In this document: piece after piece, positions 1 to 64,000 of the stretch
Numbering within the stretch: the first letter of the stretch is position 1
How the letters are laid out: the number at the start of each line of letters is the position of its first letter
From: Nostocoides jenkinsii Ben 74
Lineage (GTDB): Bacteria; Actinomycetota; Actinomycetes; Actinomycetales; Dermatophilaceae
Assembly (NCBI RefSeq): GCF_001046875.1
Contig: NZ_HF571038.1
Location: 1,686,139-1,750,138 of the forward strand
Length of the DNA stretch: 64,000 bases
Direction of reading: 5' to 3'
Position numbers and translations under genes: made by a program
Notes under the pieces: generated by a model
Databases searched by the model: none
Told to the model about the DNA's origin: nothing
The model's input: only the letters and a program-made list of their open reading frames with translations

Positions 1-10
1 AACGCGATCG

Positions 11-22
11 TTATCTTGAGCC
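11..22 (+). repeat. Left terminal inverted repeat of the recombinase-trio element
   Basis: TTATCTTGAGCC is the exact reverse complement of 3929-3940. It adjoins the CGATCG target sequence at 5-10. Confidence 0.85.
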
Positions 23-112
23 AGCTTCAGGGTGTCGTTGATGTAGCCGATGGCCTGGATCGGTCCCCCATCGTGCGTGCTGGACGTGCTTATCTGCAGC
101 CGTCCAGCAGGC

Positions 113-1228
113 ATGGTCGTGGGAGGTTCGGTGTTCGTTGCTCGAGTGGTGGTGTCCGGCTCGCGGCGTGAGTCGTGGACGGTGGTCGGTGAGGACGGGC
201 AGCTCGTGGAGCCGGCCGAGCGGTTCCTGTCGTTCTTGACCGATGCGGGACGGTCGCCGAACACGGTCAAGGCGTACGCCCATGACCTGAGGGACTGGTT
301 CGCCTTCCTCGCCGGTCGTGCGCTGGACTGGGCCGCGGTGTCGGTCGAGGACGTCGCGGCGTTCGTGGCGTGGCTGCGGCTGCCACCTTCAGCGCGTGGC
401 GCAGGGGTGGCGGTGCTGCCGCTGGGCGAGCATTGTTCGGCTGCGACGATCAACCGCAAGCTCGCGGCGGTCGGGTCGATGTACCAGCACGCGAGCCGGT
501 CCGGGCTTGCGGTGCATGCCGCGTTGAGCGTGTGGCGGCCTGCGGGCCGGCGGGGCGGGGCTCGCGGGTTCCTGCACCACGTGAGCAAGTCCAGGCCGGT
601 CGCCGCGCCGGTGGTGCGGGTCCGGGCGGGACGGCGCACACCGCGCACCCTCGACCGGCAGGAGGTCGAGGCGCTGATCGGGGCGTGCCAGCGGCGCCGG
701 GACCGGCTGCTGCTCGAGGTGCTCGCGAGCACTGGGATGCGAGTCGGTGAGGCGCTCGGGCTGCGGCATGAGGACTGGGACGCGGCCGAGCGGCAGGTGC
801 GGGTGATCGCCCGTGACAACGACAACCGGGCCCGGTCCAAATCGTTGGTCCCGCGGACGATCCCGGTCCCGGCCTCGCTGGTCCGGTGCTACGCCGACTA
901 CCTGATCGAGGAGTACGGCGAGCTCGACAGTGACTACGTCTTCGTCAATCTGTGGGGTGGGCGCGTCGGTTCACCGCTGAAGTACGCGGCGGTGTACGAC
1001 TTGGTCCGGCGGTTGCGTGCCCGGACCGGGATCGACTTCGACCCGCACTGGCTGCGGCACACGTACGCGACCGGGCTGTTGCGCTCCGGTGTGCCGGTCG
1101 AGGTCGTCTCCTCACTGCTGGGGCACGCGTCGGTGGCCACGACCTCGAGCACGTACGCGCACCTGACCGTGGCCGACACCCGGGCCGCGCTCACCCGTGC
1201 CGGTGTGCTGACCGAGGACGTGTCGTGA
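113..1228 (+). CDS. Tyrosine recombinase, first of the trio (TnpA-like)
   Basis: A site-specific recombinase of 371 residues that should cut and rejoin the element ends. An N-terminal SAM-like core-binding domain (about residues 35-130, with SPNTVKAYAHDL) is followed by the catalytic domain. The visible set is Arg210 (TGMRVGEALGL), a possible Lys243, His312 and Arg315 (HWLRH), His338 (LLGHAS) and nucleophile Tyr348 (SSTYAHL). An in-frame ATG at 50 would add 21 poorly conserved-looking residues, so the ATG at 113 is preferred; a GTG slightly downstream is also possible. The stop overlaps the GTG of the next gene by four bases. Confidence 0.85.
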   Translation: MVVGGSVFVARVVVSGSRRESWTVVGEDGQLVEPAERFLSFLTDAGRSPNTVKAYAHDLRDWFAFLAGRALDWAAVSVEDVAAFVAWLRLPPSARGAGVAVLPLGEHCSAATINRKLAAVGSMYQHASRSGLAVHAALSVWRPAGRRGGARGFLHHVSKSRPVAAPVVRVRAGRRTPRTLDRQEVEALIGACQRRRDRLLLEVLASTGMRVGEALGLRHEDWDAAERQVRVIARDNDNRARSKSLVPRTIPVPASLVRCYADYLIEEYGELDSDYVFVNLWGGRVGSPLKYAAVYDLVRRLRARTGIDFDPHWLRHTYATGLLRSGVPVEVVSSLLGHASVATTSSTYAHLTVADTRAALTRAGVLTEDVS

Positions 1229-3450
1229 CCTCGGCTATCGTGCTGCCGCTACCCACCGGCAGCGAGGCAGCGTGGACGGCTCGGGTCCGCATGGCGCTGC
1301 GGCCGGAGTTCGCGGCTGACCGGCTCGTGGTCGGCGTGAACGACCCGGCCTACTCCGCGGGGCCATGCCTGGTCGAAGGCTGTCAGCGGCTGGCGCGCGG
1401 GCACGGGATGTGCGCCGGGCACCACGCCCGGTGGGCCAAGGCGGGCCGGCCCGATGTGGACGAGTTCGTTGCGAGCACCGATCCGGGCTGGGCACGTCAG
1501 CGCCCGAACCGGGCTTGCCGGGTCGAGGCGTGCGGGTACGGGGTAGCACGAAAAGGTCTGTGCCAGTTACATGCTCAAGGGTGGGAACGTTCCGGGCGCC
1601 CCGACTTCGAGCAGTGGCTCGCCGCGGGGCCACCGCCGATCAAGGCGCCGGTCGCCGAGGCGTGCCACGTCCCGGGATGCTTGTTGTGGCCGCAAGCGGC
1701 CGGGCCGTTATGTCACGCCCACCACAGCACGTGGCGCGCGAACGGGCGCCCGGACCCGGTGGTGTTCGCTCGTGAGTTCGCCGCGCTCCGGGTTCCCTCG
1801 GACCAGGTGATCGTCCTGGCCCGGCTGCCTGAGCCGCTGCGCTGGGAGCTGGCCTACGTCATCCAGTGTCGGCACGACGAGCGTGCCAGCCGGACACCTC
1901 CGGAGGTCGTAGGGCGCCTCGTGTCGTTCCTGCTCGAGGCCGACGTTCCCAGCCTGCGCGACGGGGACGAGCGGTCCTGGCGTAAGGCGTTCACCGCGTC
2001 CGGGCGACGCGACAGCAACGGCCGTGGCCTGCTCGTGTACGCCCATCAACGGGTCGCCGACCTCGCCGCCGGCAGCGGCTGGGTGGCCGAGTACCCGCGC
2101 GAGGTATGGCAGCTGCGCCGGCTCGGCTATCCCGGCAACCTCACCCTCGACTTCACCCGGATCGCCCAGCCGTGGCTGCGTGAGGCGACCAAACGGTGGA
2201 CCCGGCAACGGCTGGCCACCGGTGTCGGGCTCGAGGCCGTCCGCCGCGGCCTGACCGCGGTGACCCGGCTCGCCGGCTACCTGCAGCAGGCACGGATCGA
2301 CGCTCCGCAGGCGCTCACCCGGGTCGTGCTCGAGGGCTACTTGGCCGACCTTTCCACCGGCGTCCCAACCGCCCACCGACGCCAGGTCCACATCGGGCAG
2401 CTGCGCGGTTTCCTCGAGGCCGTCCGGCAGCGGGGCTGGGCGCCGCTGCACCCGACCGCGGCCCTGTTCACCGACGACAACCCGCCCCGCCCGCAGCGCG
2501 GGCCGCGCGCGGTGGCCGAGCATGTGATGGCCCAGCTCGAGGCGCCGACCGCGATCGCGGCCTGGTCCGACCCTGCCGGGGCGGTGATCACCCTGATCCT
2601 GATCCGCTGCGGGCTGCGCGTCGGCGACGCGACCAGGCTGTCCTACGACTGCCTGGTCACCGACCCCAAAGGCGCGCCCTACCTGCGCTACGTCAACCAC
2701 AAGATGAACCGTGAGGCCCTCGTCCCCCTCGACGAGGAACTGCACACCCTGATTCGTGCCCAACAGGCACGCCTCACCGCCGAGGCCACCGCGCCGCCGG
2801 TGCTGTTCCCGCGGCCGACGAAGAACCCCGACCGGGCCATCCCGCTGAGCACCTCCACCTACCGGGCCGCGTTGTATCGGTGGCTCGAATCCCTCGACGT
2901 ACGAGACGAACACGCCCATCGCGTGCACTTGACCCCGCACCAGTGGAGGCACACCCTGGGCACTCGACTGATCAACCGGGACGTGCCCCAAGAGGTCGTG
3001 CGCCGCATCCTGGACCACGACTCGTCACAGATGACGGCCCACTACGCCAGGCTGCACGACGACACCGTCCGCCGGCACTGGGACGCCGCCCGCAAGGTCG
3101 ACATCACCGGCGCCGCCATCCCCAGCGAACCGGGCAGCCCGCTGGCCGACGCCGCCTGGACCGGTCACCGCCTCGCCGCCGCGACCCAGGCACTGCCCAA
3201 CGGGCACTGCGCCCTGCCGATCCACAAGGCATGTCCCCACGCCAACGCGTGCCTGACCTGCCCGATGTTCCTGACCACCGCGACCCACCTGCCCGCTCAC
3301 CGCGAGCACCGCGCCCAGGTCATCGAACTGATCACCCGCGCCGAGGCCCAAGGCCGGACCCGAGTGGCCCAGATGAACCAGGACGTGCTGAGCAACCTCG
3401 AGTCGATCATCACCGCGCTCGAACACCCCGAGGAGAACGATGAGAGCTGA
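1225..3450 (+). CDS. Tyrosine recombinase, second of the trio (TnpB-like), with Cys/His repeats
   Basis: A 741-residue recombinase starting at GTG in a GTGA overlap with the upstream stop. The catalytic part lies in the second half: RCGLRVGDATRLS with the first Arg, HQWRHTLGTRL with His/Arg, ILDHDSSQMTAHYARL with His and Tyr. A Cys-rich tail (GHC, CPHANACLTC) resembles Tn554 TnpB. The N-terminal 180 residues hold three diverged copies of a C-x4-C, then C-x2-H unit, each ending in GRPD (CLVEGC..CAGHH, CRVEAC..CQLH, CHVPGC..CHAHH); these look like zinc modules (inference). An in-frame start at 952 was rejected because it lies inside the first recombinase gene. Confidence 0.85.
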   Translation: MTSAIVLPLPTGSEAAWTARVRMALRPEFAADRLVVGVNDPAYSAGPCLVEGCQRLARGHGMCAGHHARWAKAGRPDVDEFVASTDPGWARQRPNRACRVEACGYGVARKGLCQLHAQGWERSGRPDFEQWLAAGPPPIKAPVAEACHVPGCLLWPQAAGPLCHAHHSTWRANGRPDPVVFAREFAALRVPSDQVIVLARLPEPLRWELAYVIQCRHDERASRTPPEVVGRLVSFLLEADVPSLRDGDERSWRKAFTASGRRDSNGRGLLVYAHQRVADLAAGSGWVAEYPREVWQLRRLGYPGNLTLDFTRIAQPWLREATKRWTRQRLATGVGLEAVRRGLTAVTRLAGYLQQARIDAPQALTRVVLEGYLADLSTGVPTAHRRQVHIGQLRGFLEAVRQRGWAPLHPTAALFTDDNPPRPQRGPRAVAEHVMAQLEAPTAIAAWSDPAGAVITLILIRCGLRVGDATRLSYDCLVTDPKGAPYLRYVNHKMNREALVPLDEELHTLIRAQQARLTAEATAPPVLFPRPTKNPDRAIPLSTSTYRAALYRWLESLDVRDEHAHRVHLTPHQWRHTLGTRLINRDVPQEVVRRILDHDSSQMTAHYARLHDDTVRRHWDAARKVDITGAAIPSEPGSPLADAAWTGHRLAAATQALPNGHCALPIHKACPHANACLTCPMFLTTATHLPAHREHRAQVIELITRAEAQGRTRVAQMNQDVLSNLESIITALEHPEENDES

Positions 3451-3841
3451 CAACAGCCGCCACCTCGCCAAGGCCGCCCGCTCCCGCGCGGAGCAGACCC
3501 GTCGCCGTGCCGTCAGCACCCTGCGGCACCTGGCCACCACCGAGCAGACCATCACGGTCAGCGTGCTCGCGCAGCGCGCCGGGGTATCCCGATCCTGGCT
3601 GTACACCCAGGCCGACCTGCTCGCCCAGATCCGCGCGGAACGCCCACGGCGGACGACAGTCCCTGCCGTGCCCGCCCGGCAGGCCGCCAGCGACAGCTCC
3701 CTCAGGCAACGCCTGCAACTCGCACACCAAAGGATCGGCGAACTGGAGGCCGACAACCAGCAACTGCGGCACGCCCTCGCCCAAGCCCTCGGCGACCAGC
3801 GCGCGCGACACGCCCGAGACCCACTCGAAAACCGCCCCTGA
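3440..3841 (+). CDS. DUF6262/TnpC-like accessory protein of the trio
   Basis: A basic protein of 133 residues starting at an ATG inside the end of the second recombinase (11-base overlap). It has a helix-turn-helix-like stretch (SVLAQRAGVSRSWLYTQ) followed by a predicted coiled coil (LQLAHQRIGELEADNQQL). In Tn554-type elements the third gene encodes a small non-catalytic protein that helps the two recombinases, and this size, position and fold match. There is no tyrosine recombinase signature, so it is a Tn554-style trio rather than three recombinases. Confidence 0.75.
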   Translation: MRADNSRHLAKAARSRAEQTRRRAVSTLRHLATTEQTITVSVLAQRAGVSRSWLYTQADLLAQIRAERPRRTTVPAVPARQAASDSSLRQRLQLAHQRIGELEADNQQLRHALAQALGDQRARHARDPLENRP

Positions 3842-3928
3842 CGACGAGCCCGGACACGCCCCCGAACACCCTCGTCCCGGACACGTCCAGCACGAAAAAC
3901 CGCAGGTCAAGGCACCAGCCCGGCCAGT

Positions 3929-3940
3929 GGCTCAAGATAA
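3929..3940 (-). repeat. Right terminal inverted repeat of the recombinase-trio element
   Basis: GGCTCAAGATAA is the inverse of 11-22 and is followed by the second CGATCG (3941-3946). The 87 bases between the tnpC-like stop and this repeat hold no gene; they contain two copies of CCCGGACACG that might be recombinase sites (inference). Confidence 0.85.
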
Positions 3941-3942
3941 CG

Positions 3943-4155
3943 ATCGAGTCGTTGAATGCCCGCTATCGGCGCGCGGTCATCGCCCGCGGGCACTTCCCCA
4001 CCGAACAGGCCGCCCTCAAGGTCCTCTACCTCGTGACCCGAGGGATGGACCCCAAAGGCACCGGTCAGGCACGATGGGCCATGCGCTGGAAGCCAGCGCT
4101 CAACGCGTTCGCCGTCACCTTCGCCGACCGCATGCCAGCAGCAGAGAACCTCTAA
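3943..4155 (+). pseudogene. IS256-family transposase, 3' fragment
   Basis: About 70 codons of the C-terminal end of an IS256-family (mutator-type) transposase: IESLNARYRRAV, then W-A-M-R-W-K-P-A-L-N-A-F and F-A-D-R-M near the stop. It lacks a start and the DDE catalytic core because the recombinase element inserted into the codons for N-A-I-E. The last bases of the 5' part (AACGCGATCG) are at 1-10, so the rest of the transposase should lie just left of the window. It cannot make an active enzyme. Confidence 0.85.
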
Positions 4156-4209
4156 CAATGAACGTCAGAACCACCGTTCGTCGGACAGACCCGTCCCCGC
4201 CCCGAACCT
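4156..4209 (+). mobile_element. Probable right end of the split IS256-type insertion sequence
   Basis: Between the transposase stop and the convergent nuclease gene, the sequence CGTTCGTCGGACAGACCC looks like an IS256-family terminal inverted repeat (judged from memory of the family; the matching left end is outside the window). The IS appears to abut the 3' end of the nuclease gene, so the last residues of that protein may have been altered by the insertion. Confidence 0.45.
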
Positions 4210-5952
4210 TCACGGACTTCCTGTCTTAACCCGGGCGGCGCGAGCCATATTGGGCAACTCACGACGCAAACTCTTATACGAATTCGGCAGGCTCGTTGCA
4301 GGGAGGCCTGACACAGCCTTCAGAAGTGCCTCTTGCGACTTGATCTTCTTGCTGTAGTTGACAAGAAGTTCGCGCTCCGTTCTTGCACCAACACCGATCT
4401 TGCAGTGGTGGAAGAGACGCTCACGCGGTTCCCGCGCCGCGACGAGATCAACCTCCAATGAGTATCGGAAGCAGAAGAACCCAACCCCCCGAAGCAATTG
4501 CATTGCTGCGGAGTGATTACCGTGGAGGTTCTTGAGGACATTGCCTCGCGCGGTTGCTTTGGGGAAGAGTTCCTCCAGTAGCGTCCCGGGCTTCGGGTTT
4601 GGGCTGTATTGGGGATAGCCCTGAGTGTCAAGACTCGTGCTTCGTTCTGGCCCGCGATAATGAAGGAAGTAGTCCTTGTCCACGACGTACGCAGACTGGA
4701 TGCCGAGGCCGCGCAGAAGGAAGAACATATAGTCGATCGATTCGACTCCGTCAAGGGAGATTACGCTCATGCCCAGCGACTCCATATCCTCGCCTGCGTC
4801 AGTCAGCAGCTGGGATACGACTGCAGCATCTATCGGGCTCTCCGTGACCACAACAAAGTCCGCGAACAGAAACTCCGAGTTCCGTCGCCGATGAAACTTG
4901 TAGTACTTGTCCCGATCCAGGCCGTGTGCCGTGAAGAATCCACTGCCAATCTGTGCCAGCTCTACCTCGAGGTCCCTTCGCTTGCCGCCTATCCTCCTGC
5001 AGAGCACGACATGCTCATGGTCAAGCGCATCGACAATTGTCGGAGAGTGCGTCGTAAATACCACTTGCAGGTTCACCTCGGTCAGACGTCGCATCAACTG
5101 CTTCTGCGCTTGAGGATGAAGGTTCTGTTCCGGCTCTTCGAAACCCAATATGAATGTGACGCCTCTAAGCTTAGCGAGGCTTGAATAGAGCGCGAAGACT
5201 GCCATGCTCTGCGTTCCGCTCCCGCTGTCGGAAAGGGGGAAGGGCTGACCCCCTTCCGAAACCGTGAGCTCCAGGTTCTGAAGCAGGAGCCGATAGTCAG
5301 GGGGCACTGAGTAACTTAGCGCGAACTGAAATGGTCCATCCAGCGGCGCGACTTGACGAAGTTGTTTCTCCAGGCCCTGAAGGGATCCCTTCTGCAGGGA
5401 CTTTCCCATTTTGGCGACCTGGGGGCTCATCCGGTCACGCTGTCGATTGCGCGTCACCCACTCCTCAACAGCGCGCGCCAAAAGTCCGCGGGATGGATCG
5501 TGAGCCACCTCGTGATCGCGGCGAACAGGAACCAAGGCAAAAGAGATGTGTTTCCCGAGTTCCTCATGAAGGTTCTGCGGCGCCGTAATCCACTTCCCCT
5601 TGACAAGAAGCTCCCACACTGGCGCTTTTTTGAATTTCAATCGCGCCCTCACTTCGCCCGCGCCGGGTTGGGAAGCAGGAACGTCCGCTCCGCCCAGACC
5701 CGTCATGGTGACTTCGATGACAGCTTGGGAAGTTCGGGTGAACGCATGTCTACCCGACTCGAAGTCAGCTCGCTCCTCCTCGAAGTTGAAGAATGCGTTG
5801 AGTGCTCGTAGCACCGTCGACTTGCCGGATCCGTTCTGACCCACCAGGGCAACGGTTTCGCCGAGTTCAATGTCAGCGCGACCTATGGCTCTGAACTTCT
5901 CGATTCTCAGTCGAGTAACACGCGCCTGAACATTCTCTCCACCGGCCTTCAT
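4210..5952 (-). CDS. OLD-family ATP-dependent nuclease (AAA ATPase plus TOPRIM)
   Basis: 580 residues. The N-terminal ABC-type ATPase has Walker A GQNGSGKS (38-45), a signature-like SDSGSGTQSM (241-250), Walker B FILGFEEPE (267-274) with the following LHP, and the switch THSP (301-304). The C-terminal TOPRIM domain has an acidic residue in VVTESPIDAA (Glu371) and the D-K-D pair in YVVDKDYF (425-427). The family cuts DNA using metals at the TOPRIM site under ATP control (overcoming-lysogenization-defect proteins, GajA of Gabija). It is the last gene of the five-gene operon, starting in an ATGA overlap with the upstream res-like gene. Its codon use is visibly more AT-rich than the rest of the window. 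No GajB-type helicase is beside it, so it is not a plain Gabija system. Confidence 0.8.
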   Translation of the reverse strand: MKAGGENVQARVTRLRIEKFRAIGRADIELGETVALVGQNGSGKSTVLRALNAFFNFEEERADFESGRHAFTRTSQAVIEVTMTGLGGADVPASQPGAGEVRARLKFKKAPVWELLVKGKWITAPQNLHEELGKHISFALVPVRRDHEVAHDPSRGLLARAVEEWVTRNRQRDRMSPQVAKMGKSLQKGSLQGLEKQLRQVAPLDGPFQFALSYSVPPDYRLLLQNLELTVSEGGQPFPLSDSGSGTQSMAVFALYSSLAKLRGVTFILGFEEPEQNLHPQAQKQLMRRLTEVNLQVVFTTHSPTIVDALDHEHVVLCRRIGGKRRDLEVELAQIGSGFFTAHGLDRDKYYKFHRRRNSEFLFADFVVVTESPIDAAVVSQLLTDAGEDMESLGMSVISLDGVESIDYMFFLLRGLGIQSAYVVDKDYFLHYRGPERSTSLDTQGYPQYSPNPKPGTLLEELFPKATARGNVLKNLHGNHSAAMQLLRGVGFFCFRYSLEVDLVAAREPRERLFHHCKIGVGARTERELLVNYSKKIKSQEALLKAVSGLPATSLPNSYKSLRRELPNMARAARVKTGSP

Positions 5953-8900
5953 GCTGTGACCAGCTGCATGAGCTCGGTGTAGTCGGTCACCACGTCGTAC
6001 TTGACGTCAGTCTTGTCGAGCGAGTTGAAGAACTTTCGGGCGCACTCGATCTTGGCGGTCTCGACCCCCTTGAGCTGGAGCGTCGACATCGAGCCCTTGG
6101 TCTCGGCGACGAAGTAGACGTGCTTGATCTTGGTGGTGTCGTCGCGGAAGGCGATGGCCCAGTCGGGGTTGTAGTCGCCGACGGGCGTCGGGATGGAGAA
6201 CCCACGCGGCAGCTTCGAGTAGACGACGACCTCGTCGCTGACGTCGAGCTTCTCGACGAACGACCGTTCCACCTTGGAGTCGGCGACGACGTACTCGTAC
6301 ACGCTCTTCTTCAGCTTGTCGCCAGCCTTTGAGAGGTCCTGAGCGGCCTGATTCTCGGTGAAGATCGACGAGTCGTAGCGGTGGTCGAGCGGGTCGTACG
6401 TCAGGTGCTCGACGATGACGGTCGCCTTCTGCTCGTTGATGAGGCGGGCCGCCTCCGTGATGAACTGTTCAGGGTTCTGCTTGAACTTGGCGAACGTGCC
6501 GGGGTTGATGTGGGTGAGGATCGCCGCGCAGGTCCGGCGGGTGAGCTGGGTCTTCTCCGCAATCTCGCCGAGCAGGTCGTACTTGACCGTGGACCCTGAC
6601 GAGACGGCGGAGTGCTCGACCTTCGTCTCGGACACCTTGAAGCCTGTGCCGGCTTCGAGCTGCTCTAGTTCGAGTCCGACGACCTGCTTGCCGGCTTCGA
6701 CGAGGTACTGCATGACGGTCACGTTCAGCGACTTGTCGAGGGTGCGGATGCAGTTCTTGATCAGCTCGTCGGAGTCGAACTCGACCTGGTAGACGGCCTT
6801 GTGATTGATGCGGCTCCAGAGCTCCTGGAACTCGCGCTTCTTGAAGTTCGCCTCATTGAAGGGGATCTTCTTTGGCTTGCGGCCATCGACTGGCTTGGGG
6901 ATGTCGAGGTAGAGCGCATCGACGAGTGGCCACACGAAGTCGATCATGGGCTTGAGCGCCTCAGCTGTGGGTGCTGCGAGGGTCCCGTCGGCGCGGGCGT
7001 CCTTGTACGCCTGCGTGACGAGGCCGTCGTCGTCAGTGTAGTCGTGACGAACCAGGTGATTGTAGAGAGACTGGGCGATTGACTTCTCCAGGACACTCGT
7101 CGTGCCGTCCGCGAGTTTGATTTGCTTGCCGGTGAAGTAGTCGACGCTGGCCTTGCGTGGGCGGGCCGACAGCGACTCGATGATCTCCTTCTGCAGGGCT
7201 GTGACGAAGTCGGTGTAGGACTCGTCGGTGACGACGGTCAGTTCGTTGATGTCGTGGACGGTGACCGGGTTGTCCATTCGCTCCCCGTGCTGGTCGACCG
7301 ACAGGCGGAGGCCGCGGCCGATCTCCTGCCGCCGGGTGGTGGTGTTGTCGCTCTTCTTGAGCATGCCCATCACGAACACGTTCGGGTTGTCCCACCCCTC
7401 ACGCAGCGCCGAGTGCGACCAGATGAATCGCACGGGCTCCTCGAACGACAGCAGCCGCTCCTTGTCCTTCAGGATCAGGTCGTACGCGTCGACGTCATCC
7501 GACTGCCCCGCGAAGTCACCGCGCGCAGCGATCTTGCCGTCGACGGATCGGCCGGTCCTCTTGTCGATCGAGAAGTACCCCTCGTGCGTCGAGCGCACAG
7601 GAATGGCTTCGACATGCTTGCGGTAGCGCTCGGCCGCGTCGTCGAGGTCCAGCTGGCCGAGGAAGTCGGCGAGCACTGCCTCGTACTCCTCCTCAAATAC
7701 GCGGGCGTACTCGCCGAGAGTGTCTTCGCGGTCGTAGTCGCGGTACTTGGCGACTTCGTCGATGAAGAAGAGCGACAGTGCCTTGATGCCCTGCGCAAAC
7801 AGCTGGCGCTCCTTGTCTAGGTGGGCGCGGATGACCTCGCGAATCTGGATGCGGCGCTTCTGGTCCTCGGCAACGTCCTGGGTCACCTCGCCGGCGCCAA
7901 TCATGTCGCCGTTGCTCAGCTCGACGATGTCGCGGTTCGCGTCGACATCGCGGATGAAGAGGCCCTTGTATGCCTCGATGCCGCCGGAGATGTCGTGCAG
8001 GTTCATGCCTTGGCTCAGCCGCTTGACCTGCCGCCTGATACCCTGAGCGGTTTGCACCTCAAGTTCGACGCGTGCCTTCGGGAAGTCCGCCCCCTTGCCT
8101 ACCTCCAGTCCGTCGACGTACAGGTACGCCGAGCTCCCGGCCAGGTGCTTGACGGTGATGCCGCGGACAGCGATCTTCTTGACGAGCTTCTGGTTGTAGG
8201 CGTCGATCGCGTCGAGCCGGTGGACCTTGGTGCGCTGGATCTTGTGTGTGGCCGAGTAGCGCAGCGCGAACAATGCGTTGAAGGCGGCGAGGGCCTCCAG
8301 CGACTTTGACGGCTTCTTCGCGTCGCCCTCAATCTTCTGCGGTTCGTCGATGATGAGGATCGGGCGGTTGGCTGCGATGACGTCGATGGGCTTCCGCGAT
8401 TGGAAGTCGTCGAGCACTTCGTAGATGCGGCGGGCGTCCTTGCCGGTGGCGTTGAAGGCCTGGATGTTGATGATCATCACCTGGACACCGGAGTCGGACG
8501 AGAAGCGCTCCACTTCGTGCAGACGCGATGAGTTGTAGATGAACGTCCGCGGCTTGGTGCCGTACAGCTGCTGGAAGTGCTCCGCGGTAACGTCGAAGGA
8601 CTTCTTCACGCCCTCGCGGATCGCGATGGACGGCACGACCACGATGTACTTCGACCAACCGTACCGCTTGTGCAGCTCCATGATCGTCTTGATGTAGACG
8701 TAGGTCTTCCCTGTGCCGGTCTCCATCTCGATATCGAGGTTGATCGGAGCCGCGGACTTCTTGACCGGGTCCTTGAGGTCCTTCACCAGTTCCAGTCCGC
8801 GCGCCCGTTGCACCCCATGCACATTCGTCAGGATCTGCAGCGGCGTCAGCGCGATCTCGGCGTTACGCAGACCAGCATCGTCCACCAAGGTCGGTGCGGC

Positions 8901-9020
8901 CGCCTTGCCGGGGTCCATCCGGTACTTCACGCCGTCCGCGTAGGGCTGACCAGAGAACACGTCGACGACGCCATCAACGGCGTCCGTCTGATACTGCTGG
9001 ACCTTGAACTGGAGCTTCAT
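5949..9020 (-). CDS. res: Type III restriction enzyme Res-like helicase-nuclease
   Basis: 1023 residues. Superfamily 2 motor motifs: Walker A METGTGKT (99-106), DEPQ (225-228), RYSATH (254-259), and motif VI RRQEIGRGLRL in the middle. Near the C-terminus P-D (952-953) and E-T-K (973-975) form a PD-(D/E)xK nuclease site (NPDWAI..VAETKG). Type III Res subunits have this layout and cut after ATP-driven communication between sites with their Mod partner, which is the gene immediately upstream (3-base gap). Length agrees with the family. The downstream OLD gene starts within its stop. Confidence 0.9.
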   Translation of the reverse strand: MKLQFKVQQYQTDAVDGVVDVFSGQPYADGVKYRMDPGKAAAPTLVDDAGLRNAEIALTPLQILTNVHGVQRARGLELVKDLKDPVKKSAAPINLDIEMETGTGKTYVYIKTIMELHKRYGWSKYIVVVPSIAIREGVKKSFDVTAEHFQQLYGTKPRTFIYNSSRLHEVERFSSDSGVQVMIINIQAFNATGKDARRIYEVLDDFQSRKPIDVIAANRPILIIDEPQKIEGDAKKPSKSLEALAAFNALFALRYSATHKIQRTKVHRLDAIDAYNQKLVKKIAVRGITVKHLAGSSAYLYVDGLEVGKGADFPKARVELEVQTAQGIRRQVKRLSQGMNLHDISGGIEAYKGLFIRDVDANRDIVELSNGDMIGAGEVTQDVAEDQKRRIQIREVIRAHLDKERQLFAQGIKALSLFFIDEVAKYRDYDREDTLGEYARVFEEEYEAVLADFLGQLDLDDAAERYRKHVEAIPVRSTHEGYFSIDKRTGRSVDGKIAARGDFAGQSDDVDAYDLILKDKERLLSFEEPVRFIWSHSALREGWDNPNVFVMGMLKKSDNTTTRRQEIGRGLRLSVDQHGERMDNPVTVHDINELTVVTDESYTDFVTALQKEIIESLSARPRKASVDYFTGKQIKLADGTTSVLEKSIAQSLYNHLVRHDYTDDDGLVTQAYKDARADGTLAAPTAEALKPMIDFVWPLVDALYLDIPKPVDGRKPKKIPFNEANFKKREFQELWSRINHKAVYQVEFDSDELIKNCIRTLDKSLNVTVMQYLVEAGKQVVGLELEQLEAGTGFKVSETKVEHSAVSSGSTVKYDLLGEIAEKTQLTRRTCAAILTHINPGTFAKFKQNPEQFITEAARLINEQKATVIVEHLTYDPLDHRYDSSIFTENQAAQDLSKAGDKLKKSVYEYVVADSKVERSFVEKLDVSDEVVVYSKLPRGFSIPTPVGDYNPDWAIAFRDDTTKIKHVYFVAETKGSMSTLQLKGVETAKIECARKFFNSLDKTDVKYDVVTDYTELMQLVTA

Positions 9021-9023
9021 CGG

Positions 9024-10964
9024 TCAGATCGCCCTAAGCTCGGTCTCGGGCGAAACCTCGCGGAAGATCTGTTCGGCATTGATGCGCGCCGCGTCATCGA
9101 CAAATCCCGCATCGAGGAACACAGCGCGCAACGGGTGCCGGCTCGCGATCTCCTTGATGACTTCCTCGGTGATCTCGTCCGAAAAGCAGGCAACTAGCGC
9201 GTCTTCGGCTGCTGAAAGGATGCGTCGACCTGCGACCGTCTCGACCACGATCGGAACTGAGAGGTCGAGTCCCCAGTCGAGCAGCACCTGGAACAACAAG
9301 TCCTCGTCCGTGCGGTCCGCCTTCACACTGCCGATCGCATCGGAGAGGGCGAGCTGCGCCAAGGCGTCCGGGGTTTCGAGCGTGTCGGCCATGTTGCTCG
9401 TGTCGACCTGCAGCGAACGGAAGCCAAAGTCCAGATCCACACTCAACAGTCCCGCTCCCTGCTTGAGGCTTGCGCCCGCACGACGCAAACGTTCACGGGC
9501 GATGCTCGCAATAGTCTCGTAGTCCGGGTGATCAGCCGCCTCGTCTAGTTGCACGAGGATGTACCGGCGATGCCCGCCATCTGCGGCGTTCATCTCCATG
9601 ACGGCATGCCCCGTAGAGCCTGAACCGGCGAAGAAGTCCATGATCACAGCGTTCTTGTCCGTTGACGTCGTGGCATTGATCCACGTCGCTAGAACCCCTG
9701 TGTCTTTCGGATAGTCAAAGTACTTGCCACCGAGAAGTCGCGCGAGCGCATCGCTAGCTGGCGCGCGTTCCTGCGAAACGACGGGGCGGATCGCCTGTGT
9801 CTCCATGTCGCTTAGGAGTCGCTTGAACCTTGGAGTGGTGGAGTGATCAGCGCCGAAGAGGATTCGTCCTTGTTCGATCCGCTGCGCCATCGCCTCACGA
9901 GAGAGCCGCCAGCCGTTCTCATGCATCGGCACCGGTTGGCCGGTTACTGGATGATGGACGTCATACATCAAGTTCTCGCGGGGATTCGGACTCGCGAGGT
10001 TGTCACGCGTGTAGATCTGTCCAGACTGATCGATCTCGCTATAGGCCTTTAGGCCCGCTTCCACATCCGGCTTGCTCCGCCACCATGCCCGAAACAACTC
10101 CGTAGCTCGCTTCGCGTCATGCCCGGACTCCTCCCATACGCGCTGGCCCGCGGCGACGACGTCCTCGTAGCCTCGCTTCGGGCCTTTGAATCGGACGTCG
10201 CGATCCACCAATACGGATCTATTGCGAGCGAAGATCAGCATGTAGTCCAAGCCGCCCGCGGTGAACCTAGCGTCGTTCTTCCCAGACCCCTGCCATGCAA
10301 CGTTGGCCAAGAAGTTGTCGCCGCCGAACACGAGCTCGAGCAATGCACGGACATTGCCGTGTTCGTGGTCATCGATAGCGACAATGAGAATGCCGTCCTC
10401 GGCAAGCAGGCTTCGTGCAAGCTTGAGCCGCGGGTACATCATGCTGAGCCAAGCTGAGTGGTATCGACCATTGGACTCGGGATTGGCCACCAGTCGTTCG
10501 CCTAGATCCGACCGCTGACCCGAACGGGCCAAGTACTCGGAAGTCGTCTCGGCGAAGTCGTCTTCGTAGACGAAGTCGTTTCCTGTGTTGTAGGGCGGAT
10601 CGATATAGATCAGTTTGATCTTACCGAGGTAGGACTCTTGGAGGAGTTTGAGAGCGTCGAGGTTGTCGCCCTCGATAAACAGGTTCCTCGTGGTGTCGAA
10701 GTCGACTGACTCCTCACGGACGGGTCGCAGCGTCTTGGCGATCGGTGCGTTCGCCGCGAAGGCTGCAGCGCGCTTCCCGGGCCAGTCGAGCTGGTAGCGC
10801 TCTTGAGGCCCCTCGACGATGTGGTCCGACAACTCTTGGCGGAGGAGGTCGAAGTCCACGGCGCGCACTCGGTTCCCGTCCGCGTCGACCGACTCGGTGA
10901 TCACGGTGGGGAAGAGATCGGCAAGCTTCTCGACATTGGCTGCCGTCAGGTCGGGTGAGGTCAT
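9024..10964 (-). CDS. mod: Type III Mod-like DNA adenine methyltransferase (beta class)
   Basis: About 646 residues. The catalytic motif IV DPPYNTGNDF precedes the AdoMet motif FFAGSGSTGHA, the order of beta-class N6-adenine methyltransferases and of type III Mod subunits. The segment between them should hold the target recognition domain. The open frame reaches an upstream GTG at 10979, but GGAGAAG sits six bases before the ATG at 10964, so that start is preferred. It lies 25 bases after the DUF4391 stop and just before res; Mod and Res together would recognise, methylate and cut an asymmetric site. The recognition sequence cannot be read from the protein. Confidence 0.9.
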   Translation of the reverse strand: MTSPDLTAANVEKLADLFPTVITESVDADGNRVRAVDFDLLRQELSDHIVEGPQERYQLDWPGKRAAAFAANAPIAKTLRPVREESVDFDTTRNLFIEGDNLDALKLLQESYLGKIKLIYIDPPYNTGNDFVYEDDFAETTSEYLARSGQRSDLGERLVANPESNGRYHSAWLSMMYPRLKLARSLLAEDGILIVAIDDHEHGNVRALLELVFGGDNFLANVAWQGSGKNDARFTAGGLDYMLIFARNRSVLVDRDVRFKGPKRGYEDVVAAGQRVWEESGHDAKRATELFRAWWRSKPDVEAGLKAYSEIDQSGQIYTRDNLASPNPRENLMYDVHHPVTGQPVPMHENGWRLSREAMAQRIEQGRILFGADHSTTPRFKRLLSDMETQAIRPVVSQERAPASDALARLLGGKYFDYPKDTGVLATWINATTSTDKNAVIMDFFAGSGSTGHAVMEMNAADGGHRRYILVQLDEAADHPDYETIASIARERLRRAGASLKQGAGLLSVDLDFGFRSLQVDTSNMADTLETPDALAQLALSDAIGSVKADRTDEDLLFQVLLDWGLDLSVPIVVETVAGRRILSAAEDALVACFSDEITEEVIKEIASRHPLRAVFLDAGFVDDAARINAEQIFREVSPETELRAI

Positions 10965-10989
10965 GCGCAACTTCTCCACTAGGGGTTCC

Positions 10990-11664
10990 TCAGTTCGTCG
11001 TTGTCATGGTCGAGGCGTGTGTCGGGTCCGTCAGGTCAGCGAGGCTGGCCTGCTGTGTCTTAAGGGCACGGCGCAACTCGACCTTGCGGTTGAGCTGCGG
11101 CTCTGCCTTGAGCTTCCGTGTCAACGCGGAGATGTCGCGCTCGAGGCGCGCGATTGTCGCGAGCCGAGCAGCTATGTCTGCCACTTGCTCACCGGGGCGT
11201 ATCGGGGTGGGCAGCAGTGGGTCGAGCAGCGCGGCATACAGATTTGGGAGTGTGATGCTGGGAGGCAGGGGTCGGCGGCGGTCGCCGTGGCTCCACTCGG
11301 TGGAGTAGTACCGCTGACCGGGGACCCCGGCTTTGAGGGTCGCGGTCATACGGTGCCCTTGAGTGGAAACGATCTCGAAGATGACGGGTTGCTTGATGGC
11401 CTTGTCGATGGTCGTCAAGACCGAGGCGTCGACGTCCGCTCCCTTGGCCTTGACGACCAAGACTTGAATCTCTGGAATCTCGCTGCTCGGTGGCAGGTTG
11501 ATGGTCGACTCCGCCAGCTTGTAGGCCCAGGTGATGCCGTCGACCTCTGCGACGAACCGTGCGCGAACAGCGGAAGTCACCCCACCGTGCTCGTAGAACT
11601 TGGTCTTGGGGATGGCCTTGCCGAACCTTGCAGCTTCGGGCCAGCGGTAGAGAACATCGGTCAT
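10990..11664 (-). CDS. DUF4391 domain protein of the restriction-like operon
   Basis: 224 residues starting in an ATGA overlap with the helicase stop. The body (FGKAIPKTKFYEHG, YKLAESTINLPPS, IQVLVVKAKG) matches the DUF4391 family as I know it. The C-terminal 60 residues (ARLERDISALTRKLKAEPQL) are predicted coiled coil. The family has no established biochemical role that I know of; it recurs between SNF2-type helicases and Mod/Res genes, which suggests an adaptor or specificity subunit (inference). No catalytic motif was recognised. Confidence 0.75.
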   Translation of the reverse strand: MTDVLYRWPEAARFGKAIPKTKFYEHGGVTSAVRARFVAEVDGITWAYKLAESTINLPPSSEIPEIQVLVVKAKGADVDASVLTTIDKAIKQPVIFEIVSTQGHRMTATLKAGVPGQRYYSTEWSHGDRRRPLPPSITLPNLYAALLDPLLPTPIRPGEQVADIAARLATIARLERDISALTRKLKAEPQLNRKVELRRALKTQQASLADLTDPTHASTMTTTN

Positions 11665-14600
11665 GCCGTGGTCCCGTCGTGGCTGACGACGGCGATGAAG
11701 GCGGTGAGTTCGAAGTCATCAAGGCCAGTGATGGACTGGGTCAGTGCCGTCGTGGGTCCATCGGTGAAGAGGCTGTCGACGTCCTGCTCCTCAGTGACGT
11801 CGATCATGGTGCGGATGGCGGTGGTGAGGAGTGCGGAGTACTTCCCCATCATTGCGCCTTCCTTAGTCTCCACGTTGAAGGTGCGCGCGACCTCGCTGAC
11901 CGGCTCTTCGTACGGGCGGCAGCCGGCCCGCAGCAGATCGAGGAGATGCTTTGCCTCGGTGTGGTCAGCAACGAGGTTGCCGTCGTCGTCGAGGTAGATG
12001 AGGTAGTGCGGGTGCAGGCGGTTGCCCCGGTTGATGTGCTCGTCGGCATTGACGTTCCGGAGGGCGAAGATGACACCAGGAACGAGGCCCTTTGCTCGGT
12101 CGGCTGGGACGACTGCGTGGAGTCCCTTGGGGGAGGTGGCAACGCCGTCGTTCTCCCTCATGTAACCGAGGAGGTCCATGCGGAAGTCGTTCAGGCCGAG
12201 GTCGGTGATGGAGACACCGGACCGCACGTCTTCCAGTTCGATGACCTCGTCCTGGAGCTTGCGCAGCTGCTCTTTGCGGAAAGCGGCCTCGCTTCCTTCA
12301 AGGGTGAGCACGTTGTCGTCGGCTGTGCCGGCAAGATCCGCGATCACCATGCGGTTCTCGACACGTTCCTTGAGGTTGATGTATTCGTCCAGGCTGATGT
12401 CGGGCCAGAAGTTGACCATCTGGATGTGCGCGTTCGTTGACCCGATGCGGTCGATGCGGCCGAAGCGCTGGATGATCCGGACCGGGTTCCAGTGGATGTC
12501 GTAGTTGACGAGGAAGTCGCCGTCCTGGAGGTTCTGGCCCTCGCTGATGACATCGGTGCCGATGAGAATGTCCAGTTCGGCGGTCTCCTTGGGCATGGTC
12601 AGGTGCCGCTGCTTGGACTTCGGCGAGAACAGGGTCAGTACCTGTTGGAAGTCGTAGCCGCTGCCGAGGGTCGTCTTAGCTGTATGGCTGCCGCCGGTCA
12701 CGATCGCGGAGGAGAGCCCACTCTGCTCGAAGTCTGGTGCGAGCTGGCGGTAGAGGTAGCTGGCGGTGTCCGCGAACGCGGAGAAGATCAGGGCCTTCTT
12801 GTTGCCGGGGTTGATCGGCTGGGCGACCTTGGCGAGGATGAGGCGCTTGAGCTCTTGGAGCTTCAGATCGTGCTCGGGGGTGATCTTGCGCATCTCGTCC
12901 AGCAGCTCGCGCAGAGTCTCGCGGTCGTGCCACAGGTCGCGCTGCCAGGACTCGATGTCCACGTCGGCGAGGTCGACCTTGATCTTCGCGCCGAACGAGA
13001 GCGCTTCGACGTTGGCGTCCTCTGCGTCGTCGACGTCGAAGTCCATGTCGCCCAGGTCGAGGTCGATCTCGGTTAAGGCACCGGCGTGCAACTCCAGCCG
13101 GGTCAGCGTCTGGTTGACGGCCCCTTCGATCTTGTCGAGCGTGATCCTGAAGGCCTCGACTGAGCTCTCGAGTCGTTTGAGCAGGTTGACCGTCATGAGC
13201 TTCTTCAGGCCCTGCTCACGCCCGAACTGGCCGAGGTTGTCCCGCGCGGTGCCGCCCTTGACGTTGTAGAGGTCTTCATACTTCTCCCGGCGGCTCGGGA
13301 ACACGTAGGCCAGTGGGGTGTAAACGGCGAGGGTGAGCACCTGCAGTTGGGCGAAGATCTCGTTGAAGCTCGGCACGCTCGGCAAGTCGGACAGCGGCAT
13401 ACGCACCGATCGCGGGGCAAGCCGCTCGGGAAAGGCGCCGATCTCCGTGGTGTCGTAGAAGGCCTGGATGTGCTTGCGGGAGCGGGCGATCGTGACTGAG
13501 TCGAGCAGCTCGAAGAAGTCGAAGTCGAGCATCTTCAGGATGCGGTCGGTGGTGCGTTCCTCTGGGTCGAGCTTGGACCACTCGTTGAAGACCTTCTGCG
13601 CATCACGGAAGACCTGTTCGACAGTGCTCGAGATGTTCAGGTGCTGCGCCAGGTTCTCAGACTCGCCCTCGTAAGCGAGCTGCAGTTGGTTCTTCAGGTC
13701 GTTGAAGCGGTTGTTGACCGGTGTGGCCGAGAGCATCAGAACCTTGGTCTTGACCCCTTCCTTGATCACCTGGCGCATGAGTCGCTGGTAGCGCGACTCC
13801 TTCTCCTCGGCGTAGTCGGCGTTGCGGAAGTTGTGGGACTCGTCGATGACGACCAGGTCGTAGTTGCCCCAGTTGATGCGGTCGAGGCGAAGGCCCATCG
13901 ACTCTCCCCGCGTGCGCGAGAGGTCGGTGTGGGCGAGGACGTCGTAGTTGAACCGGTCGCCGGCGAAGATGTTCGTGGTCAGGTTGGCGTTGTAGTTCGT
14001 CCAGTTTTCCGCCAACTTCTTCGGTGTCAGCACCAGGACGGCCTTGTTGCGCAGCTCGTAGTACTTGATCACGGCCAGTGCCGTGAAGGTCTTTCCGAGG
14101 CCGACGCTGTCGGCGAGGATGCAGCCGCTGTACGTCTCCAGCTTGTTGATGATGCCGACGGCGGCGTCGCGCTGGAAGTTATACAGGCTCTGCCAGACCT
14201 TGGTCTCCTGGTAGCCCGTCCGGTCGTTGGGCAGCACGTCCTCGCTGATGTCCTCGAGGAACTCGGTGAACAGGTTGTAGAGGATCAGGAAGTAGATCCG
14301 GGCAGGTGAGTTCTCCGCGTAGACGCTGGCGATGTGGTCGTGAACCGCTTGCGTCACGTCCTGCACCTGGGCGGGGTTGTGCCAGATCTGGTCGAACAGC
14401 GTGAGGAACTGCGAGGCCATGGGTGCGTCGATCTTCTGCACCATGTTGGAGACGGCGTTTCCGGGCTCGTAACCAAGATCGGCCGTCGTGAAGCCCTGCA
14501 GCGGCATGTAGGCAGCACGGTCGTCGACCACGGCGAACTGCTGCATGGGGTTGCCGATGGCGTTCGAGCGGAACGTCACCTTGTCCCGGATCCACGAGGC

Positions 14601-14960
14601 GCACTCCCTGGCGATGGCGCGCTGGGTGAGCTTGTTGCGGAGCCTGATCTCGAACTCCGAGCCATAGAGGCTCGACTCGCCGCGGGTGCCTGACGGGATG
14701 AAGAACTCTCGACGTTCCTTGCGGAGCCGGTCCGTTGCCTGGCCGTTGACGAATGAGGGAGCAGTGAAGAGGAACTCCAACTCGCCGACCTGCTCCAACT
14801 CCTTGCGGAGAGCCTCGAAGGCGAAGATCGAGAAGGTCGATGCAGCGATGCGGACCCTTGAGCCAACGGTCACCTCGATCTTGAGGTCATCCCCGAGGGT
14901 TTCGTTGACGTTGTCGATGATCTTCACTTCGAATGGACCCAAGCGGTCGTTGGTTCCCAT
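11661..14960 (-). CDS. SNF2-like helicase with a PLD-like N-terminal region
   Basis: 1099 residues, first gene of the operon. Two RecA-like domains: Walker A ADSVGLGKT (283-291), DESH (373-376), LSATPVNNRF, and motif VI QRFGRIDRIGS, with GTDVISEGQNLQ before it. The first 180 residues (VRIAASTFSIFAFEALRKEL, later AYMPLQGFTTADLG) resemble a degenerate phospholipase-D-like domain often joined to such helicases, without an intact HxK motif (inference). Likely role: ATP-driven DNA translocation or remodelling for the defence complex. Related helicases occur in DISARM class 1, but no DUF1998 or drmC-like gene is present here. Confidence 0.85.
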   Translation of the reverse strand: MGTNDRLGPFEVKIIDNVNETLGDDLKIEVTVGSRVRIAASTFSIFAFEALRKELEQVGELEFLFTAPSFVNGQATDRLRKERREFFIPSGTRGESSLYGSEFEIRLRNKLTQRAIARECASWIRDKVTFRSNAIGNPMQQFAVVDDRAAYMPLQGFTTADLGYEPGNAVSNMVQKIDAPMASQFLTLFDQIWHNPAQVQDVTQAVHDHIASVYAENSPARIYFLILYNLFTEFLEDISEDVLPNDRTGYQETKVWQSLYNFQRDAAVGIINKLETYSGCILADSVGLGKTFTALAVIKYYELRNKAVLVLTPKKLAENWTNYNANLTTNIFAGDRFNYDVLAHTDLSRTRGESMGLRLDRINWGNYDLVVIDESHNFRNADYAEEKESRYQRLMRQVIKEGVKTKVLMLSATPVNNRFNDLKNQLQLAYEGESENLAQHLNISSTVEQVFRDAQKVFNEWSKLDPEERTTDRILKMLDFDFFELLDSVTIARSRKHIQAFYDTTEIGAFPERLAPRSVRMPLSDLPSVPSFNEIFAQLQVLTLAVYTPLAYVFPSRREKYEDLYNVKGGTARDNLGQFGREQGLKKLMTVNLLKRLESSVEAFRITLDKIEGAVNQTLTRLELHAGALTEIDLDLGDMDFDVDDAEDANVEALSFGAKIKVDLADVDIESWQRDLWHDRETLRELLDEMRKITPEHDLKLQELKRLILAKVAQPINPGNKKALIFSAFADTASYLYRQLAPDFEQSGLSSAIVTGGSHTAKTTLGSGYDFQQVLTLFSPKSKQRHLTMPKETAELDILIGTDVISEGQNLQDGDFLVNYDIHWNPVRIIQRFGRIDRIGSTNAHIQMVNFWPDISLDEYINLKERVENRMVIADLAGTADDNVLTLEGSEAAFRKEQLRKLQDEVIELEDVRSGVSITDLGLNDFRMDLLGYMRENDGVATSPKGLHAVVPADRAKGLVPGVIFALRNVNADEHINRGNRLHPHYLIYLDDDGNLVADHTEAKHLLDLLRAGCRPYEEPVSEVARTFNVETKEGAMMGKYSALLTTAIRTMIDVTEEQDVDSLFTDGPTTALTQSITGLDDFELTAFIAVVSHDGTTA

Positions 14961-15001
14961 AGGTGCCGCTCTGCATCGATGACCCAGAGTCGCGATGATG
15001 G

Positions 15002-15047
15002 ATCGTATGGGCCGTTGAAGACTGAGTCAGTCAGCTCCGCCTGACTG
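15002..15047 (-). promoter_or_regulatory. Candidate promoter and dyad of the defence operon
   Basis: Read on the minus strand: -35 CTGACT (15030-15025), a 17-base spacer, -10 TACGAT (15007-15002), with the ATG of the helicase about 36 bases past the expected start. An inverted repeat CAGTCAG-N6-CTGACTG (15028-15047) overlaps the -35 box and could bind a repressor. No regulator gene lies in the operon. Visual assignment only. Confidence 0.45.
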
Positions 15048-15193
15048 TCTTCCTTTTCCATACCCTCCCCACCTCCAACAATGCGCTTGGTTCGGGCGAC
15101 TCTACCCATGGAGTTGAACGACACGCTTGGTCACGCAGGGTGATCTACGACAGCCGCGGCAATCACGGATGTCACGATGCAGACGAGACAGCT

Positions 15194-15207
15194 AATGTAT
15201 ATGCATT
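15194..15207 (+). promoter_or_regulatory. Candidate operator upstream of the tacA-like gene
   Basis: AATGTATATGCATT is a near palindrome 24 bases before the antitoxin ATG, in an AT-rich patch of an otherwise GC-rich region. DUF1778 antitoxins repress their own operon by binding such sites through the N-terminal ribbon-helix-helix. GGAG at 15223-15226 is the likely ribosome-binding site. The rest of 14961-15230 holds no supported gene. Confidence 0.4.
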
Positions 15208-15230
15208 GACAATACGACCAACGGAGCGCC

Positions 15231-15524
15231 ATGGGCACCGCCACGACACGACCCACCAAGTCTCAGCAGCTGAATTTCCGCACGACCCACAGGCAGGCCG
15301 ACCTGCTTCGACGCGCGGCTGCGGCCTCGGACACGACCGTGACGGACTTCGTCCTTGATAGCGCGGTCGAGCGGGCCGAGAGGGTCCTCGCTGATCAGCG
15401 GTGGTTCGGTATTGATCAGGCTCAGTGGGATGAGTTCGTCGCACTCCTGGATGCACCCCTCCCTTCGACCGAGAGGTTCCACGCCCTGAAGAGTCGGCCC
15501 GATCCGTTCGTCGATGGGACATGA
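15231..15524 (+). CDS. tacA: TacA-like DUF1778 antitoxin
   Basis: 97 residues. The N-terminal ribbon-helix-helix (LNFRTTHRQADLLRRAAAAS) is followed by TVTDFVLDSAVERAERVL, the DUF1778 pattern, and a C-terminal tail (FDALL-like, here WDEFVALLDAP) that wraps the toxin in known TacAT complexes. It overlaps the acetyltransferase gene by ATGA, as expected for translational coupling of an antitoxin that must be made first. Likely autoregulator of the pair. Confidence 0.85.
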   Translation: MGTATTRPTKSQQLNFRTTHRQADLLRRAAAASDTTVTDFVLDSAVERAERVLADQRWFGIDQAQWDEFVALLDAPLPSTERFHALKSRPDPFVDGT

Positions 15525-16030
15525 CCGAGCCGGTTCACCGTCCTCGAAAGCTCGATCGGCAGGTCCATCTCTCGGAGTTCGACAGCGGCGCAGCGGAACT
15601 CGACGTGTGGTTGCAGCGGTTCGCGTGGGAAAACCAGCGGGCAAACAACGCCGTCACCTATGTCGCAACAATGGGGACCCGCGTCGTGGGCTACTACGCG
15701 ATCGCTACCGGTGCGGTCGAGTTGGTCGATGTGCCCCCACCGCTGAAGCGGGGCACGAGACCCGACCCGATGCCCGTGATTGTGCTTGCGCGACTGGCCG
15801 TCGATCGATCGGTGACCGGGCGCGGCATCGGGGCCGGTCTGCTTCGGGATGCCTTGGCGCGATGCGCCCTGCTCAGCGAATCCATTGGTGCTGCAGCACT
15901 TCTCATCCGCGCTCGCGACAGTCAGGCTCGCGACTTCTACCTCAAACTCGGAGACTTCGTCGCATCCCCCGCATCTGAGCTGCAGCTGATGGTGTCCATG
16001 AAGGAGCTACGGGCCCAGTTCCTCGCCTGA
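15521..16030 (+). CDS. tacT: TacT-like GNAT toxin
   Basis: 169-residue GNAT acetyltransferase. The acetyl-CoA loop is in SVTGRGIGAGLL and the C-terminal ARDFYLKLGDF carries the conserved tyrosine. Together with a DUF1778 partner this is the TacA-TacT type II toxin-antitoxin arrangement, in which the toxin acetylates the amino group of aminoacyl-tRNA and blocks translation until reversed by peptidyl-tRNA hydrolase. Placement directly upstream of a restriction-like operon fits a defence or stabilising role (inference). Full length for the family. Confidence 0.85.
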   Translation: MTEPVHRPRKLDRQVHLSEFDSGAAELDVWLQRFAWENQRANNAVTYVATMGTRVVGYYAIATGAVELVDVPPPLKRGTRPDPMPVIVLARLAVDRSVTGRGIGAGLLRDALARCALLSESIGAAALLIRARDSQARDFYLKLGDFVASPASELQLMVSMKELRAQFLA

Positions 16031-16076
16031 CAGGTGGGACGGCGCTTCCGCGGATGTGCATTATCAACGCGGCTGG

Positions 16077-16970
16077 TCACGAACGGGAGGCGAGGAGCAC
16101 CAAAGCGTGACGCACCGCGAGGACCGCGGGGTGGGTGGCGCTGCCTTGGCGCACCACCGTCTCGAGCCGCCGGTGAGGGGACGCGCGGAGGGTGAGGGTG
16201 CGGCAGCCGTCAGGCAGCCCGGTGGCGAAGGCGAGGGCGGGGAGGAGCGCCATACAACGGCCACTGGCGACGAGATCAAGGTGGAGGCGGAGGTCGGTGG
16301 CTTCGAAGCGGACGTCGGGGAGGAAGCCGGCGGCGCGGCATACGGACTCGGCCCACTGGCGAGAGGTGGTGCCCGCGGGCTCGAGGACCCACTGCGCCTC
16401 GGCAAAGTCTGCGAGCGATCGGCGGGAGCGGGGAGTTGTCGACGGCACCACCAGAAGCAATGGGTCGTCGGCGAGCGGGGCGGCATCGAGGTCGGCGGGC
16501 CAGGGCGAGGCGTCGCCGGGATAACGCTCTGTCAGAACGAGATCCAGGTCGCGGGCGCGCAGGCGCGGGATGGCGACCTCCGGTTCCACCTGACTCGCCT
16601 CCACCCTCAGACCAGGGTGTGTGGCCGAGAGCCACTCGACCAGCGCCGGGACGTATGCCGACATCGCGCTCTGGAAGGCGGCGATCCGCACCGTCCCGGT
16701 CAGCGTGGTCAAGGACGCGGCGACGTCGGCCTCAGCTTCGTCGAGCACCTGCAGGATGCGTTCAACGTGACCCACGAGCACAAGCGCTTGCGGGGTGAGC
16801 CGAACGCCACGTCCGTGCGGCTCCAAGAGCGCGACGCCGACGTCCTTCTCCAGCTGGGTGAGCTGCTGCGAGATCGTCGACGGGCTGTAGGCAAGCGCTT
16901 CGGCCACCGCGGCCAAGGTGCCGCGATGACTGAGTTCGCGCAGGACACGCAGCCGGCCAAGGTCATACAT
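16077..16970 (-). CDS. LysR-family transcriptional regulator
   Basis: 297 residues: N-terminal winged helix-turn-helix (LRVLRELSHRGTLAAVAEAL, SPSTISQQLTQLE) and a periplasmic-binding-like effector domain. It is divergent from the diaminopropionate ammonia-lyase gene across 77 bases, the usual geometry for a LysR protein that controls the facing operon and itself. Start supported by AAAGGA upstream of ATG 16970. The effector is unknown; 2,3-diaminopropionate or a carbamoyl/acyl amino acid would fit the neighbours (inference). Confidence 0.85.
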   Translation of the reverse strand: MYDLGRLRVLRELSHRGTLAAVAEALAYSPSTISQQLTQLEKDVGVALLEPHGRGVRLTPQALVLVGHVERILQVLDEAEADVAASLTTLTGTVRIAAFQSAMSAYVPALVEWLSATHPGLRVEASQVEPEVAIPRLRARDLDLVLTERYPGDASPWPADLDAAPLADDPLLLVVPSTTPRSRRSLADFAEAQWVLEPAGTTSRQWAESVCRAAGFLPDVRFEATDLRLHLDLVASGRCMALLPALAFATGLPDGCRTLTLRASPHRRLETVVRQGSATHPAVLAVRHALVLLASRS

Positions 16971-16985
16971 CGCGCATTCCTTTAG

Positions 16986-17007
16986 ATCGTCAATGAGTAA
17001 TCGTCAA
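16986..17007 (+). promoter_or_regulatory. Paired repeat in the lysR/ammonia-lyase divergent region
   Basis: ATCGTCAA occurs twice (16986-16993 and 17000-17007) with 14 bases between equivalent positions, in the 77-base region between divergent starts. Likely regulator binding or RNA polymerase contact site. No perfect T-N11-A dyad was seen. Confidence 0.35.
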
Positions 17008-17047
17008 AAACATTCGCTGGACCACAGAGTGCCAGAGCCCTAGCGTC

Positions 17048-18136
17048 ATGACCATGACCACGGACAGCACACCGCGCAGCGGCGCGCACCACCACCGCGC
17101 CGGCGCCCGCGATTGGAGCGCTCCCCCACCCCTATCGTCGGCGCGTGCCTTCCACCGCACGCTGCCCGGCTACGCGCCGACCCGCCTCGCCGTACTCCCC
17201 GAGGTTGCCCGCGAAGTCGGTCTCGGACGGGTCCTCGTCAAGGACGAAACCAACCGTCTCGGCCTGCCAGCGTTCAAGGTGCTCGGCGCGAGCTGGGCTG
17301 TGCACCAAGCGCTTTCGGCCCTGGAAGCGGCCGGCGAGCCCCGCCCGCCGCGCCTGACCACGGCCACCGACGGCAACCACGGCCGGGCCCTGGCCCGCAC
17401 GGGGGCGCTGCTCGACATACCGGCAACGATCTTCATCCCCGACGGGGTTCACCCGCAGGCGGCCGACGCCATCCGGGCCGAAGGCGCCGAGGTCGTGGCC
17501 ACCGGACTCGACTATGACGGGGCGGTGGCGGCCGCCACGGCATACGCCCACGAGACGGGCGCGCTGCTCGTCCAGGACACGGCGTGGCCGGGGTATGAGG
17601 AGATTCCCGCCTGGATCGTCGAGGGCTATCGCACTCTCGTCGAGGAGGTCGATGAGCAACTCGCCGCGGACGGCCGCACACCCGATCTCGTCGTCATCCC
17701 TGTCGGCGTCGGGTCACTCGCGCAGGGCGTGATCGAGCACTACCGCACCCCCGGCCGCGCCGCCCGCCCGGCCCTCCTCGCCGTAGAACCCGTCACCGCC
17801 GCATGTGTCCTCGCGAGCCGGCAGGTCGGCGAACCCCTCTCAGTCGCCACCACCGCGACGACAATGGCCGGCCTGAACTGCGGTACGCCGTCGAGCGCGG
17901 CCTGGCCCGCGCTCTCCGAAGGACTGGATGCCGTTGTCGCCGTGACGGATTCGGAAGCCCGCGCCGCCCAAGCCATCCTCCGCGCCGCGGGCATCGACGC
18001 CGGCCCGTGCGGCGCCGCGCCACTCGCTGGACTCCTCGCCATGGTCGCCACCGGCGCGCTCGCCGACCTCAATCTCCCCGCCGACGCCACCGTGGTGCTC
18101 TTGTGCACCGAGGGCGCCGCCGCCAATCCCGCCTGA
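17048..18136 (+). CDS. dpaL: Diaminopropionate ammonia-lyase, PLP enzyme
   Basis: 362 residues of fold-type II PLP enzyme. The PLP lysine is in LPAFKVLGASWA and the substrate/PLP loop in TATDGNHGRALAR; GLNCGTPS later in the chain is typical of diaminopropionate ammonia-lyase, which turns 2,3-diaminopropionate into pyruvate and two ammonia. First gene of a three-gene operon with two M20-type hydrolases (12- and 3-base gaps). In E. coli the homologue YgeX is next to the M20 protein YgeY, so the pairing is conserved in kind. Two in-frame ATGs (17048, 17054) are possible starts. Exact substrate is not proven by the motifs. Confidence 0.75.
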   Translation: MTMTTDSTPRSGAHHHRAGARDWSAPPPLSSARAFHRTLPGYAPTRLAVLPEVAREVGLGRVLVKDETNRLGLPAFKVLGASWAVHQALSALEAAGEPRPPRLTTATDGNHGRALARTGALLDIPATIFIPDGVHPQAADAIRAEGAEVVATGLDYDGAVAAATAYAHETGALLVQDTAWPGYEEIPAWIVEGYRTLVEEVDEQLAADGRTPDLVVIPVGVGSLAQGVIEHYRTPGRAARPALLAVEPVTAACVLASRQVGEPLSVATTATTMAGLNCGTPSSAAWPALSEGLDAVVAVTDSEARAAQAILRAAGIDAGPCGAAPLAGLLAMVATGALADLNLPADATVVLLCTEGAAANPA

Positions 18137-18148
18137 ACGGACCTGACC

Positions 18149-19402
18149 ATGGACACTCCACTGCACATCAACGGCGAGCGCCTCTGGTCGCGCCTGATGG
18201 AGCTCGCCGAGGTCGGGGAGTATGACGCCCACTCCGGCCTGCGCGGCGTCAACCGGCTCGCGCTCACCGACGCGGATTCCGCGGGTCGTCAGCTCGTCGT
18301 CGGATGGATGCGCGCGGCTGGCCTCGCCGTGCGAGTCGACGCCATGGGCAATGTCTTCGCGAGGCGAGGCGGCACGGATCCCGATGCCGCCCCGGTCATG
18401 TCCGCGTCCCACATCGACAGCGTCGCGACCGCGGGTGCGTTCGACGGATGCCTCGGCGTGCTGGCGGCTTTGGAGGCCGTGCAGGCCCTCGACGAACTCG
18501 CGCTCTCCACGCGGCGGCCGATCGACATCGGCTTCTTCACCGAGGAAGAAGGCGTTCGCTTCGGCACCGACATGCTTGGCTCGGCGGTGGCGTGCGGGCG
18601 CATCGACATCGCCCACGCGCACGCCCTAACAGACGCCGAAGGCACCACTCTCGCAGCGGAATTGGCCCGCACCGGATGGAACGGAACGCATCCGGCCCAG
18701 CTCGAACCGCCGCACGCCTACGTCGAATGCCATATCGAGCAGGGCCCCGTTCTCGCCGCCGAGGGCCTGACTCTTGGCGTGGTCACTGGCGTCCAGGGCA
18801 TCAGCTGGCAGGAGGTCACCATCGAGGGCCGCTCCGCGCATGCTGGGACCACCCCCACCGAGCTCCGGCGCGATGCCGGTCTTGCCGCCGCCCGCGTCAT
18901 CACCCACGTACAGGAACTCGTCGACTCCCGTCGGTATGGCGAGTTGCGCGGCACCATCGGTCAACTGCGACTCGCCCCCGGACTGACGAATGTCGTTGCG
19001 CACCAAGCCATCCTGACCGTCGACCTCCGCAACCCCGACGAAGAGGCGCTGTCGGCGGCGGAAGGCGAGCTCGCGGCATACCTCAAATCCTTGGAAGAAG
19101 CCGGCCTGACCGTCCGCACGAAGCGGATGGCGCGCACGGCGCCGGTGCCCTTCGATGAGGGTGTGCAGAAGGCGATCGCGCAGGCGATAGAGGATCTTGG
19201 CCACGAGTTTCGGCACCTGATCTCCGGCGCCGGACACGACGCGCAGGAGGTGGCCGCGATTGCCCCGACGGCGATGATCTTCGTCCGCGGCGAATACGAC
19301 GGGATCAGCCACAATCCGAGGGAGTATTCGACCCCCGAGGCCTGCCACGCGGGCGCCGACGTGCTCGCCACCGTGCTTTACCGACTCGCGAACGAGGACT
19401 AA
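18149..19402 (+). CDS. M20-type amidohydrolase (allantoate/N-carbamoyl-amino-acid hydrolase family)
   Basis: 417 residues matching the hydantoinase/carbamoylase branch of M20: a His-Asp pair in SASHIDSV, GAFDGCLGVLAALEAV, FFTEEEGVRF with metal ligands, HIEQGPVL and a C-terminal ISGAGHDAQ. Such enzymes use two metals to remove a carbamoyl or ureido group from an amino acid (HyuC) or to open allantoate (AllC). Its place between a diaminopropionate lyase and a second M20 enzyme suggests unmasking of an N-substituted diamino acid before deamination (inference). Confidence 0.8.
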   Translation: MDTPLHINGERLWSRLMELAEVGEYDAHSGLRGVNRLALTDADSAGRQLVVGWMRAAGLAVRVDAMGNVFARRGGTDPDAAPVMSASHIDSVATAGAFDGCLGVLAALEAVQALDELALSTRRPIDIGFFTEEEGVRFGTDMLGSAVACGRIDIAHAHALTDAEGTTLAAELARTGWNGTHPAQLEPPHAYVECHIEQGPVLAAEGLTLGVVTGVQGISWQEVTIEGRSAHAGTTPTELRRDAGLAAARVITHVQELVDSRRYGELRGTIGQLRLAPGLTNVVAHQAILTVDLRNPDEEALSAAEGELAAYLKSLEEAGLTVRTKRMARTAPVPFDEGVQKAIAQAIEDLGHEFRHLISGAGHDAQEVAAIAPTAMIFVRGEYDGISHNPREYSTPEACHAGADVLATVLYRLANED

Positions 19403-19405
19403 CGA

Positions 19406-20551
19406 ATGACCGACATCTCCCCCGAGCTGCTGTCGTTGCTCACGGATCTGGTTGCCATCGACTCGGTCAATCCCGGGCTCGATTCGACCGGTGCGGGCGA
19501 GGCGCCGCTGGCCGATCATCTCGAAACTTGGTGTGGCGAGCGGGGACTCGCGGTGACCCGACACGGATCACCGGAGCGTCCGAGCCTGCTCATCTCGACC
19601 ACCCGCGGCGCGCCCGGGCCGACGCTGGTCCTGTGCGGGCATCTCGACACCGTCGGCCTCGCCGGGATGAGCGAGCCGCTCGCCCCGCGCATCGAGGGCG
19701 GACGTATGCATGGTCGGGGCACCTATGACATGAAGGGCGGCTTGGCGGCGGCTCTGGTCACGGCAGCACGGCTCGATGTTCCGGAGCACCGCGGCCGGAT
19801 CGTCGTGGCCGCCGTCGCCGACGAGGAGAACCTCAGCCAAGGCATGGAGGACGTCCTCGCCTCGCTCTCCGCTGACGCCGCGGTCGTCACCGAGCCGACC
19901 GAGTTGGAGGTGGTGACCGCGCACCGCGGCTTCGCGTGGCTGACGGTGACGGCGTATGGCGTTGCCGCGCATGGCTCTCGGCCACACCTTGGCGTCGACG
20001 CCATCGTCGCCATGGGTCCGGTGCTCACTGGCCTGGCGGAGCTGCAGACCACCTTGGCCGAGGCCGCGCATCCGTTGCTCGGACCGGGGACCGTGCACGC
20101 ATCGCTGATCGAGGGCGGCACGGAGGTCTCGACGATTCCGGACCGTTGCGTCCTTCGGGTCGAGCGCCGCACCCTGCCCGGCGAGTCGGGAGCCACGGTG
20201 CTAGCCGAACTCGACGCCGTCGTGGATCGCGCTCGCGAAGCGATGCCGGACGCGCGCTTCGAGGTGACGCTGGACCTCCAGCGCGAGCCACTCGAAACCA
20301 GCGCCGACCATCCGCTGGTGCAGGCCGCTTTGGACGCACGCGAGGCGGTCGTGGGGGCGACGAGTTCTCCTGCGGGAGCGAGCTTTTGGGCCGACAGCGC
20401 GTTGCTGGCCGGCGCGGGCATACCGACAATTCTGCTGGGCCCGATCGGGGAAGGCGCGCACGCCGACGTCGAATGGGTCGACCTGGCGTCGGTTGAGCAG
20501 ACCGCTCAGATCCTGTGCAGCATCGCCGAGCGACTGCCGCGGACGCAATAA
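19406..20551 (+). CDS. M20-family metallopeptidase (ArgE/DapE-like)
   Basis: 381 residues. Metal ligands appear in LCGHLDTVG, GRGTYDMKGGLAAAL and ADEENLSQGME, and the dimerisation lid is in the middle. Third gene of the operon and comparable to YgeY, the M20 partner of YgeX. Probably a deacylase or dipeptidase acting on a substrate related to diaminopropionate. The last codons and the TAA stop lie inside the long hairpin at 20541-20600. Confidence 0.8.
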   Translation: MTDISPELLSLLTDLVAIDSVNPGLDSTGAGEAPLADHLETWCGERGLAVTRHGSPERPSLLISTTRGAPGPTLVLCGHLDTVGLAGMSEPLAPRIEGGRMHGRGTYDMKGGLAAALVTAARLDVPEHRGRIVVAAVADEENLSQGMEDVLASLSADAAVVTEPTELEVVTAHRGFAWLTVTAYGVAAHGSRPHLGVDAIVAMGPVLTGLAELQTTLAEAAHPLLGPGTVHASLIEGGTEVSTIPDRCVLRVERRTLPGESGATVLAELDAVVDRAREAMPDARFEVTLDLQREPLETSADHPLVQAALDAREAVVGATSSPAGASFWADSALLAGAGIPTILLGPIGEGAHADVEWVDLASVEQTAQILCSIAERLPRTQ

Positions 20552-20641
20552 CCTGGCGCGGACGCAAAAGCTCTTGCGTCCGCGCCAGGTTATTGCGTCC
20601 GCCAGTCCCCGTCCGTCACGTTATTGCGTCCCGGGGACGCC
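20538..20641. terminator. Long hairpin and 19-base repeat units between convergent genes
   Basis: A 27-base perfect stem (20541-20567 with 20574-20600, loop AAGCTC) includes the stop of the M20 gene. It is also built of units of 19: CGCGGACGCAA recurs at 20538 and 20557, and TTGCGTCCGC recurs at 20574 and 20593. A second, smaller dyad GTCCCCG/CGGGGAC lies at 20605-20638. There is no T tract. It sits between a plus-strand operon and the minus-strand marR-like gene, so it probably serves as a two-way terminator. Confidence 0.6.
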
Positions 20642-20697
20642 TGAGTCCAACCTCAGCTCGTTGGGCGCGCACCTCTGGGAGCCAGCCACGATGAGCC

Positions 20698-21168
20698 CTA
20701 TCCTCCGTTGGCGTGAGCACGCCGCGTTGCTTCGATCACGACGTGCAGCCGGTCGCGCAGCTCTTCTAATTCAGTTAGAGGCATGCCGAGGCGTGCGACG
20801 ATGCCAGCCGGCACGGCCGGGGCGTACGCGCGCAGGGCCGCGCCCTCCTCGGTTAGCGTGACCGCGAGGGCCCGCTCGTCCTTCGCGTCGCGGGCGCGCG
20901 TGACATATCCCACGGCTTCCAGCCGCTTGACTAGCGGCGACAAAGTGGCCGGTTCCAATGACAAGCGGCCAGCGAGCTCCGTGAGGGAACTCGGTGATTT
21001 CTCCCAGAGTGCGAGCATCACCAGGTATTGCGGATGCGTCAGCCCCATCGGCTGCAGTAGCGGTCGATACAGCCCGATGACATTGCGAGCGGCGACAGCG
21101 AGGGCGAAGCAGACCTGTTGATCGAGCGCCAGCAGGTCAGAGGCGTACGTGTCAGCATCGGTGCTCAT
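20698..21168 (-). CDS. MarR-family transcriptional regulator
   Basis: 156 residues with the MarR winged helix: LTHPQYLVMLALWE, SLTELAGRLSLEPATLSPLVKRLE and the wing VTRARDAKDERALAVTLTEEG. The redox cysteine of the OhrR branch is at VCFALAV near residue 20, which may hint at peroxide sensing (weak inference). Divergent from a small ORF with a strong dyad between them, so autoregulation is likely. Confidence 0.85.
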   Translation of the reverse strand: MSTDADTYASDLLALDQQVCFALAVAARNVIGLYRPLLQPMGLTHPQYLVMLALWEKSPSSLTELAGRLSLEPATLSPLVKRLEAVGYVTRARDAKDERALAVTLTEEGAALRAYAPAVPAGIVARLGMPLTELEELRDRLHVVIEATRRAHANGG

Positions 21169-21196
21169 GAGGCGCCCAGTCTATCTCGTGCTAATA

Positions 21197-21225
21197 TTTA
21201 GGGCACTAGTTATTAGTGCCCTAAA
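21197..21225. promoter_or_regulatory. MarR-type operator dyad
   Basis: TTTAGGGCACTA-N5-TAGTGCCCTAAA, perfect 12-base arms, 29 bases before marR on one side and 15 before the small ORF on the other. Size and spacing suit a MarR dimer; it would cover the promoter of both genes. Confidence 0.7.
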
Positions 21226-21240
21226 TGACAGGACTGCATC

Positions 21241-21423
21241 ATGAGCAAGCCCGAATCCGACGGTCTCTCCCTCCTCTATCGCATCGGCTGGAGAATCCGC
21301 TACATCGGCTGGCACCTGTATGGCCCAGCTCAACAGGATGGCCCTAGCGACCCCCACTGGCGCCTTCGCGAGGAACGACGGCAACGCGTCGAGCAGGCCC
21401 GCTTGCAGCGCGGTCAGAACTGA
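21241..21423 (+). CDS. Small hypothetical protein, probable MarR target
   Basis: 60 residues (MSKPESDGLSLLYRIGWRI.., rich in Arg, Trp and Tyr near the start, charged tail). Not a family I recognise. Support: ATG with AGGA seven bases before it, GC-rich third positions, and placement directly after a MarR operator. No membrane segment or catalytic motif. A 119-residue frame on the other strand overlaps it and was judged the shadow. Confidence 0.5.
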   Translation: MSKPESDGLSLLYRIGWRIRYIGWHLYGPAQQDGPSDPHWRLREERRQRVEQARLQRGQN

Positions 21424-21483
21424 ACCTGGGGAAAGCCACCAGAAATGGCGCTTTACGTGGACCCGGTGGCCGCCGCTGCGGGT

Positions 21484-21500
21484 CAGGTTATTGCGTCCGC
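21484..21500 (+). repeat. Second copy of the 20586-20602 repeat
   Basis: CAGGTTATTGCGTCCGC is identical over 17 bases to 20586-20602. Both copies lie at the outer edges of the marR/small-ORF pair, at junctions with convergent neighbours. Otherwise 21424-21548 holds no gene. Confidence 0.7.
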
Positions 21501-21548
21501 GAGCCCAACGCACCAGGCCATCGCGGGCGCCACGGCCCACGCCCGGGC

Positions 21549-23995
<2,447 letters not shown>

Positions 23996-24121
23996 TTTGT
24001 TGAGTATGCCGAGACCCCACGCTAGCGCCCCTCGTCACCTCCTTCCAGGAGTCACCGGCGTGACGTGGGCGACGTCACCGAGCCCGAACGGCGGGCAAGT
24101 TGCGATGGCTAAGGTGACGCC

Positions 24122-24676
24122 ATGCCCCTGCGTAGCGCGATCCTCGCCGCCCTGGTCGTGGGTGAAGCCTCCGGCTACGACCTGACCAAGGACTTCGGGA
24201 CGACGGTGGCAAACTTCTGGTCCGCCACCCCGCAGCAGCTCTACCGCGAGCTGGACCGGCTCGAACGAGACGGCCTGATCCGCGCCGAAACGGTTCAGCA
24301 AGAGCACCGCCCGACCAAGCGGGTATTCCGGTTGACCGAATCCGGCGACGCGGAGGTGCGACGGTTCACCCGCCAACGGCCCAAGCAGAGCGCGATCCGT
24401 GACGAGTTGCTGGTCCAGGTGCAGGCTGTGGATGCCGGCGACATCAATGCGGTTGCCGACGCCGTCGAGTTGCGCCTTGAGGCGGCCAAACACAAGCTTG
24501 CCCGCTACCAGCGACGGCAGGCCGCGATGCTCGACGGGCAGTCGGAGGCGGACTACCTGGCGACCGCCGAGCGCATCGGCCCCTACCTGACGCTCCTGCG
24601 GGGGCTCGCCTTCGAGCAGGAAAACATCCGCTGGGGCACCAAAACCCTTGCGGCACTTCGCTCTCGGACCCGCTGA
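24122..24676 (+). CDS. PadR-family transcriptional regulator
   Basis: 184 residues: N-terminal winged helix (LRSAILAALVVGEASGYDLTKDF, SATPQQLYRELDRLERDGLI) and a C-terminal helical dimerisation part. PadR regulators often repress a neighbouring transporter or enzyme gene; the divergent NTF2/fadH pair is the nearest candidate target. The intergenic stretch 23996-24121 has GTCACC/GGTGAC-type short repeats but no clear operator. Confidence 0.8.
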   Translation: MPLRSAILAALVVGEASGYDLTKDFGTTVANFWSATPQQLYRELDRLERDGLIRAETVQQEHRPTKRVFRLTESGDAEVRRFTRQRPKQSAIRDELLVQVQAVDAGDINAVADAVELRLEAAKHKLARYQRRQAAMLDGQSEADYLATAERIGPYLTLLRGLAFEQENIRWGTKTLAALRSRTR

Positions 24677-24736
24677 CGAGTTTGATTCAAGCCGCACCGA
24701 CGACGTCCCGCACGCCCTCGGGTGCATGATGAGCGC

Positions 24737-25908
24737 ATGTGCGACACCCTCGTGCACCTCACCGATGCCGGCGTGCTGTTCGCCAAGAACTCGGATCGCG
24801 ATCCGGTCGAGGCGCAGCAGGTGGAGTTTCACGCCGCCGCGCGCCACGAACCCGGACGAATCCGCCTGACGCACACCGATATCGACCAAGTCGCGCAGAC
24901 CAATGCCGTGCTGATCTCGCGGCCGTGGTGGATGTGGGGCGCCGAGATGGGCACCAATGAGCATGGGCTGACCATCGGCAACGAGGCGGTCTTCACGCGG
25001 CGGGCGGGCGACGGCGGGGGCGACTTGACGGGGATGGACCTGCTGCGGCTGGCGCTGGAGCGGGCGAGCAATCGGCATGAGGCCGTGCAGGTCATCGTCA
25101 GCCTGCTGGAGCAACACGGTCAGGGTGGCGGGGCCAGCCAGGAGCATCCGCGCTTCCGCTACGACAACTCCTATCTCATCGCCGACCCTACCGGCGCCGT
25201 GGTCCTCGAGACGGCGGGCCGGCGGCACGCGGTCGAGGAGGTCCGCGGTGCGCGGTCCATCTCCAACGGCCTGACCATCCCCGGCTTCGCCGAGCGGTAT
25301 GCCGATCCCCTCCGCGGCCGGGTGGCCCAGTGTTCCGTGCGCCAGGCACGCACGGGCGCGGCTGCGCAGGCCGCCGATGGTGTGCTCGACCTGATGTCAG
25401 CGCTGCGCGATCACGGCGGCGACGGATCGATCGCCTACCGGGGAGCCAATGGCGCGCTGGCGGCACCCTGCGCCCACGCCGGCGGCCTGCTGACCAGCAC
25501 CCAGACGACCGCCTCGTGGGTTGCTAACGCGACGACCGGCGAACACTGGGTGACCGGCACCGCCGCGCCGTGCACCTCGCTCTTCAAACCGGTCGCCCTG
25601 GCTCCCCCGTCGTGGCCACAGCCCACCGGGCTGAGCAATCGCGCCGACACCGCCCACCTGTGGTGGCGGCACGAGCGCCTTCATCGCGGCTGGACCCGCG
25701 ACCCGCAGGCGTATGCCGACACGCGCCGCGAGCGCGCGCTCTCGAACGCGAGTGGGTCGCCACCGCGACGTCGCCGGACGAGGCGTGGCCGCTCGCGTCC
25801 GCGTGGGAGGAACGGGGCGCGGCTGTCGTGCCCAGCGGGGATGTCCGGCCGGCGCTGGTTCGCGGGCTCTGGCGCCGCTGGGATCGAGCGTCGAGGATGG
25901 CGGGATGA
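24737..25908 (+). pseudogene. C69-family dipeptidase-like gene, frameshifted
   Basis: The start MCDTLVHLTDAGVLFAKNSDRD puts the nucleophile Cys at position 2, as in C69 and related N-terminal nucleophile hydrolases, so ATG 24737 is preferred over 24722. The family continues to about 25735 (QAYADTRRER), after which the reading frame turns to Arg-rich nonsense. The other frame carries on sensibly (LEREWVATATSPDEAW..) to a TGA at 25908 that overlaps the next ATG. One base seems to be missing in the CGCGAGCGCGCGCTC run near 25730-25745. Either a real inactivating frameshift or a sequencing error. Confidence 0.75.
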
Positions 25909-27275
25909 CCCGCATCCTCATCGTCGGCGCCGGCCTTGCCGGGCTGAGCGCAGCGCGCGAACTCACCCAGGCCGGCGTGGAATGCGTTGTCCTGGAAGCG
26001 CGCTCGCGCGTCGGCGGCCGTGTCATGGGCGGTTCGGTGGCTGGGCAGGCCGTCGAGTTCGGCGGGACGTGGATCGGCGAGCGGCACGAGCGCATGTATG
26101 CCCTCGCCGCCGAACTCGGCCTGCCAACCTTCCGCACCTATAACGACGACGGTCAACTGCTGGTCGACTTGGCCGGCCGTCAGTCGCGCATGAAGCCGAC
26201 GAAGGGCGCCGTGCCGAAGCTCAGCCCGTTCGCCCTCGCCGACCTCGGGCAGGGGCTGCTGCGCTTTGCGCGGATGGCCAAAGGCGTCGATCCCGAACGG
26301 CCGTGGCAGCACGCACACGCAGCGACGCTCGACGGGCAAACCTTCGAGACCTGGATCCGCCGCAACCTGCGCACCCCGAGCGGGCGCGCCTACTTCCGGA
26401 TCGCGACCGAGGCCGTTTTCGCCGCCGACCCGAGCGACCTCTCCCTGCTGCACGCCCTGTTCTACACCGCGAGCAATGCCGACTTGGAGACGTTGCTCGC
26501 GGTCGACCACGGCGCGCAACAAGACCGCGTCGTCGGCGGGACGATCCGCATTGCCGAGTCACTCGCCGAGGGCCTGGACATCCGGCTGGACTCCCCCGTG
26601 CGCGGAATTCAGCAGTCCCCCAACGGCATTCGAGCGGTATGCCGCGACGGCGCCACCCACGATGCCGACCGCGTCATCGTCGCCATCCCGCCCACGCTGG
26701 CCGGGCGCATCGACTACGACCCCATCCTGCCGAGCTGGCGCGACCAGCTCACGCAGAAGCTGCCCGCGGGCGCGGTGGCCAAGACGTTCGCGGCATACCC
26801 CACCCCGTTCTGGCGGGAGGCCGGGCTCAACGGGCAGGCCGCCTCGGATCGCGGACCGGTCAAGGTGACCTTCGATGTCTCCCCACCCAATGGTGAGGTG
26901 GGCATCCTGTTGGGCTTCGTCGAGGGCGGCGACGCCCGCCGTTGGGTTCGGTTGACGCAGGCCGAGCGCCGGCGCACGGTCCTGGACTGCTTCGTTCGGT
27001 ACTTCGGTCCGGAGGCTGCCAATCCGATCGACTATGCCGAGCAGGACTGGAGCGCCGAGGAGTTCTCGCGGGGCTGCTATGGCGCCCACTTCGCCCCCGG
27101 TGTGTGGACGGCATATGGCGAGGCCCTGCGCCCGCCGATCGGCCGAATCCATTGGGCCGGAGCCGAATACGCCACCCGCTGGAATGGCTACATGGAGGGC
27201 GCCGTGCGCTCCGGCACGGATGCCGCGCGCGAGGTCCTCGCCTCGCTCAGCGCAGGCGCACCGACAGGCACGTGA
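25905..27275 (+). CDS. Flavin monoamine oxidase family protein
   Basis: 456 residues. FAD-binding GAGLAGLSAARELTQAG at the start, RVGGRVMGG, GGTWIGERH, and the C-terminal HWAGAEYATRWNGYMEGAV typical of monoamine and putrescine oxidases, which oxidise amines to aldehydes with ammonia and peroxide. The ATG at 25905 overlaps the C69 stop by four bases. A longer in-frame start (25713) was rejected because it lies in the peptidase gene. The 3' end overlaps the convergent DDAH gene by 29 bases. Confidence 0.85.
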   Translation: MTRILIVGAGLAGLSAARELTQAGVECVVLEARSRVGGRVMGGSVAGQAVEFGGTWIGERHERMYALAAELGLPTFRTYNDDGQLLVDLAGRQSRMKPTKGAVPKLSPFALADLGQGLLRFARMAKGVDPERPWQHAHAATLDGQTFETWIRRNLRTPSGRAYFRIATEAVFAADPSDLSLLHALFYTASNADLETLLAVDHGAQQDRVVGGTIRIAESLAEGLDIRLDSPVRGIQQSPNGIRAVCRDGATHDADRVIVAIPPTLAGRIDYDPILPSWRDQLTQKLPAGAVAKTFAAYPTPFWREAGLNGQAASDRGPVKVTFDVSPPNGEVGILLGFVEGGDARRWVRLTQAERRRTVLDCFVRYFGPEAANPIDYAEQDWSAEEFSRGCYGAHFAPGVWTAYGEALRPPIGRIHWAGAEYATRWNGYMEGAVRSGTDAAREVLASLSAGAPTGT

Positions 27276-28029
27276 CGCAGCCTTCGAGTTTCTCGAACTC
27301 GCTGATGTCCACGGTCGTCACGCGGTAGCCGCGACCCCTCAGCAGATCGGCCGTCTGCGGGGCACTCGCGGCCATCAGTAAGTGGTCCGGGTCGAGGATG
27401 ACGACATGGGCGCCGCCCTCCTCCGGCATCCCCTCGTATGCCGGGAACGCGCCCGGCCAGTCCACCACCGGATCCCAGCCGATCACCGTGCCGTCCGGCA
27501 GTGCCGTGACCGCCGACTTCAGGTGCAGGGCGCGCTCGACGGTCACCGCTTGCGTGCGAATCCCGAACTCCCGCAGGTGGTTTGCAAGTTGTTGGATTCC
27601 CGCGCCATTCGTGCGTCCACCAAGCCCGACGTATGCCGTGCCCCCCACCCGCAGCACGTCTCCCCCATCGAGCGTCCCCGGCTCCTCAATGCGGGCGATC
27701 CGGTAGCCGAGGTCGCGCAGCGTCGCCTCGACGCCGGCGGACTCGCCACGCCGCTCGGGGGCACCCGACCTCGCGAGGATGGCGAGATCGCCTTGGACGA
27801 CGACCGGGTCCTCGATGAAGACGGCATCGGGACAGTCATCAGCCGGCGGCACCTCGACGGTCTCCCAGCCCGCGCAGCGGAGAGCTTCGGCATACGAAAG
27901 CCATTGGGAGAGCGCGCGATCGAGGTCCACAGGCTGCTTGTCGATGTGTGTAACGAGGCCGTCGGCGAGCAATAGACCGGGGCGGCGGATGAGGGCGCGA
28001 CGAACGGGCATACGCACCAGGGTATGCAT
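27247..28029 (-). CDS. Dimethylarginine dimethylaminohydrolase (DDAH) family
   Basis: 260 residues of the guanidino-group modifying superfamily. FIEDPVVV and LDGGDVL carry acidic substrate ligands, ALHLKSAVTAL a catalytic His, and EKLEGCVTCLSV the nucleophile Cys near the C-terminus. DDAH turns methylated arginine into citrulline and methylamine. Beside an amine oxidase and a basic amino acid permease this fits use of guanidino or amine compounds. An alternative start at a Met six residues later is possible. Confidence 0.85.
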   Translation of the reverse strand: MHTLVRMPVRRALIRRPGLLLADGLVTHIDKQPVDLDRALSQWLSYAEALRCAGWETVEVPPADDCPDAVFIEDPVVVQGDLAILARSGAPERRGESAGVEATLRDLGYRIARIEEPGTLDGGDVLRVGGTAYVGLGGRTNGAGIQQLANHLREFGIRTQAVTVERALHLKSAVTALPDGTVIGWDPVVDWPGAFPAYEGMPEEGGAHVVILDPDHLLMAASAPQTADLLRGRGYRVTTVDISEFEKLEGCVTCLSVRLR

Positions 28030-28112
28030 CGCTCGCGCATCCCTCGCGGTCTCGGCCAGGCAGCGCTATCTTGAACAGACTTGACGAGCGTCCACGAGTG
28101 GAGGTCACCGAA

Positions 28113-29600
28113 ATGTCCCTGCCCCTCGCCCAACAGTTACGCCGCCGTAAGCCGATCGTCTTCCAGCACCGCCATCACGAGGGCGAGGAACTCGCGCGCA
28201 ATCTGACGACCTTCCAACTCATGATGTTCGGGGTCGGGGCGACGGTCGGGACCGGCGTCTTCTTCGTCCTCGGGGAGGCGGTCCCCAAGGCGGGCCCGGC
28301 CGTGCTGGTCTCGTTCCTCGTCGCTGGTCTGGCCGCGGGCTTGTCGGCGCTCTGCTATGCGGAGATGGCGTCGGCGATCCCGGTCAGCGGGTCGACCTAT
28401 TCCTATGCCTACCACGCGCTCGGCGAGCTTGTAGCGGTCGTCATCGCGGGCTGCGTGCTGCTGGAGTATGGCGTGGCGACGGGGGCCGTCGCCGTCGGCT
28501 GGAGCGGCTATTTCAATGAGCTCCTGCACGAGACCATCGGGTGGCAACTGCCCCGGGCCTTGTCGATCTCGCCCATCCCGGGCACCGACGGCGTCGCCAC
28601 CGGGGGGCTGATCAATCTGCCCGCTGTCGTGCTCGTGCTGCTTTGCATGCTGCTGCTGATCCGCGGCGCCTCCGAATCGGCGAAGATCAACGCGATCATG
28701 GTCCTGATCAAGCTCGGGGTTCTGCTGCTCTTTTCCGTCATCGGGTTCACGGCCTTCAACGCCGACCACTTCTCCAACTTCTTTGGCAAGGGTTTCGCCG
28801 GCATCAGTGCCGCAGCTGGCACCATCTTTTTCTCCTTCATCGGCCTTGACGCGGTGGCGACGGCGGGAGAGGAGGTCAAGGATCCACAAAAGGCCTTGCC
28901 GCGCGCCATCATTGGCGCCTTGACGATCGTCTCCGGCATCTACCTCGCCGTCGCCGCCGCCGGTTTGGCCGCCAAGCCCGTGTCCTTCTTCGAGGACTCC
29001 GAAAACAGCGAGGCCGGCCTCGCCCTGATCCTCAAGGAGATCACCGGCAACGAGGTCTGGAGCACCGTCCTGGCTGCCGGTGCCGTGATCTCGATCTTCT
29101 CCGTCACGTTGGTGACCCTCTATGGCCAGACCCGAATCTTGTTCGCGATCGGCCGGGATGGCTTGATCCCCAAGCGATTCCTCGAAGTGAATCCCAAGAC
29201 CATGACGCCGACCTTTAACACCATCGTCGTCTCGATCGTGGTCGCGCTGATCGGCGGGTTCGTGCCTGCGGACTATCTCTGGGACACGGTCTCGATCGGC
29301 ACCCTGATGGCCTTCTCCATGGTCGCGATTGGGATCATGGTCATGCGCCGGACCCATCCCAATCTGGAGCGGCCGTTCAAGATCCCGGGCTATCCGGTGA
29401 CACCGATCCTGACCGTCGTGGCCTGCCTCTACATCCTCTATGGCCTGGCCGCCATCACCTGGGTCATTTTCGCGGTGTGGATCTCCATCGTGCTGACCTT
29501 CTACTTCGCCTACGGGCGGCGCCACGCCACCTTGAATCACTATGTGGACGAGGAGGAGATCGCCGAACCGAGCGGTCGTCGCCGGGAGGGTGAGGAATGA
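28113..29600 (+). CDS. APC-family amino acid permease
   Basis: 495 residues with about twelve membrane segments; the first has the APC signature GVGATVGTGVFFVLGEAVPKAGP. Resembles the cationic amino acid transporter (CAT) branch. The start at 28113 has GGAGG at 28100-28104; an in-frame ATG at 28071 lacks this. It faces the DDAH gene across 83 bases and overlaps the universal stress gene by ATGA, a common permease-USP pairing. Confidence 0.85.
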   Translation: MSLPLAQQLRRRKPIVFQHRHHEGEELARNLTTFQLMMFGVGATVGTGVFFVLGEAVPKAGPAVLVSFLVAGLAAGLSALCYAEMASAIPVSGSTYSYAYHALGELVAVVIAGCVLLEYGVATGAVAVGWSGYFNELLHETIGWQLPRALSISPIPGTDGVATGGLINLPAVVLVLLCMLLLIRGASESAKINAIMVLIKLGVLLLFSVIGFTAFNADHFSNFFGKGFAGISAAAGTIFFSFIGLDAVATAGEEVKDPQKALPRAIIGALTIVSGIYLAVAAAGLAAKPVSFFEDSENSEAGLALILKEITGNEVWSTVLAAGAVISIFSVTLVTLYGQTRILFAIGRDGLIPKRFLEVNPKTMTPTFNTIVVSIVVALIGGFVPADYLWDTVSIGTLMAFSMVAIGIMVMRRTHPNLERPFKIPGYPVTPILTVVACLYILYGLAAITWVIFAVWISIVLTFYFAYGRRHATLNHYVDEEEIAEPSGRRREGEE

Positions 29601-30481
29601 CCTATCTCGTCGGCTACAGCCCCCACAAGGATGACGGCGGTGCCATCGCTCTCGCATGCCAGTTCGCCCGGTCTGAGGCGGACCGCGTCCACGCCCTGAC
29701 CGTCGTGCCGCGCGGCTGGGAGACCGCCGTTGCGGGCGACACCGACCGAGCCTTCCAGCAATGGGCCGCCCAAGAAGGTGAGGCCAGTTCGGCTGCAGCC
29801 CTGGCACTTCTGGCGCAGCATCCCGATGTCCTGGGGGAGGCGACCTGGGTCAGTGGACGGTCCGTACCGCAAGCCATTTTGGAGGCCACGGATCGTCTGG
29901 CGGCCTCGCTCGTGGTGGTCGGTTCGGGCGAAAACGGTCCGCACGGCCGGGTCACCCCGACCTCCAAGACCGACCGATTGCTGCACTCGGCGCAAGTCCC
30001 CGTCGCGATCGCCCCACGGGGTTATCGCGCCGACGGTGACGCCCGAATCACCCGCGTCACCATGGGTTTTCGCGATGATGACGCCAGTTGGACGTTACTC
30101 GATCAGGTGTCGTCGATCTGTCTGCGCGTCGGCGCGAGTCTGCGCCTGGTGACTTTCGCGGTCCGCCCGCAGACCATGGTGACGTCCGCCGTCCGCGGAG
30201 CTGAACTTGGTGTCTTCCAGCAGTGGCTTGCGCAGGCCCGTTCCGGGCTCGACGAGGCGGCGGCGCACCTGCGCGACAGCGGCTTTGCGGCCGATGCCGT
30301 CACGACGATTGTCTCCGAAGGCGCATCCTGGGCCGCGGCCCTGGCCAGCGTCGACTGGGCCAGCGACGAGGTGCTCGTGGTCGGGTCCTCCTCCACGCAT
30401 CGGCTCGCGCAGGTCTTCCTCGGCTCCAGCGCCGCCAAGATCCTGCGCAACGCCACTGTCCCGGTCGTCGTCGTGCCGTGA
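29597..30481 (+). CDS. Tandem universal stress protein
   Basis: 294 residues, two UspA domains. ATP-binding type loops are VVGSGENGPHGRVTPTSKTDRLL in part (first domain) and VVGSSSTHRLAQVFLGSSA (second). In a permease-USP operon the protein may tune the transporter in response to ATP or stress (family knowledge plus context). Overlaps the permease stop. Confidence 0.85.
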   Translation: MTYLVGYSPHKDDGGAIALACQFARSEADRVHALTVVPRGWETAVAGDTDRAFQQWAAQEGEASSAAALALLAQHPDVLGEATWVSGRSVPQAILEATDRLAASLVVVGSGENGPHGRVTPTSKTDRLLHSAQVPVAIAPRGYRADGDARITRVTMGFRDDDASWTLLDQVSSICLRVGASLRLVTFAVRPQTMVTSAVRGAELGVFQQWLAQARSGLDEAAAHLRDSGFAADAVTTIVSEGASWAAALASVDWASDEVLVVGSSSTHRLAQVFLGSSAAKILRNATVPVVVVP

Positions 30482-30533
30482 CCTCGGGATATTCGCTGGC
30501 CTCGACATGGGTCGGTGCCGCACTCTGGTGGGT

Positions 30534-31439
30534 ATGACGCTGCCTCCACTTCCCGCCGGCTTGGTTACCCGGCCGCTCGCGATGAGCGACCTCGACGCGA
30601 CCTTCCGGGTGTATGTCGAGGACGAGTTCGTCAATACGGGGCACCGAATGGTGGAACCGGAGGACATCGAATCTGATTGGTCTCGTTCATCTTTCGACCT
30701 GGCAACGGAGTCGATCGGGGTCTTCGAGGGCGACGTGCTCGTGGGCGCCGCCGAGGTCTTTGGCGCTCGGCGCGCCGACGGCGCCGTGCTCCCGAGCCAC
30801 CACGGTCGGGGCATCGGGACGTGGCTCGCCGCCTGGACGGAGCACACCGCCCGGGCAAGGGGCGGCACGCTCGTCGGCCAGTCGAAGTTCGAGGGATCCC
30901 CCGCGGAGTCGCTGCTGCGCGGTCGCGGCTACCGGACGTTGTGGACTTCCTGGGTTCTCGAGGTGCCCGAGGGCGCCGAGATCGCGCAGCAACCGCTCCC
31001 GCCGGGCTACGCGATTCGGGAGTTCACGGCGGCGGACGAGCGGGCGGCATACCAGCTGATCGAGGATGCCTTCAATGAGTGGCCGGACCGCACCCCGCAG
31101 TCCTTCGAAGACTGGCGGCCCCGGATCGTCGGGCGAACCGGGTTCTCTCCCTGGCAGATTCGCTTCGTCACCGACGAGGCGGGAGAGCCGGTCGGCATCG
31201 CCTGCCTCATCCTCGATAGCCAGAACTGTGCGTATGTCGATCAGCTCGCCGTCCGCCGCGACCACCGTGGTCGGGGGCTGGCTCGTGCGCTGCTCGTCGA
31301 TGCTTTCGAAGAGGGTCGGCGGCGTGGGGCGACGCGCTCCGAGCTGTCGACGGACAGCCGGACGGGGGCTTTGGGGGTCTATCTCGCGGTGGGCATGGTC
31401 GTGACGCAGAGTTGGCGCCACTGGGTGACCGACGTCTAA
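30534..31439 (+). CDS. GNAT acetyltransferase, two GNAT halves
   Basis: 301 residues with two GNAT folds, like mycothiol synthase and related tandem enzymes. The second half has a full acetyl-CoA motif (RRDHRGRGLARALLVDAF); the first keeps HHGRGIGTWLAAW. ATG 30534 is preferred over the frame start at 30207, which lies in the USP gene. Substrate unknown. The 93 bases to the next gene hold a weak CGAAGT/ACTTCG dyad. Confidence 0.75.
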   Translation: MTLPPLPAGLVTRPLAMSDLDATFRVYVEDEFVNTGHRMVEPEDIESDWSRSSFDLATESIGVFEGDVLVGAAEVFGARRADGAVLPSHHGRGIGTWLAAWTEHTARARGGTLVGQSKFEGSPAESLLRGRGYRTLWTSWVLEVPEGAEIAQQPLPPGYAIREFTAADERAAYQLIEDAFNEWPDRTPQSFEDWRPRIVGRTGFSPWQIRFVTDEAGEPVGIACLILDSQNCAYVDQLAVRRDHRGRGLARALLVDAFEEGRRRGATRSELSTDSRTGALGVYLAVGMVVTQSWRHWVTDV

Positions 31440-31532
31440 GACACCCCACGAAGTTTCCTCACTCGCCAACTCGCTCCGGTACTTCGCGAGGACCCCGTCC
31501 GGGAGATTCGCAAAAGGGTTTAGGTTCAGGCC

Positions 31533-32297
31533 ATGGAGATCCGGGTGCTCACGCAGAATCTGCGCGGTCCGGCCGACCCGCCGCCGAACGACTGGGCGTC
31601 GAGGCGACCGCGCTTCCGTGCGCTCCTTGATCGCGTCCAGCCGGACTTCATCACCACGCAAGAAGCGCACTTCTCGATGCTCGAGGACGTGCGACGAGAC
31701 GCCCCGCCGGATGCGCCGCTGGAGTGGACCGGGCTCGGCCGACGCGGCGGGTCGAGCGATGAGCACTGCGCGGTCGTGCACCGGGCGGATCGGTGGGAGG
31801 TCACGGCATACGACCACCTCGCGCTCTCGGCCACGCCCCGGACCATCCCGTCAACGTGGACAGCCACCCAGGACTGCCCACGGATGGTGACATGGGCTGG
31901 CTATCGCCATCGGGTCTCCGGGGTGGAGGTCACGATCGCGAGCACGCACCTCGACCAGCTGTGTGCGACAAGCCGATCCGCGTCGGCGCAACAGCTAGCC
32001 GAACTGGTCGAATCGCTTCGCGATGGACCGCTGGTCCTCGCCGGTGACTTCAACGATGAGCCCGGCAGCCCGGCATACCGCACCCTGGCTCGCGCCCTCA
32101 CGGCGATCTTCCCGACGAGCGAACCGCGGCAGACGTTCAATGGCTTTGGCGCGGGTGGCGGTTGCATCGACTGGATGTGGCAGCGCGGCTTCGATGCCAC
32201 GGCCTGGCACGTGCTCACGCCGACTCCTCCGGTGAGCGACCACAATGGCGTTCTCGCCCAGTTGATCCTGGACAAACCGGCTACTGCGGCTCGCTAA
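31533..32297 (+). CDS. Endonuclease/exonuclease/phosphatase family hydrolase
   Basis: 254 residues with the EEP motifs: LTQNLRG, TQEAHFSML, ASTHLDQ, LAGDFNDEPGS and the final SDHNGVL. These form a metal-dependent phosphodiesterase or phosphatase site. No signal peptide. Substrate unknown. Its 3' end overlaps the convergent deacylase gene by 17 bases. Confidence 0.8.
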   Translation: MEIRVLTQNLRGPADPPPNDWASRRPRFRALLDRVQPDFITTQEAHFSMLEDVRRDAPPDAPLEWTGLGRRGGSSDEHCAVVHRADRWEVTAYDHLALSATPRTIPSTWTATQDCPRMVTWAGYRHRVSGVEVTIASTHLDQLCATSRSASAQQLAELVESLRDGPLVLAGDFNDEPGSPAYRTLARALTAIFPTSEPRQTFNGFGAGGGCIDWMWQRGFDATAWHVLTPTPPVSDHNGVLAQLILDKPATAAR

Positions 32298-32757
32298 TGT
32301 CGGCAACCTGCGCGCCGAGGGCGGCGAGCAGCGGATCGGCGTCGAGGCCGAGCGCCATACCGTGACGGCCGGCGCCCAGGGAGATCCGGCGACCGGGGAT
32401 GGTCGCATCCGCGATGACCGGCCAGGCGGTTGACGCGCCGAGCGGCGTGATGGTGCCGCGCTCGTAGCTCGTGACCGCTTTGGCGGTCGCCGCGTCCGGC
32501 ATGGAGAGACGATTGACGCCGAGCAGCCCACGCAGCTTCGGCCACGAGATCTCGCGATCGCCGGGCACGAGGACGAACAGGAAGTCGTCATCGGCCCGGC
32601 GCACCACGAGCGTCTTGATGATGTCGGCCGGGGGCACGCCGCGTGCTGCGGCCGCCTCGGCGAGTGACTTGACCGGACCATGTTGCGTGACAACGAAATC
32701 CAGACCGAGATCACTCGCGTGCTCGGTGGCCGGGGTCGGGTCGATGTGCTCGCTCAC
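32281..32757 (-). CDS. YbaK/EbsC-type aminoacyl-tRNA deacylase
   Basis: 158 residues of the YbaK/ProXp fold: DIIKTLVVR, FLFVLVPGDREI, SYERGTITPLG and LGAGRHGMALGL. The family hydrolyses mischarged Cys- or Ala-tRNA. The Lys in IIKT and the Gly-rich loop are the usual active-site features. Full length and apparently single-gene. Confidence 0.8.
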   Translation of the reverse strand: MSEHIDPTPATEHASDLGLDFVVTQHGPVKSLAEAAAARGVPPADIIKTLVVRRADDDFLFVLVPGDREISWPKLRGLLGVNRLSMPDAATAKAVTSYERGTITPLGASTAWPVIADATIPGRRISLGAGRHGMALGLDADPLLAALGAQVADISEPQ

Positions 32758-32792
32758 GAGCCGATCGTATGACCGTTCCCCGACACCCGACG

Positions 32793-35165
32793 TCAGCGCA
32801 GCGCGAGCGCGGCGAGCGCGGCGTTGACGATCGAGCCGGACGTGAGGTCGTGCGCCTCATACAAGTCCGCCACCGTCCCCGACTGCCCGAACGAATCCAC
32901 GCCGAGCGGCACGCAGGGCACCCCGAGCGCCGAGCCGAGCCAGGCGAGAGCATGCGACGACGCATCGTGCACGGTCACGACGGGAGCCCGCATGTCGAAG
33001 GCCGCCCGCAACGCACCCGGGATCGACGGGGTCGTCGCCGTGCGGATGCCCTGGCGCAGCGTGCGCTGCCACGCGGCATACAGCCGGTCGGCGGACGTCA
33101 GATCGATGACATGGGCGAGGATGCCTTCGTCCGCGAGTTCCGCTGCGGCCGTGAGGACTTCGGGCATGACCGCCCCGGAGGCAGCGAGTTGGACGACCGG
33201 CGCTCCGTGTGTCTCCCCCGCGTCGACAAGCCGGTAGGCGCCGGCCAGCACCTGCCGGCGCAAGGTCGCCTCGCCCAGCCGCTCCCTGGCCGCCTCGAAA
33301 GGCGCCTGGTCGATCGGGCGCGTCGTGAGCCGGAAGTAGTAGCTGCCGTCCTCGGTCTTGCCGAGCGCGTCACCCTTGCCGGGGTCGGCGATCCGCGCCA
33401 ATGCGTGGCAGAGCAGCCAGTCGACGCACGCGCCATACGCCGGCTCCAGCAGCGTCGTGTTGGGCAGCTCGATCCCCACGGACGCCGTGATCGTCGACTG
33501 GTGCGCGCCGCCCTCGGGGGCGAGGGTCACACCCGAGGGCGTGCCGGCGACGACGAAGCGCGAGCCGGAGTAGGCGGCATACACATAGGCGTCGAGTCCG
33601 CGCAGGACGAAGGGGTCATAGAGCGTCCCGACCGGCAGGAGCAGCTGGTCGGAGTGGTCCCACGCGAGGCCGAGCATCCCGAGGTTGAGGAAGAGGTTCA
33701 TCTCCGAGATGCCGAGCTCGATGTGTTGTCCCGCAGGGGATTCCGTCCACTTCACGAGCGGATCGGGACTCCACGAGACCTTCTCCTCCGGGTGGAAGAC
33801 ACCCGTGCGGTTGATGAAGCCGGCGAGGTTGGTCGAGGTCGCGACATCCGGCGCGGTGGTGACGATGTGATCGCCGACGCCGTCGACGCGCGAGAGGCTG
33901 ACGAGGATGCGACCGAAGGCCTCTTGGGTCGACATCGGCTTGGCCGACTTGAGCGCCGTTGCGGCCGGGACCGGCAGCGGTTGGCGCTCTTGCGCCGGAT
34001 CGCGGCGCAGGTGCTCGGCGCGCACGCCGGCCCACTGACCAGCTGCGGTCGTCGGGTCGAAGCGATCCCACTCCGTCTCGGCCGTCAGACCCATCCGCGT
34101 GCGCAGCTCACCCACCTGCTCGGTCGACAGCAGCGCGGAGTGGTTGCGCGGGTTGCCCGCCAGCGGCAGACCCCACCCCTTGACGGTATACGCGAAAACC
34201 ACACTGGGACGGTCGGTTTCGGCGTCGCAGGCGCGGTACGCCGCAAGCATCGCCTCCACATCGTGACCCCCGAGATCGGTGACCAGGCTCGCGAGGTCCG
34301 CGTCCGGCATACCGTCGAAGAAGCCGACCACCTCGGCGGGCGCGCCGTCGAGGAAACGCTCGCGAACGCCCGCCGGGTCGAGCCCGAACAGGGATTGGTA
34401 GCGCTCGTTGGGCATGGCATCGATCCACGCCTCCAGCGCCGCTCCCCCGGGCTGGGCGTATGCCGCCGTGAGCCGAGGACCGTACTTCACCTCGACGACA
34501 TGCCAGCCCGCTGCCTGAAATTGACTGCGCCACTGTTGGATTCGGATGCCAGGCACCACGCGGTCCAGAGATTGCCGGTTGAAGTCGACGATCCACATGA
34601 CATTGCCGAGACCCTGCGTGGCCGGGTCGGCGATGGCCTCCCAGATGTTGCCCTCGTCGAGTTCGGCGTCCCCGAGCAGGGCGATGAAACGCGAGGCGGG
34701 GCGGGCACCGAAGTGCGCATCGACATACCTGCGGGCAACGGCCGCGAAGAGCGGCGCCGCCGGGCCGAGGCCCACCGAACCGGTCGAGAAGTCGACCGGA
34801 TCGGGGTCCTTGGTGCGCGACGGATAGGACTGCAGCCCACCGAAAGCGCGCAGCGTCGGGAGATAGGAGCGGTCGAGATTGCCGAGGAGGTAGTTGATCG
34901 CGTGCAGCACCGGCGAGGCGTGCGGCTTGACGGAGATGCGGTCCGGCGCGTCGAGATGCGCGAAATAGAGCGCGGTCATGGCCGTCACCAGGCTCGCACT
35001 GCTGGCCTGGTGGCCGCCGACCTTCACCCCATCGCCGGTGGCGCGGTCGTGGTTCGCCGCGTCGACGATGCGCGTGGACAGCCACAGGACACGCTGCGCG
35101 ACCTCCGCTAGGAGCTTCGAATCCGGCTGCGCACCAGCGCCATTGGTCACTTCATGCAAAGGCAT
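32793..35165 (-). CDS. AceE/transketolase-like thiamine enzyme
   Basis: 790 residues from ATG 35165 (GGAG eight bases upstream); the longer frame from 35243 would overlap the upstream gene. The TPP motif is LLGDAELDEGNIWEA..VDFNRQSLD. Overall layout follows homodimeric pyruvate dehydrogenase E1 (AceE), with DGVKVGGHQASSASL early and a transketolase-like C-terminal domain. It lies just after ACC deaminase, whose product is 2-oxobutyrate, so it may act on that or a similar 2-oxo acid (inference). No E2 or E3 gene is nearby. Confidence 0.7.
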   Translation of the reverse strand: MPLHEVTNGAGAQPDSKLLAEVAQRVLWLSTRIVDAANHDRATGDGVKVGGHQASSASLVTAMTALYFAHLDAPDRISVKPHASPVLHAINYLLGNLDRSYLPTLRAFGGLQSYPSRTKDPDPVDFSTGSVGLGPAAPLFAAVARRYVDAHFGARPASRFIALLGDAELDEGNIWEAIADPATQGLGNVMWIVDFNRQSLDRVVPGIRIQQWRSQFQAAGWHVVEVKYGPRLTAAYAQPGGAALEAWIDAMPNERYQSLFGLDPAGVRERFLDGAPAEVVGFFDGMPDADLASLVTDLGGHDVEAMLAAYRACDAETDRPSVVFAYTVKGWGLPLAGNPRNHSALLSTEQVGELRTRMGLTAETEWDRFDPTTAAGQWAGVRAEHLRRDPAQERQPLPVPAATALKSAKPMSTQEAFGRILVSLSRVDGVGDHIVTTAPDVATSTNLAGFINRTGVFHPEEKVSWSPDPLVKWTESPAGQHIELGISEMNLFLNLGMLGLAWDHSDQLLLPVGTLYDPFVLRGLDAYVYAAYSGSRFVVAGTPSGVTLAPEGGAHQSTITASVGIELPNTTLLEPAYGACVDWLLCHALARIADPGKGDALGKTEDGSYYFRLTTRPIDQAPFEAARERLGEATLRRQVLAGAYRLVDAGETHGAPVVQLAASGAVMPEVLTAAAELADEGILAHVIDLTSADRLYAAWQRTLRQGIRTATTPSIPGALRAAFDMRAPVVTVHDASSHALAWLGSALGVPCVPLGVDSFGQSGTVADLYEAHDLTSGSIVNAALAALALR

Positions 35166-35197
35166 CGCGCTCGCTCCGCTCGTACATTCTCGCTGTT

Positions 35198-35236
35198 CCG
35201 GTGAAATAGGAGCTCCTGCGTCGCTCATTTCACCGG
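35198..35236 (-). terminator. Hairpin between acdS and the AceE-like gene
   Basis: CCGGTGAAAT and ATTTCACCGG, 10-base arms around a 19-base loop that contains AGGAGCTCCT. It covers the ACC deaminase stop and precedes the downstream start, so it may lower expression of the second gene or stabilise the first mRNA. Confidence 0.45.
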
Positions 35237-36253
35237 GTCCCACAACGAGTGGTAGGCGTTGACCGCCTGCTGCCCGCCGAGGTGGGAATAGAGCACCGTC
35301 GAGTCCGCCGGGATGTCCTTGTCCTTGACCAGGTCGATGAGCCCGGCGAGGGACTTGCCTTCATAGACCGGGTCGGTGATCATCGCCTCGAGCTGCGCGC
35401 CCATCGCCATGGCGCTCATCGTCGACTCCACGGGCAGACCGTACAGCTCTCCGGCCCAGCCCTCGAGCACCTGGATTTCGTCATCGCGGATGTCGCGGCC
35501 GAGCTCGATCAGCTCGGCGGTGTGGCGGGCGATCCGGGCGACCTGATCGCGGGTCTTCTCCAGGGTGGCGGAGGCGTCGATGCCGAGCACGCGGCGCTTA
35601 ACTCCGGTGAGTTCCTCCAGCGCGGCGAAGCCGGCGATCATGCCCGCGTGCGTCGAGCCAGTCACAGTGCAGACGACGATGGTGTCGAAGAAGACGCCGA
35701 ACTGCTTCTCCTGCTCGGCGACCTCGAAGGCCCAGTTCGCGAACCCGAGCCCGCCGAGGGGGTGCTCGGAGGCGCCGGCGGGGATGGCGTATGGCGTGCT
35801 GCCCGCCTCCTCGACCTCGCGCAGCGCGTCCTTCCAGGAGTCGCGGATGCCGATGTCGAAGCCGGCGGGGTCGAGTCGCGAGTCCGCGCCCATCATGCGC
35901 GAGAGCAGGATGTTGCCGACCTTGTCGTTCACCGGGTCATCCCAGGGCACCCACTTCTCCTGCACCAGACGGCATTTCATGCCGAGGTGGGCGGCGACGG
36001 CCGCGACCTGCCGGGTGTGGTTGGACTGGTAGCCGCCGATCGAGACCAGCGTGTCGGCCCCGGAGGCGATGGCGTCCGGGACGATGTACTCCATCTTGCG
36101 AATCTTGTTGCCGCCGTAAGCCAGCCCGCTGCTCACGTCCTCCCGCTTGGCCCAGACCTGGGCGCCGCCGAGGTGGTCGGACAGGCGCCGCAGGTGGTGA
36201 ACCGGGCTGGGCCCGAAGGTCAGTGGGTAGCGGGGAAACTGATCGAGCTTCAT
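35225..36253 (-). CDS. acdS: 1-aminocyclopropane-1-carboxylate deaminase
   Basis: 342 residues of PLP fold-type II. The PLP lysine is in [15 protein letters not shown], with [15 protein letters not shown], and the end [32 protein letters not shown] matches true ACC deaminases, including the Glu and later Leu used to separate them from D-cysteine desulfhydrases (from memory of the family). Makes 2-oxobutyrate and ammonia from ACC, the plant ethylene precursor. Upstream is a GntR/FCD regulator on the same strand, 90 bases away. Confidence 0.85.
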
Positions 36254-36343
36254 CTCTCATCCTTTGTGTGGCGGAGTGGTTCGGCGGGGTGGGGTTGATT
36301 TCTTGCTGGGCGTATGCCGCGTGGCCGGCTTGGGCGGGCGGGT

Positions 36344-37015
36344 TCAGTCGACGTCGAGAGTGGAGAGCAAGGGGCCGAGACTTTGCCACGTCTCGTGCGA
36401 GACCTCCGCCGCGGCGGCGGTGTCCCCGGCCTCACACAGGTCGACCAGGCGGGTGTGGAGGGCGACCGAGGCGCGCCCGGTCAGGGAAGCGAAGCGGAGC
36501 CGCTCGAGGCGGCGCAGCACCGGTGTGAACTGATCGAGCACGGTCACAATCGCCGAATTCGACGCTGCCGCAACGGGAATCGCGTGGAAGGCGTCATCCG
36601 CAGCCAGCGCGGCATCGGCATCCCCCGCGCGCATCGCGGCCGCGAAGCCCGCATTCGCCGCTCGCATTGCCGCCAGGTCGGCGGCGGTGAGCCGGGCCAC
36701 CGCGAGTTCGACCGCGAGTCGGTGCATCGCGGCAACGACGGACTGGGCGTCACGGATCGCGTTGCCCTCCAGTGGCGCAACGATCGTCGAGCGACCGGGG
36801 GCGGCGGAGACGAGCCCCGCGGCACTCAGGCGAAGGATCGCCTCGCGCACCGGCGTCCGGCTCACGCCGAGCCACTCCGCGAGGTCTTGGTCCTTCAGCT
36901 GCTCGCCCGGGGAGAAGGTGCCGTCGACGATGGCGTCCCGCAAACGGGCATACACATCGTCGCGAAGCAAGCCGCGCTTGACCGCGCTGCTTCCGGCGTC
37001 GTGGGGGATCGGCAT
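36344..37015 (-). CDS. GntR-family regulator, FCD (FadR) type
   Basis: 223 residues: N-terminal winged helix ([36 protein letters not shown]) and an all-helical FCD ligand domain whose His/Asp metal ligands are expected in the middle. It precedes acdS on the same strand and likely controls the acdS operon and itself through the palindrome over its start codon. Confidence 0.85.
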
Positions 37016-37029
37016 GCAATATATTGCAT
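37014..37029. promoter_or_regulatory. GntR operator: 16-base perfect palindrome over the start codon
   Basis: ATGCAATATATTGCAT is perfectly symmetric and overlaps the ATG of the GntR gene (37015-37013). FCD regulators bind short AT-centred palindromes, so binding here would block transcription or initiation directly. Confidence 0.65.
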
Positions 37030-37120
37030 CCTACGAACGCATCCGTGTCAAGTGGGCGGGCGGCCTTCAGCCGAAGCGAGCACCCTGCGAGCCAGGACGA
37101 CGAGGCCCTCGGTCCCCCAA

Positions 37121-37534
37121 TCAGCCGGACGGCATCCGTCCGGAACTGTCACGCAGCGGATGAACCCCGACCATCTCGTCCCGCGACACCCACAGCAGGT
37201 CCGGGTCGGCAGTAGCCAGGGGGTACCCAAGCCGTTCAGCCGTCGCGAGCGCCACACAATCGGCGAGGCTCACCGAGCTCGTCTTGCTGCCGTAGTGCGC
37301 CGACCGCACCAGGGCCGCGCGGGTGGCGATTGCGGCGTCGACGTCGATGATGTCCAGCCCTGCGTCCCGCATCAAGGCCAGATCGCCGAGCACCTCATCT
37401 TCTGGGAAGCCGAAGACGCGGATGAGCAGGTCGATCACCTCTGCCAGGTTGGCGTTGGAGATGGCAGTGGCTCCGCGCAACAGTTCCTCGACCTGATCAG
37501 CGCAGGGCTCGCCGCGCGAGGTTGCCGCGGCCAT
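37121..37534 (-). CDS. VapC-like PIN domain protein, N-terminally truncated
   Basis: 137 residues. The PIN fold starts at RGEPCADQVEELL and contains ANLAEVIDLL, SLADCVALATAERLG and LATADPDLL with three of the usual acidic residues. The first strand, which in VapC carries the leading catalytic Asp (MxxLDASAL-type start), is absent: the frame begins MAAATSRGEP with a stop just upstream. No VapB-like antitoxin is beside it. Probably a decayed or non-functional RNase toxin. Confidence 0.65.
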   Translation of the reverse strand: MAAATSRGEPCADQVEELLRGATAISNANLAEVIDLLIRVFGFPEDEVLGDLALMRDAGLDIIDVDAAIATRAALVRSAHYGSKTSSVSLADCVALATAERLGYPLATADPDLLWVSRDEMVGVHPLRDSSGRMPSG

Positions 37535-37540
37535 ACCTCA

Positions 37541-37566
37541 TTGTATGCCCGTAAGCCTTCATACAA
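37541..37566. promoter_or_regulatory. Inverted repeat upstream of the vapC-like gene
   Basis: TTGTATG-N12-CATACAA, 7-base arms, seven bases before the truncated gene. It may be the operator left from a lost VapB partner. The rest of 37567-37656 shows nothing distinct. Confidence 0.35.
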
Positions 37567-37656
37567 TGGACTTCTGCCCCGCGCTCCCAGCGAACGGTCA
37601 GACTTCTCGCCTAGCGTGCGACCCTGACTTTTCCCTCACCACTGACAGGCAGGCCC

Positions 37657-38286
37657 GTGGCGAAGAAGAACCAGCAGGACGCGCGGACGGCGCGACAGGC
37701 CCAACTTGAGGCGGCGCGCGCGCAGCAAGCGAAGGCAGACCGGCGCACGAAGCTGACGATCATCGCCGCGGGCGCGACCGCCGTGGCCGTGATCGGCGGG
37801 CTCGTGGGGTGGGCGATCCTGCACCAGGAATCCAACAAACCGCAGATGGGGGCAGTCCTCAGCTTCGACTACCCCGCCGGCAAGCACACCAATACCCCGG
37901 TGAAGTATGCCGAGACCCCACCCGCCGGCGGCGAACACTCCCCCACCTGGCTCAACTGTGGGATCTATGACAAGCCAGTCCCCAACGAGAACGCCGTGCA
38001 CGCGCTGGAGCACGGCGCGGTGTGGGTGACGTACGACCCGAAGCTGCCCACCGCGGACGTGGAGAAGCTCCGCAAGGAGGTGCCGAACACGTTCATGGTG
38101 GTATCGCCATACGACGGTCTCCCCTCCCCGGTCGTGGCCTCGGCCTGGGGCAAGCAAATCCACCTGACTGGGGTAGGAGACACACGCCTGGCTGAGTTCA
38201 TCAAGAGCTACCGCCTCGGCCCCGGGACCCCCGAGCTCGGCGCCGCCTGCACGGGCGGGATGGACGCCGACGGGAAAGTCGCATGA
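37657..38286 (+). CDS. DUF3105 membrane-anchored protein
   Basis: 209 residues starting at GTG. A charged Gln-rich N-terminus, one membrane segment (LTIIAAGATAVAVIGGLVGW) and an extracytoplasmic DUF3105 domain with HALEHGAVWVTYDP, which has conserved His residues suggestive of metal binding. Function of the family is unknown. Translationally coupled by ATGA to the DUF305 gene. Confidence 0.85.
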   Translation: MAKKNQQDARTARQAQLEAARAQQAKADRRTKLTIIAAGATAVAVIGGLVGWAILHQESNKPQMGAVLSFDYPAGKHTNTPVKYAETPPAGGEHSPTWLNCGIYDKPVPNENAVHALEHGAVWVTYDPKLPTADVEKLRKEVPNTFMVVSPYDGLPSPVVASAWGKQIHLTGVGDTRLAEFIKSYRLGPGTPELGAACTGGMDADGKVA

Positions 38287-38912
38287 CCGAATCCGCCTCT
38301 CGCCGTTCGATTCTCGCGGCGATCGTGGGCGTCGTGGCGCTGCTGCTCGGGGCGGCGAGCGGCTATGCGCTCGGGCATCGCTCCGGCACCCCCGACACCC
38401 ACAGCGCCGAGGCCGGGTTCGCGCGAGACATGCAGGACCACCATGCGCAGGCGGTCGAACTCTCGTTCCTGATCCGGGACCGTAGCGACGACGAAGACAT
38501 CCGCCGGATCGCCTTTGACATCATCACCAGCCAGCAGCAGCAGATCGGCCAGATGAATGCCTGGCTCACGCTGTGGGGACTCCCGCAGACCGGCGACGAT
38601 CCGCCGATGGCGTGGATGAGCGGCGGCGGCCACGCGGGTCACGGCAGCACCGCGACCACCCCCGACACCCCCATGATGGGTATGGCGAGCCCCGCCGACA
38701 TGGCCCGCCTCACCGAGGAGACGGGCGTCCCGGCGGAGCGCACATATCTGACGCTGATGATCGCCCACCACAAGGGTGGAGTCGAGATGGCGAAGGCCGT
38801 GCTGGCCCGGACGAAGCGTCCCGAAGTCCGCGCCCTGGCACAGTCGATGGTGAATGCGCAGTCCGCGGAGATCGAGGCGCTGAACGACCTCTTGGCCAAG
38901 CGGCCCGCCTAG
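38283..38912 (+). CDS. DUF305 exported metal-binding-like protein
   Basis: 209 residues with an N-terminal membrane/signal segment (ILAAIVGVVALLLGAASGYA) and two DUF305 ferritin-like helical halves: FARDMQDHHAQAVELSFL and LMIAHHKGGVEMAKAVL. His-rich and Met-rich middle (GHAGHGSTATT, PMMGMASP). DUF305 proteins are often found with copper handling genes. Pairing with DUF3105 is common in actinobacteria. Confidence 0.85.
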   Translation: MTESASRRSILAAIVGVVALLLGAASGYALGHRSGTPDTHSAEAGFARDMQDHHAQAVELSFLIRDRSDDEDIRRIAFDIITSQQQQIGQMNAWLTLWGLPQTGDDPPMAWMSGGGHAGHGSTATTPDTPMMGMASPADMARLTEETGVPAERTYLTLMIAHHKGGVEMAKAVLARTKRPEVRALAQSMVNAQSAEIEALNDLLAKRPA

Positions 38913-38957
38913 CGCGTCGCCGCGTCGTTGCCCGCGCCGCCGCGGCAACTCAGCACA

Positions 38958-39005
38958 AGTTAGTCAACTGCGGACAACTTGCAAGGTGTCCACAGTTGAC
39001 TAACT
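38958..39005. terminator. Hairpin with two 19-base arms between convergent genes
   Basis: AGTTAGTCAACTGCGGACA (38958-38976) pairs with 38987-39005, differing at one position only, around a 10-base loop. CTGCTAGCAG (39007-39016) follows as a small palindrome. Placed between the DUF305 gene and asd, which converge. No T tract. Confidence 0.65.
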
Positions 39006-39036
39006 GCTGCTAGCAGAAGTTCGGAAGGGCCAAAAC

Positions 39037-40113
<1,077 letters not shown>

Positions 40114-40142
40114 TCACCAGCCGGCGGGTCGGCCGCGGACAC

Positions 40143-40200
40143 GGTCAGACGTTTCGGCACCCTAGGGTGACGGAACGTCTGACCTACCCACGGGTAGGTC
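40143..40200. terminator. Two hairpins after the GDYXXLXY gene
   Basis: GGTCAGACGTTTCGGCACC (40143-40161) and 40166-40184 are inverted copies of 19 bases matching at 17 positions, with CACCCTAGGGTG in the centre. GACCTACCC/GGGTAGGTC (40181-40200) forms a second dyad that touches the stop of the minus-strand gene. Likely transcription end for the DUF2157 operon, just upstream of asd. Confidence 0.6.
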
Positions 40201-40723
40201 ACCGAGCGGCGATGCTCACCAGGGCCGCATTACCGCGGCCGTCGACCTTGACGGTCGCGACGGCCTTCCGCTCCCGCAGCGACGCATCCAGCGAACTCGC
40301 CTTCCCCTGCGGCAGGAACCAACTCTCGATGCCGCAGCGCAGCCGCCAACTGGAGTCGTCGCAGGCGAGATACAGCCCGTCCGGGCGCGTGCGTTCGATG
40401 CTCTTCCCCACCCACACGTCCCCCTCCTTCACCAGCGGGACGTATGCCGCGCCGCGCTCCTCCATCCCCGGAGCGTCGGGATTCGGGTCGGCGGGGTTCA
40501 TCCCGTTTGGCTGCTGAACCAGCCCCGGGTAGCCGAGGTCGACATAGGCGCCCCGGAACGGATCGATCGGATCGACAACGCCGACCTCAAGCCGGATCTC
40601 CTGTCCGCTGACACGCGCCGAGAGTTGCGGCGCCACAGCGGCCCCCACCAGCACCGCCTGGAGCGCCACCACCGCGCCGATCATCGGCAGGCTTCGGATT
40701 CGAATGCTGCGTATGCCGCTCAT
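40199..40723 (-). CDS. GDYXXLXY-type exported protein
   Basis: 174 residues: one N-terminal membrane segment (LPMIGAVVALQAVLVGAAVAP) and the family motif as RGAYVDLGY. Proteins of this type sit beside DUF2157 membrane proteins, as here with an ATGA overlap. Molecular role unknown. Confidence 0.8.
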   Translation of the reverse strand: MSGIRSIRIRSLPMIGAVVALQAVLVGAAVAPQLSARVSGQEIRLEVGVVDPIDPFRGAYVDLGYPGLVQQPNGMNPADPNPDAPGMEERGAAYVPLVKEGDVWVGKSIERTRPDGLYLACDDSSWRLRCGIESWFLPQGKASSLDASLRERKAVATVKVDGRGNAALVSIAAR

Positions 40724-41949
40724 GCCGTCGCTCCGATCGGGCCGTGGTCATCTTTGGCGAGTTGCCGTCTGGTGCGCTCGGCCAGCACGCCGGAGGCCAG
40801 CATGATCAATCCGACAACCAGGAAAAGCGTTGCGCCGGAGATGATTGGCGCGAAGACGGCCCAGGCCTGCACCGTTGTAAAGATCACCACGGCCGCCATG
40901 GCCAGCGCGGTCAACGACGGCGCATCCCGGCGCTCGCCGATCAGCGCCACGCCGACAACGGCGGCCAGATAGACGACGAGCGACAGGCCCGTGCGCACCC
41001 ACATCGCCGCGGATAAGGCTTGCACCCCGTTGGCGGTGTCCATCGAGTCGCCGGGCCACCACAACGCCAGCCCAAGCCCGGCCACCGCGAGCACGCTCGC
41101 CCCCGCGATCTCGAGCCGACCGAGCCGGTCGGCCCGCACCACGGCCGCAGCGGCCGCGACTAGGGCCACGACGATCCCGATCGTCAGCACGACCGGCCAC
41201 TCGCCACGGTCGTCGTAGTTCGGCAGCGAACTGGCGAACAGACCCGCGAAAAGGAGGGCGGCGGCGACGAAGCGCCATACGCCGGCGAACGATGCCCACG
41301 ACGACGGGTGCAGCAACGCCCCCGCCAACGCCAGAACCGCGGCGAACAGCAACGCTGCGATGAAGCCGATGATCCCGTTGGCGGTCTCCGCGCTCTGCCA
41401 CACGAACCACACGGTCAGCGCGCCGAGGCCGACGACGAGCGCGGCGTGCGAGCGCACGGCATACGCATAAACCAGGGCGCCGACCGCCCAAGCGAGCACG
41501 AGCTTGGGCTCGTAAGCGGGCACCTGCAGACTCTGCGCCGCCTGGAAGACGACCGCCCCGAAGGCTCCAGCGGTCAGGAGACGCCCGGCTCCCGCCACTG
41601 CCCCGTCGAGGCGTTCGCTGCCGAACATCAGGGCGAGCCAGATGAGCACGACGATGGCGAAGCGCACCAGCGGCGAGACGAGGTCAAGATTGCTGGCCAC
41701 CAACCAGATCAGGCCGACGACCACCAGCGACCCACCCAGGCCGAGGGCGAGTTGGGCGAAGCCGAAGCGGTGCTGCTCGACATACCGACCGCGGATCGCC
41801 GTCGCGGTCGGGCCGTCGATCAGCCCGTCCCGCTCCCAGCGGTGCACTTCCTCACGCAGAAATCCCCACTGCGCCGGGGAGATCGGCGTTGCCGGGTTGG
41901 GCGTTCGGGGTCTCGGACCGGAGCCAGGGTCATCGCTCATGGCGGTCAT
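40720..41949 (-). CDS. DUF2157 multi-pass membrane protein
   Basis: 409 residues. A soluble N-terminal part (REEVHRWERDGLIDGPTATAI) with the DUF2157 pattern precedes about ten membrane segments. Role unknown. Upstream gene of the pair with the GDYXXLXY protein. Confidence 0.8.
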   Translation of the reverse strand: MTAMSDDPGSGPRPRTPNPATPISPAQWGFLREEVHRWERDGLIDGPTATAIRGRYVEQHRFGFAQLALGLGGSLVVVGLIWLVASNLDLVSPLVRFAIVVLIWLALMFGSERLDGAVAGAGRLLTAGAFGAVVFQAAQSLQVPAYEPKLVLAWAVGALVYAYAVRSHAALVVGLGALTVWFVWQSAETANGIIGFIAALLFAAVLALAGALLHPSSWASFAGVWRFVAAALLFAGLFASSLPNYDDRGEWPVVLTIGIVVALVAAAAAVVRADRLGRLEIAGASVLAVAGLGLALWWPGDSMDTANGVQALSAAMWVRTGLSLVVYLAAVVGVALIGERRDAPSLTALAMAAVVIFTTVQAWAVFAPIISGATLFLVVGLIMLASGVLAERTRRQLAKDDHGPIGATA

Positions 41950-42025
41950 TCAACCGGCTCGCGCGCGAAACGGCATGAGTACCCGTACTCGACGCGCCGG
42001 GGCCCGTCCCGCCCAATCGAGACGC

Positions 42026-42070
42026 CCAGACTCAGAACGTCCAGACTCAGAACGCCCAGGCTCAGAACCC
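42026..42070 (-). repeat. Three 15-base tandem repeats over the end of era
   Basis: Three units of 15 bases (CCAGACTCAGAACGT and close copies). The minus-strand reading gives TTC-TGA in each unit, and because 15 is divisible by three, the era stop is repeated twice more in frame. Confidence 0.75.
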
Positions 42071-43054
42071 CAGCCGCTGCAACTGCTTCGGATCGCGCTG
42101 CCAGTCCTTGGCGACCTTGACGCGCAGGTCGAGGTAGATCCGCTGGCCCAGCAGCGCCTCGATCCCCGCGCGCGCGGCGGTGCCGACCTCGCGCAGCCGC
42201 GACCCGCCCCGGCCGATGATGATGGCCTTCTGGCTGTCGCGTTCGACGAAGACGTTGACGCGCACGTCCAGCATCGGCTTGCCCGTGGACTCGCGCGGTA
42301 CGACCTCCTCCACGACCACCGCCAACGAGTGCGGCAGCTCATCGCGCACGCCGTCGAGGGCGGCCTCGCGCACCAGCTCCGCGATCCGGGTGTCCGTGTC
42401 CTCGTCGGTCAGCACGTCCTCGGGATAGAGGGGACCAGGCGACGGGGGTAGGTAGCCGCTGAGTACGCGCAGCACGTCGTCGACTTGGTCACCCTTCGTC
42501 GCCGAGCACGGCACGATGGCCGCCCAGTCGCCAAGGCGATCAATGGCGATCAGGTGCTCGGCGAGCCGTACCTTGTCGACGCGATCGGTCTTGGTGGCCA
42601 GCGCGACGACCGGGGTGCGCTTGGCCTTCATCAGCTCGGTCAGCTCGCCCGCGATGAACGAGTCGCCGGGGCCGATGCGCTGATCGCTCGGCAGACAGAA
42701 CCCGACCACGTCCACGTCCAGCAGGGTCGCCCGAACCAGGTCGTTCAGCCTCTCCCCCAACAGGGTTCGCGGCTTGTGCAGCCCAGGGGTGTCGACCAGG
42801 ATCAACTGGCTCTCGGGGCGCGTGACAATGCCTCGGATCGTATGCCGCGTGGTCTGCGGCTTCGCCGAGGTGATCGCGACCTTCTCCCCCACCAGGGCGT
42901 TGGTCAGCGTGGACTTGCCCGCGTTGGGCCGGCCCACCAGGCACGCGAACCCGGCCCGGTAGCCGGTGCTCCCGCCATCGCCGGCTCGAGCTTCACTGCG
43001 CGCGCCGTCACTGCGCGCGCCGTCACTGCCCCGGCTCGGCTCCCGCTTGCTCAT
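42062..43054 (-). CDS. era: GTPase Era
   Basis: 330 residues. G1 GRPNAGKST, G2/G3 TTRHTIRG and VDTPGLHK, G4 TKTD, then a C-terminal KH RNA-binding domain (KAIIIGRGGSRLREVG). Assembles the 30S subunit. An extra N-terminal tail (GARSDGARSEAR) is coded by short direct repeats. Overlaps the CorC-like gene by ATGA; last gene of the phoH-ybeY operon. Confidence 0.95.
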   Translation of the reverse strand: MSKREPSRGSDGARSDGARSEARAGDGGSTGYRAGFACLVGRPNAGKSTLTNALVGEKVAITSAKPQTTRHTIRGIVTRPESQLILVDTPGLHKPRTLLGERLNDLVRATLLDVDVVGFCLPSDQRIGPGDSFIAGELTELMKAKRTPVVALATKTDRVDKVRLAEHLIAIDRLGDWAAIVPCSATKGDQVDDVLRVLSGYLPPSPGPLYPEDVLTDEDTDTRIAELVREAALDGVRDELPHSLAVVVEEVVPRESTGKPMLDVRVNVFVERDSQKAIIIGRGGSRLREVGTAARAGIEALLGQRIYLDLRVKVAKDWQRDPKQLQRLGF

Positions 43055-44397
43055 CGGCTCTCCTCCAATGCCTTGCTGTGGTTGCCTCGCTCGTGCCGAC
43101 TGGCGTCGGGCAGGAGTTCACCGTCCGGGCCGGTGACCGACGGCAGCCGCTCGACCAGGACGGAGGCCACCCGGTGTCGGCGACCAGCCATGCGTTCGGC
43201 GGTCACGGCATACGGTCCGATCTCGCAACGCGACCCCAGGATCGGCACGCGCCCGATCGCCTTGGCGAGCAGGCCGCCGACGGTGTCGACCTCGTGCTCG
43301 TCGTCGAGGTCGAGGTCGAACTCCTCGGCGAAGTCGTGGATCGACATCACTGCGGGGACCCGGAAGCGGTCGTCGCCGAGGTCCTCGACGCCGGGGGCTT
43401 CGCGGTCATACTCATCATCGATCTCGCCGACGATCTCTTCCAGGATGTCTTCGATCGTCACGACGCCGGCGGTCCCGCCGTATTCGTCGACGACGACGGC
43501 GATGTGCACAGAGTCGCGCTGCATCTCGCGCAGCAGGTCATCGACCATCTTGGACTCGGGGACGAACGGCATCGGGCGCATGATCGTCGCCACCGCGACG
43601 GTGCGCAGATCCAGCGCCTCGGCGGTCATCAGGCGCACGACATCCTTCAAATAGATGACGCCGACGACGTCGTCGGGACCGTCCTCGATGACCGGCAGCC
43701 GCGAAAAGCCCGAGCGGTTGAACAGCGCCATGGCCTGGCGCGCGTTCTTGGTGACTTCCAGGCAGACCATGTCGGTGCGCGGGACCATGACCTCACGGGC
43801 GATGGTGTCGCCGAGTTCGAAGACGGAGTGCAGCATCTCGCGCTCCTCGTCCTCGATCAGCGCGCTCTCGCCGGCGATGTCGACCAGGTCCCGGAGTTCG
43901 GACTCGCTCTGGAACGGCCCATCCCGGAAACCGCGCCCCGGCGTCACCGCATTGGCCATCGCCACCAACAACCGGGACAACGGGCCGAGCAGACGCCGAC
44001 ACCAGACCAGCACCGGAGCCCCGGCGAGGGCGACGGCATCGGAGTGTTGCCGCCCGAGCGTGCGCGGCGACACGCCGACCACCGCGAACGACACCGCCGC
44101 CAGCACGGCGATCGAGATCAGCAGCGCCGGCCAGAACCCGTCCACCAGGGAGGCGATGGCCAGCGTCGCGCAGACCGCGGCGGCCATCTCGAAGGTCGTG
44201 CGCAAGAACACCGCCACCGAGACGTATGCCGCGCTGTCCCCCAGAATCCGTTGCAGCGCAGCCGATCCCGCGCGCCCTTCGCCGGCGAGCTCCTCCGCTC
44301 GCTTCCGAGAGGTGCGCAGCACCGCCGCCTCGACCAACGCCAACAAGAACGCGAGTTGAACCCCGATCAGGGCGACGATGATCAGGCGTGTGGCCAT
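43051..44397 (-). CDS. CNNM/CorC-type hemolysin-family membrane protein
   Basis: 448 residues: an N-terminal DUF21 (CNNM) membrane domain of about four segments, two CBS domains (VMVPRTDMVCLEV.., MRPMPFVPESKMVDDLL) and a C-terminal transporter-associated CorC/HlyC domain (DDRFRVPAVMSIHDF). Likely magnesium/cobalt homeostasis. Regularly lies between ybeY and era in actinobacteria. Confidence 0.9.
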   Translation of the reverse strand: MATRLIIVALIGVQLAFLLALVEAAVLRTSRKRAEELAGEGRAGSAALQRILGDSAAYVSVAVFLRTTFEMAAAVCATLAIASLVDGFWPALLISIAVLAAVSFAVVGVSPRTLGRQHSDAVALAGAPVLVWCRRLLGPLSRLLVAMANAVTPGRGFRDGPFQSESELRDLVDIAGESALIEDEEREMLHSVFELGDTIAREVMVPRTDMVCLEVTKNARQAMALFNRSGFSRLPVIEDGPDDVVGVIYLKDVVRLMTAEALDLRTVAVATIMRPMPFVPESKMVDDLLREMQRDSVHIAVVVDEYGGTAGVVTIEDILEEIVGEIDDEYDREAPGVEDLGDDRFRVPAVMSIHDFAEEFDLDLDDEHEVDTVGGLLAKAIGRVPILGSRCEIGPYAVTAERMAGRRHRVASVLVERLPSVTGPDGELLPDASRHERGNHSKALEESR

Positions 44398-44398
44398 A

Positions 44399-44859
44399 TC
44401 AGCGGCGGCCGCGCTGGGCGAGGAAGGTCAGCAGCAACTGCCGCTGCAGCTCGAACATCTCCTTCTCGTCCTCGGGCTCGGCGTGGTCGTAGCCGAGGAG
44501 ATGCAGGATGCCGTGGGTGGTCAGGAGCAGCATTTCTTCGATTGGGGCGTGCCCGGCCTCGCTCGCCTGCCGCTCAGCAACGCTTGGGCACAGGACGATA
44601 TCGCCGAGGACGCCCTCTTCGGGGTCCTCACCCGGACGGCCAGGTCGCAACTCGTCCATCGGGAAGCTCATGACGTCCGTGGGACCCGGCAGGTCCATCC
44701 ACTTCTCGTGCAGGACGGCCATCGTGTCCTCGTCGACGAGGCGAATGCACATCTCCGCCTGCGGGTGCACGCGCATCTGCTCCAGCACATAGCGCGCGCA
44801 TTGCCCCAACTCGCTCTCGGAGACCGGATAACCGACCTCGTTGAGGACCTCGATGCTCA

Positions 44860-44860
<1 letters not shown>
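44399..44860 (-). CDS. ybeY: Endoribonuclease YbeY
   Basis: 153 residues with the zinc motif [11 protein letters not shown]. Needed for 16S rRNA 3' end maturation and ribosome quality control. Start overlaps the phoH stop by one base. Confidence 0.95.
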
Positions 44861-46899
<2,039 letters not shown>

Positions 46900-46922
46900 G
46901 GGTCCGGCAAGTCTAGGTTGGC

Positions 46923-47261
46923 TCAGCCCGGCGGCCAACTCAATTGCCGCCCGCCGAGCAGGTGGCAGTGGACGTGGAAAACCGTCTGGCCGGCGTCTGC
47001 GCCGGTGTTGAAGACGAGCCGGTATCCGGAGTCCAGTCCCTCCTGCTCGGCGACCGTCCGGGCGAGGTCGATCACGTCGGCGAGTTCTTCTGGGTATGCC
47101 GCGAGCGCCCCCGCATTCGGCACGTGCCGCTTGGGGACGACGAGCACGTGCGTGGGTGCCTGCGGGTTGATGTCTTTGAAGGCGAGGCTCAGGTCGGTTT
47201 CGGCAACCACGGCTGGCTCGATCTCGCGCGCCACGAACCTGCAGAACAGACAGTCGCTCAT
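46923..47261 (-). CDS. HIT-family nucleotide hydrolase
   Basis: 112 residues with the histidine triad HVHCHLL and N-terminal CLFC, possibly zinc-binding. Hydrolyses adenosine phosphoramidate or similar nucleotides. Directly upstream of phoH (23 bases) and likely co-transcribed. Confidence 0.9.
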   Translation of the reverse strand: MSDCLFCRFVAREIEPAVVAETDLSLAFKDINPQAPTHVLVVPKRHVPNAGALAAYPEELADVIDLARTVAEQEGLDSGYRLVFNTGADAGQTVFHVHCHLLGGRQLSWPPG

Positions 47262-47318
47262 GCCGAAAACCTAGCCGGTCAACCGGGCTCGGGCCCCGCG
47301 CGTGAAGAGGTTGTGACA

Positions 47319-47897
47319 ATGGTGGCCGTGGCGCGCATACCCAGGGTGGGGATCCGTCGCTCCGCCGACGCCGCCCTCACGGAGCTGTATGCCGCGCAGT
47401 GGGCCCCCATGGTGCGCCTCGCCTACCTTCTTGTGCGCGATCAGCAGGTCGCCGAGGATGTGGTGCAGGACGCCCTGATCTCGATCCATCGGCGCTGGGA
47501 CGACCTCGCCGATCAGGATCGCGCGGTCGCCTATCTGCGGCGCAGCGTGGTCAACGGGGCCCGATCCGTGTTGCGGCACCGCAAGGTCGTGCACGAAAAG
47601 CTGGCGGTGCAGGCCGCGCAGGAGGCGACCCGGTTGACGTCGCCGGGCGCCGATGAGGTGGCGCTGGGGACGCTCGGGGATGCGGCGATGCTGCGGGCGC
47701 TGGACAGTTTGCCTCGTCGGCAGCGCGAGGTGCTGGTGCTGCGCTATTGGCTCGACCTGAGCGAGGCGCAGATCGCCGACACCCTGGAGATCTCCCCCGG
47801 CTCGGTGAAGGCGCACGCCAGTCGGGCCATCTCGGCGCTACGCGCGCAACTGGCGGCCCAAGTACCCGCCCCCGGAGCGAAGGACGACCCCCGATGA
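47319..47897 (+). CDS. ECF sigma factor, SigE-like (SigE family)
   Basis: 192 residues. Region 2 in LYAAQWAPMVRLAYLL and AEDVVQDALISIHRRW; region 4 in RQREVLVLRYWLDLSEAQIA. ATG 47319 has AAGAGG upstream; the in-frame TTG at 46944 was rejected because that stretch overlaps the HIT gene. Coupled by ATGA to a membrane GerMN protein that may act as its partner (inference). Confidence 0.85.
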   Translation: MVAVARIPRVGIRRSADAALTELYAAQWAPMVRLAYLLVRDQQVAEDVVQDALISIHRRWDDLADQDRAVAYLRRSVVNGARSVLRHRKVVHEKLAVQAAQEATRLTSPGADEVALGTLGDAAMLRALDSLPRRQREVLVLRYWLDLSEAQIADTLEISPGSVKAHASRAISALRAQLAAQVPAPGAKDDPR

Positions 47898-49096
47898 CGC
47901 GTCCCCAGGGTCCCCACGATGCCGGTGTTCCCGGCGGCGCCAGAGCAGACGGCTCCGGGCCCGACGACCCGATCGAGGCGGCCTTGCGCGCCGCACTCTC
48001 GCGCGAGGCCGCCTCGATCACGCCCGGCGATCGGTTGGCGGAGGTCCGGTCGCGGGCGACGGCTCCGGTGGCGCCGCGCCGGTCGTGGCTGCTGGCGCTC
48101 GGCTCGGCTGCGGCCGTCGGGGCGATCGTGGTGGGCGGTATCGCCGCGGCGAACCGCCCCTGGGCACCGCCTGGTGGGGGCGTGGGTGCGTCGACGCCGG
48201 GCCAGAGCTCGTCGAGCCTGGTTACCTCCGCCGCCAGCCCACCGAGCTCCGAAACAGCCTCGGCGTCGGTGACCTCCAGGACCTCGGGAAGTTCGAGTTC
48301 CACTTCTGCCGGCGGTCCCGTCACCCTGCCCGCCTATGTGCTCGTGCGTATCGCCACGGACGACGGGGAGCACTGGCGCCTCGGCCGGACGTTCTTGTCG
48401 GTGGGGCTGCCCGGGTCAGACACCCCCGCCGCCCGGGTGCAGGCCGCCTTGGAGTACGCGATCGGCCCCGGCACCCGCGTGGACGGACTGCCGTCGCCCT
48501 GGGGCAGCGTCGGCATTGTGGATGTCTCGGCGACGCCCGACCTGATCACCGTGACGCTGTCCGGCCCCGGATCCCAACTCACCGATCCTGCCGACGCGGA
48601 GTTGGCGCTGATGGCGCGCCAACTGTTGGTGTGGACGGCCCAGGCGGCGTATGGCAAAGGCCGCGTCCCAGTGACCTTCCGGGTCGAGCAACGGACGCAA
48701 GTCTTGTTGGGGCGCTATCCGGCGGGCGCGGCATACGACCGGCCGAACAGCGACGCCATCCTGACGGAGCTGGCCCCGGTGCTCCTCACGCGGCCCGGGC
48801 CCGGTCCCATCACGCCTGGCGACACCATTCCGGTCACGGGCGTTGCGGCTGTTCCCGAAGGCCAACTCGTGTGGTGGGTGAGCGACCTCGCCAGCGGCGC
48901 CGAGGTGGCCCGGGGCACGGCCATAGCGGACCAAGACCCCGGCGCTGGCACCTCACCCCTGGAGCGCGGCTTCGGCTTCGATCTGGCCGGGTTGCCGGCC
49001 GGGACCTATCGCCTGTCGGTCGGCTATCCCTCGGCCAAGGACGGCAGCACCTTGGGCGTCGTGACCACCATGCTCGACGTCTTTGCCGAGGGCTAG
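47894..49096 (+). CDS. GerMN-domain membrane protein, partner of the sigma factor
   Basis: 400 residues: cytoplasmic N-terminus, one membrane segment (SWLLALGSAAAVGAIVVGGIAA), a Ser-rich linker, a GerMN domain (about 170-280) and a C-terminal immunoglobulin-like Gmad2 domain (GFGFDLAGLPAGTYRLSVGY). A cytoplasmic tail before a membrane segment next to an ECF sigma gene would suit an anti-sigma or sensor role, but no zinc anti-sigma motif was seen. Confidence 0.75.
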   Translation: MTRPQGPHDAGVPGGARADGSGPDDPIEAALRAALSREAASITPGDRLAEVRSRATAPVAPRRSWLLALGSAAAVGAIVVGGIAAANRPWAPPGGGVGASTPGQSSSSLVTSAASPPSSETASASVTSRTSGSSSSTSAGGPVTLPAYVLVRIATDDGEHWRLGRTFLSVGLPGSDTPAARVQAALEYAIGPGTRVDGLPSPWGSVGIVDVSATPDLITVTLSGPGSQLTDPADAELALMARQLLVWTAQAAYGKGRVPVTFRVEQRTQVLLGRYPAGAAYDRPNSDAILTELAPVLLTRPGPGPITPGDTIPVTGVAAVPEGQLVWWVSDLASGAEVARGTAIADQDPGAGTSPLERGFGFDLAGLPAGTYRLSVGYPSAKDGSTLGVVTTMLDVFAEG

Positions 49097-49142
49097 AGCG
49101 CCGCCCCGGCGCCCGGACGGGCGAGCCGTATCCAGGCGGGAC

Positions 49143-49415
49143 TCACTCGTAGTGGGTCCACATGCGCAACACATGGACGATGCGTTCGTCCGGAAACACC
49201 TCATAAACAAGCCGATGCTGGATGTTGATCCGTCGGGAGTAGCAGCCAGCCAAATCGCCAACGAGCTTCTCGACGCGAGGTGGTGTGGCGAACGGATCCT
49301 GCGCCACCAGAGCGAGCAGCTTGAGAGCCTTGGGCTTAAGGCCGGAGGACGCCAACTTGCGAGCATCCTTCTGCGCCTGCCGTGAATAGACAACGGTCCA
49401 TTCAGCGTCGGTCAC
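49143..49415 (-). CDS. yoeB: YoeB/Txe-family toxin
   Basis: 90 residues of the RelE fold: VVYSRQAQKDARKL, LAGCYSRRINIQHRLVYEV and the ending LRMWTHYE, where the last His and Tyr match the YoeB active site. A ribosome-dependent mRNA interferase. Downstream of the antitoxin in an ATGA overlap. Confidence 0.9.
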   Translation of the reverse strand: MTDAEWTVVYSRQAQKDARKLASSGLKPKALKLLALVAQDPFATPPRVEKLVGDLAGCYSRRINIQHRLVYEVFPDERIVHVLRMWTHYE

Positions 49416-49654
49416 CAGTCGAGTTCGCTCGAAGCAGCCTGGACACCTTCGCGCCGTGCAGCGCGAATGGATTCGGCCAGACCCGGGACGGACTCCAGGA
49501 ACAAGGTCTCTTGAATCGCTCGCCAGTCGTCTTCCCCAATGAGAACGGCGTTGCCCCGCTGTCCGGTGATCGTCAGCGGCTGCGAATCCTGATTCACTTG
49601 ATCGATCAACCGGTACAGGTTGGCCCTGGCCGATGTTGCGCTCACTGCAGTCAT
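49412..49654 (-). CDS. yefM: YefM/Phd-family antitoxin
   Basis: 80 residues. N-terminal DNA-binding half (SATSARANLYRLIDQVNQDS, LTITGQRGNAVLI) and a C-terminal toxin-binding tail. Full length; partner of the YoeB-like toxin and likely autorepressor through the upstream palindrome. Confidence 0.9.
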   Translation of the reverse strand: MTAVSATSARANLYRLIDQVNQDSQPLTITGQRGNAVLIGEDDWRAIQETLFLESVPGLAESIRAARREGVQAASSELDW

Positions 49655-49673
49655 GCTCGACTCCTTCGCGCCT

Positions 49674-49710
49674 AACGTACGCTATTGCGTACGTTCTGGC
49701 AAGAGTCTTG
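49674..49710. promoter_or_regulatory. YefM operator region, two palindromes
   Basis: AACGTACGC-N4-GCGTACGTT (49674-49695) is a perfect dyad, followed by CAAGAGTCTTG (49700-49710). YefM proteins bind a long and a short palindrome with a GTAC core upstream of yefM-yoeB, so both may be operators. Confidence 0.6.
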
Positions 49711-49741
49711 AGCCCATGCGATGAAATATGTGCGGGGACGG

Positions 49742-50485
49742 CTACGCCCAGCGGGAGGCGGCGCTGAGGACGGCGAGGGCGGCGGGGCCGGCGGTGGAGG
49801 AGCGCAGCACACCCTCCCCCAACCGCACGGGTATGCCGCCCGCCCCGGTCAGGGTGGCGAGCTCGGCTTCGGAGATGCCCCCCTCGGGACCCACGACGAC
49901 CAGCACCTCACCGCAGGCGGGGAGCGGGTGGCTCGCCAGCGGCATACGGGCATCCTCGTGGAGCACGAAGGTGGCCACGGATCGGGCGATGAGCGGCGCG
50001 AGCCCGGCGGTCGTGACGACATCGGTCACCGCGGGGATGGTGGCGCGGCGGCTCTGCTTGGCGGCCGCGCGGACGGTGTCGACCCACTTGCGCCGGGACT
50101 TCTCCGCGCGCTCGCCGCGCCATTGGACGATGGACCGCTCTGCCTGCCAGGGCACGACGCGGTCGACGCCCAACTCCGTCGCGGCTTCGATGGCCTGCTC
50201 GTCGCGGTCGCCCTTCGCCAGTGCCTGGACCAGGGCAAAGGTGCAGGTGGGCGCCTCCAGGCGGCTGACCGCCTCGATCTCGACCCGGAGCTCACCGCCC
50301 GCGGCGGCCACGACCCGCGCGTCCGCCCGCACCCCGGCGCCGTCGGCGAGCCAGACGTCCTCGCCCGGGGTGAGGCGACGCACGGTGGCCGCGTGCCGAC
50401 CCTCGGCGCCGCCGAGAACGAAGGCGCTTCCCCGGGTGAGCGAGTCGAGTTCACCGATCTCGGTGTAGAACAGCGGACGCGTCAT
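49742..50485 (-). CDS. rsmE: 16S rRNA (uracil-1498-N3)-methyltransferase
   Basis: 247 residues: N-terminal PUA-like part ([21 protein letters not shown]-like, here [15 protein letters not shown]) and a SPOUT knot with [13 protein letters not shown]. Last gene of hrcA-dnaJ-rsmE, overlapping dnaJ by ATGA. Confidence 0.9.
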
Positions 50486-51606
50486 CGCGGTTTGAAGGCG
50501 TCCCGGAGCCTGCCCATGATGCCCTGATCGGTCGACCCGAGCCGCCCCTGCATCTGGTCCTCGCCGCGCAGCTCGGCGAGCTGGCGCAGCAACGCCTCCT
50601 GCTGGCTGTCCAGCCTGGTCGGGGTGCGCACGTCGACATGGACGATGAGGTCACCGCGGTTCTTGGTGCGCAGCCGGGTGACGCCGAGGCCGCGCATCGT
50701 CAGGGCCTCGCCGGCCTGCGTGCCGGGTTTGATGTCGATCGACTGGGCCCCGTCGAAGGTGTCGAGCTGCAAGGTCGTGCCCAGCGCGGCTGCAGTCATC
50801 GGCACCTGCACGCTCGCGTGCAAGTCATCGCCGCGACGCTGGAAGGTGGGGTCGGGCTCGACGCTGACCTCGACATACAGGTCGCCGGCCGGACCGCCGC
50901 CGGGACCGACCTCCCCCTCGCCGGCGAGGTGGATGCGGGTGCCGGTGTCGACGCCGGCCGGGATACCGATCGTCATGGTGCGCCGGGTCCGGACGCGACC
51001 ATGGCCGGAGCACTCGAAGCACGGGTTGGGGGTGACCTCGCCATACCCCTGGCAGGCGTTGCACGGCCGGCTGGTCATGACCTGACCGAGGAAGCTGCGC
51101 TGGACCTGCTGGATCTCGCCGCGCCCGCCGCAGACGTCGCAGGTGCGCCGGGACGTCCCCGGCTGGGCACCGTCGCCATGGCAGGTGCTGCAGACGGTCG
51201 CCGTCTCGATGGTCAGCTCGCGCTCGCCACCGAAGACCGCATCGCGCAGGTCGATACCGAGGCGAACGAGGCCGTCCTGCCCGCGGGCCGCCCGGGGACG
51301 AGGACCACGCGTGGCCCCCGCGGCCCCTGCGCCGAAGAAGGCGTCCATGATGTCGCTGAACGAGAAGCCCTGGCCAAAGCCGCCGTGCGCACCGCCATAG
51401 GGGTCGGATCCCATGTCGTAGCTGCGCCGCTTCTCGGGGTCGCCGAGCACGTCATAGGCCTGCGAGATCGTCTTGAACTTCTCCTCGGCCTCGGGGCCGG
51501 GGTTGACGTCGGGGTGCAGTTTGCGCGCCAACTTGCGGTAGGCACTCTTGATCTCCTCGGGGCTCGCGTCGCGCGAGACTCCGAGATCGCTGTAGTAGTC
51601 GTTCAC
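50482..51606 (-). CDS. dnaJ: Chaperone DnaJ
   Basis: 374 residues from GTG 51606. J domain with KLHPDVN, a Gly/Phe-rich part, four zinc CxxCxGxG repeats ([32 protein letters not shown]) and the substrate-binding C-terminus. The hrcA-linked copy (DnaJ2 type), 25 bases after hrcA. DnaK is not nearby. Confidence 0.95.
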
Positions 51607-51631
51607 CGATGTCCTGTCTGGTTCGTGCAGT

Positions 51632-52657
51632 TCACTCGCCGAGCAATTCCGAGACGTATGCCGCGACGGTGCGCACCGCCGCCATACTCGCGCCGTAGTC
51701 CATCCGCGTCGGTCCGACGACCCCGAGACCGCCGACCAACTGCGCTCCACTGCCGTAGCCGGTGGTGACGAGGGAGGTCGAGTGCAGCTCGGCATACGGA
51801 TTCTCGTGCCCGATCCGCACCGCGATGTGCTCGCCGGCATTCGCCGCCGTGGACAACAACTTCAACAGCACGACGTGTTGTTCCAAGGCGTCGAGAACGG
51901 GTTCAAGAGAGGTCGAGAAGTCGGCGGGCGCACGCATCAGGTTGCCGGTCCCGGCGAGGACGACGCGCTCCTCGCGTTCCTCGACGAGCACCTCGGCCAG
52001 GGTCGCGACGACCGCGCGCACCGCGGGTTGCCGTTCGACCGCGAATTGATCGGCGAGGCCCGCGAGCTGCTCCCCCGCCTCGACCAGGGTGTGTCCGTCG
52101 GCCGCCTCATTGAGGCGCGCGCGCAGGTCGGCGACGAACTCGCCCTCCGCCTCGACATCGAGGCCAGCGTCGATGATCCGCTGCTCGACGCGGCCGGTGG
52201 TCGTGATGAGCACCACCATCAGCCGGCCCGCCGGGATCGGCACCAACTCGATGTGCCGGACGCTCGACCTCGTCAGGGAGGGGTACTGCATGACCGCGAC
52301 ATGCCGGGTCAGGCTGGCCAGGAGTCGAACGGTCCGATCGACGACATCGTCAAGGTCGACGGCGCCGGCGAGGAACTGGGCGATCGCCGCCTGCTCGGCG
52401 CGGCTCATCGGCTTGACCTGGCTCAATCGGTCGACAAAGCGGCGATAGCCCGCATCCGTCGGCACCCGGCCCGCGCTGGTGTGCGGCGCGACGATCAGGC
52501 CTTCCTCCTCGAGGGCAGCCATGTCGTTGCGGATGGTGGCGGCGGAGACGCCGAATTGGTGGCGGTCGAGCAGGGCCTTGGAGCCGACGGGTTCACTCGT
52601 ATGCACGTAGTCGTGCACGATCGCCCCGAGGACGGCGAGTCGTCGGTCCTGGCTCAC
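51632..52657 (-). CDS. hrcA: Heat-inducible repressor HrcA
   Basis: 341 residues. Winged helix with [35 protein letters not shown] in part, then the GAF-like and dimerisation regions. Represses heat-shock operons at CIRCE sites; autoregulation is supported by the dyads upstream. Confidence 0.95.
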
Positions 52658-52753
52658 GAGCGTCCTCCCTTCGTCGGCGGTCCTGGCCGGCAGTCCTTGC
52701 CTGCAGTCGTTGTCGGCAGTCGTTGTCGGCGGTCGATCCCCCGGTCCGGCTCG

Positions 52754-52799
52754 CCAGCACTCGACCTCGGTGCTGGCACTCGACTCGGGAGACTGCCAA
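52754..52799. promoter_or_regulatory. CIRCE-like sites upstream of hrcA
   Basis: CTGGCACTC-N9-GACTGCCAA (52773-52799) has the 9-9-9 form of CIRCE with one asymmetric base. CCAGCAC-N9-GTGCTGG (52754-52776) overlaps it. Both lie about 100-145 bases before hrcA and between it and the divergent DUF3097 gene. Short 13-base direct repeats (GCAGTCGTTGTCG) follow at about 52700-52730. Confidence 0.6.
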
Positions 52800-52853
52800 T
52801 TCTACGTCGCGCGCCGGGGACGTCCGGCGCAACCGGTCGCATACGCTGCCGCG

Positions 52854-53720
52854 GTGAGCAGCCGCTACGGATCCGACCCGCTTGCCGGCGACTGGCGCCG
52901 CCCGCGCGCCGCCGAGGTGGCCACGGTCCCGGCGGAGCTGGGACTGGTGGTCGAGGACCGCGAGACGGGCTGGACCGGCGCGGTGCTGCGGGTCGAGCCA
53001 ATTGGTGGGCGCCAGGTGGTCGTGCTGGAGGACCGACACGGCCGGGTGCGCTCGTTCCCGCTCGGACCCGGCTTCCTCATCGACGGTCGCCCGGTGGTGC
53101 TGACCAGGGCGAACGCCGCGACGGCAGCCGCCGGACCCGTGCGCTCGGCCAGCGGATCGCGGGCGGTGGTCGGGGCGAAGGCGCGCGTCGCGGCCGCCTC
53201 CCGGCTCTTCGTCGAAGGCACCCACGATGCCGAACTCGTGGAGAAGGTGTGGGGCCACGACCTGCGCGTCGAGGGCGTCGTCGTGGAGGTCCTCCACGGC
53301 GTGGACGACCTCGCCGCGGCCCTGGCGGATTTCGGGCCGACCCGGACCGCGCGGGCGGGGGTATTGGTCGATCACCTCGTCCCCGGCTCCAAGGAGTCCC
53401 GGATCGTCGCTGCCGCGAGCGCGCGCTTCCCCGACGACACCGTGCTGGTGGTCGGCCACCCCTATGTCGACGTCTGGCAAGCCGTCCGCCCGCAGCGCGT
53501 AGGGCTGACCGCCTGGCCGACCATCTCCCGGGACGTCGAGTGGAAGGCGGGGATCGCCGCCGCGCTGGGGCTCCCCCATACGACGACCGAGGATCTGGGG
53601 TTGGCGTGGAAACAGATCCTCGGGCGCGTGCGGACGTATGCCGATCTGGAGCCCGCCTTCTCCGGTCGCGTCGAGGAGTTGATCGACTTCATGACGGTCC
53701 CCCCTCCGGTCCGACCCTGA
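52854..53720 (+). CDS. DUF3097 protein
   Basis: 288 residues from GTG 52854. The N-terminal barrel-like part is followed by a TOPRIM-like region: VEGTHDAELVEKVWG and VLVDHLVPGSKE carry the acidic residues. Conserved in actinobacteria beside hrcA/hemW, with no proven role. May bind or process nucleic acid (inference). Confidence 0.8.
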   Translation: MSSRYGSDPLAGDWRRPRAAEVATVPAELGLVVEDRETGWTGAVLRVEPIGGRQVVVLEDRHGRVRSFPLGPGFLIDGRPVVLTRANAATAAAGPVRSASGSRAVVGAKARVAAASRLFVEGTHDAELVEKVWGHDLRVEGVVVEVLHGVDDLAAALADFGPTRTARAGVLVDHLVPGSKESRIVAAASARFPDDTVLVVGHPYVDVWQAVRPQRVGLTAWPTISRDVEWKAGIAAALGLPHTTTEDLGLAWKQILGRVRTYADLEPAFSGRVEELIDFMTVPPPVRP

Positions 53721-53845
53721 CTACCCCCGGGAAGGGCGCGGCATACCCCTGAATGTGGCAATTTTCGGGACCGTCGTGCGGTTGACTTGGTGTCAGCAGC
53801 GCCGCCGGGGAGGGTCCCCGGGCCGCCGCAGCAGGGAGACCAGAC

Positions 53846-54307
53846 ATGAGCCAGTACCCGCAGGGTGACCCGGCTTACCAGAGCACGCCGCCGGCCGGTC
53901 AGACCAACTTCGAGCGCACGATGGGGGACATCGGTGGCTCGGGCCCGTTGTCGCCGCAGCAGGAGCGCACGTGGGCAACGTTGTCCCACGTCGTGCCGCT
54001 AGCGCTCTTCATCCTCAGCGCCGGGACCCTCGGGTTCGTCGCGTCGCTGGTGATCTATCTGATGTACAAGGACCGTGGCCCGTTCGTGCGTCAGAACGCC
54101 GCGAACTCACTCAACATCCAGATCGCGATGGGCATCGGCGTGGTGATCAGCTGGATCATGATCCTGACGATCATCCTGTCGCCGATCGGCGTCCTCGGCC
54201 TGATCGCGGTCGCGATCTGGGGCTGCGTCCTGCACGCTCTCGCGGCGGTCAAGGCCAACAACGGCGAGTGGTACAAGCCGCCGATGACGCCTGACTTCGT
54301 GAAGTAG
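53846..54307 (+). CDS. DUF4870 small membrane protein
   Basis: 153 residues with a Gln/Pro-rich start, then three membrane segments (VVPLALFILSAGTLGFVASL and two later) of the DUF4870 type. Unknown role. Its leader has a CCGGGGA/TCCCCGG hairpin (about 53810-53826). The last codons and stop are triplicated downstream. Confidence 0.8.
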   Translation: MSQYPQGDPAYQSTPPAGQTNFERTMGDIGGSGPLSPQQERTWATLSHVVPLALFILSAGTLGFVASLVIYLMYKDRGPFVRQNAANSLNIQIAMGIGVVISWIMILTIILSPIGVLGLIAVAIWGCVLHALAAVKANNGEWYKPPMTPDFVK

Positions 54308-54349
54308 CCCCGACTTCGTGAAGTAGCCCAGACTTCGTGCAGTAACCCC
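54293..54349 (+). repeat. Three 19-base tandem repeats over the DUF4870 stop
   Basis: GACTTCGTGAAGTAGCCCC and two close copies, in exact 19-base register. The first contains the last codons and TAG of the gene. Each unit has a CTTC-GTG-AAG mini-hairpin. Confidence 0.85.
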
Positions 54350-54350
54350 G

Positions 54351-55586
54351 TCAGGCCGCCAGGCCCAGTAGCCGGCGGACGACCGTGTCCGCGAGCAGCC
54401 GCCCTCGACGAGTCAGCACGACTCGTCGAGGGCGGTCGGCGTCTGCGGGGACGTCCGTCACGAGACCGTCCTGCACCAGCGCCGGTATGGCCGTGACCCC
54501 CGCCCCGTCGAGGCGCGCCACCGGGAGGCCGCTCGCCAGGCGGATGCCGAGGAGGACTTCCTCGTCATAGCGCTGGTCGGGGGTGAGGGTCTCCCGCGCG
54601 GCGGCCGGGGAAACCCCGCGGGCCAGCCGATCGGCATACGCCCCAGGGTGTTTCACATTCCACCAACGGATGCCGCCGACGTGGCTGTGGGCACCGGGGC
54701 CGAACCCCCACCAGTCTCCGCCCTCCCAGTAGGCCAGGTTGTGCCGGCACTCTTTGCCGGGTCGAGACCAGTTGCTGACCTCGTACCAGTCGTAGCCGGC
54801 TTGGGTGAGCAGGGTGTCGGCGAGTTCGTACTTGTCGGCCTCGTCATCGTCGTTGGGCATAGTGACCCGGCCGCGGCGAACCTGGGCTGCGAGTTTCGTG
54901 CCCTCCTCCACGACGAGGGCGTAGGCCGAGATGTGGTCGGGTTCGAGGGCGATGGCCGCGTCGAGGCTCGTGCGCCAATCCGCGAGGGACTCCCCTGGGG
55001 TGCCGTAGATGAGGTCGACGGAGACGTCGAGTCGGGCGGCCTTGGCGGCAGCGACCGCGGCAGCGACATTGGCCGGGTCGTGGGTGCGCTCGAGGGTGGC
55101 CAGCACGTGCGGGACCGCGGACTGCATGCCGAAGCTGATCCGGGTGAACCCGCCGGATCGCAACTGCGCCAACGATTCTGGGGTGACGGAGTCGGGATTG
55201 GCCTCGGTCGTCACCTCGATGTCGTCGGTCGGCTGCCAGCGGTCAGTGATGCGGGCTAGGTGGGCGGCGAGATGGTCGCTCGGCAGCAGGGTCGGGGTGC
55301 CGCCGCCGACGAAGACGCTCGTGAGCCTCGGCGTGCCGGCGGGCGCGAGGACGGCGGCGGCCAGGTCCACCTCGCGGGCTAGTGCGACCTCGTAGGTTGC
55401 CGTGGCTCCGGCCGGCCCGGTCAGTTCGCCGGGGGCGTAGGTGTTGAAGTCGCAATAGCCGCACCGGACCCGACAAAAAGGCACATGGACGTATGCCGCG
55501 ATCCCCGCAACGCCGCCGAGCGCGGCGGTTGGGAGCCGGCCATCCGCGGGGGCGGGGTCACCGTCGGGGAGGGCGCTGGGCGGCAT
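54351..55586 (-). CDS. hemW: Radical SAM heme chaperone HemW
   Basis: 411 residues from ATG 55586; the frame further up lacks family features. Radical SAM motif CRVRCGYCDFN, GGGTPTLLP and SFGMQS. Binds heme and delivers it to proteins; formerly called HemN-like. Full length. Confidence 0.9.
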   Translation of the reverse strand: MPPSALPDGDPAPADGRLPTAALGGVAGIAAYVHVPFCRVRCGYCDFNTYAPGELTGPAGATATYEVALAREVDLAAAVLAPAGTPRLTSVFVGGGTPTLLPSDHLAAHLARITDRWQPTDDIEVTTEANPDSVTPESLAQLRSGGFTRISFGMQSAVPHVLATLERTHDPANVAAAVAAAKAARLDVSVDLIYGTPGESLADWRTSLDAAIALEPDHISAYALVVEEGTKLAAQVRRGRVTMPNDDDEADKYELADTLLTQAGYDWYEVSNWSRPGKECRHNLAYWEGGDWWGFGPGAHSHVGGIRWWNVKHPGAYADRLARGVSPAAARETLTPDQRYDEEVLLGIRLASGLPVARLDGAGVTAIPALVQDGLVTDVPADADRPRRVVLTRRGRLLADTVVRRLLGLAA

Positions 55587-55727
55587 ACGGGAATGATGCC
55601 AGCGACCTCCGGAGGCCACGAACTCCAGGTGGCGCCGCGGGTCGTCACGTGAGTAACACCGGACGCGGCGTGTCCAGCACGACACGCCGTTCGCGGAAAA
55701 ATTCTGACATTGGGTGGGCGCTAAGCG
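55587..55727. other. Divergent region upstream of hemW
   Basis: 141 bases without a gene between hemW and the RNA locus. A dyad GGCGTGTC-N6-GACACGCC (55667-55688) is the only clear structure; it may be an operator or a short terminator. Confidence 0.4.
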
Positions 55728-55756
55728 TTGCCGGAGGTGGGTTCTCGGGGTAGGAA
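55728..55756 (+). promoter_or_regulatory. Candidate promoter of the structured RNA
   Basis: -35 TTGCCG (55728-55733), 17-base spacer, -10 TAGGAA (55751-55756). Would start an RNA near 55763. Visual match only. Confidence 0.45.
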
Positions 55757-55762
55757 TAACCC

Positions 55763-56031
55763 ATCGCAAACGCCTCCGGGCGGGAGCGAAGGACAGTCCT
55801 TCGGGATTGCCCGATCGATGCGGAACTTGTTCTGCATCACCCGATTCCAGCGCTTCGGCGCCGGAATCGTGATCGAGCTTCGGCTCGATTCTGTCTCGGC
55901 TTCGGCCGATGACTCCGATCGCGACCTCGGTCGCTATCACCGTACCGGCTTCGGCTGGTGCATCGACCTCGACTTCGGTCGAGATCGACGAGGGCCTCGG
56001 AAACTCATACTTTCCGAGGCCCTCACCTTTT
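55763..56031 (+). ncRNA. Probable structured RNA of serial UUCG hairpins
   Basis: About 270 bases with no convincing protein. At least seven successive hairpins: GATGCGGAA/TTCTGCATC with loop CTTG (55817-55838), CGATTCC..GGAATCG (55842-55869), ATCGAGC/GCTCGAT (55872-55889), TCGGC/GCCGA (55896-55909), GCGAC/GTCGC (55921-55934), CCGGC/GCTGG (55945-55958) and CTCGAC/GTCGAG (55968-55983). Five have the very stable C-UUCG-G loop, which is only favourable when the plus strand is transcribed. It ends in a strong terminator before the phosphatase gene, and no plus-strand gene lies upstream to supply a transcript. Not a family I recognise. Confidence 0.6.
55990..56031 (+). terminator. Rho-independent terminator of the structured RNA
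   Basis: GAGGGCCTCGGAAA pairs perfectly with 56011-56024 (14 bases) around CTCATAC, followed by ACCTTTT. The T tail lies on the plus strand only. It is the only hairpin in the window with a good T tract. Confidence 0.85.
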
Positions 56032-56050
56032 GCCCACCTAGGCTGGCGCC

Positions 56051-56818
56051 ATGGAGCGGTGGATCGACCTGGCCGGCGTGGTGAACATGCGCGATGTCGG
56101 GGGCCTGCCGACCGCCGACGGCGGTGTGGTGCGCTCCCGCCGCCTGATTCGCTCGGACAACCTGCAGGATCTTAGCCCGGGGTCGGTGCGCTATTTGATG
56201 GCGGATCTCGGCGTGTCGGACGTCGTGGATCTGCGCTCGCACAAGGAAGTTCACGCCACGGGCCACGGGCCGCTGCGCGCGACGTCATTGCGGCATCACC
56301 ACTACAGCTTCATCCGGGAGGAGGCGCCGGGCATCGATGCGCCTGGCTTTCTGGCCGCAGACCCGGCGGGGGTGGCGCGTCCGAAGGACCCGAACTTTTG
56401 GAGTCAGCACTATCGCGGCTACCTGACCGGCCGGCCGGACTCGGTGTCGGGCGCGCTCTCGGTCATCGCGACCGCCGCCGGCGCGACCGTGGTGCACTGC
56501 GCCGCCGGCAAGGACCGCACCGGGACGGTCGTCGGCATTGCGTTGGCCGTTGCGGGGGTGCCTCAGGAGGAGATCATCGCCGACTATGTGCTGTCGGGCG
56601 AGCGCATCCAGCGCATCATGGACCGGCTGATGGACCGCGATCCCTATCGAGAGTCGTTGCGGGACAAGCCGATCGCCGAGCAGGTTCCGGTAGCCAGCGC
56701 GATGGAAGCACTGCTGGGACTGCTGACGGACGACTTCGGCGGGGCTGCGGGGTGGCTGCGCGCCCAGGGCTGGTCCACGGAGCAGGTGGCTGGTTTGCGC
56801 GCTAAGTTGCGCGGCTGA
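56051..56818 (+). CDS. Tyrosine-protein phosphatase
   Basis: 255 residues of the dual-specificity-like bacterial PTP family: P-loop HCAAGKDRTG (Cys-x5-Arg) and the early VVDLRSHKE. Start 20 bases after the terminator, so it needs its own promoter or is made by read-through. Substrate unknown; relatives act on phosphotyrosine or phosphoinositides. Confidence 0.85.
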   Translation: MERWIDLAGVVNMRDVGGLPTADGGVVRSRRLIRSDNLQDLSPGSVRYLMADLGVSDVVDLRSHKEVHATGHGPLRATSLRHHHYSFIREEAPGIDAPGFLAADPAGVARPKDPNFWSQHYRGYLTGRPDSVSGALSVIATAAGATVVHCAAGKDRTGTVVGIALAVAGVPQEEIIADYVLSGERIQRIMDRLMDRDPYRESLRDKPIAEQVPVASAMEALLGLLTDDFGGAAGWLRAQGWSTEQVAGLRAKLRG

Positions 56819-56841
56819 GCCTTCCGAGGACGTCGCTTGCG

Positions 56842-57237
56842 CTAACTGCCGGCGTAGGTGCCGAAGCTCCAGACGTTGCCTTCCGGGTCGCGGATGCTGA
56901 AGCCCCGCGAGTCGTAGTCGTCCTCGCTGCGCAGCGGCCGGACGAATGGGGCACCCAGTGCTTCCGCGCGCCCGGCGACCTCGTCGGGGTGGGCCGTCAC
57001 GACATACACCCCGATCGTGCCGGGCACTCCCCCGAACTCGCCGGCGGCCTTCCCCGCGGTCGCGACCATCACCCGGCCGCCTTCCGGCCAGACCATCTCG
57101 CTGTGATGGATGACGTCCGGCGCGTCGCCCGGGACGACGATGCCCGGACGGAAGCCCAGTCGTTCCAGCCACGCCCGCCCCGCCGCGGCGTCGGTGTAGA
57201 CCAGGGACGGCCAGATGTTGTGATCGGTGTCGTTCAT
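56842..57237 (-). CDS. VOC-family (glyoxalase-like) protein
   Basis: 131 residues with paired beta-alpha-beta-beta-beta units: WPSLVYTDAAAGRAWLERLG and FSIRDPEGNVWSFG. May be a metal enzyme, resistance or binding protein. Convergent with the phosphatase gene. Confidence 0.8.
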   Translation of the reverse strand: MNDTDHNIWPSLVYTDAAAGRAWLERLGFRPGIVVPGDAPDVIHHSEMVWPEGGRVMVATAGKAAGEFGGVPGTIGVYVVTAHPDEVAGRAEALGAPFVRPLRSEDDYDSRGFSIRDPEGNVWSFGTYAGS

Positions 57238-57326
57238 GTGGCCACTCTCTCGCGCCGCGGCCTCGGCCGTCTTGGACGAATGGGAACTACTCGCGTCAGA
57301 CTGGTCTCCTGGCAGGGAGGAGCGCG

Positions 57327-57935
57327 ATGAAGGCAGACCTGAAACGCGATCTGGGGACGTATGCCGCGCGCGCCGGGCGCTTCGACATCGTCACGGTGGC
57401 GCCGGCGCAGTTCCTCATGATTGACGGTCACGGTGACCCGAACACGGCCTCGGCGTATGCGGAGTCGCTCGCGACCCTGTATCCCGTCGCCTATGGGCTG
57501 AAGTTCTTGTCCAAGAACGACCTTGGGCGCGACTACACCGTGATGCCGCTGGAGGCACTGTGGTGGGCGGACGACTTTGGTGCCTTCACGACGGGCCGCG
57601 ACAAGTCCCGCTGGGACTGGACGGTCCTGAACCTCATCCCCCCGTGGCTCACGCCCGAGCATTTCGACTCTGTCCGGGAGCGTGTCGCCCGCAAGGGCAC
57701 CGCACCCCTGCTGGACAAACTCCGGTTAGAGTCGTTCGACGAGGGTCGCTGCGTCCAGACGCTCCATCTCGGGCCGTATGACGCGGAAGGTCCCGTTCTC
57801 GACCGCCTGCACCACGGGTTTGTCCCGGAGAACGGGTTGAGCTTGCGGGGCAAGCACCACGAGATCTACCTCAGCGATGCCCGCCGCACCGCGCCGGACA
57901 AGCTGCGCACGATCCTGCGCCAGCCGGTCGCCTGA
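57327..57935 (+). CDS. GyrI-like small-molecule-binding protein
   Basis: 202 residues: the GyrI-like fold appears in VAPAQFLMIDGHGDPN and CVQTLHLGPYDAEGPVLDRL. Such proteins bind or hydrolyse small hydrophobic compounds. Converges with an AraC gene through a six-unit repeat array. Confidence 0.8.
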   Translation: MKADLKRDLGTYAARAGRFDIVTVAPAQFLMIDGHGDPNTASAYAESLATLYPVAYGLKFLSKNDLGRDYTVMPLEALWWADDFGAFTTGRDKSRWDWTVLNLIPPWLTPEHFDSVRERVARKGTAPLLDKLRLESFDEGRCVQTLHLGPYDAEGPVLDRLHHGFVPENGLSLRGKHHEIYLSDARRTAPDKLRTILRQPVA

Positions 57936-57940
57936 ACCAC

Positions 57941-58054
57941 GCTCACGTCATACCTTTCCGTTCACATCACCCCTATCCGCTCACGTCACCCCCTAGAGCG
58001 GGTGACGTGGACGCGAAGGGGTGACGTGAGCGCGACGGGGTGACGTGAGTCAGA
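57941..58054. repeat. Six 19-base units, three forward and three inverted
   Basis: In exact register from 57941: three units with CTCACGTCA or TTCACATCA near the start (57941, 57960, 57979), then three with the inverse TGACGTG (57998, 58017, 58036). 6 x 19 = 114 bases. It fills the convergent gap and enters the last codons of the AraC gene. The array can fold into one large or several small hairpins. Confidence 0.9.
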
Positions 58055-58853
58055 CGCGAGCAAGCGCGTCATTGCGGAGCCACTGCGTCGGGCTGGCCCC
58101 GGCGAATTGCCGCCAGTCGCGCACGAGGTGGCTCTGGTCGGCGTAGCCGCACCGAATCGCGATGTCTGACAGCGGCATACGTCCAACGAGGGCGCGCGAC
58201 CGCTCGAATCGCAGGACTCGGGCGAGCGCCTTCGGACTCGGGCCGAACTCGCGGGCGAAGCGGCTGCTGAGGTGTCGTCGGCTCCAGCCCACCTCGCGGG
58301 CCACGTCCTCGACCGATATCTGCCCGTGCCGGGACGTGAGCAACCCCCACGCGGCCGCCATCGATCTCTCGACTCGCGCGTCGGGATCGAGCATCTCGCT
58401 CAGACCTGCGGTGACGTGGGCAAACCGGTCAGGCCACGACGTGGTCGCGCCCACACGCTCCCGCAGGCGCCGTCCGACCGACCCCATCGCGTCGTCGAGT
58501 GAGACAGCGTCACCGGCGAACGCCGCCGCCGGGGCACCCAGGAGGGCCCGCGCACCGAGGGGCGTCAATGCCAGTTGTATGCCGCGCTGCTCCCCCTCAT
58601 GGTGCACCCTCGCCGGACCCGTATGCAGGCCCGCGACAACTGCGTCGAAGCGCACCCGAGTGCTGCCGAGAGTGTTGCCGGACAAGGTGATTCCGTCGTC
58701 GAGGGCCAGGATGAGGGTGAGGTGGCGGGACGGCATACCAACATGGGTTCCGGGCGCGAACCCCGACAAGCGATATCCCGTCAGGCTCGCGACGTATGGC
58801 CGGAGGGCAGCGGGGAGGGCCGCCTCGGCATACTCCTCGACCACATCGGCCAT
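58050..58853 (-). CDS. AraC-family transcriptional regulator
   Basis: 267 residues. C-terminal double helix-turn-helix: VEDVAREVGWSRRHLSSRF and IRCGYADQSHLVRDW. N-terminal ligand part (GYRLSGFAPGTHVGMPSRH) is of the DUF6597 or cupin type. Target unknown; the convergent GyrI-like gene is a plausible functional partner. Confidence 0.85.
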   Translation of the reverse strand: MADVVEEYAEAALPAALRPYVASLTGYRLSGFAPGTHVGMPSRHLTLILALDDGITLSGNTLGSTRVRFDAVVAGLHTGPARVHHEGEQRGIQLALTPLGARALLGAPAAAFAGDAVSLDDAMGSVGRRLRERVGATTSWPDRFAHVTAGLSEMLDPDARVERSMAAAWGLLTSRHGQISVEDVAREVGWSRRHLSSRFAREFGPSPKALARVLRFERSRALVGRMPLSDIAIRCGYADQSHLVRDWRQFAGASPTQWLRNDALARV

Positions 58854-58873
58854 CTGCGCAGACTAGGCCCCCT

Positions 58874-58932
58874 CCGAACTTGAGCACGCCCTGGAAGGCG
58901 TGCTCAAGCTCTTAAGGCGTGCTCAAGTTCGG
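58874..58932. terminator. Three-arm alternative hairpin with 19-base period
   Basis: CCGAACTTGAGCACGCC (58874-58890) can pair with GGCGTGCTCAAG at 58897 (12 bases) or with the fuller copy at 58916-58932 (17 bases). The two right copies are 19 bases apart. Located after the TM2 gene and before araC on the minus strand; likely terminator. Confidence 0.65.
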
Positions 58933-58969
58933 AAGGAGGGCGGCGGGGCGGCGGGTCGGGTGGGGCCGG

Positions 58970-59413
58970 TCAGCTCCAGATGCCGTGGCGGCGATTCCAG
59001 TTCTGGGCGCCGGTGTAGGCGTCGACCATGCCCCAGATCCAGATGCCGAACATCATCGGTATGCCGATCAGCACGAGGATCAGCGGCCAGCTCACCAAGT
59101 AGAGCAGCAGGATGGCCACGCCCTTGCCGACCTCGCCGTTGATCATCGAACCCAGGCCCGGGAGGAAGAAGGACGCCAGCACGGCGAGTCCCGGACTCTT
59201 CGGCGCGACCGCATAGCCGGGCTGGGCGGCATACGGATTCGTGGGCGCGGCATAGGGGGTGGGCTGCGCGGCATACGGATAGACCTGACCGGTCGCATCG
59301 GCCGGTCGGTCTTGCGGGGTGGAGCCGGGGGCCGTCGACGCGGTCCAGCCGCCGCCGTCCCAATAGCGTTGCGAGCCGTCGGGCTGGGCGTACCAGCCGG
59401 CAGGTGCGCTCAT
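58970..59413 (-). CDS. TM2-domain protein with DUF2510 start
   Basis: 147 residues: GWYAQPDGSQRYWDGGGW (DUF2510), a Tyr/Ala/Pro-rich linker with AAQP repeats, then two membrane segments around GSMINGEVGKG (TM2). Unknown role. Seven bases after lepA. Confidence 0.85.
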   Translation of the reverse strand: MSAPAGWYAQPDGSQRYWDGGGWTASTAPGSTPQDRPADATGQVYPYAAQPTPYAAPTNPYAAQPGYAVAPKSPGLAVLASFFLPGLGSMINGEVGKGVAILLLYLVSWPLILVLIGIPMMFGIWIWGMVDAYTGAQNWNRRHGIWS

Positions 59414-59420
59414 CCTCGGC

Positions 59421-61277
59421 CTACTTCTTGGACTTCTCGGAGCCCGTGGAGTCCGCGGTCAGCGCCGCGATGAAGGCCTCCGGCGGCACCTCGACCGAGC
59501 CGATGTTCTTCATCCGCTTCTTGCCGGCCTTCTGCTTCTCCAGCAACTTGCGCTTGCGGCTGATGTCACCGCCATAACACTTGGCCAGGACGTCCTTGCG
59601 GATCGCGCGGATGTTCTCGCGGGCGATGATGCGGGCCCCGACGGCGGCCTGGATCGGCACCTCGAACTGCTGCCGCGGGATGAGTTCCTTGAGTTTGCCG
59701 GCCATCATCACGCCGTAGCCATAGGCCCGGTCCTTGTGCACGATCGCCGAGAACGCGTCGACTGCCTCGCCCTGCAACAGGATGTCGACCTTGACCAGGT
59801 CCGCCACCTGCTCGCCATCGGGTTCGTAGTCCAGCGACGCATACCCGCGGGTGCGCGACTTCAATTGGTCGAAGAAGTCGAAGACGATCTCGGCGAGCGG
59901 GAGGGTGTAGCGCATCTCGACGCGCTCCTCGGACAAATAGTCCATCCCGCGCAGGGTGCCGCGCTTGCCCTGGCAGAGCTCCATAATCGCGCCGATGAAC
60001 TCGCTCGGCGCGAGGATGGTGGCCCGGACGACCGGCTCGCGGACTTCGTTGATCTTGCCGTGCGGGAACTCGCTCGGGTTGGTGACCGTGACGACCCCGC
60101 CGTCCTCCATCGTCACCGAATAGACCACATTGGGCTGCGTGGAGATGAGGTCGAGGCCGAACTCGCGCTCCAACCGCTCGCGCACGATCTCCAGGTGCAG
60201 CAACCCGAGGAAGCCGCAGCGGAAGCCGAAGCCCAGCGCAGCAGACGTCTCCGGCTCGAACGCCAAGGCGGCGTCGTTGAGCTTGAGCTTGTCGAGCGCC
60301 TCGCGCAGGTCGGGATAGTCCGACCCGTCGATCGGATACAGACCGGAGAACACCATCGGTTTGGGGTCGCGGTAGCCCCCGAGCGCCGCCGCGGCCGGCT
60401 TGCTCGAGTTGGTGACCGTGTCACCGACGCGCGATTGGCGCACGTCCTTCACGCCGGTAATGAGATAGCCGACCTCGCCCACGCCAAGTCCATTGCCCGG
60501 CACCGGTTCCGGGGAGATGACGCCGATCTCGAGGAGCTCGTGTTGTGCCTTGGTCGACATCATCACGATCCGCTCGCGCGGATTGAGGTTGCCGTCGATC
60601 ACCCGGACATAGGTCACGACGCCGCGGTAGGTGTCATAGACCGAGTCGAAAATCATCGCGCGCGCGGGCGCATCCGGGTCGCCGACCGGTGCCGGGAACT
60701 GCCGAATGATCTGTGCCAGAAGCTCTTCGACACCCTCCCCCGTCTTGCCGGACACCTTCAGGCAGTCCTCGGGATCGCACCCGATCAGCCCGGCGAGCTC
60801 CGCGGCATACTTCTCCGGCTGCGCGGCGGGCAGATCGATCTTGTTCAGGACCGGGATGATGGTGAGGTCGTTCTCCATCGCGAGATAGAGATTGGCCAGC
60901 GTCTGCGCCTCGATCCCCTGCGCGGCGTCGACGAGCAGCACCGCCCCCTCGCAGGCGGCGAGACTGCGGGACACCTCATACGTGAAATCGACGTGCCCGG
61001 GTGTGTCGATCATGTTCAGCGCGTAGGTCGTCCCGTCCAACTCCCACGGCATCCGCACCGCCTGGGACTTGATGGTGATGCCGCGCTCGCGCTCGATGTC
61101 CATCCGGTCGAGATACTGCGCGCGCATGGCGCGCTCGTCGACGACGCCGGTCAGTTGCAGCATCCGATCGGCAAGGGTCGACTTGCCGTGATCGATGTGG
61201 GCGATGATGCAGAAGTTGCGGATCAACTCCGGCGGCGTGGCGTGCGGCTGCAGCGCGGCGCGGGCGCGGGGTGACAC
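59421..61277 (-). CDS. lepA: Elongation factor 4 (LepA)
   Basis: 618 residues from GTG 61277; the 53 upstream residues in frame are unlike the family. G1 [23 protein letters not shown], and the LepA-specific C-terminal [16 protein letters not shown]. Translational GTPase that back-translocates or aids assembly of ribosomes. Confidence 0.95.
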
Positions 61278-61381
61278 GTGGATTCGATCCTTCGAGCCGG
61301 GACGGGTGGGACTGAATCCCAAGTCTCCCACGCCGGGCCGACAACCCTGTCCGGCTACGGATCTGCCGGGGTCATGGGAGA

Positions 61382-61430
61382 GAACCTGGACATAGGCAAC
61401 GGTAATGATCCGTTGCGTAGGTCCAGGTTC
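61382..61430. other. Hairpin with two 19-base arms upstream of lepA
   Basis: GAACCTGGACATAGGCAAC (61382-61400) and GTTGCGTAGGTCCAGGTTC (61412-61430) are inverted copies matching at 17 of 19 positions; GG/CC in the gap extends the stem. It lies between divergent lepA and the M48 gene, so it is not a simple terminator of either. Confidence 0.6.
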
Positions 61431-61550
61431 CGGCAATGGGCGGGAATGTGCGCCCGTCTATGCCTGCGCCTGCGAGCGTCAGGGGGCTGTCGGCGGCGTA
61501 CGGAATGATCGGGAACCACGAGCCGTTCAGGGGATCAGTCAGGAGGATGT

Positions 61551-62504
61551 ATGTCGATCCACCCCCCGCCCATGCCGCCGCACGGCATGGTGCCTGCCAT
61601 GCCGATGCACGACGAGCGGCGTCGCCGGGAGATCCGCGGCGCCCTGCGGCATCCCTTGGAGAATCTGACGCTGATCGCCGCGATCGTGGCATCGCTGCTG
61701 GTGATGGGCTTCTCGCTCTATTACGTCATCGACGCGTTCCGCCATGACGAGACGCCGGGGACCTATCCGCTGCTCTTCACGCTCGCGCCCGTGTTGCTGT
61801 GGCTGGCCCGAGGCCACCTGATGGCCAAGATGCGGCTCGGCGCGGTCAAGGTCACGCCGACGCAATATCCCGAGGCCTTCGCCATGGTGCAGGAGGCGGC
61901 CACGGCCTTCGGGATGCGCATGGCGCCGGATGCCTATGTCGTGCTCGGCAATGGCATGATCAACGCCGCCGCGTCCGGGCACGGTTTCCGGCGGTTCATC
62001 TTCATCTACAGCGACCTCTTCGAGGTCGGCGGCCGATTGAAGAATCCCGATGCCCTGCGCTTCATCGTCGGGCACGAGGTCGGGCATATCGCCGCAGGTC
62101 ACGCCTCCTATTGGCGCTGGCTGGGAACCTTCGGCGCGCAGATCGTGCCTTTCGTGCGGCCGGTCTTTTCGCGCAGCCAGGAGTACACCGCCGACAACTT
62201 CGGCTATGCCTTCTGTCCGCAGGGGTCCGCGCCGGCGATGCAGACCCTCGCGATCGGCAAGTACCTCAACCCCACCGTGGACATCAACGCGATCGCTGAT
62301 CGCGCCGAGACAGAGAAGGGCTTCTTCGTCTGGGTAGTCAACGCGCTCGCCTCGCACCCGGTGCTCGCGTGGCGCGCTCACGCGCTGCGGGACCGCTCCG
62401 CGCCCGGCCGGTTGCTCTGGCGGCCGCGAGAGCCCAAGCAGCTGAGTATGCCGCCCGTCCACCCCGGTCTGCCAGGTCCGGGGCCGATGCCCCCTGGCTC
62501 GTGA
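61551..62504 (+). CDS. M48-family membrane metallopeptidase
   Basis: 317 residues: two early membrane segments (IAAIVASLLVMGFSLYYVI, LLFTLAPVLLWLA), zinc motif HEVGH and third ligand in SQEYTADNFG. HtpX/Ste24-like protease of the membrane. AGGAGG at 61541 supports the start. Confidence 0.85.
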   Translation: MSIHPPPMPPHGMVPAMPMHDERRRREIRGALRHPLENLTLIAAIVASLLVMGFSLYYVIDAFRHDETPGTYPLLFTLAPVLLWLARGHLMAKMRLGAVKVTPTQYPEAFAMVQEAATAFGMRMAPDAYVVLGNGMINAAASGHGFRRFIFIYSDLFEVGGRLKNPDALRFIVGHEVGHIAAGHASYWRWLGTFGAQIVPFVRPVFSRSQEYTADNFGYAFCPQGSAPAMQTLAIGKYLNPTVDINAIADRAETEKGFFVWVVNALASHPVLAWRAHALRDRSAPGRLLWRPREPKQLSMPPVHPGLPGPGPMPPGS

Positions 62505-62570
62505 GGTGCGTGCCGTGAAGCTGAATTCGGCGGGACAAGCGGATGGTGGAAGTCCGGACGTGATGGCGCG

Positions 62571-63149
62571 ATGGTGATGGATCAGGTCCTGGCTCGCCTC
62601 GCCCGGATACTGCGGATCCGGCCGCGCCCGCACCAGGCACGCTCCACCGTGCCGTCAGTTCGGGCAGATCGGCCGGGCGCCAGGAGGGCTAAACGACAGG
62701 GCGGGGAGTTCGCCAGCGATGCAGCCAGCGCTTATCCCGGCGATTTCACCGGGCCCTTGCCGCCGCTGAGCTATACGCCACGGCGCGATGAGCTGCCGGA
62801 TCCCGGCGAGGTTGTGTGGGCCGAGGTGCCCTTCCAAGAGGACCACACCCGATCCAAGGACCGACCCGTTCTGGTGATCGGGAATGACGGACCGTGGCTG
62901 CTCGCCCTGCCCTTGACCAGCAAGGATCACGACCGTGACGCTGCGCAGGAGGCTGGCGAAGGTCGCTACTGGATCGACATCGGCGCCGGCGACTGGGACC
63001 ACCGCCGTCGCCCGTCCGAGGCAGCGCTGCACCGGATCGTCCGGCTCTCACCCGCGAGCGCGCGCCGCATCGGTGGCCAGATCTCGCAGGCACGCTTCGA
63101 GAACGTGGTTGCGGCTCTGCAGCGCCACCACCGGCTTCCGGCTAGCTAG
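62571..63149 (+). CDS. PemK/MazF-like protein with long N-terminus
   Basis: 192 residues. The last 120 (PGEVVWAEVPFQEDHTRSKD, RPVLVIGND, LPLTSKDHDRDA) form the PemK/MazF barrel; the first 70 are basic and low in order. No antitoxin gene is adjacent. Could be a solitary RNase or a non-toxic relative. The 66-base gap before it shows nothing. Confidence 0.75.
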   Translation: MVMDQVLARLARILRIRPRPHQARSTVPSVRADRPGARRAKRQGGEFASDAASAYPGDFTGPLPPLSYTPRRDELPDPGEVVWAEVPFQEDHTRSKDRPVLVIGNDGPWLLALPLTSKDHDRDAAQEAGEGRYWIDIGAGDWDHRRRPSEAALHRIVRLSPASARRIGGQISQARFENVVAALQRHHRLPAS

Positions 63150-63183
63150 CAACGCCAGCCGTCAGCGCGGCCGCGGGTCGGCG

Positions 63184-64000
63184 TCAACGGGGGTAGGCGC
63201 GGACCGGACCGACGACATACAAGTGCACCTCGTCCTCCAGCGGCGGGCGGCCAGCGACGCGGGCGCGGACCACAGAGCCGTCGGACAACTCGATTGCCAG
63301 GAGGGAGTCGTGCCCGAAGTACTCGCGACCTCGAATCACCCCCGCCGTGCCCCCGACCCCCGCAGGGCCACCGCCGCCGAGGCGGAGTTGTTCGGGCCGC
63401 AATCCAAGCGTGACCGGGCCCTCGCGAAGCCCTGGTTCCGACACCACGTCCACCTCCCCCAGCGCGCAGTGGGCCCGACCGGCGACGAGATCCCCAGGCA
63501 ACTCGACCAACTCGCCGAGGAAACGCGCGGTCCCGAGATCTGGGGGTGCTTCATACGCACGAACTGGACTGTCGTGCAGGGCGATTCGACCGCCTTGCAG
63601 GACGGCGACAGAGTCCGCCATCGACAAGGCTTCGTCCTGATCATGCGTCACCAGCAGCGCGGTCGCACCCGCCGCGGCCAGAGCGCTCCGGACCTCCGCG
63701 CGCAGATTCCCGCGCAGGGTGGCGTCGAGGGCGGCGAAAGGTTCGTCGAGGAGCACCATCCCCGGAGCGGGCGCGAGTGCCCGGGCAAGCGCAACCCGAT
63801 GCTGCTGACCGCCCGAGAGTTCGTGCGGACGGGCCTGGGCAGAGCCCGCGAGTCCGACGAGGTCCAGCAGCTCCGAAACCCGGCTCGAGCGGCGCTCGCG
63901 GCGCGGCAGGCCGAAGGCGATATTCGCGGCGATATCGAGATGTGGGAAGAGCGCACCCTCCTGCGGCACCAAGGCCACTCCCCGAGCCTCGGGCGCCAGC
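63184..64000 (-). CDS. ABC transporter ATP-binding protein, N-terminus outside window
   Basis: About 271 residues visible. Q loop VPQEGALFPHL, signature LSGGQQHRVALARAL, Walker B MVLLDEPFAALD, H loop LVTHDQDEAL and a C-terminal TOBE-like domain. Resembles importers for iron, sulfate or polyamine (FbpC/PotA-like); substrate not determinable. Walker A lies beyond 64000. Confidence 0.85.
   Translation of the reverse strand, partial: LAPEARGVALVPQEGALFPHLDIAANIAFGLPRRERRSSRVSELLDLVGLAGSAQARPHELSGGQQHRVALARALAPAPGMVLLDEPFAALDATLRGNLRAEVRSALAAAGATALLVTHDQDEALSMADSVAVLQGGRIALHDSPVRAYEAPPDLGTARFLGELVELPGDLVAGRAHCALGEVDVVSEPGLREGPVTLGLRPEQLRLGGGGPAGVGGTAGVIRGREYFGHDSLLAIELSDGSVVRARVAGRPPLEDEVHLYVVGPVRAYPR

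Follow-up and report, generated by a model that had tools for sequence, protein, structure and literature searches.

The hairpin array at positions 55,728–56,031 of the window, the 64,000-nt stretch of Nostocoides jenkinsii Ben 74 DNA analyzed here, is well supported by sequence comparison as a free-standing gene for a structured noncoding RNA. Comparison of related genomes shows conservation of the structure at the RNA level, a promoter and terminator belonging to the element itself, an operator phased to this promoter, and independence of the neighboring genes, and it marks the locus as a real, regulated RNA that is so far undescribed. Both the covariation and the operator phasing were drawn from these related genomes. 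We tentatively favor, at somewhat under even probability, a role for the array as a trans-acting, protein-binding structured RNA that is switched on by a dedicated activator. Relative to the preliminary description of this DNA, which had proposed a stand-alone RNA gene of serial hairpins, the new elements are an upstream palindrome, a second RNA sharing this operator, a short form of the hairpin RNA, and variability of its middle hairpins.

The comparative structure comprises nine serial hairpins followed by a terminator hairpin (Table 1), two more than the minimum of seven initially counted. The loops of hairpins 1–9 are, in order, UCCG, UUCG, CUUG, UUCG, UUCG, UUCG, CUCG, UUCG, and UUCG, with UUCG capping six of the nine and UCCG, CUCG, and CUUG the remainder. 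The folding energy is −163 kcal/mol, compared with −118 ± 5 for shuffled sequences (z −8.5; reached by 0 of 100 shuffles). Six strict YNMG-capped hairpins, defined by at least four Watson-Crick pairs, are found in the 304 nt at 55,728–56,031, while elsewhere in the window there are at most two per 304 nt, counting both strands; the density of such hairpins is thus threefold that of any other place in the window. A stable fold is also predicted for the minus strand, as for any inverted-repeat array, and the plus strand is the one that carries the promoter, the U-tail, and the conservation. Tandem-repeat origin of the hairpins was ruled out because no tandem repeat was detected within the array, and a dispersed (REP-like) repeat was ruled out because the whole element matched only itself in a DNA search of its own genome.

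The −35 and −10 elements are separated by a 17-bp spacer and form a candidate promoter of the sigma-A type; the start originally assigned to the element is the first base of the −35 hexamer. This plus-strand promoter had been predicted from the letters alone, as had the divergent hemW gene on the left and a plus-strand terminator, and all three were recovered. A simple consensus scan did not report the 14-pair terminator, since the scan demands five T residues and the tail is ACCUUUU. A 118-codon reading frame had been judged an unlikely protein, which agrees with its interruption by stops in two of the three genus mates and with the lack of a Pfam match; a small protein gene was rejected because the frame is not kept in relatives. 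At the gathering threshold, no Rfam 15 family matched the hairpin RNA, and weaker matches were at chance level, none of them relevant. The Rfam search and the covariation analysis described below had been proposed as checks on the stand-alone gene, and neither refuted it. At another position of the window (53297–53345, plus strand), a match to the Guanidine-II riboswitch scored 32.3 bits against a threshold of 32; it sits within an apparent coding frame (336 aa, 52710–53720) and is probably false.

Table 1. Predicted features of the hairpin RNA locus and its neighbors, in window coordinates.
Feature	Position	Strand	Evidence or remark
hemW, divergent neighbor on left (context only)	54351–55586	−	Radical_SAM match
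Operator palindrome GGCGTGTC-CAGCAC-GACACGCC, probable activator site	55667–55688	.	Center 73 bp upstream of −10
−35 element TTGCCG	55728–55733	+	Conserved position; homologues TTG-N3, spacer 17–18 bp
−10 element TAGGAA	55751–55756	+	TAGAAA/TAGACA in relatives
Predicted noncoding RNA, ~269 nt	55763–56031	+	Fold, homology, covariation; transcription start estimated 6–8 nt past −10
Hairpin 1 (UCCG)	55764–55789	+	4 bp on either side of a 3x3 purine-rich internal loop; conserved signature of 5′ end
Hairpin 2 (UUCG)	55794–55809	+	Stem aligns poorly; relatives have other hairpins at that place
Hairpin 3 (CUUG)	55817–55838	+	Three pairs changed on both sides within genus
Hairpin 4 (UUCG)	55843–55868	+	Comparative structure
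Hairpin 5 (UUCG)	55872–55889	+	Comparative structure; missing from two genus mates
Hairpin 6 (UUCG)	55893–55913	+	Comparative structure; missing from two genus mates
Hairpin 7 (CUCG)	55917–55938	+	Comparative structure
Hairpin 8 (UUCG)	55942–55961	+	Comparative structure
Hairpin 9 (UUCG)	55963–55988	+	Comparative structure
Intrinsic terminator, 14-bp stem, loop CUCAUAC, tail ACCUUUU	55990–56031	+	Near-invariant in homologues
Tyrosine phosphatase family gene (Y_phosphatase3), downstream context	56051–56818	+	Domain match; start 20 bp past RNA gene's end

Homologues were detected both by DNA search and by a covariance model, R1, which was built from an alignment (A1) of 21 three-hairpin members. 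Among 188 genomes of the Dermatophilaceae/Intrasporangiaceae-type family, R1 identified homologues in 47, representing 14 genera (E < 1e-9); in one of the 47, G144, the match is to a related terminator that belongs to a different array. The DNA search matched all three genus mates and many further genomes of the family, mostly in the terminator and the last hairpins. In a sample of the order outside the family, the best R1 match had an E value of 2.5e-5, and the loci examined proved not to be homologues but other terminators, most of them GC-rich. The homologous loci share a common plan, consisting of the palindrome, the promoter, hairpin 1, one to several further hairpins, and the terminator. 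The usual RNA is ~92 nt long and contains two hairpins plus the terminator, i.e., three hairpins, and the window carries an expanded form of ~269 nt.

Within A1, 15 of the 29 base pairs have changed on both sides at least once. Pairing is retained in 95.9% of the alignment cells (0 of 500 shuffles), and 54 cells are compensatory, compared with 15 in the shuffles; sliding the pairing abolishes the signal. For the expanded form, seven pairs have changed on both sides within the window's genus; shuffles give 3.5, and 6 of 500 attain seven. The 5′ hairpin and the terminator are kept, while the hairpins between them differ in count and sequence even among members of the window's genus, some species of which are without whole hairpins. 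A characteristic geometry of hairpin 1 is retained in 38 of 45 homologous RNAs, with stem letters that differ between genera: a YNMG loop, four to five pairs, a purine-rich mismatch that is mostly symmetric and often A-A or AA/GA, and a further three to six pairs. Nearly all hairpin loops of the relatives are UUCG or CUCG, and YNMG loops make up ~87% (98/113) of the predicted hairpin loops when terminators are left out.

Several loci depart from this simple arrangement. The hairpin RNA gene is tandemly duplicated in L095 (1499–1808), where the second copy is without the operator, and in L105 (538–1754), where both copies carry it. Another hairpin array with the same terminator loop is present at a separate locus in g43 (L148:1367–1600; L164), and in L148 this array includes a tandem unit of 42 bp. 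In the Serinicoccus group, at L195, L198, L200, L202 (g41), L012, and L022, the RNA body resembles a larger multibranch fold (GGTCGCAAG...CTTGCGCACC) and not simple hairpins.

The probable activator site is a 22-bp palindrome, GGCGTGTC-N6-GACACGCC, which has a single copy in the genome of 3.81 Mb (none for the reversed control) and is present in 99 of the 188 family genomes, nearly always in one or two copies (reversed control, near zero). In the sample of the order outside the family it is rarer per genome set and has several copies in some genomes, so that its near-uniqueness holds for the Dermatophilaceae/Intrasporangiaceae-type family. At ~40 hairpin RNA loci, the distance from the operator center to the −10 element is 63–65, 73–75.5, or 84.5–85.5 bp, with none in between, and these classes differ by one helical turn. 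The phase vector is 0.97 at the genus level, which is improbable under random spacing; for the three spacing clusters taken alone p = 0.008, and these represent only a few independent evolutionary events. Such helical phasing is expected of an activator that touches RNA polymerase. The palindrome contains two occurrences of GACAC, the core sequence of WhiA sites (PMC3781837), although the WhiA site is asymmetric and is bound by a monomer, and WhiA is only a lead as the regulator.

The same palindrome was also found in other genomes 111–125 bp from the −10 element of a different promoter, TTGACA-N17-TANNNT. The transcript of this promoter is predicted to form a long hairpin whose central bubble is conserved (AGUAGAMAAC opposite GGYCCCAAMG), and it appears to follow the plan of the 6S and Ms1 RNAs. 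A model of this putative 6S/Ms1-like RNA (R2, mainly sequence) detected it in ~100 family genomes, nearly always in one copy each (e.g., L165:1676–1754, plus strand; L197:1254–1346, minus strand; L207:1295–1375, minus strand), and gave single, weaker matches to other families of the order. Where its surroundings were checked, this RNA is in most cases located upstream of lnt. No Rfam match was obtained for it. By description, the long hairpin with a conserved bubble reported for Ms1 (PMC4191392) fits this second RNA, while the published gene neighborhood, typically beside a HAD hydrolase gene (PMC9130861), does not. A second inverted repeat, TGACCTGC...GCAGGTCA, is located between the operator and the TTGACA promoter of the 6S-like RNA in L165, L197, and L203.

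The shared operator raises the possibility that the array encodes an RNA polymerase-associated RNA, acting as a partner of the 6S/Ms1-like RNA. The operator also precedes the 6S/Ms1-like RNA in many relatives, and in five genomes (G106, G109, G110, G117, and G119) it occurs exactly twice, once at each RNA type. Polymerase binding is also established for other actinobacterial RNAs, Ms1 and CoRP (PMC4191392, PMC11077062). The array, however, has neither the central bubble nor a 6S-like fold, the 6S/Ms1-like RNA was not detected in the window's genus, upstream of lnt included, and common regulation does not imply a common target. We regard such a partnership as unlikely.

A second alternative is that the element acts in cis, either controlling hemW or serving as leader, attenuator, or insulator in the space that separates hemW from the phosphatase gene. 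The array does lie between these two genes, ending shortly before the phosphatase start, and its usual neighbor is hemW, which adjoined the RNA gene at the loci checked in g1, g13, g30, g40, and g43. A strong terminator nevertheless precedes the phosphatase gene, and the surroundings are not constant. In g9, g18, g19, g20, and g50 the RNA gene is found behind thrS or another gene, and in several of these genera it precedes a HIT-protein gene, the promoter and terminator being of the same kind as here; at the g41 loci examined, including Serinicoccus, it is on the opposite side of hemW, beside a DUF4870 gene. An mRNA leader or attenuator of the downstream gene was rejected because this gene varies between genera, and we regard a cis-acting role in general as quite unlikely. 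The promoter, hairpins, and terminator move as one unit together with the operator or operator half-sites, which argues for an independent, trans-acting RNA, and the variety of neighbors (hemW, thrS, HIT-protein gene) indicates that this unit is free-standing and not a leader.

A trans-acting RNA could also function by base pairing with mRNAs, using the terminator loop as a seed. Among homologues the terminator stem varies with compensation while its loop, CUCAUAC, remains constant. This loop also recurs on hairpins with unrelated stems (L215:1480–1515; L156; L111; L202), and in the window's own genome one copy caps an ordinary terminator that follows a response-regulator gene, so that it looks like a general terminator loop; its standing as a family-specific seed was downgraded accordingly. 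Outside this loop the RNA offers few single-stranded bases: the predicted folds place ~70% of bases in pairs, which leaves few single-stranded stretches for pairing with mRNA. Seed pairing through CUCAUAC is thus quite improbable. It is very unlikely that the act of transcription or the operator is what matters, the RNA body being a disposable stable end product, for although the operator, promoter, and terminator are conserved better than the middle and hairpins are freely gained and lost, selection on RNA shape is shown by compensatory changes in each of the first two hairpins and by the mismatch that hairpin 1 has retained.

For the trans-acting, protein-binding RNA that we favor, a dimeric activator would bind the operator and switch on an RNA that is almost fully base-paired and probably nuclease-resistant. 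This RNA would act in trans, using hairpin 1 to bind an RNA-binding protein and titrate (or carry) it, and the extra hairpins in the window's genus may add binding sites or lifetime. Protein binding is the best guess because nearly all of the RNA is paired, a mismatch hairpin is conserved, the number of hairpins is variable, and the activator site has few targets. Loops of the UNCG type are also simply stable folds and need not be protein sites. Since the middle hairpins vary within the window's genus, a protein that used them as binding sites would have to read shape and not sequence.

In outline, this working would resemble that of CsrB or RsmY/RsmZ, which are likewise free-standing multi-hairpin RNAs with variable hairpin number and terminators of their own. 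A further likeness is a palindromic upstream activating site common to few RNAs, as the GacA site that precedes rsmX, rsmY, and rsmZ (PMC2375449); the palindrome of the array is present in one copy here and is phased to the promoter, and its sequence is unrelated to the GacA site. The array loops are of the YNMG type, and GGA is absent from all hairpin loops in the window's RNA (UCCG, UUCG, CUUG, CUCG, CUCAUAC), on which ground membership in the CsrB/RsmZ family was rejected. We know of no CsrA/RsmA protein from Actinobacteria.

With 6S and Ms1, the array shares its nature as a structured actinobacterial RNA with a sigma-A-type promoter and, in relatives, an operator common with the 6S/Ms1-like RNA. 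It differs in consisting of serial small hairpins without a long hairpin and central bubble, and in adjoining hemW and the phosphatase gene instead of the HAD hydrolase gene that usually neighbors Ms1 (PMC9130861); fold, gene neighbors, and lack of an Rfam match ruled it out as a 6S/Ms1 RNA. CoRP is similarly a lineage-restricted structured actinobacterial RNA, differing in its length of 516 nt, its location between tRNA genes, and its close homologues only in Corynebacterium (PMC11077062).

A broader proposal, which we consider rather doubtful, is that a dedicated activator governs an RNA-only regulon composed of the hairpin RNA and the 6S/Ms1-like RNA, with the hairpin RNA titrating a hairpin-binding protein, as an actinobacterial counterpart of GacA-RsmY/RsmZ assembled from unrelated parts. 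Structured regulatory RNAs of the Micrococcales have hardly been charted, and for this array there is a covariance model, the relatives span at least 14 genera, and the short form, at 92 nt, lends itself readily to testing. The rarity of the operator means that the regulator and its regulon can be found directly. Should the RNA bind a protein or be tied to RNA polymerase, it would provide a lineage without known CsrA with an additional layer of global regulation.
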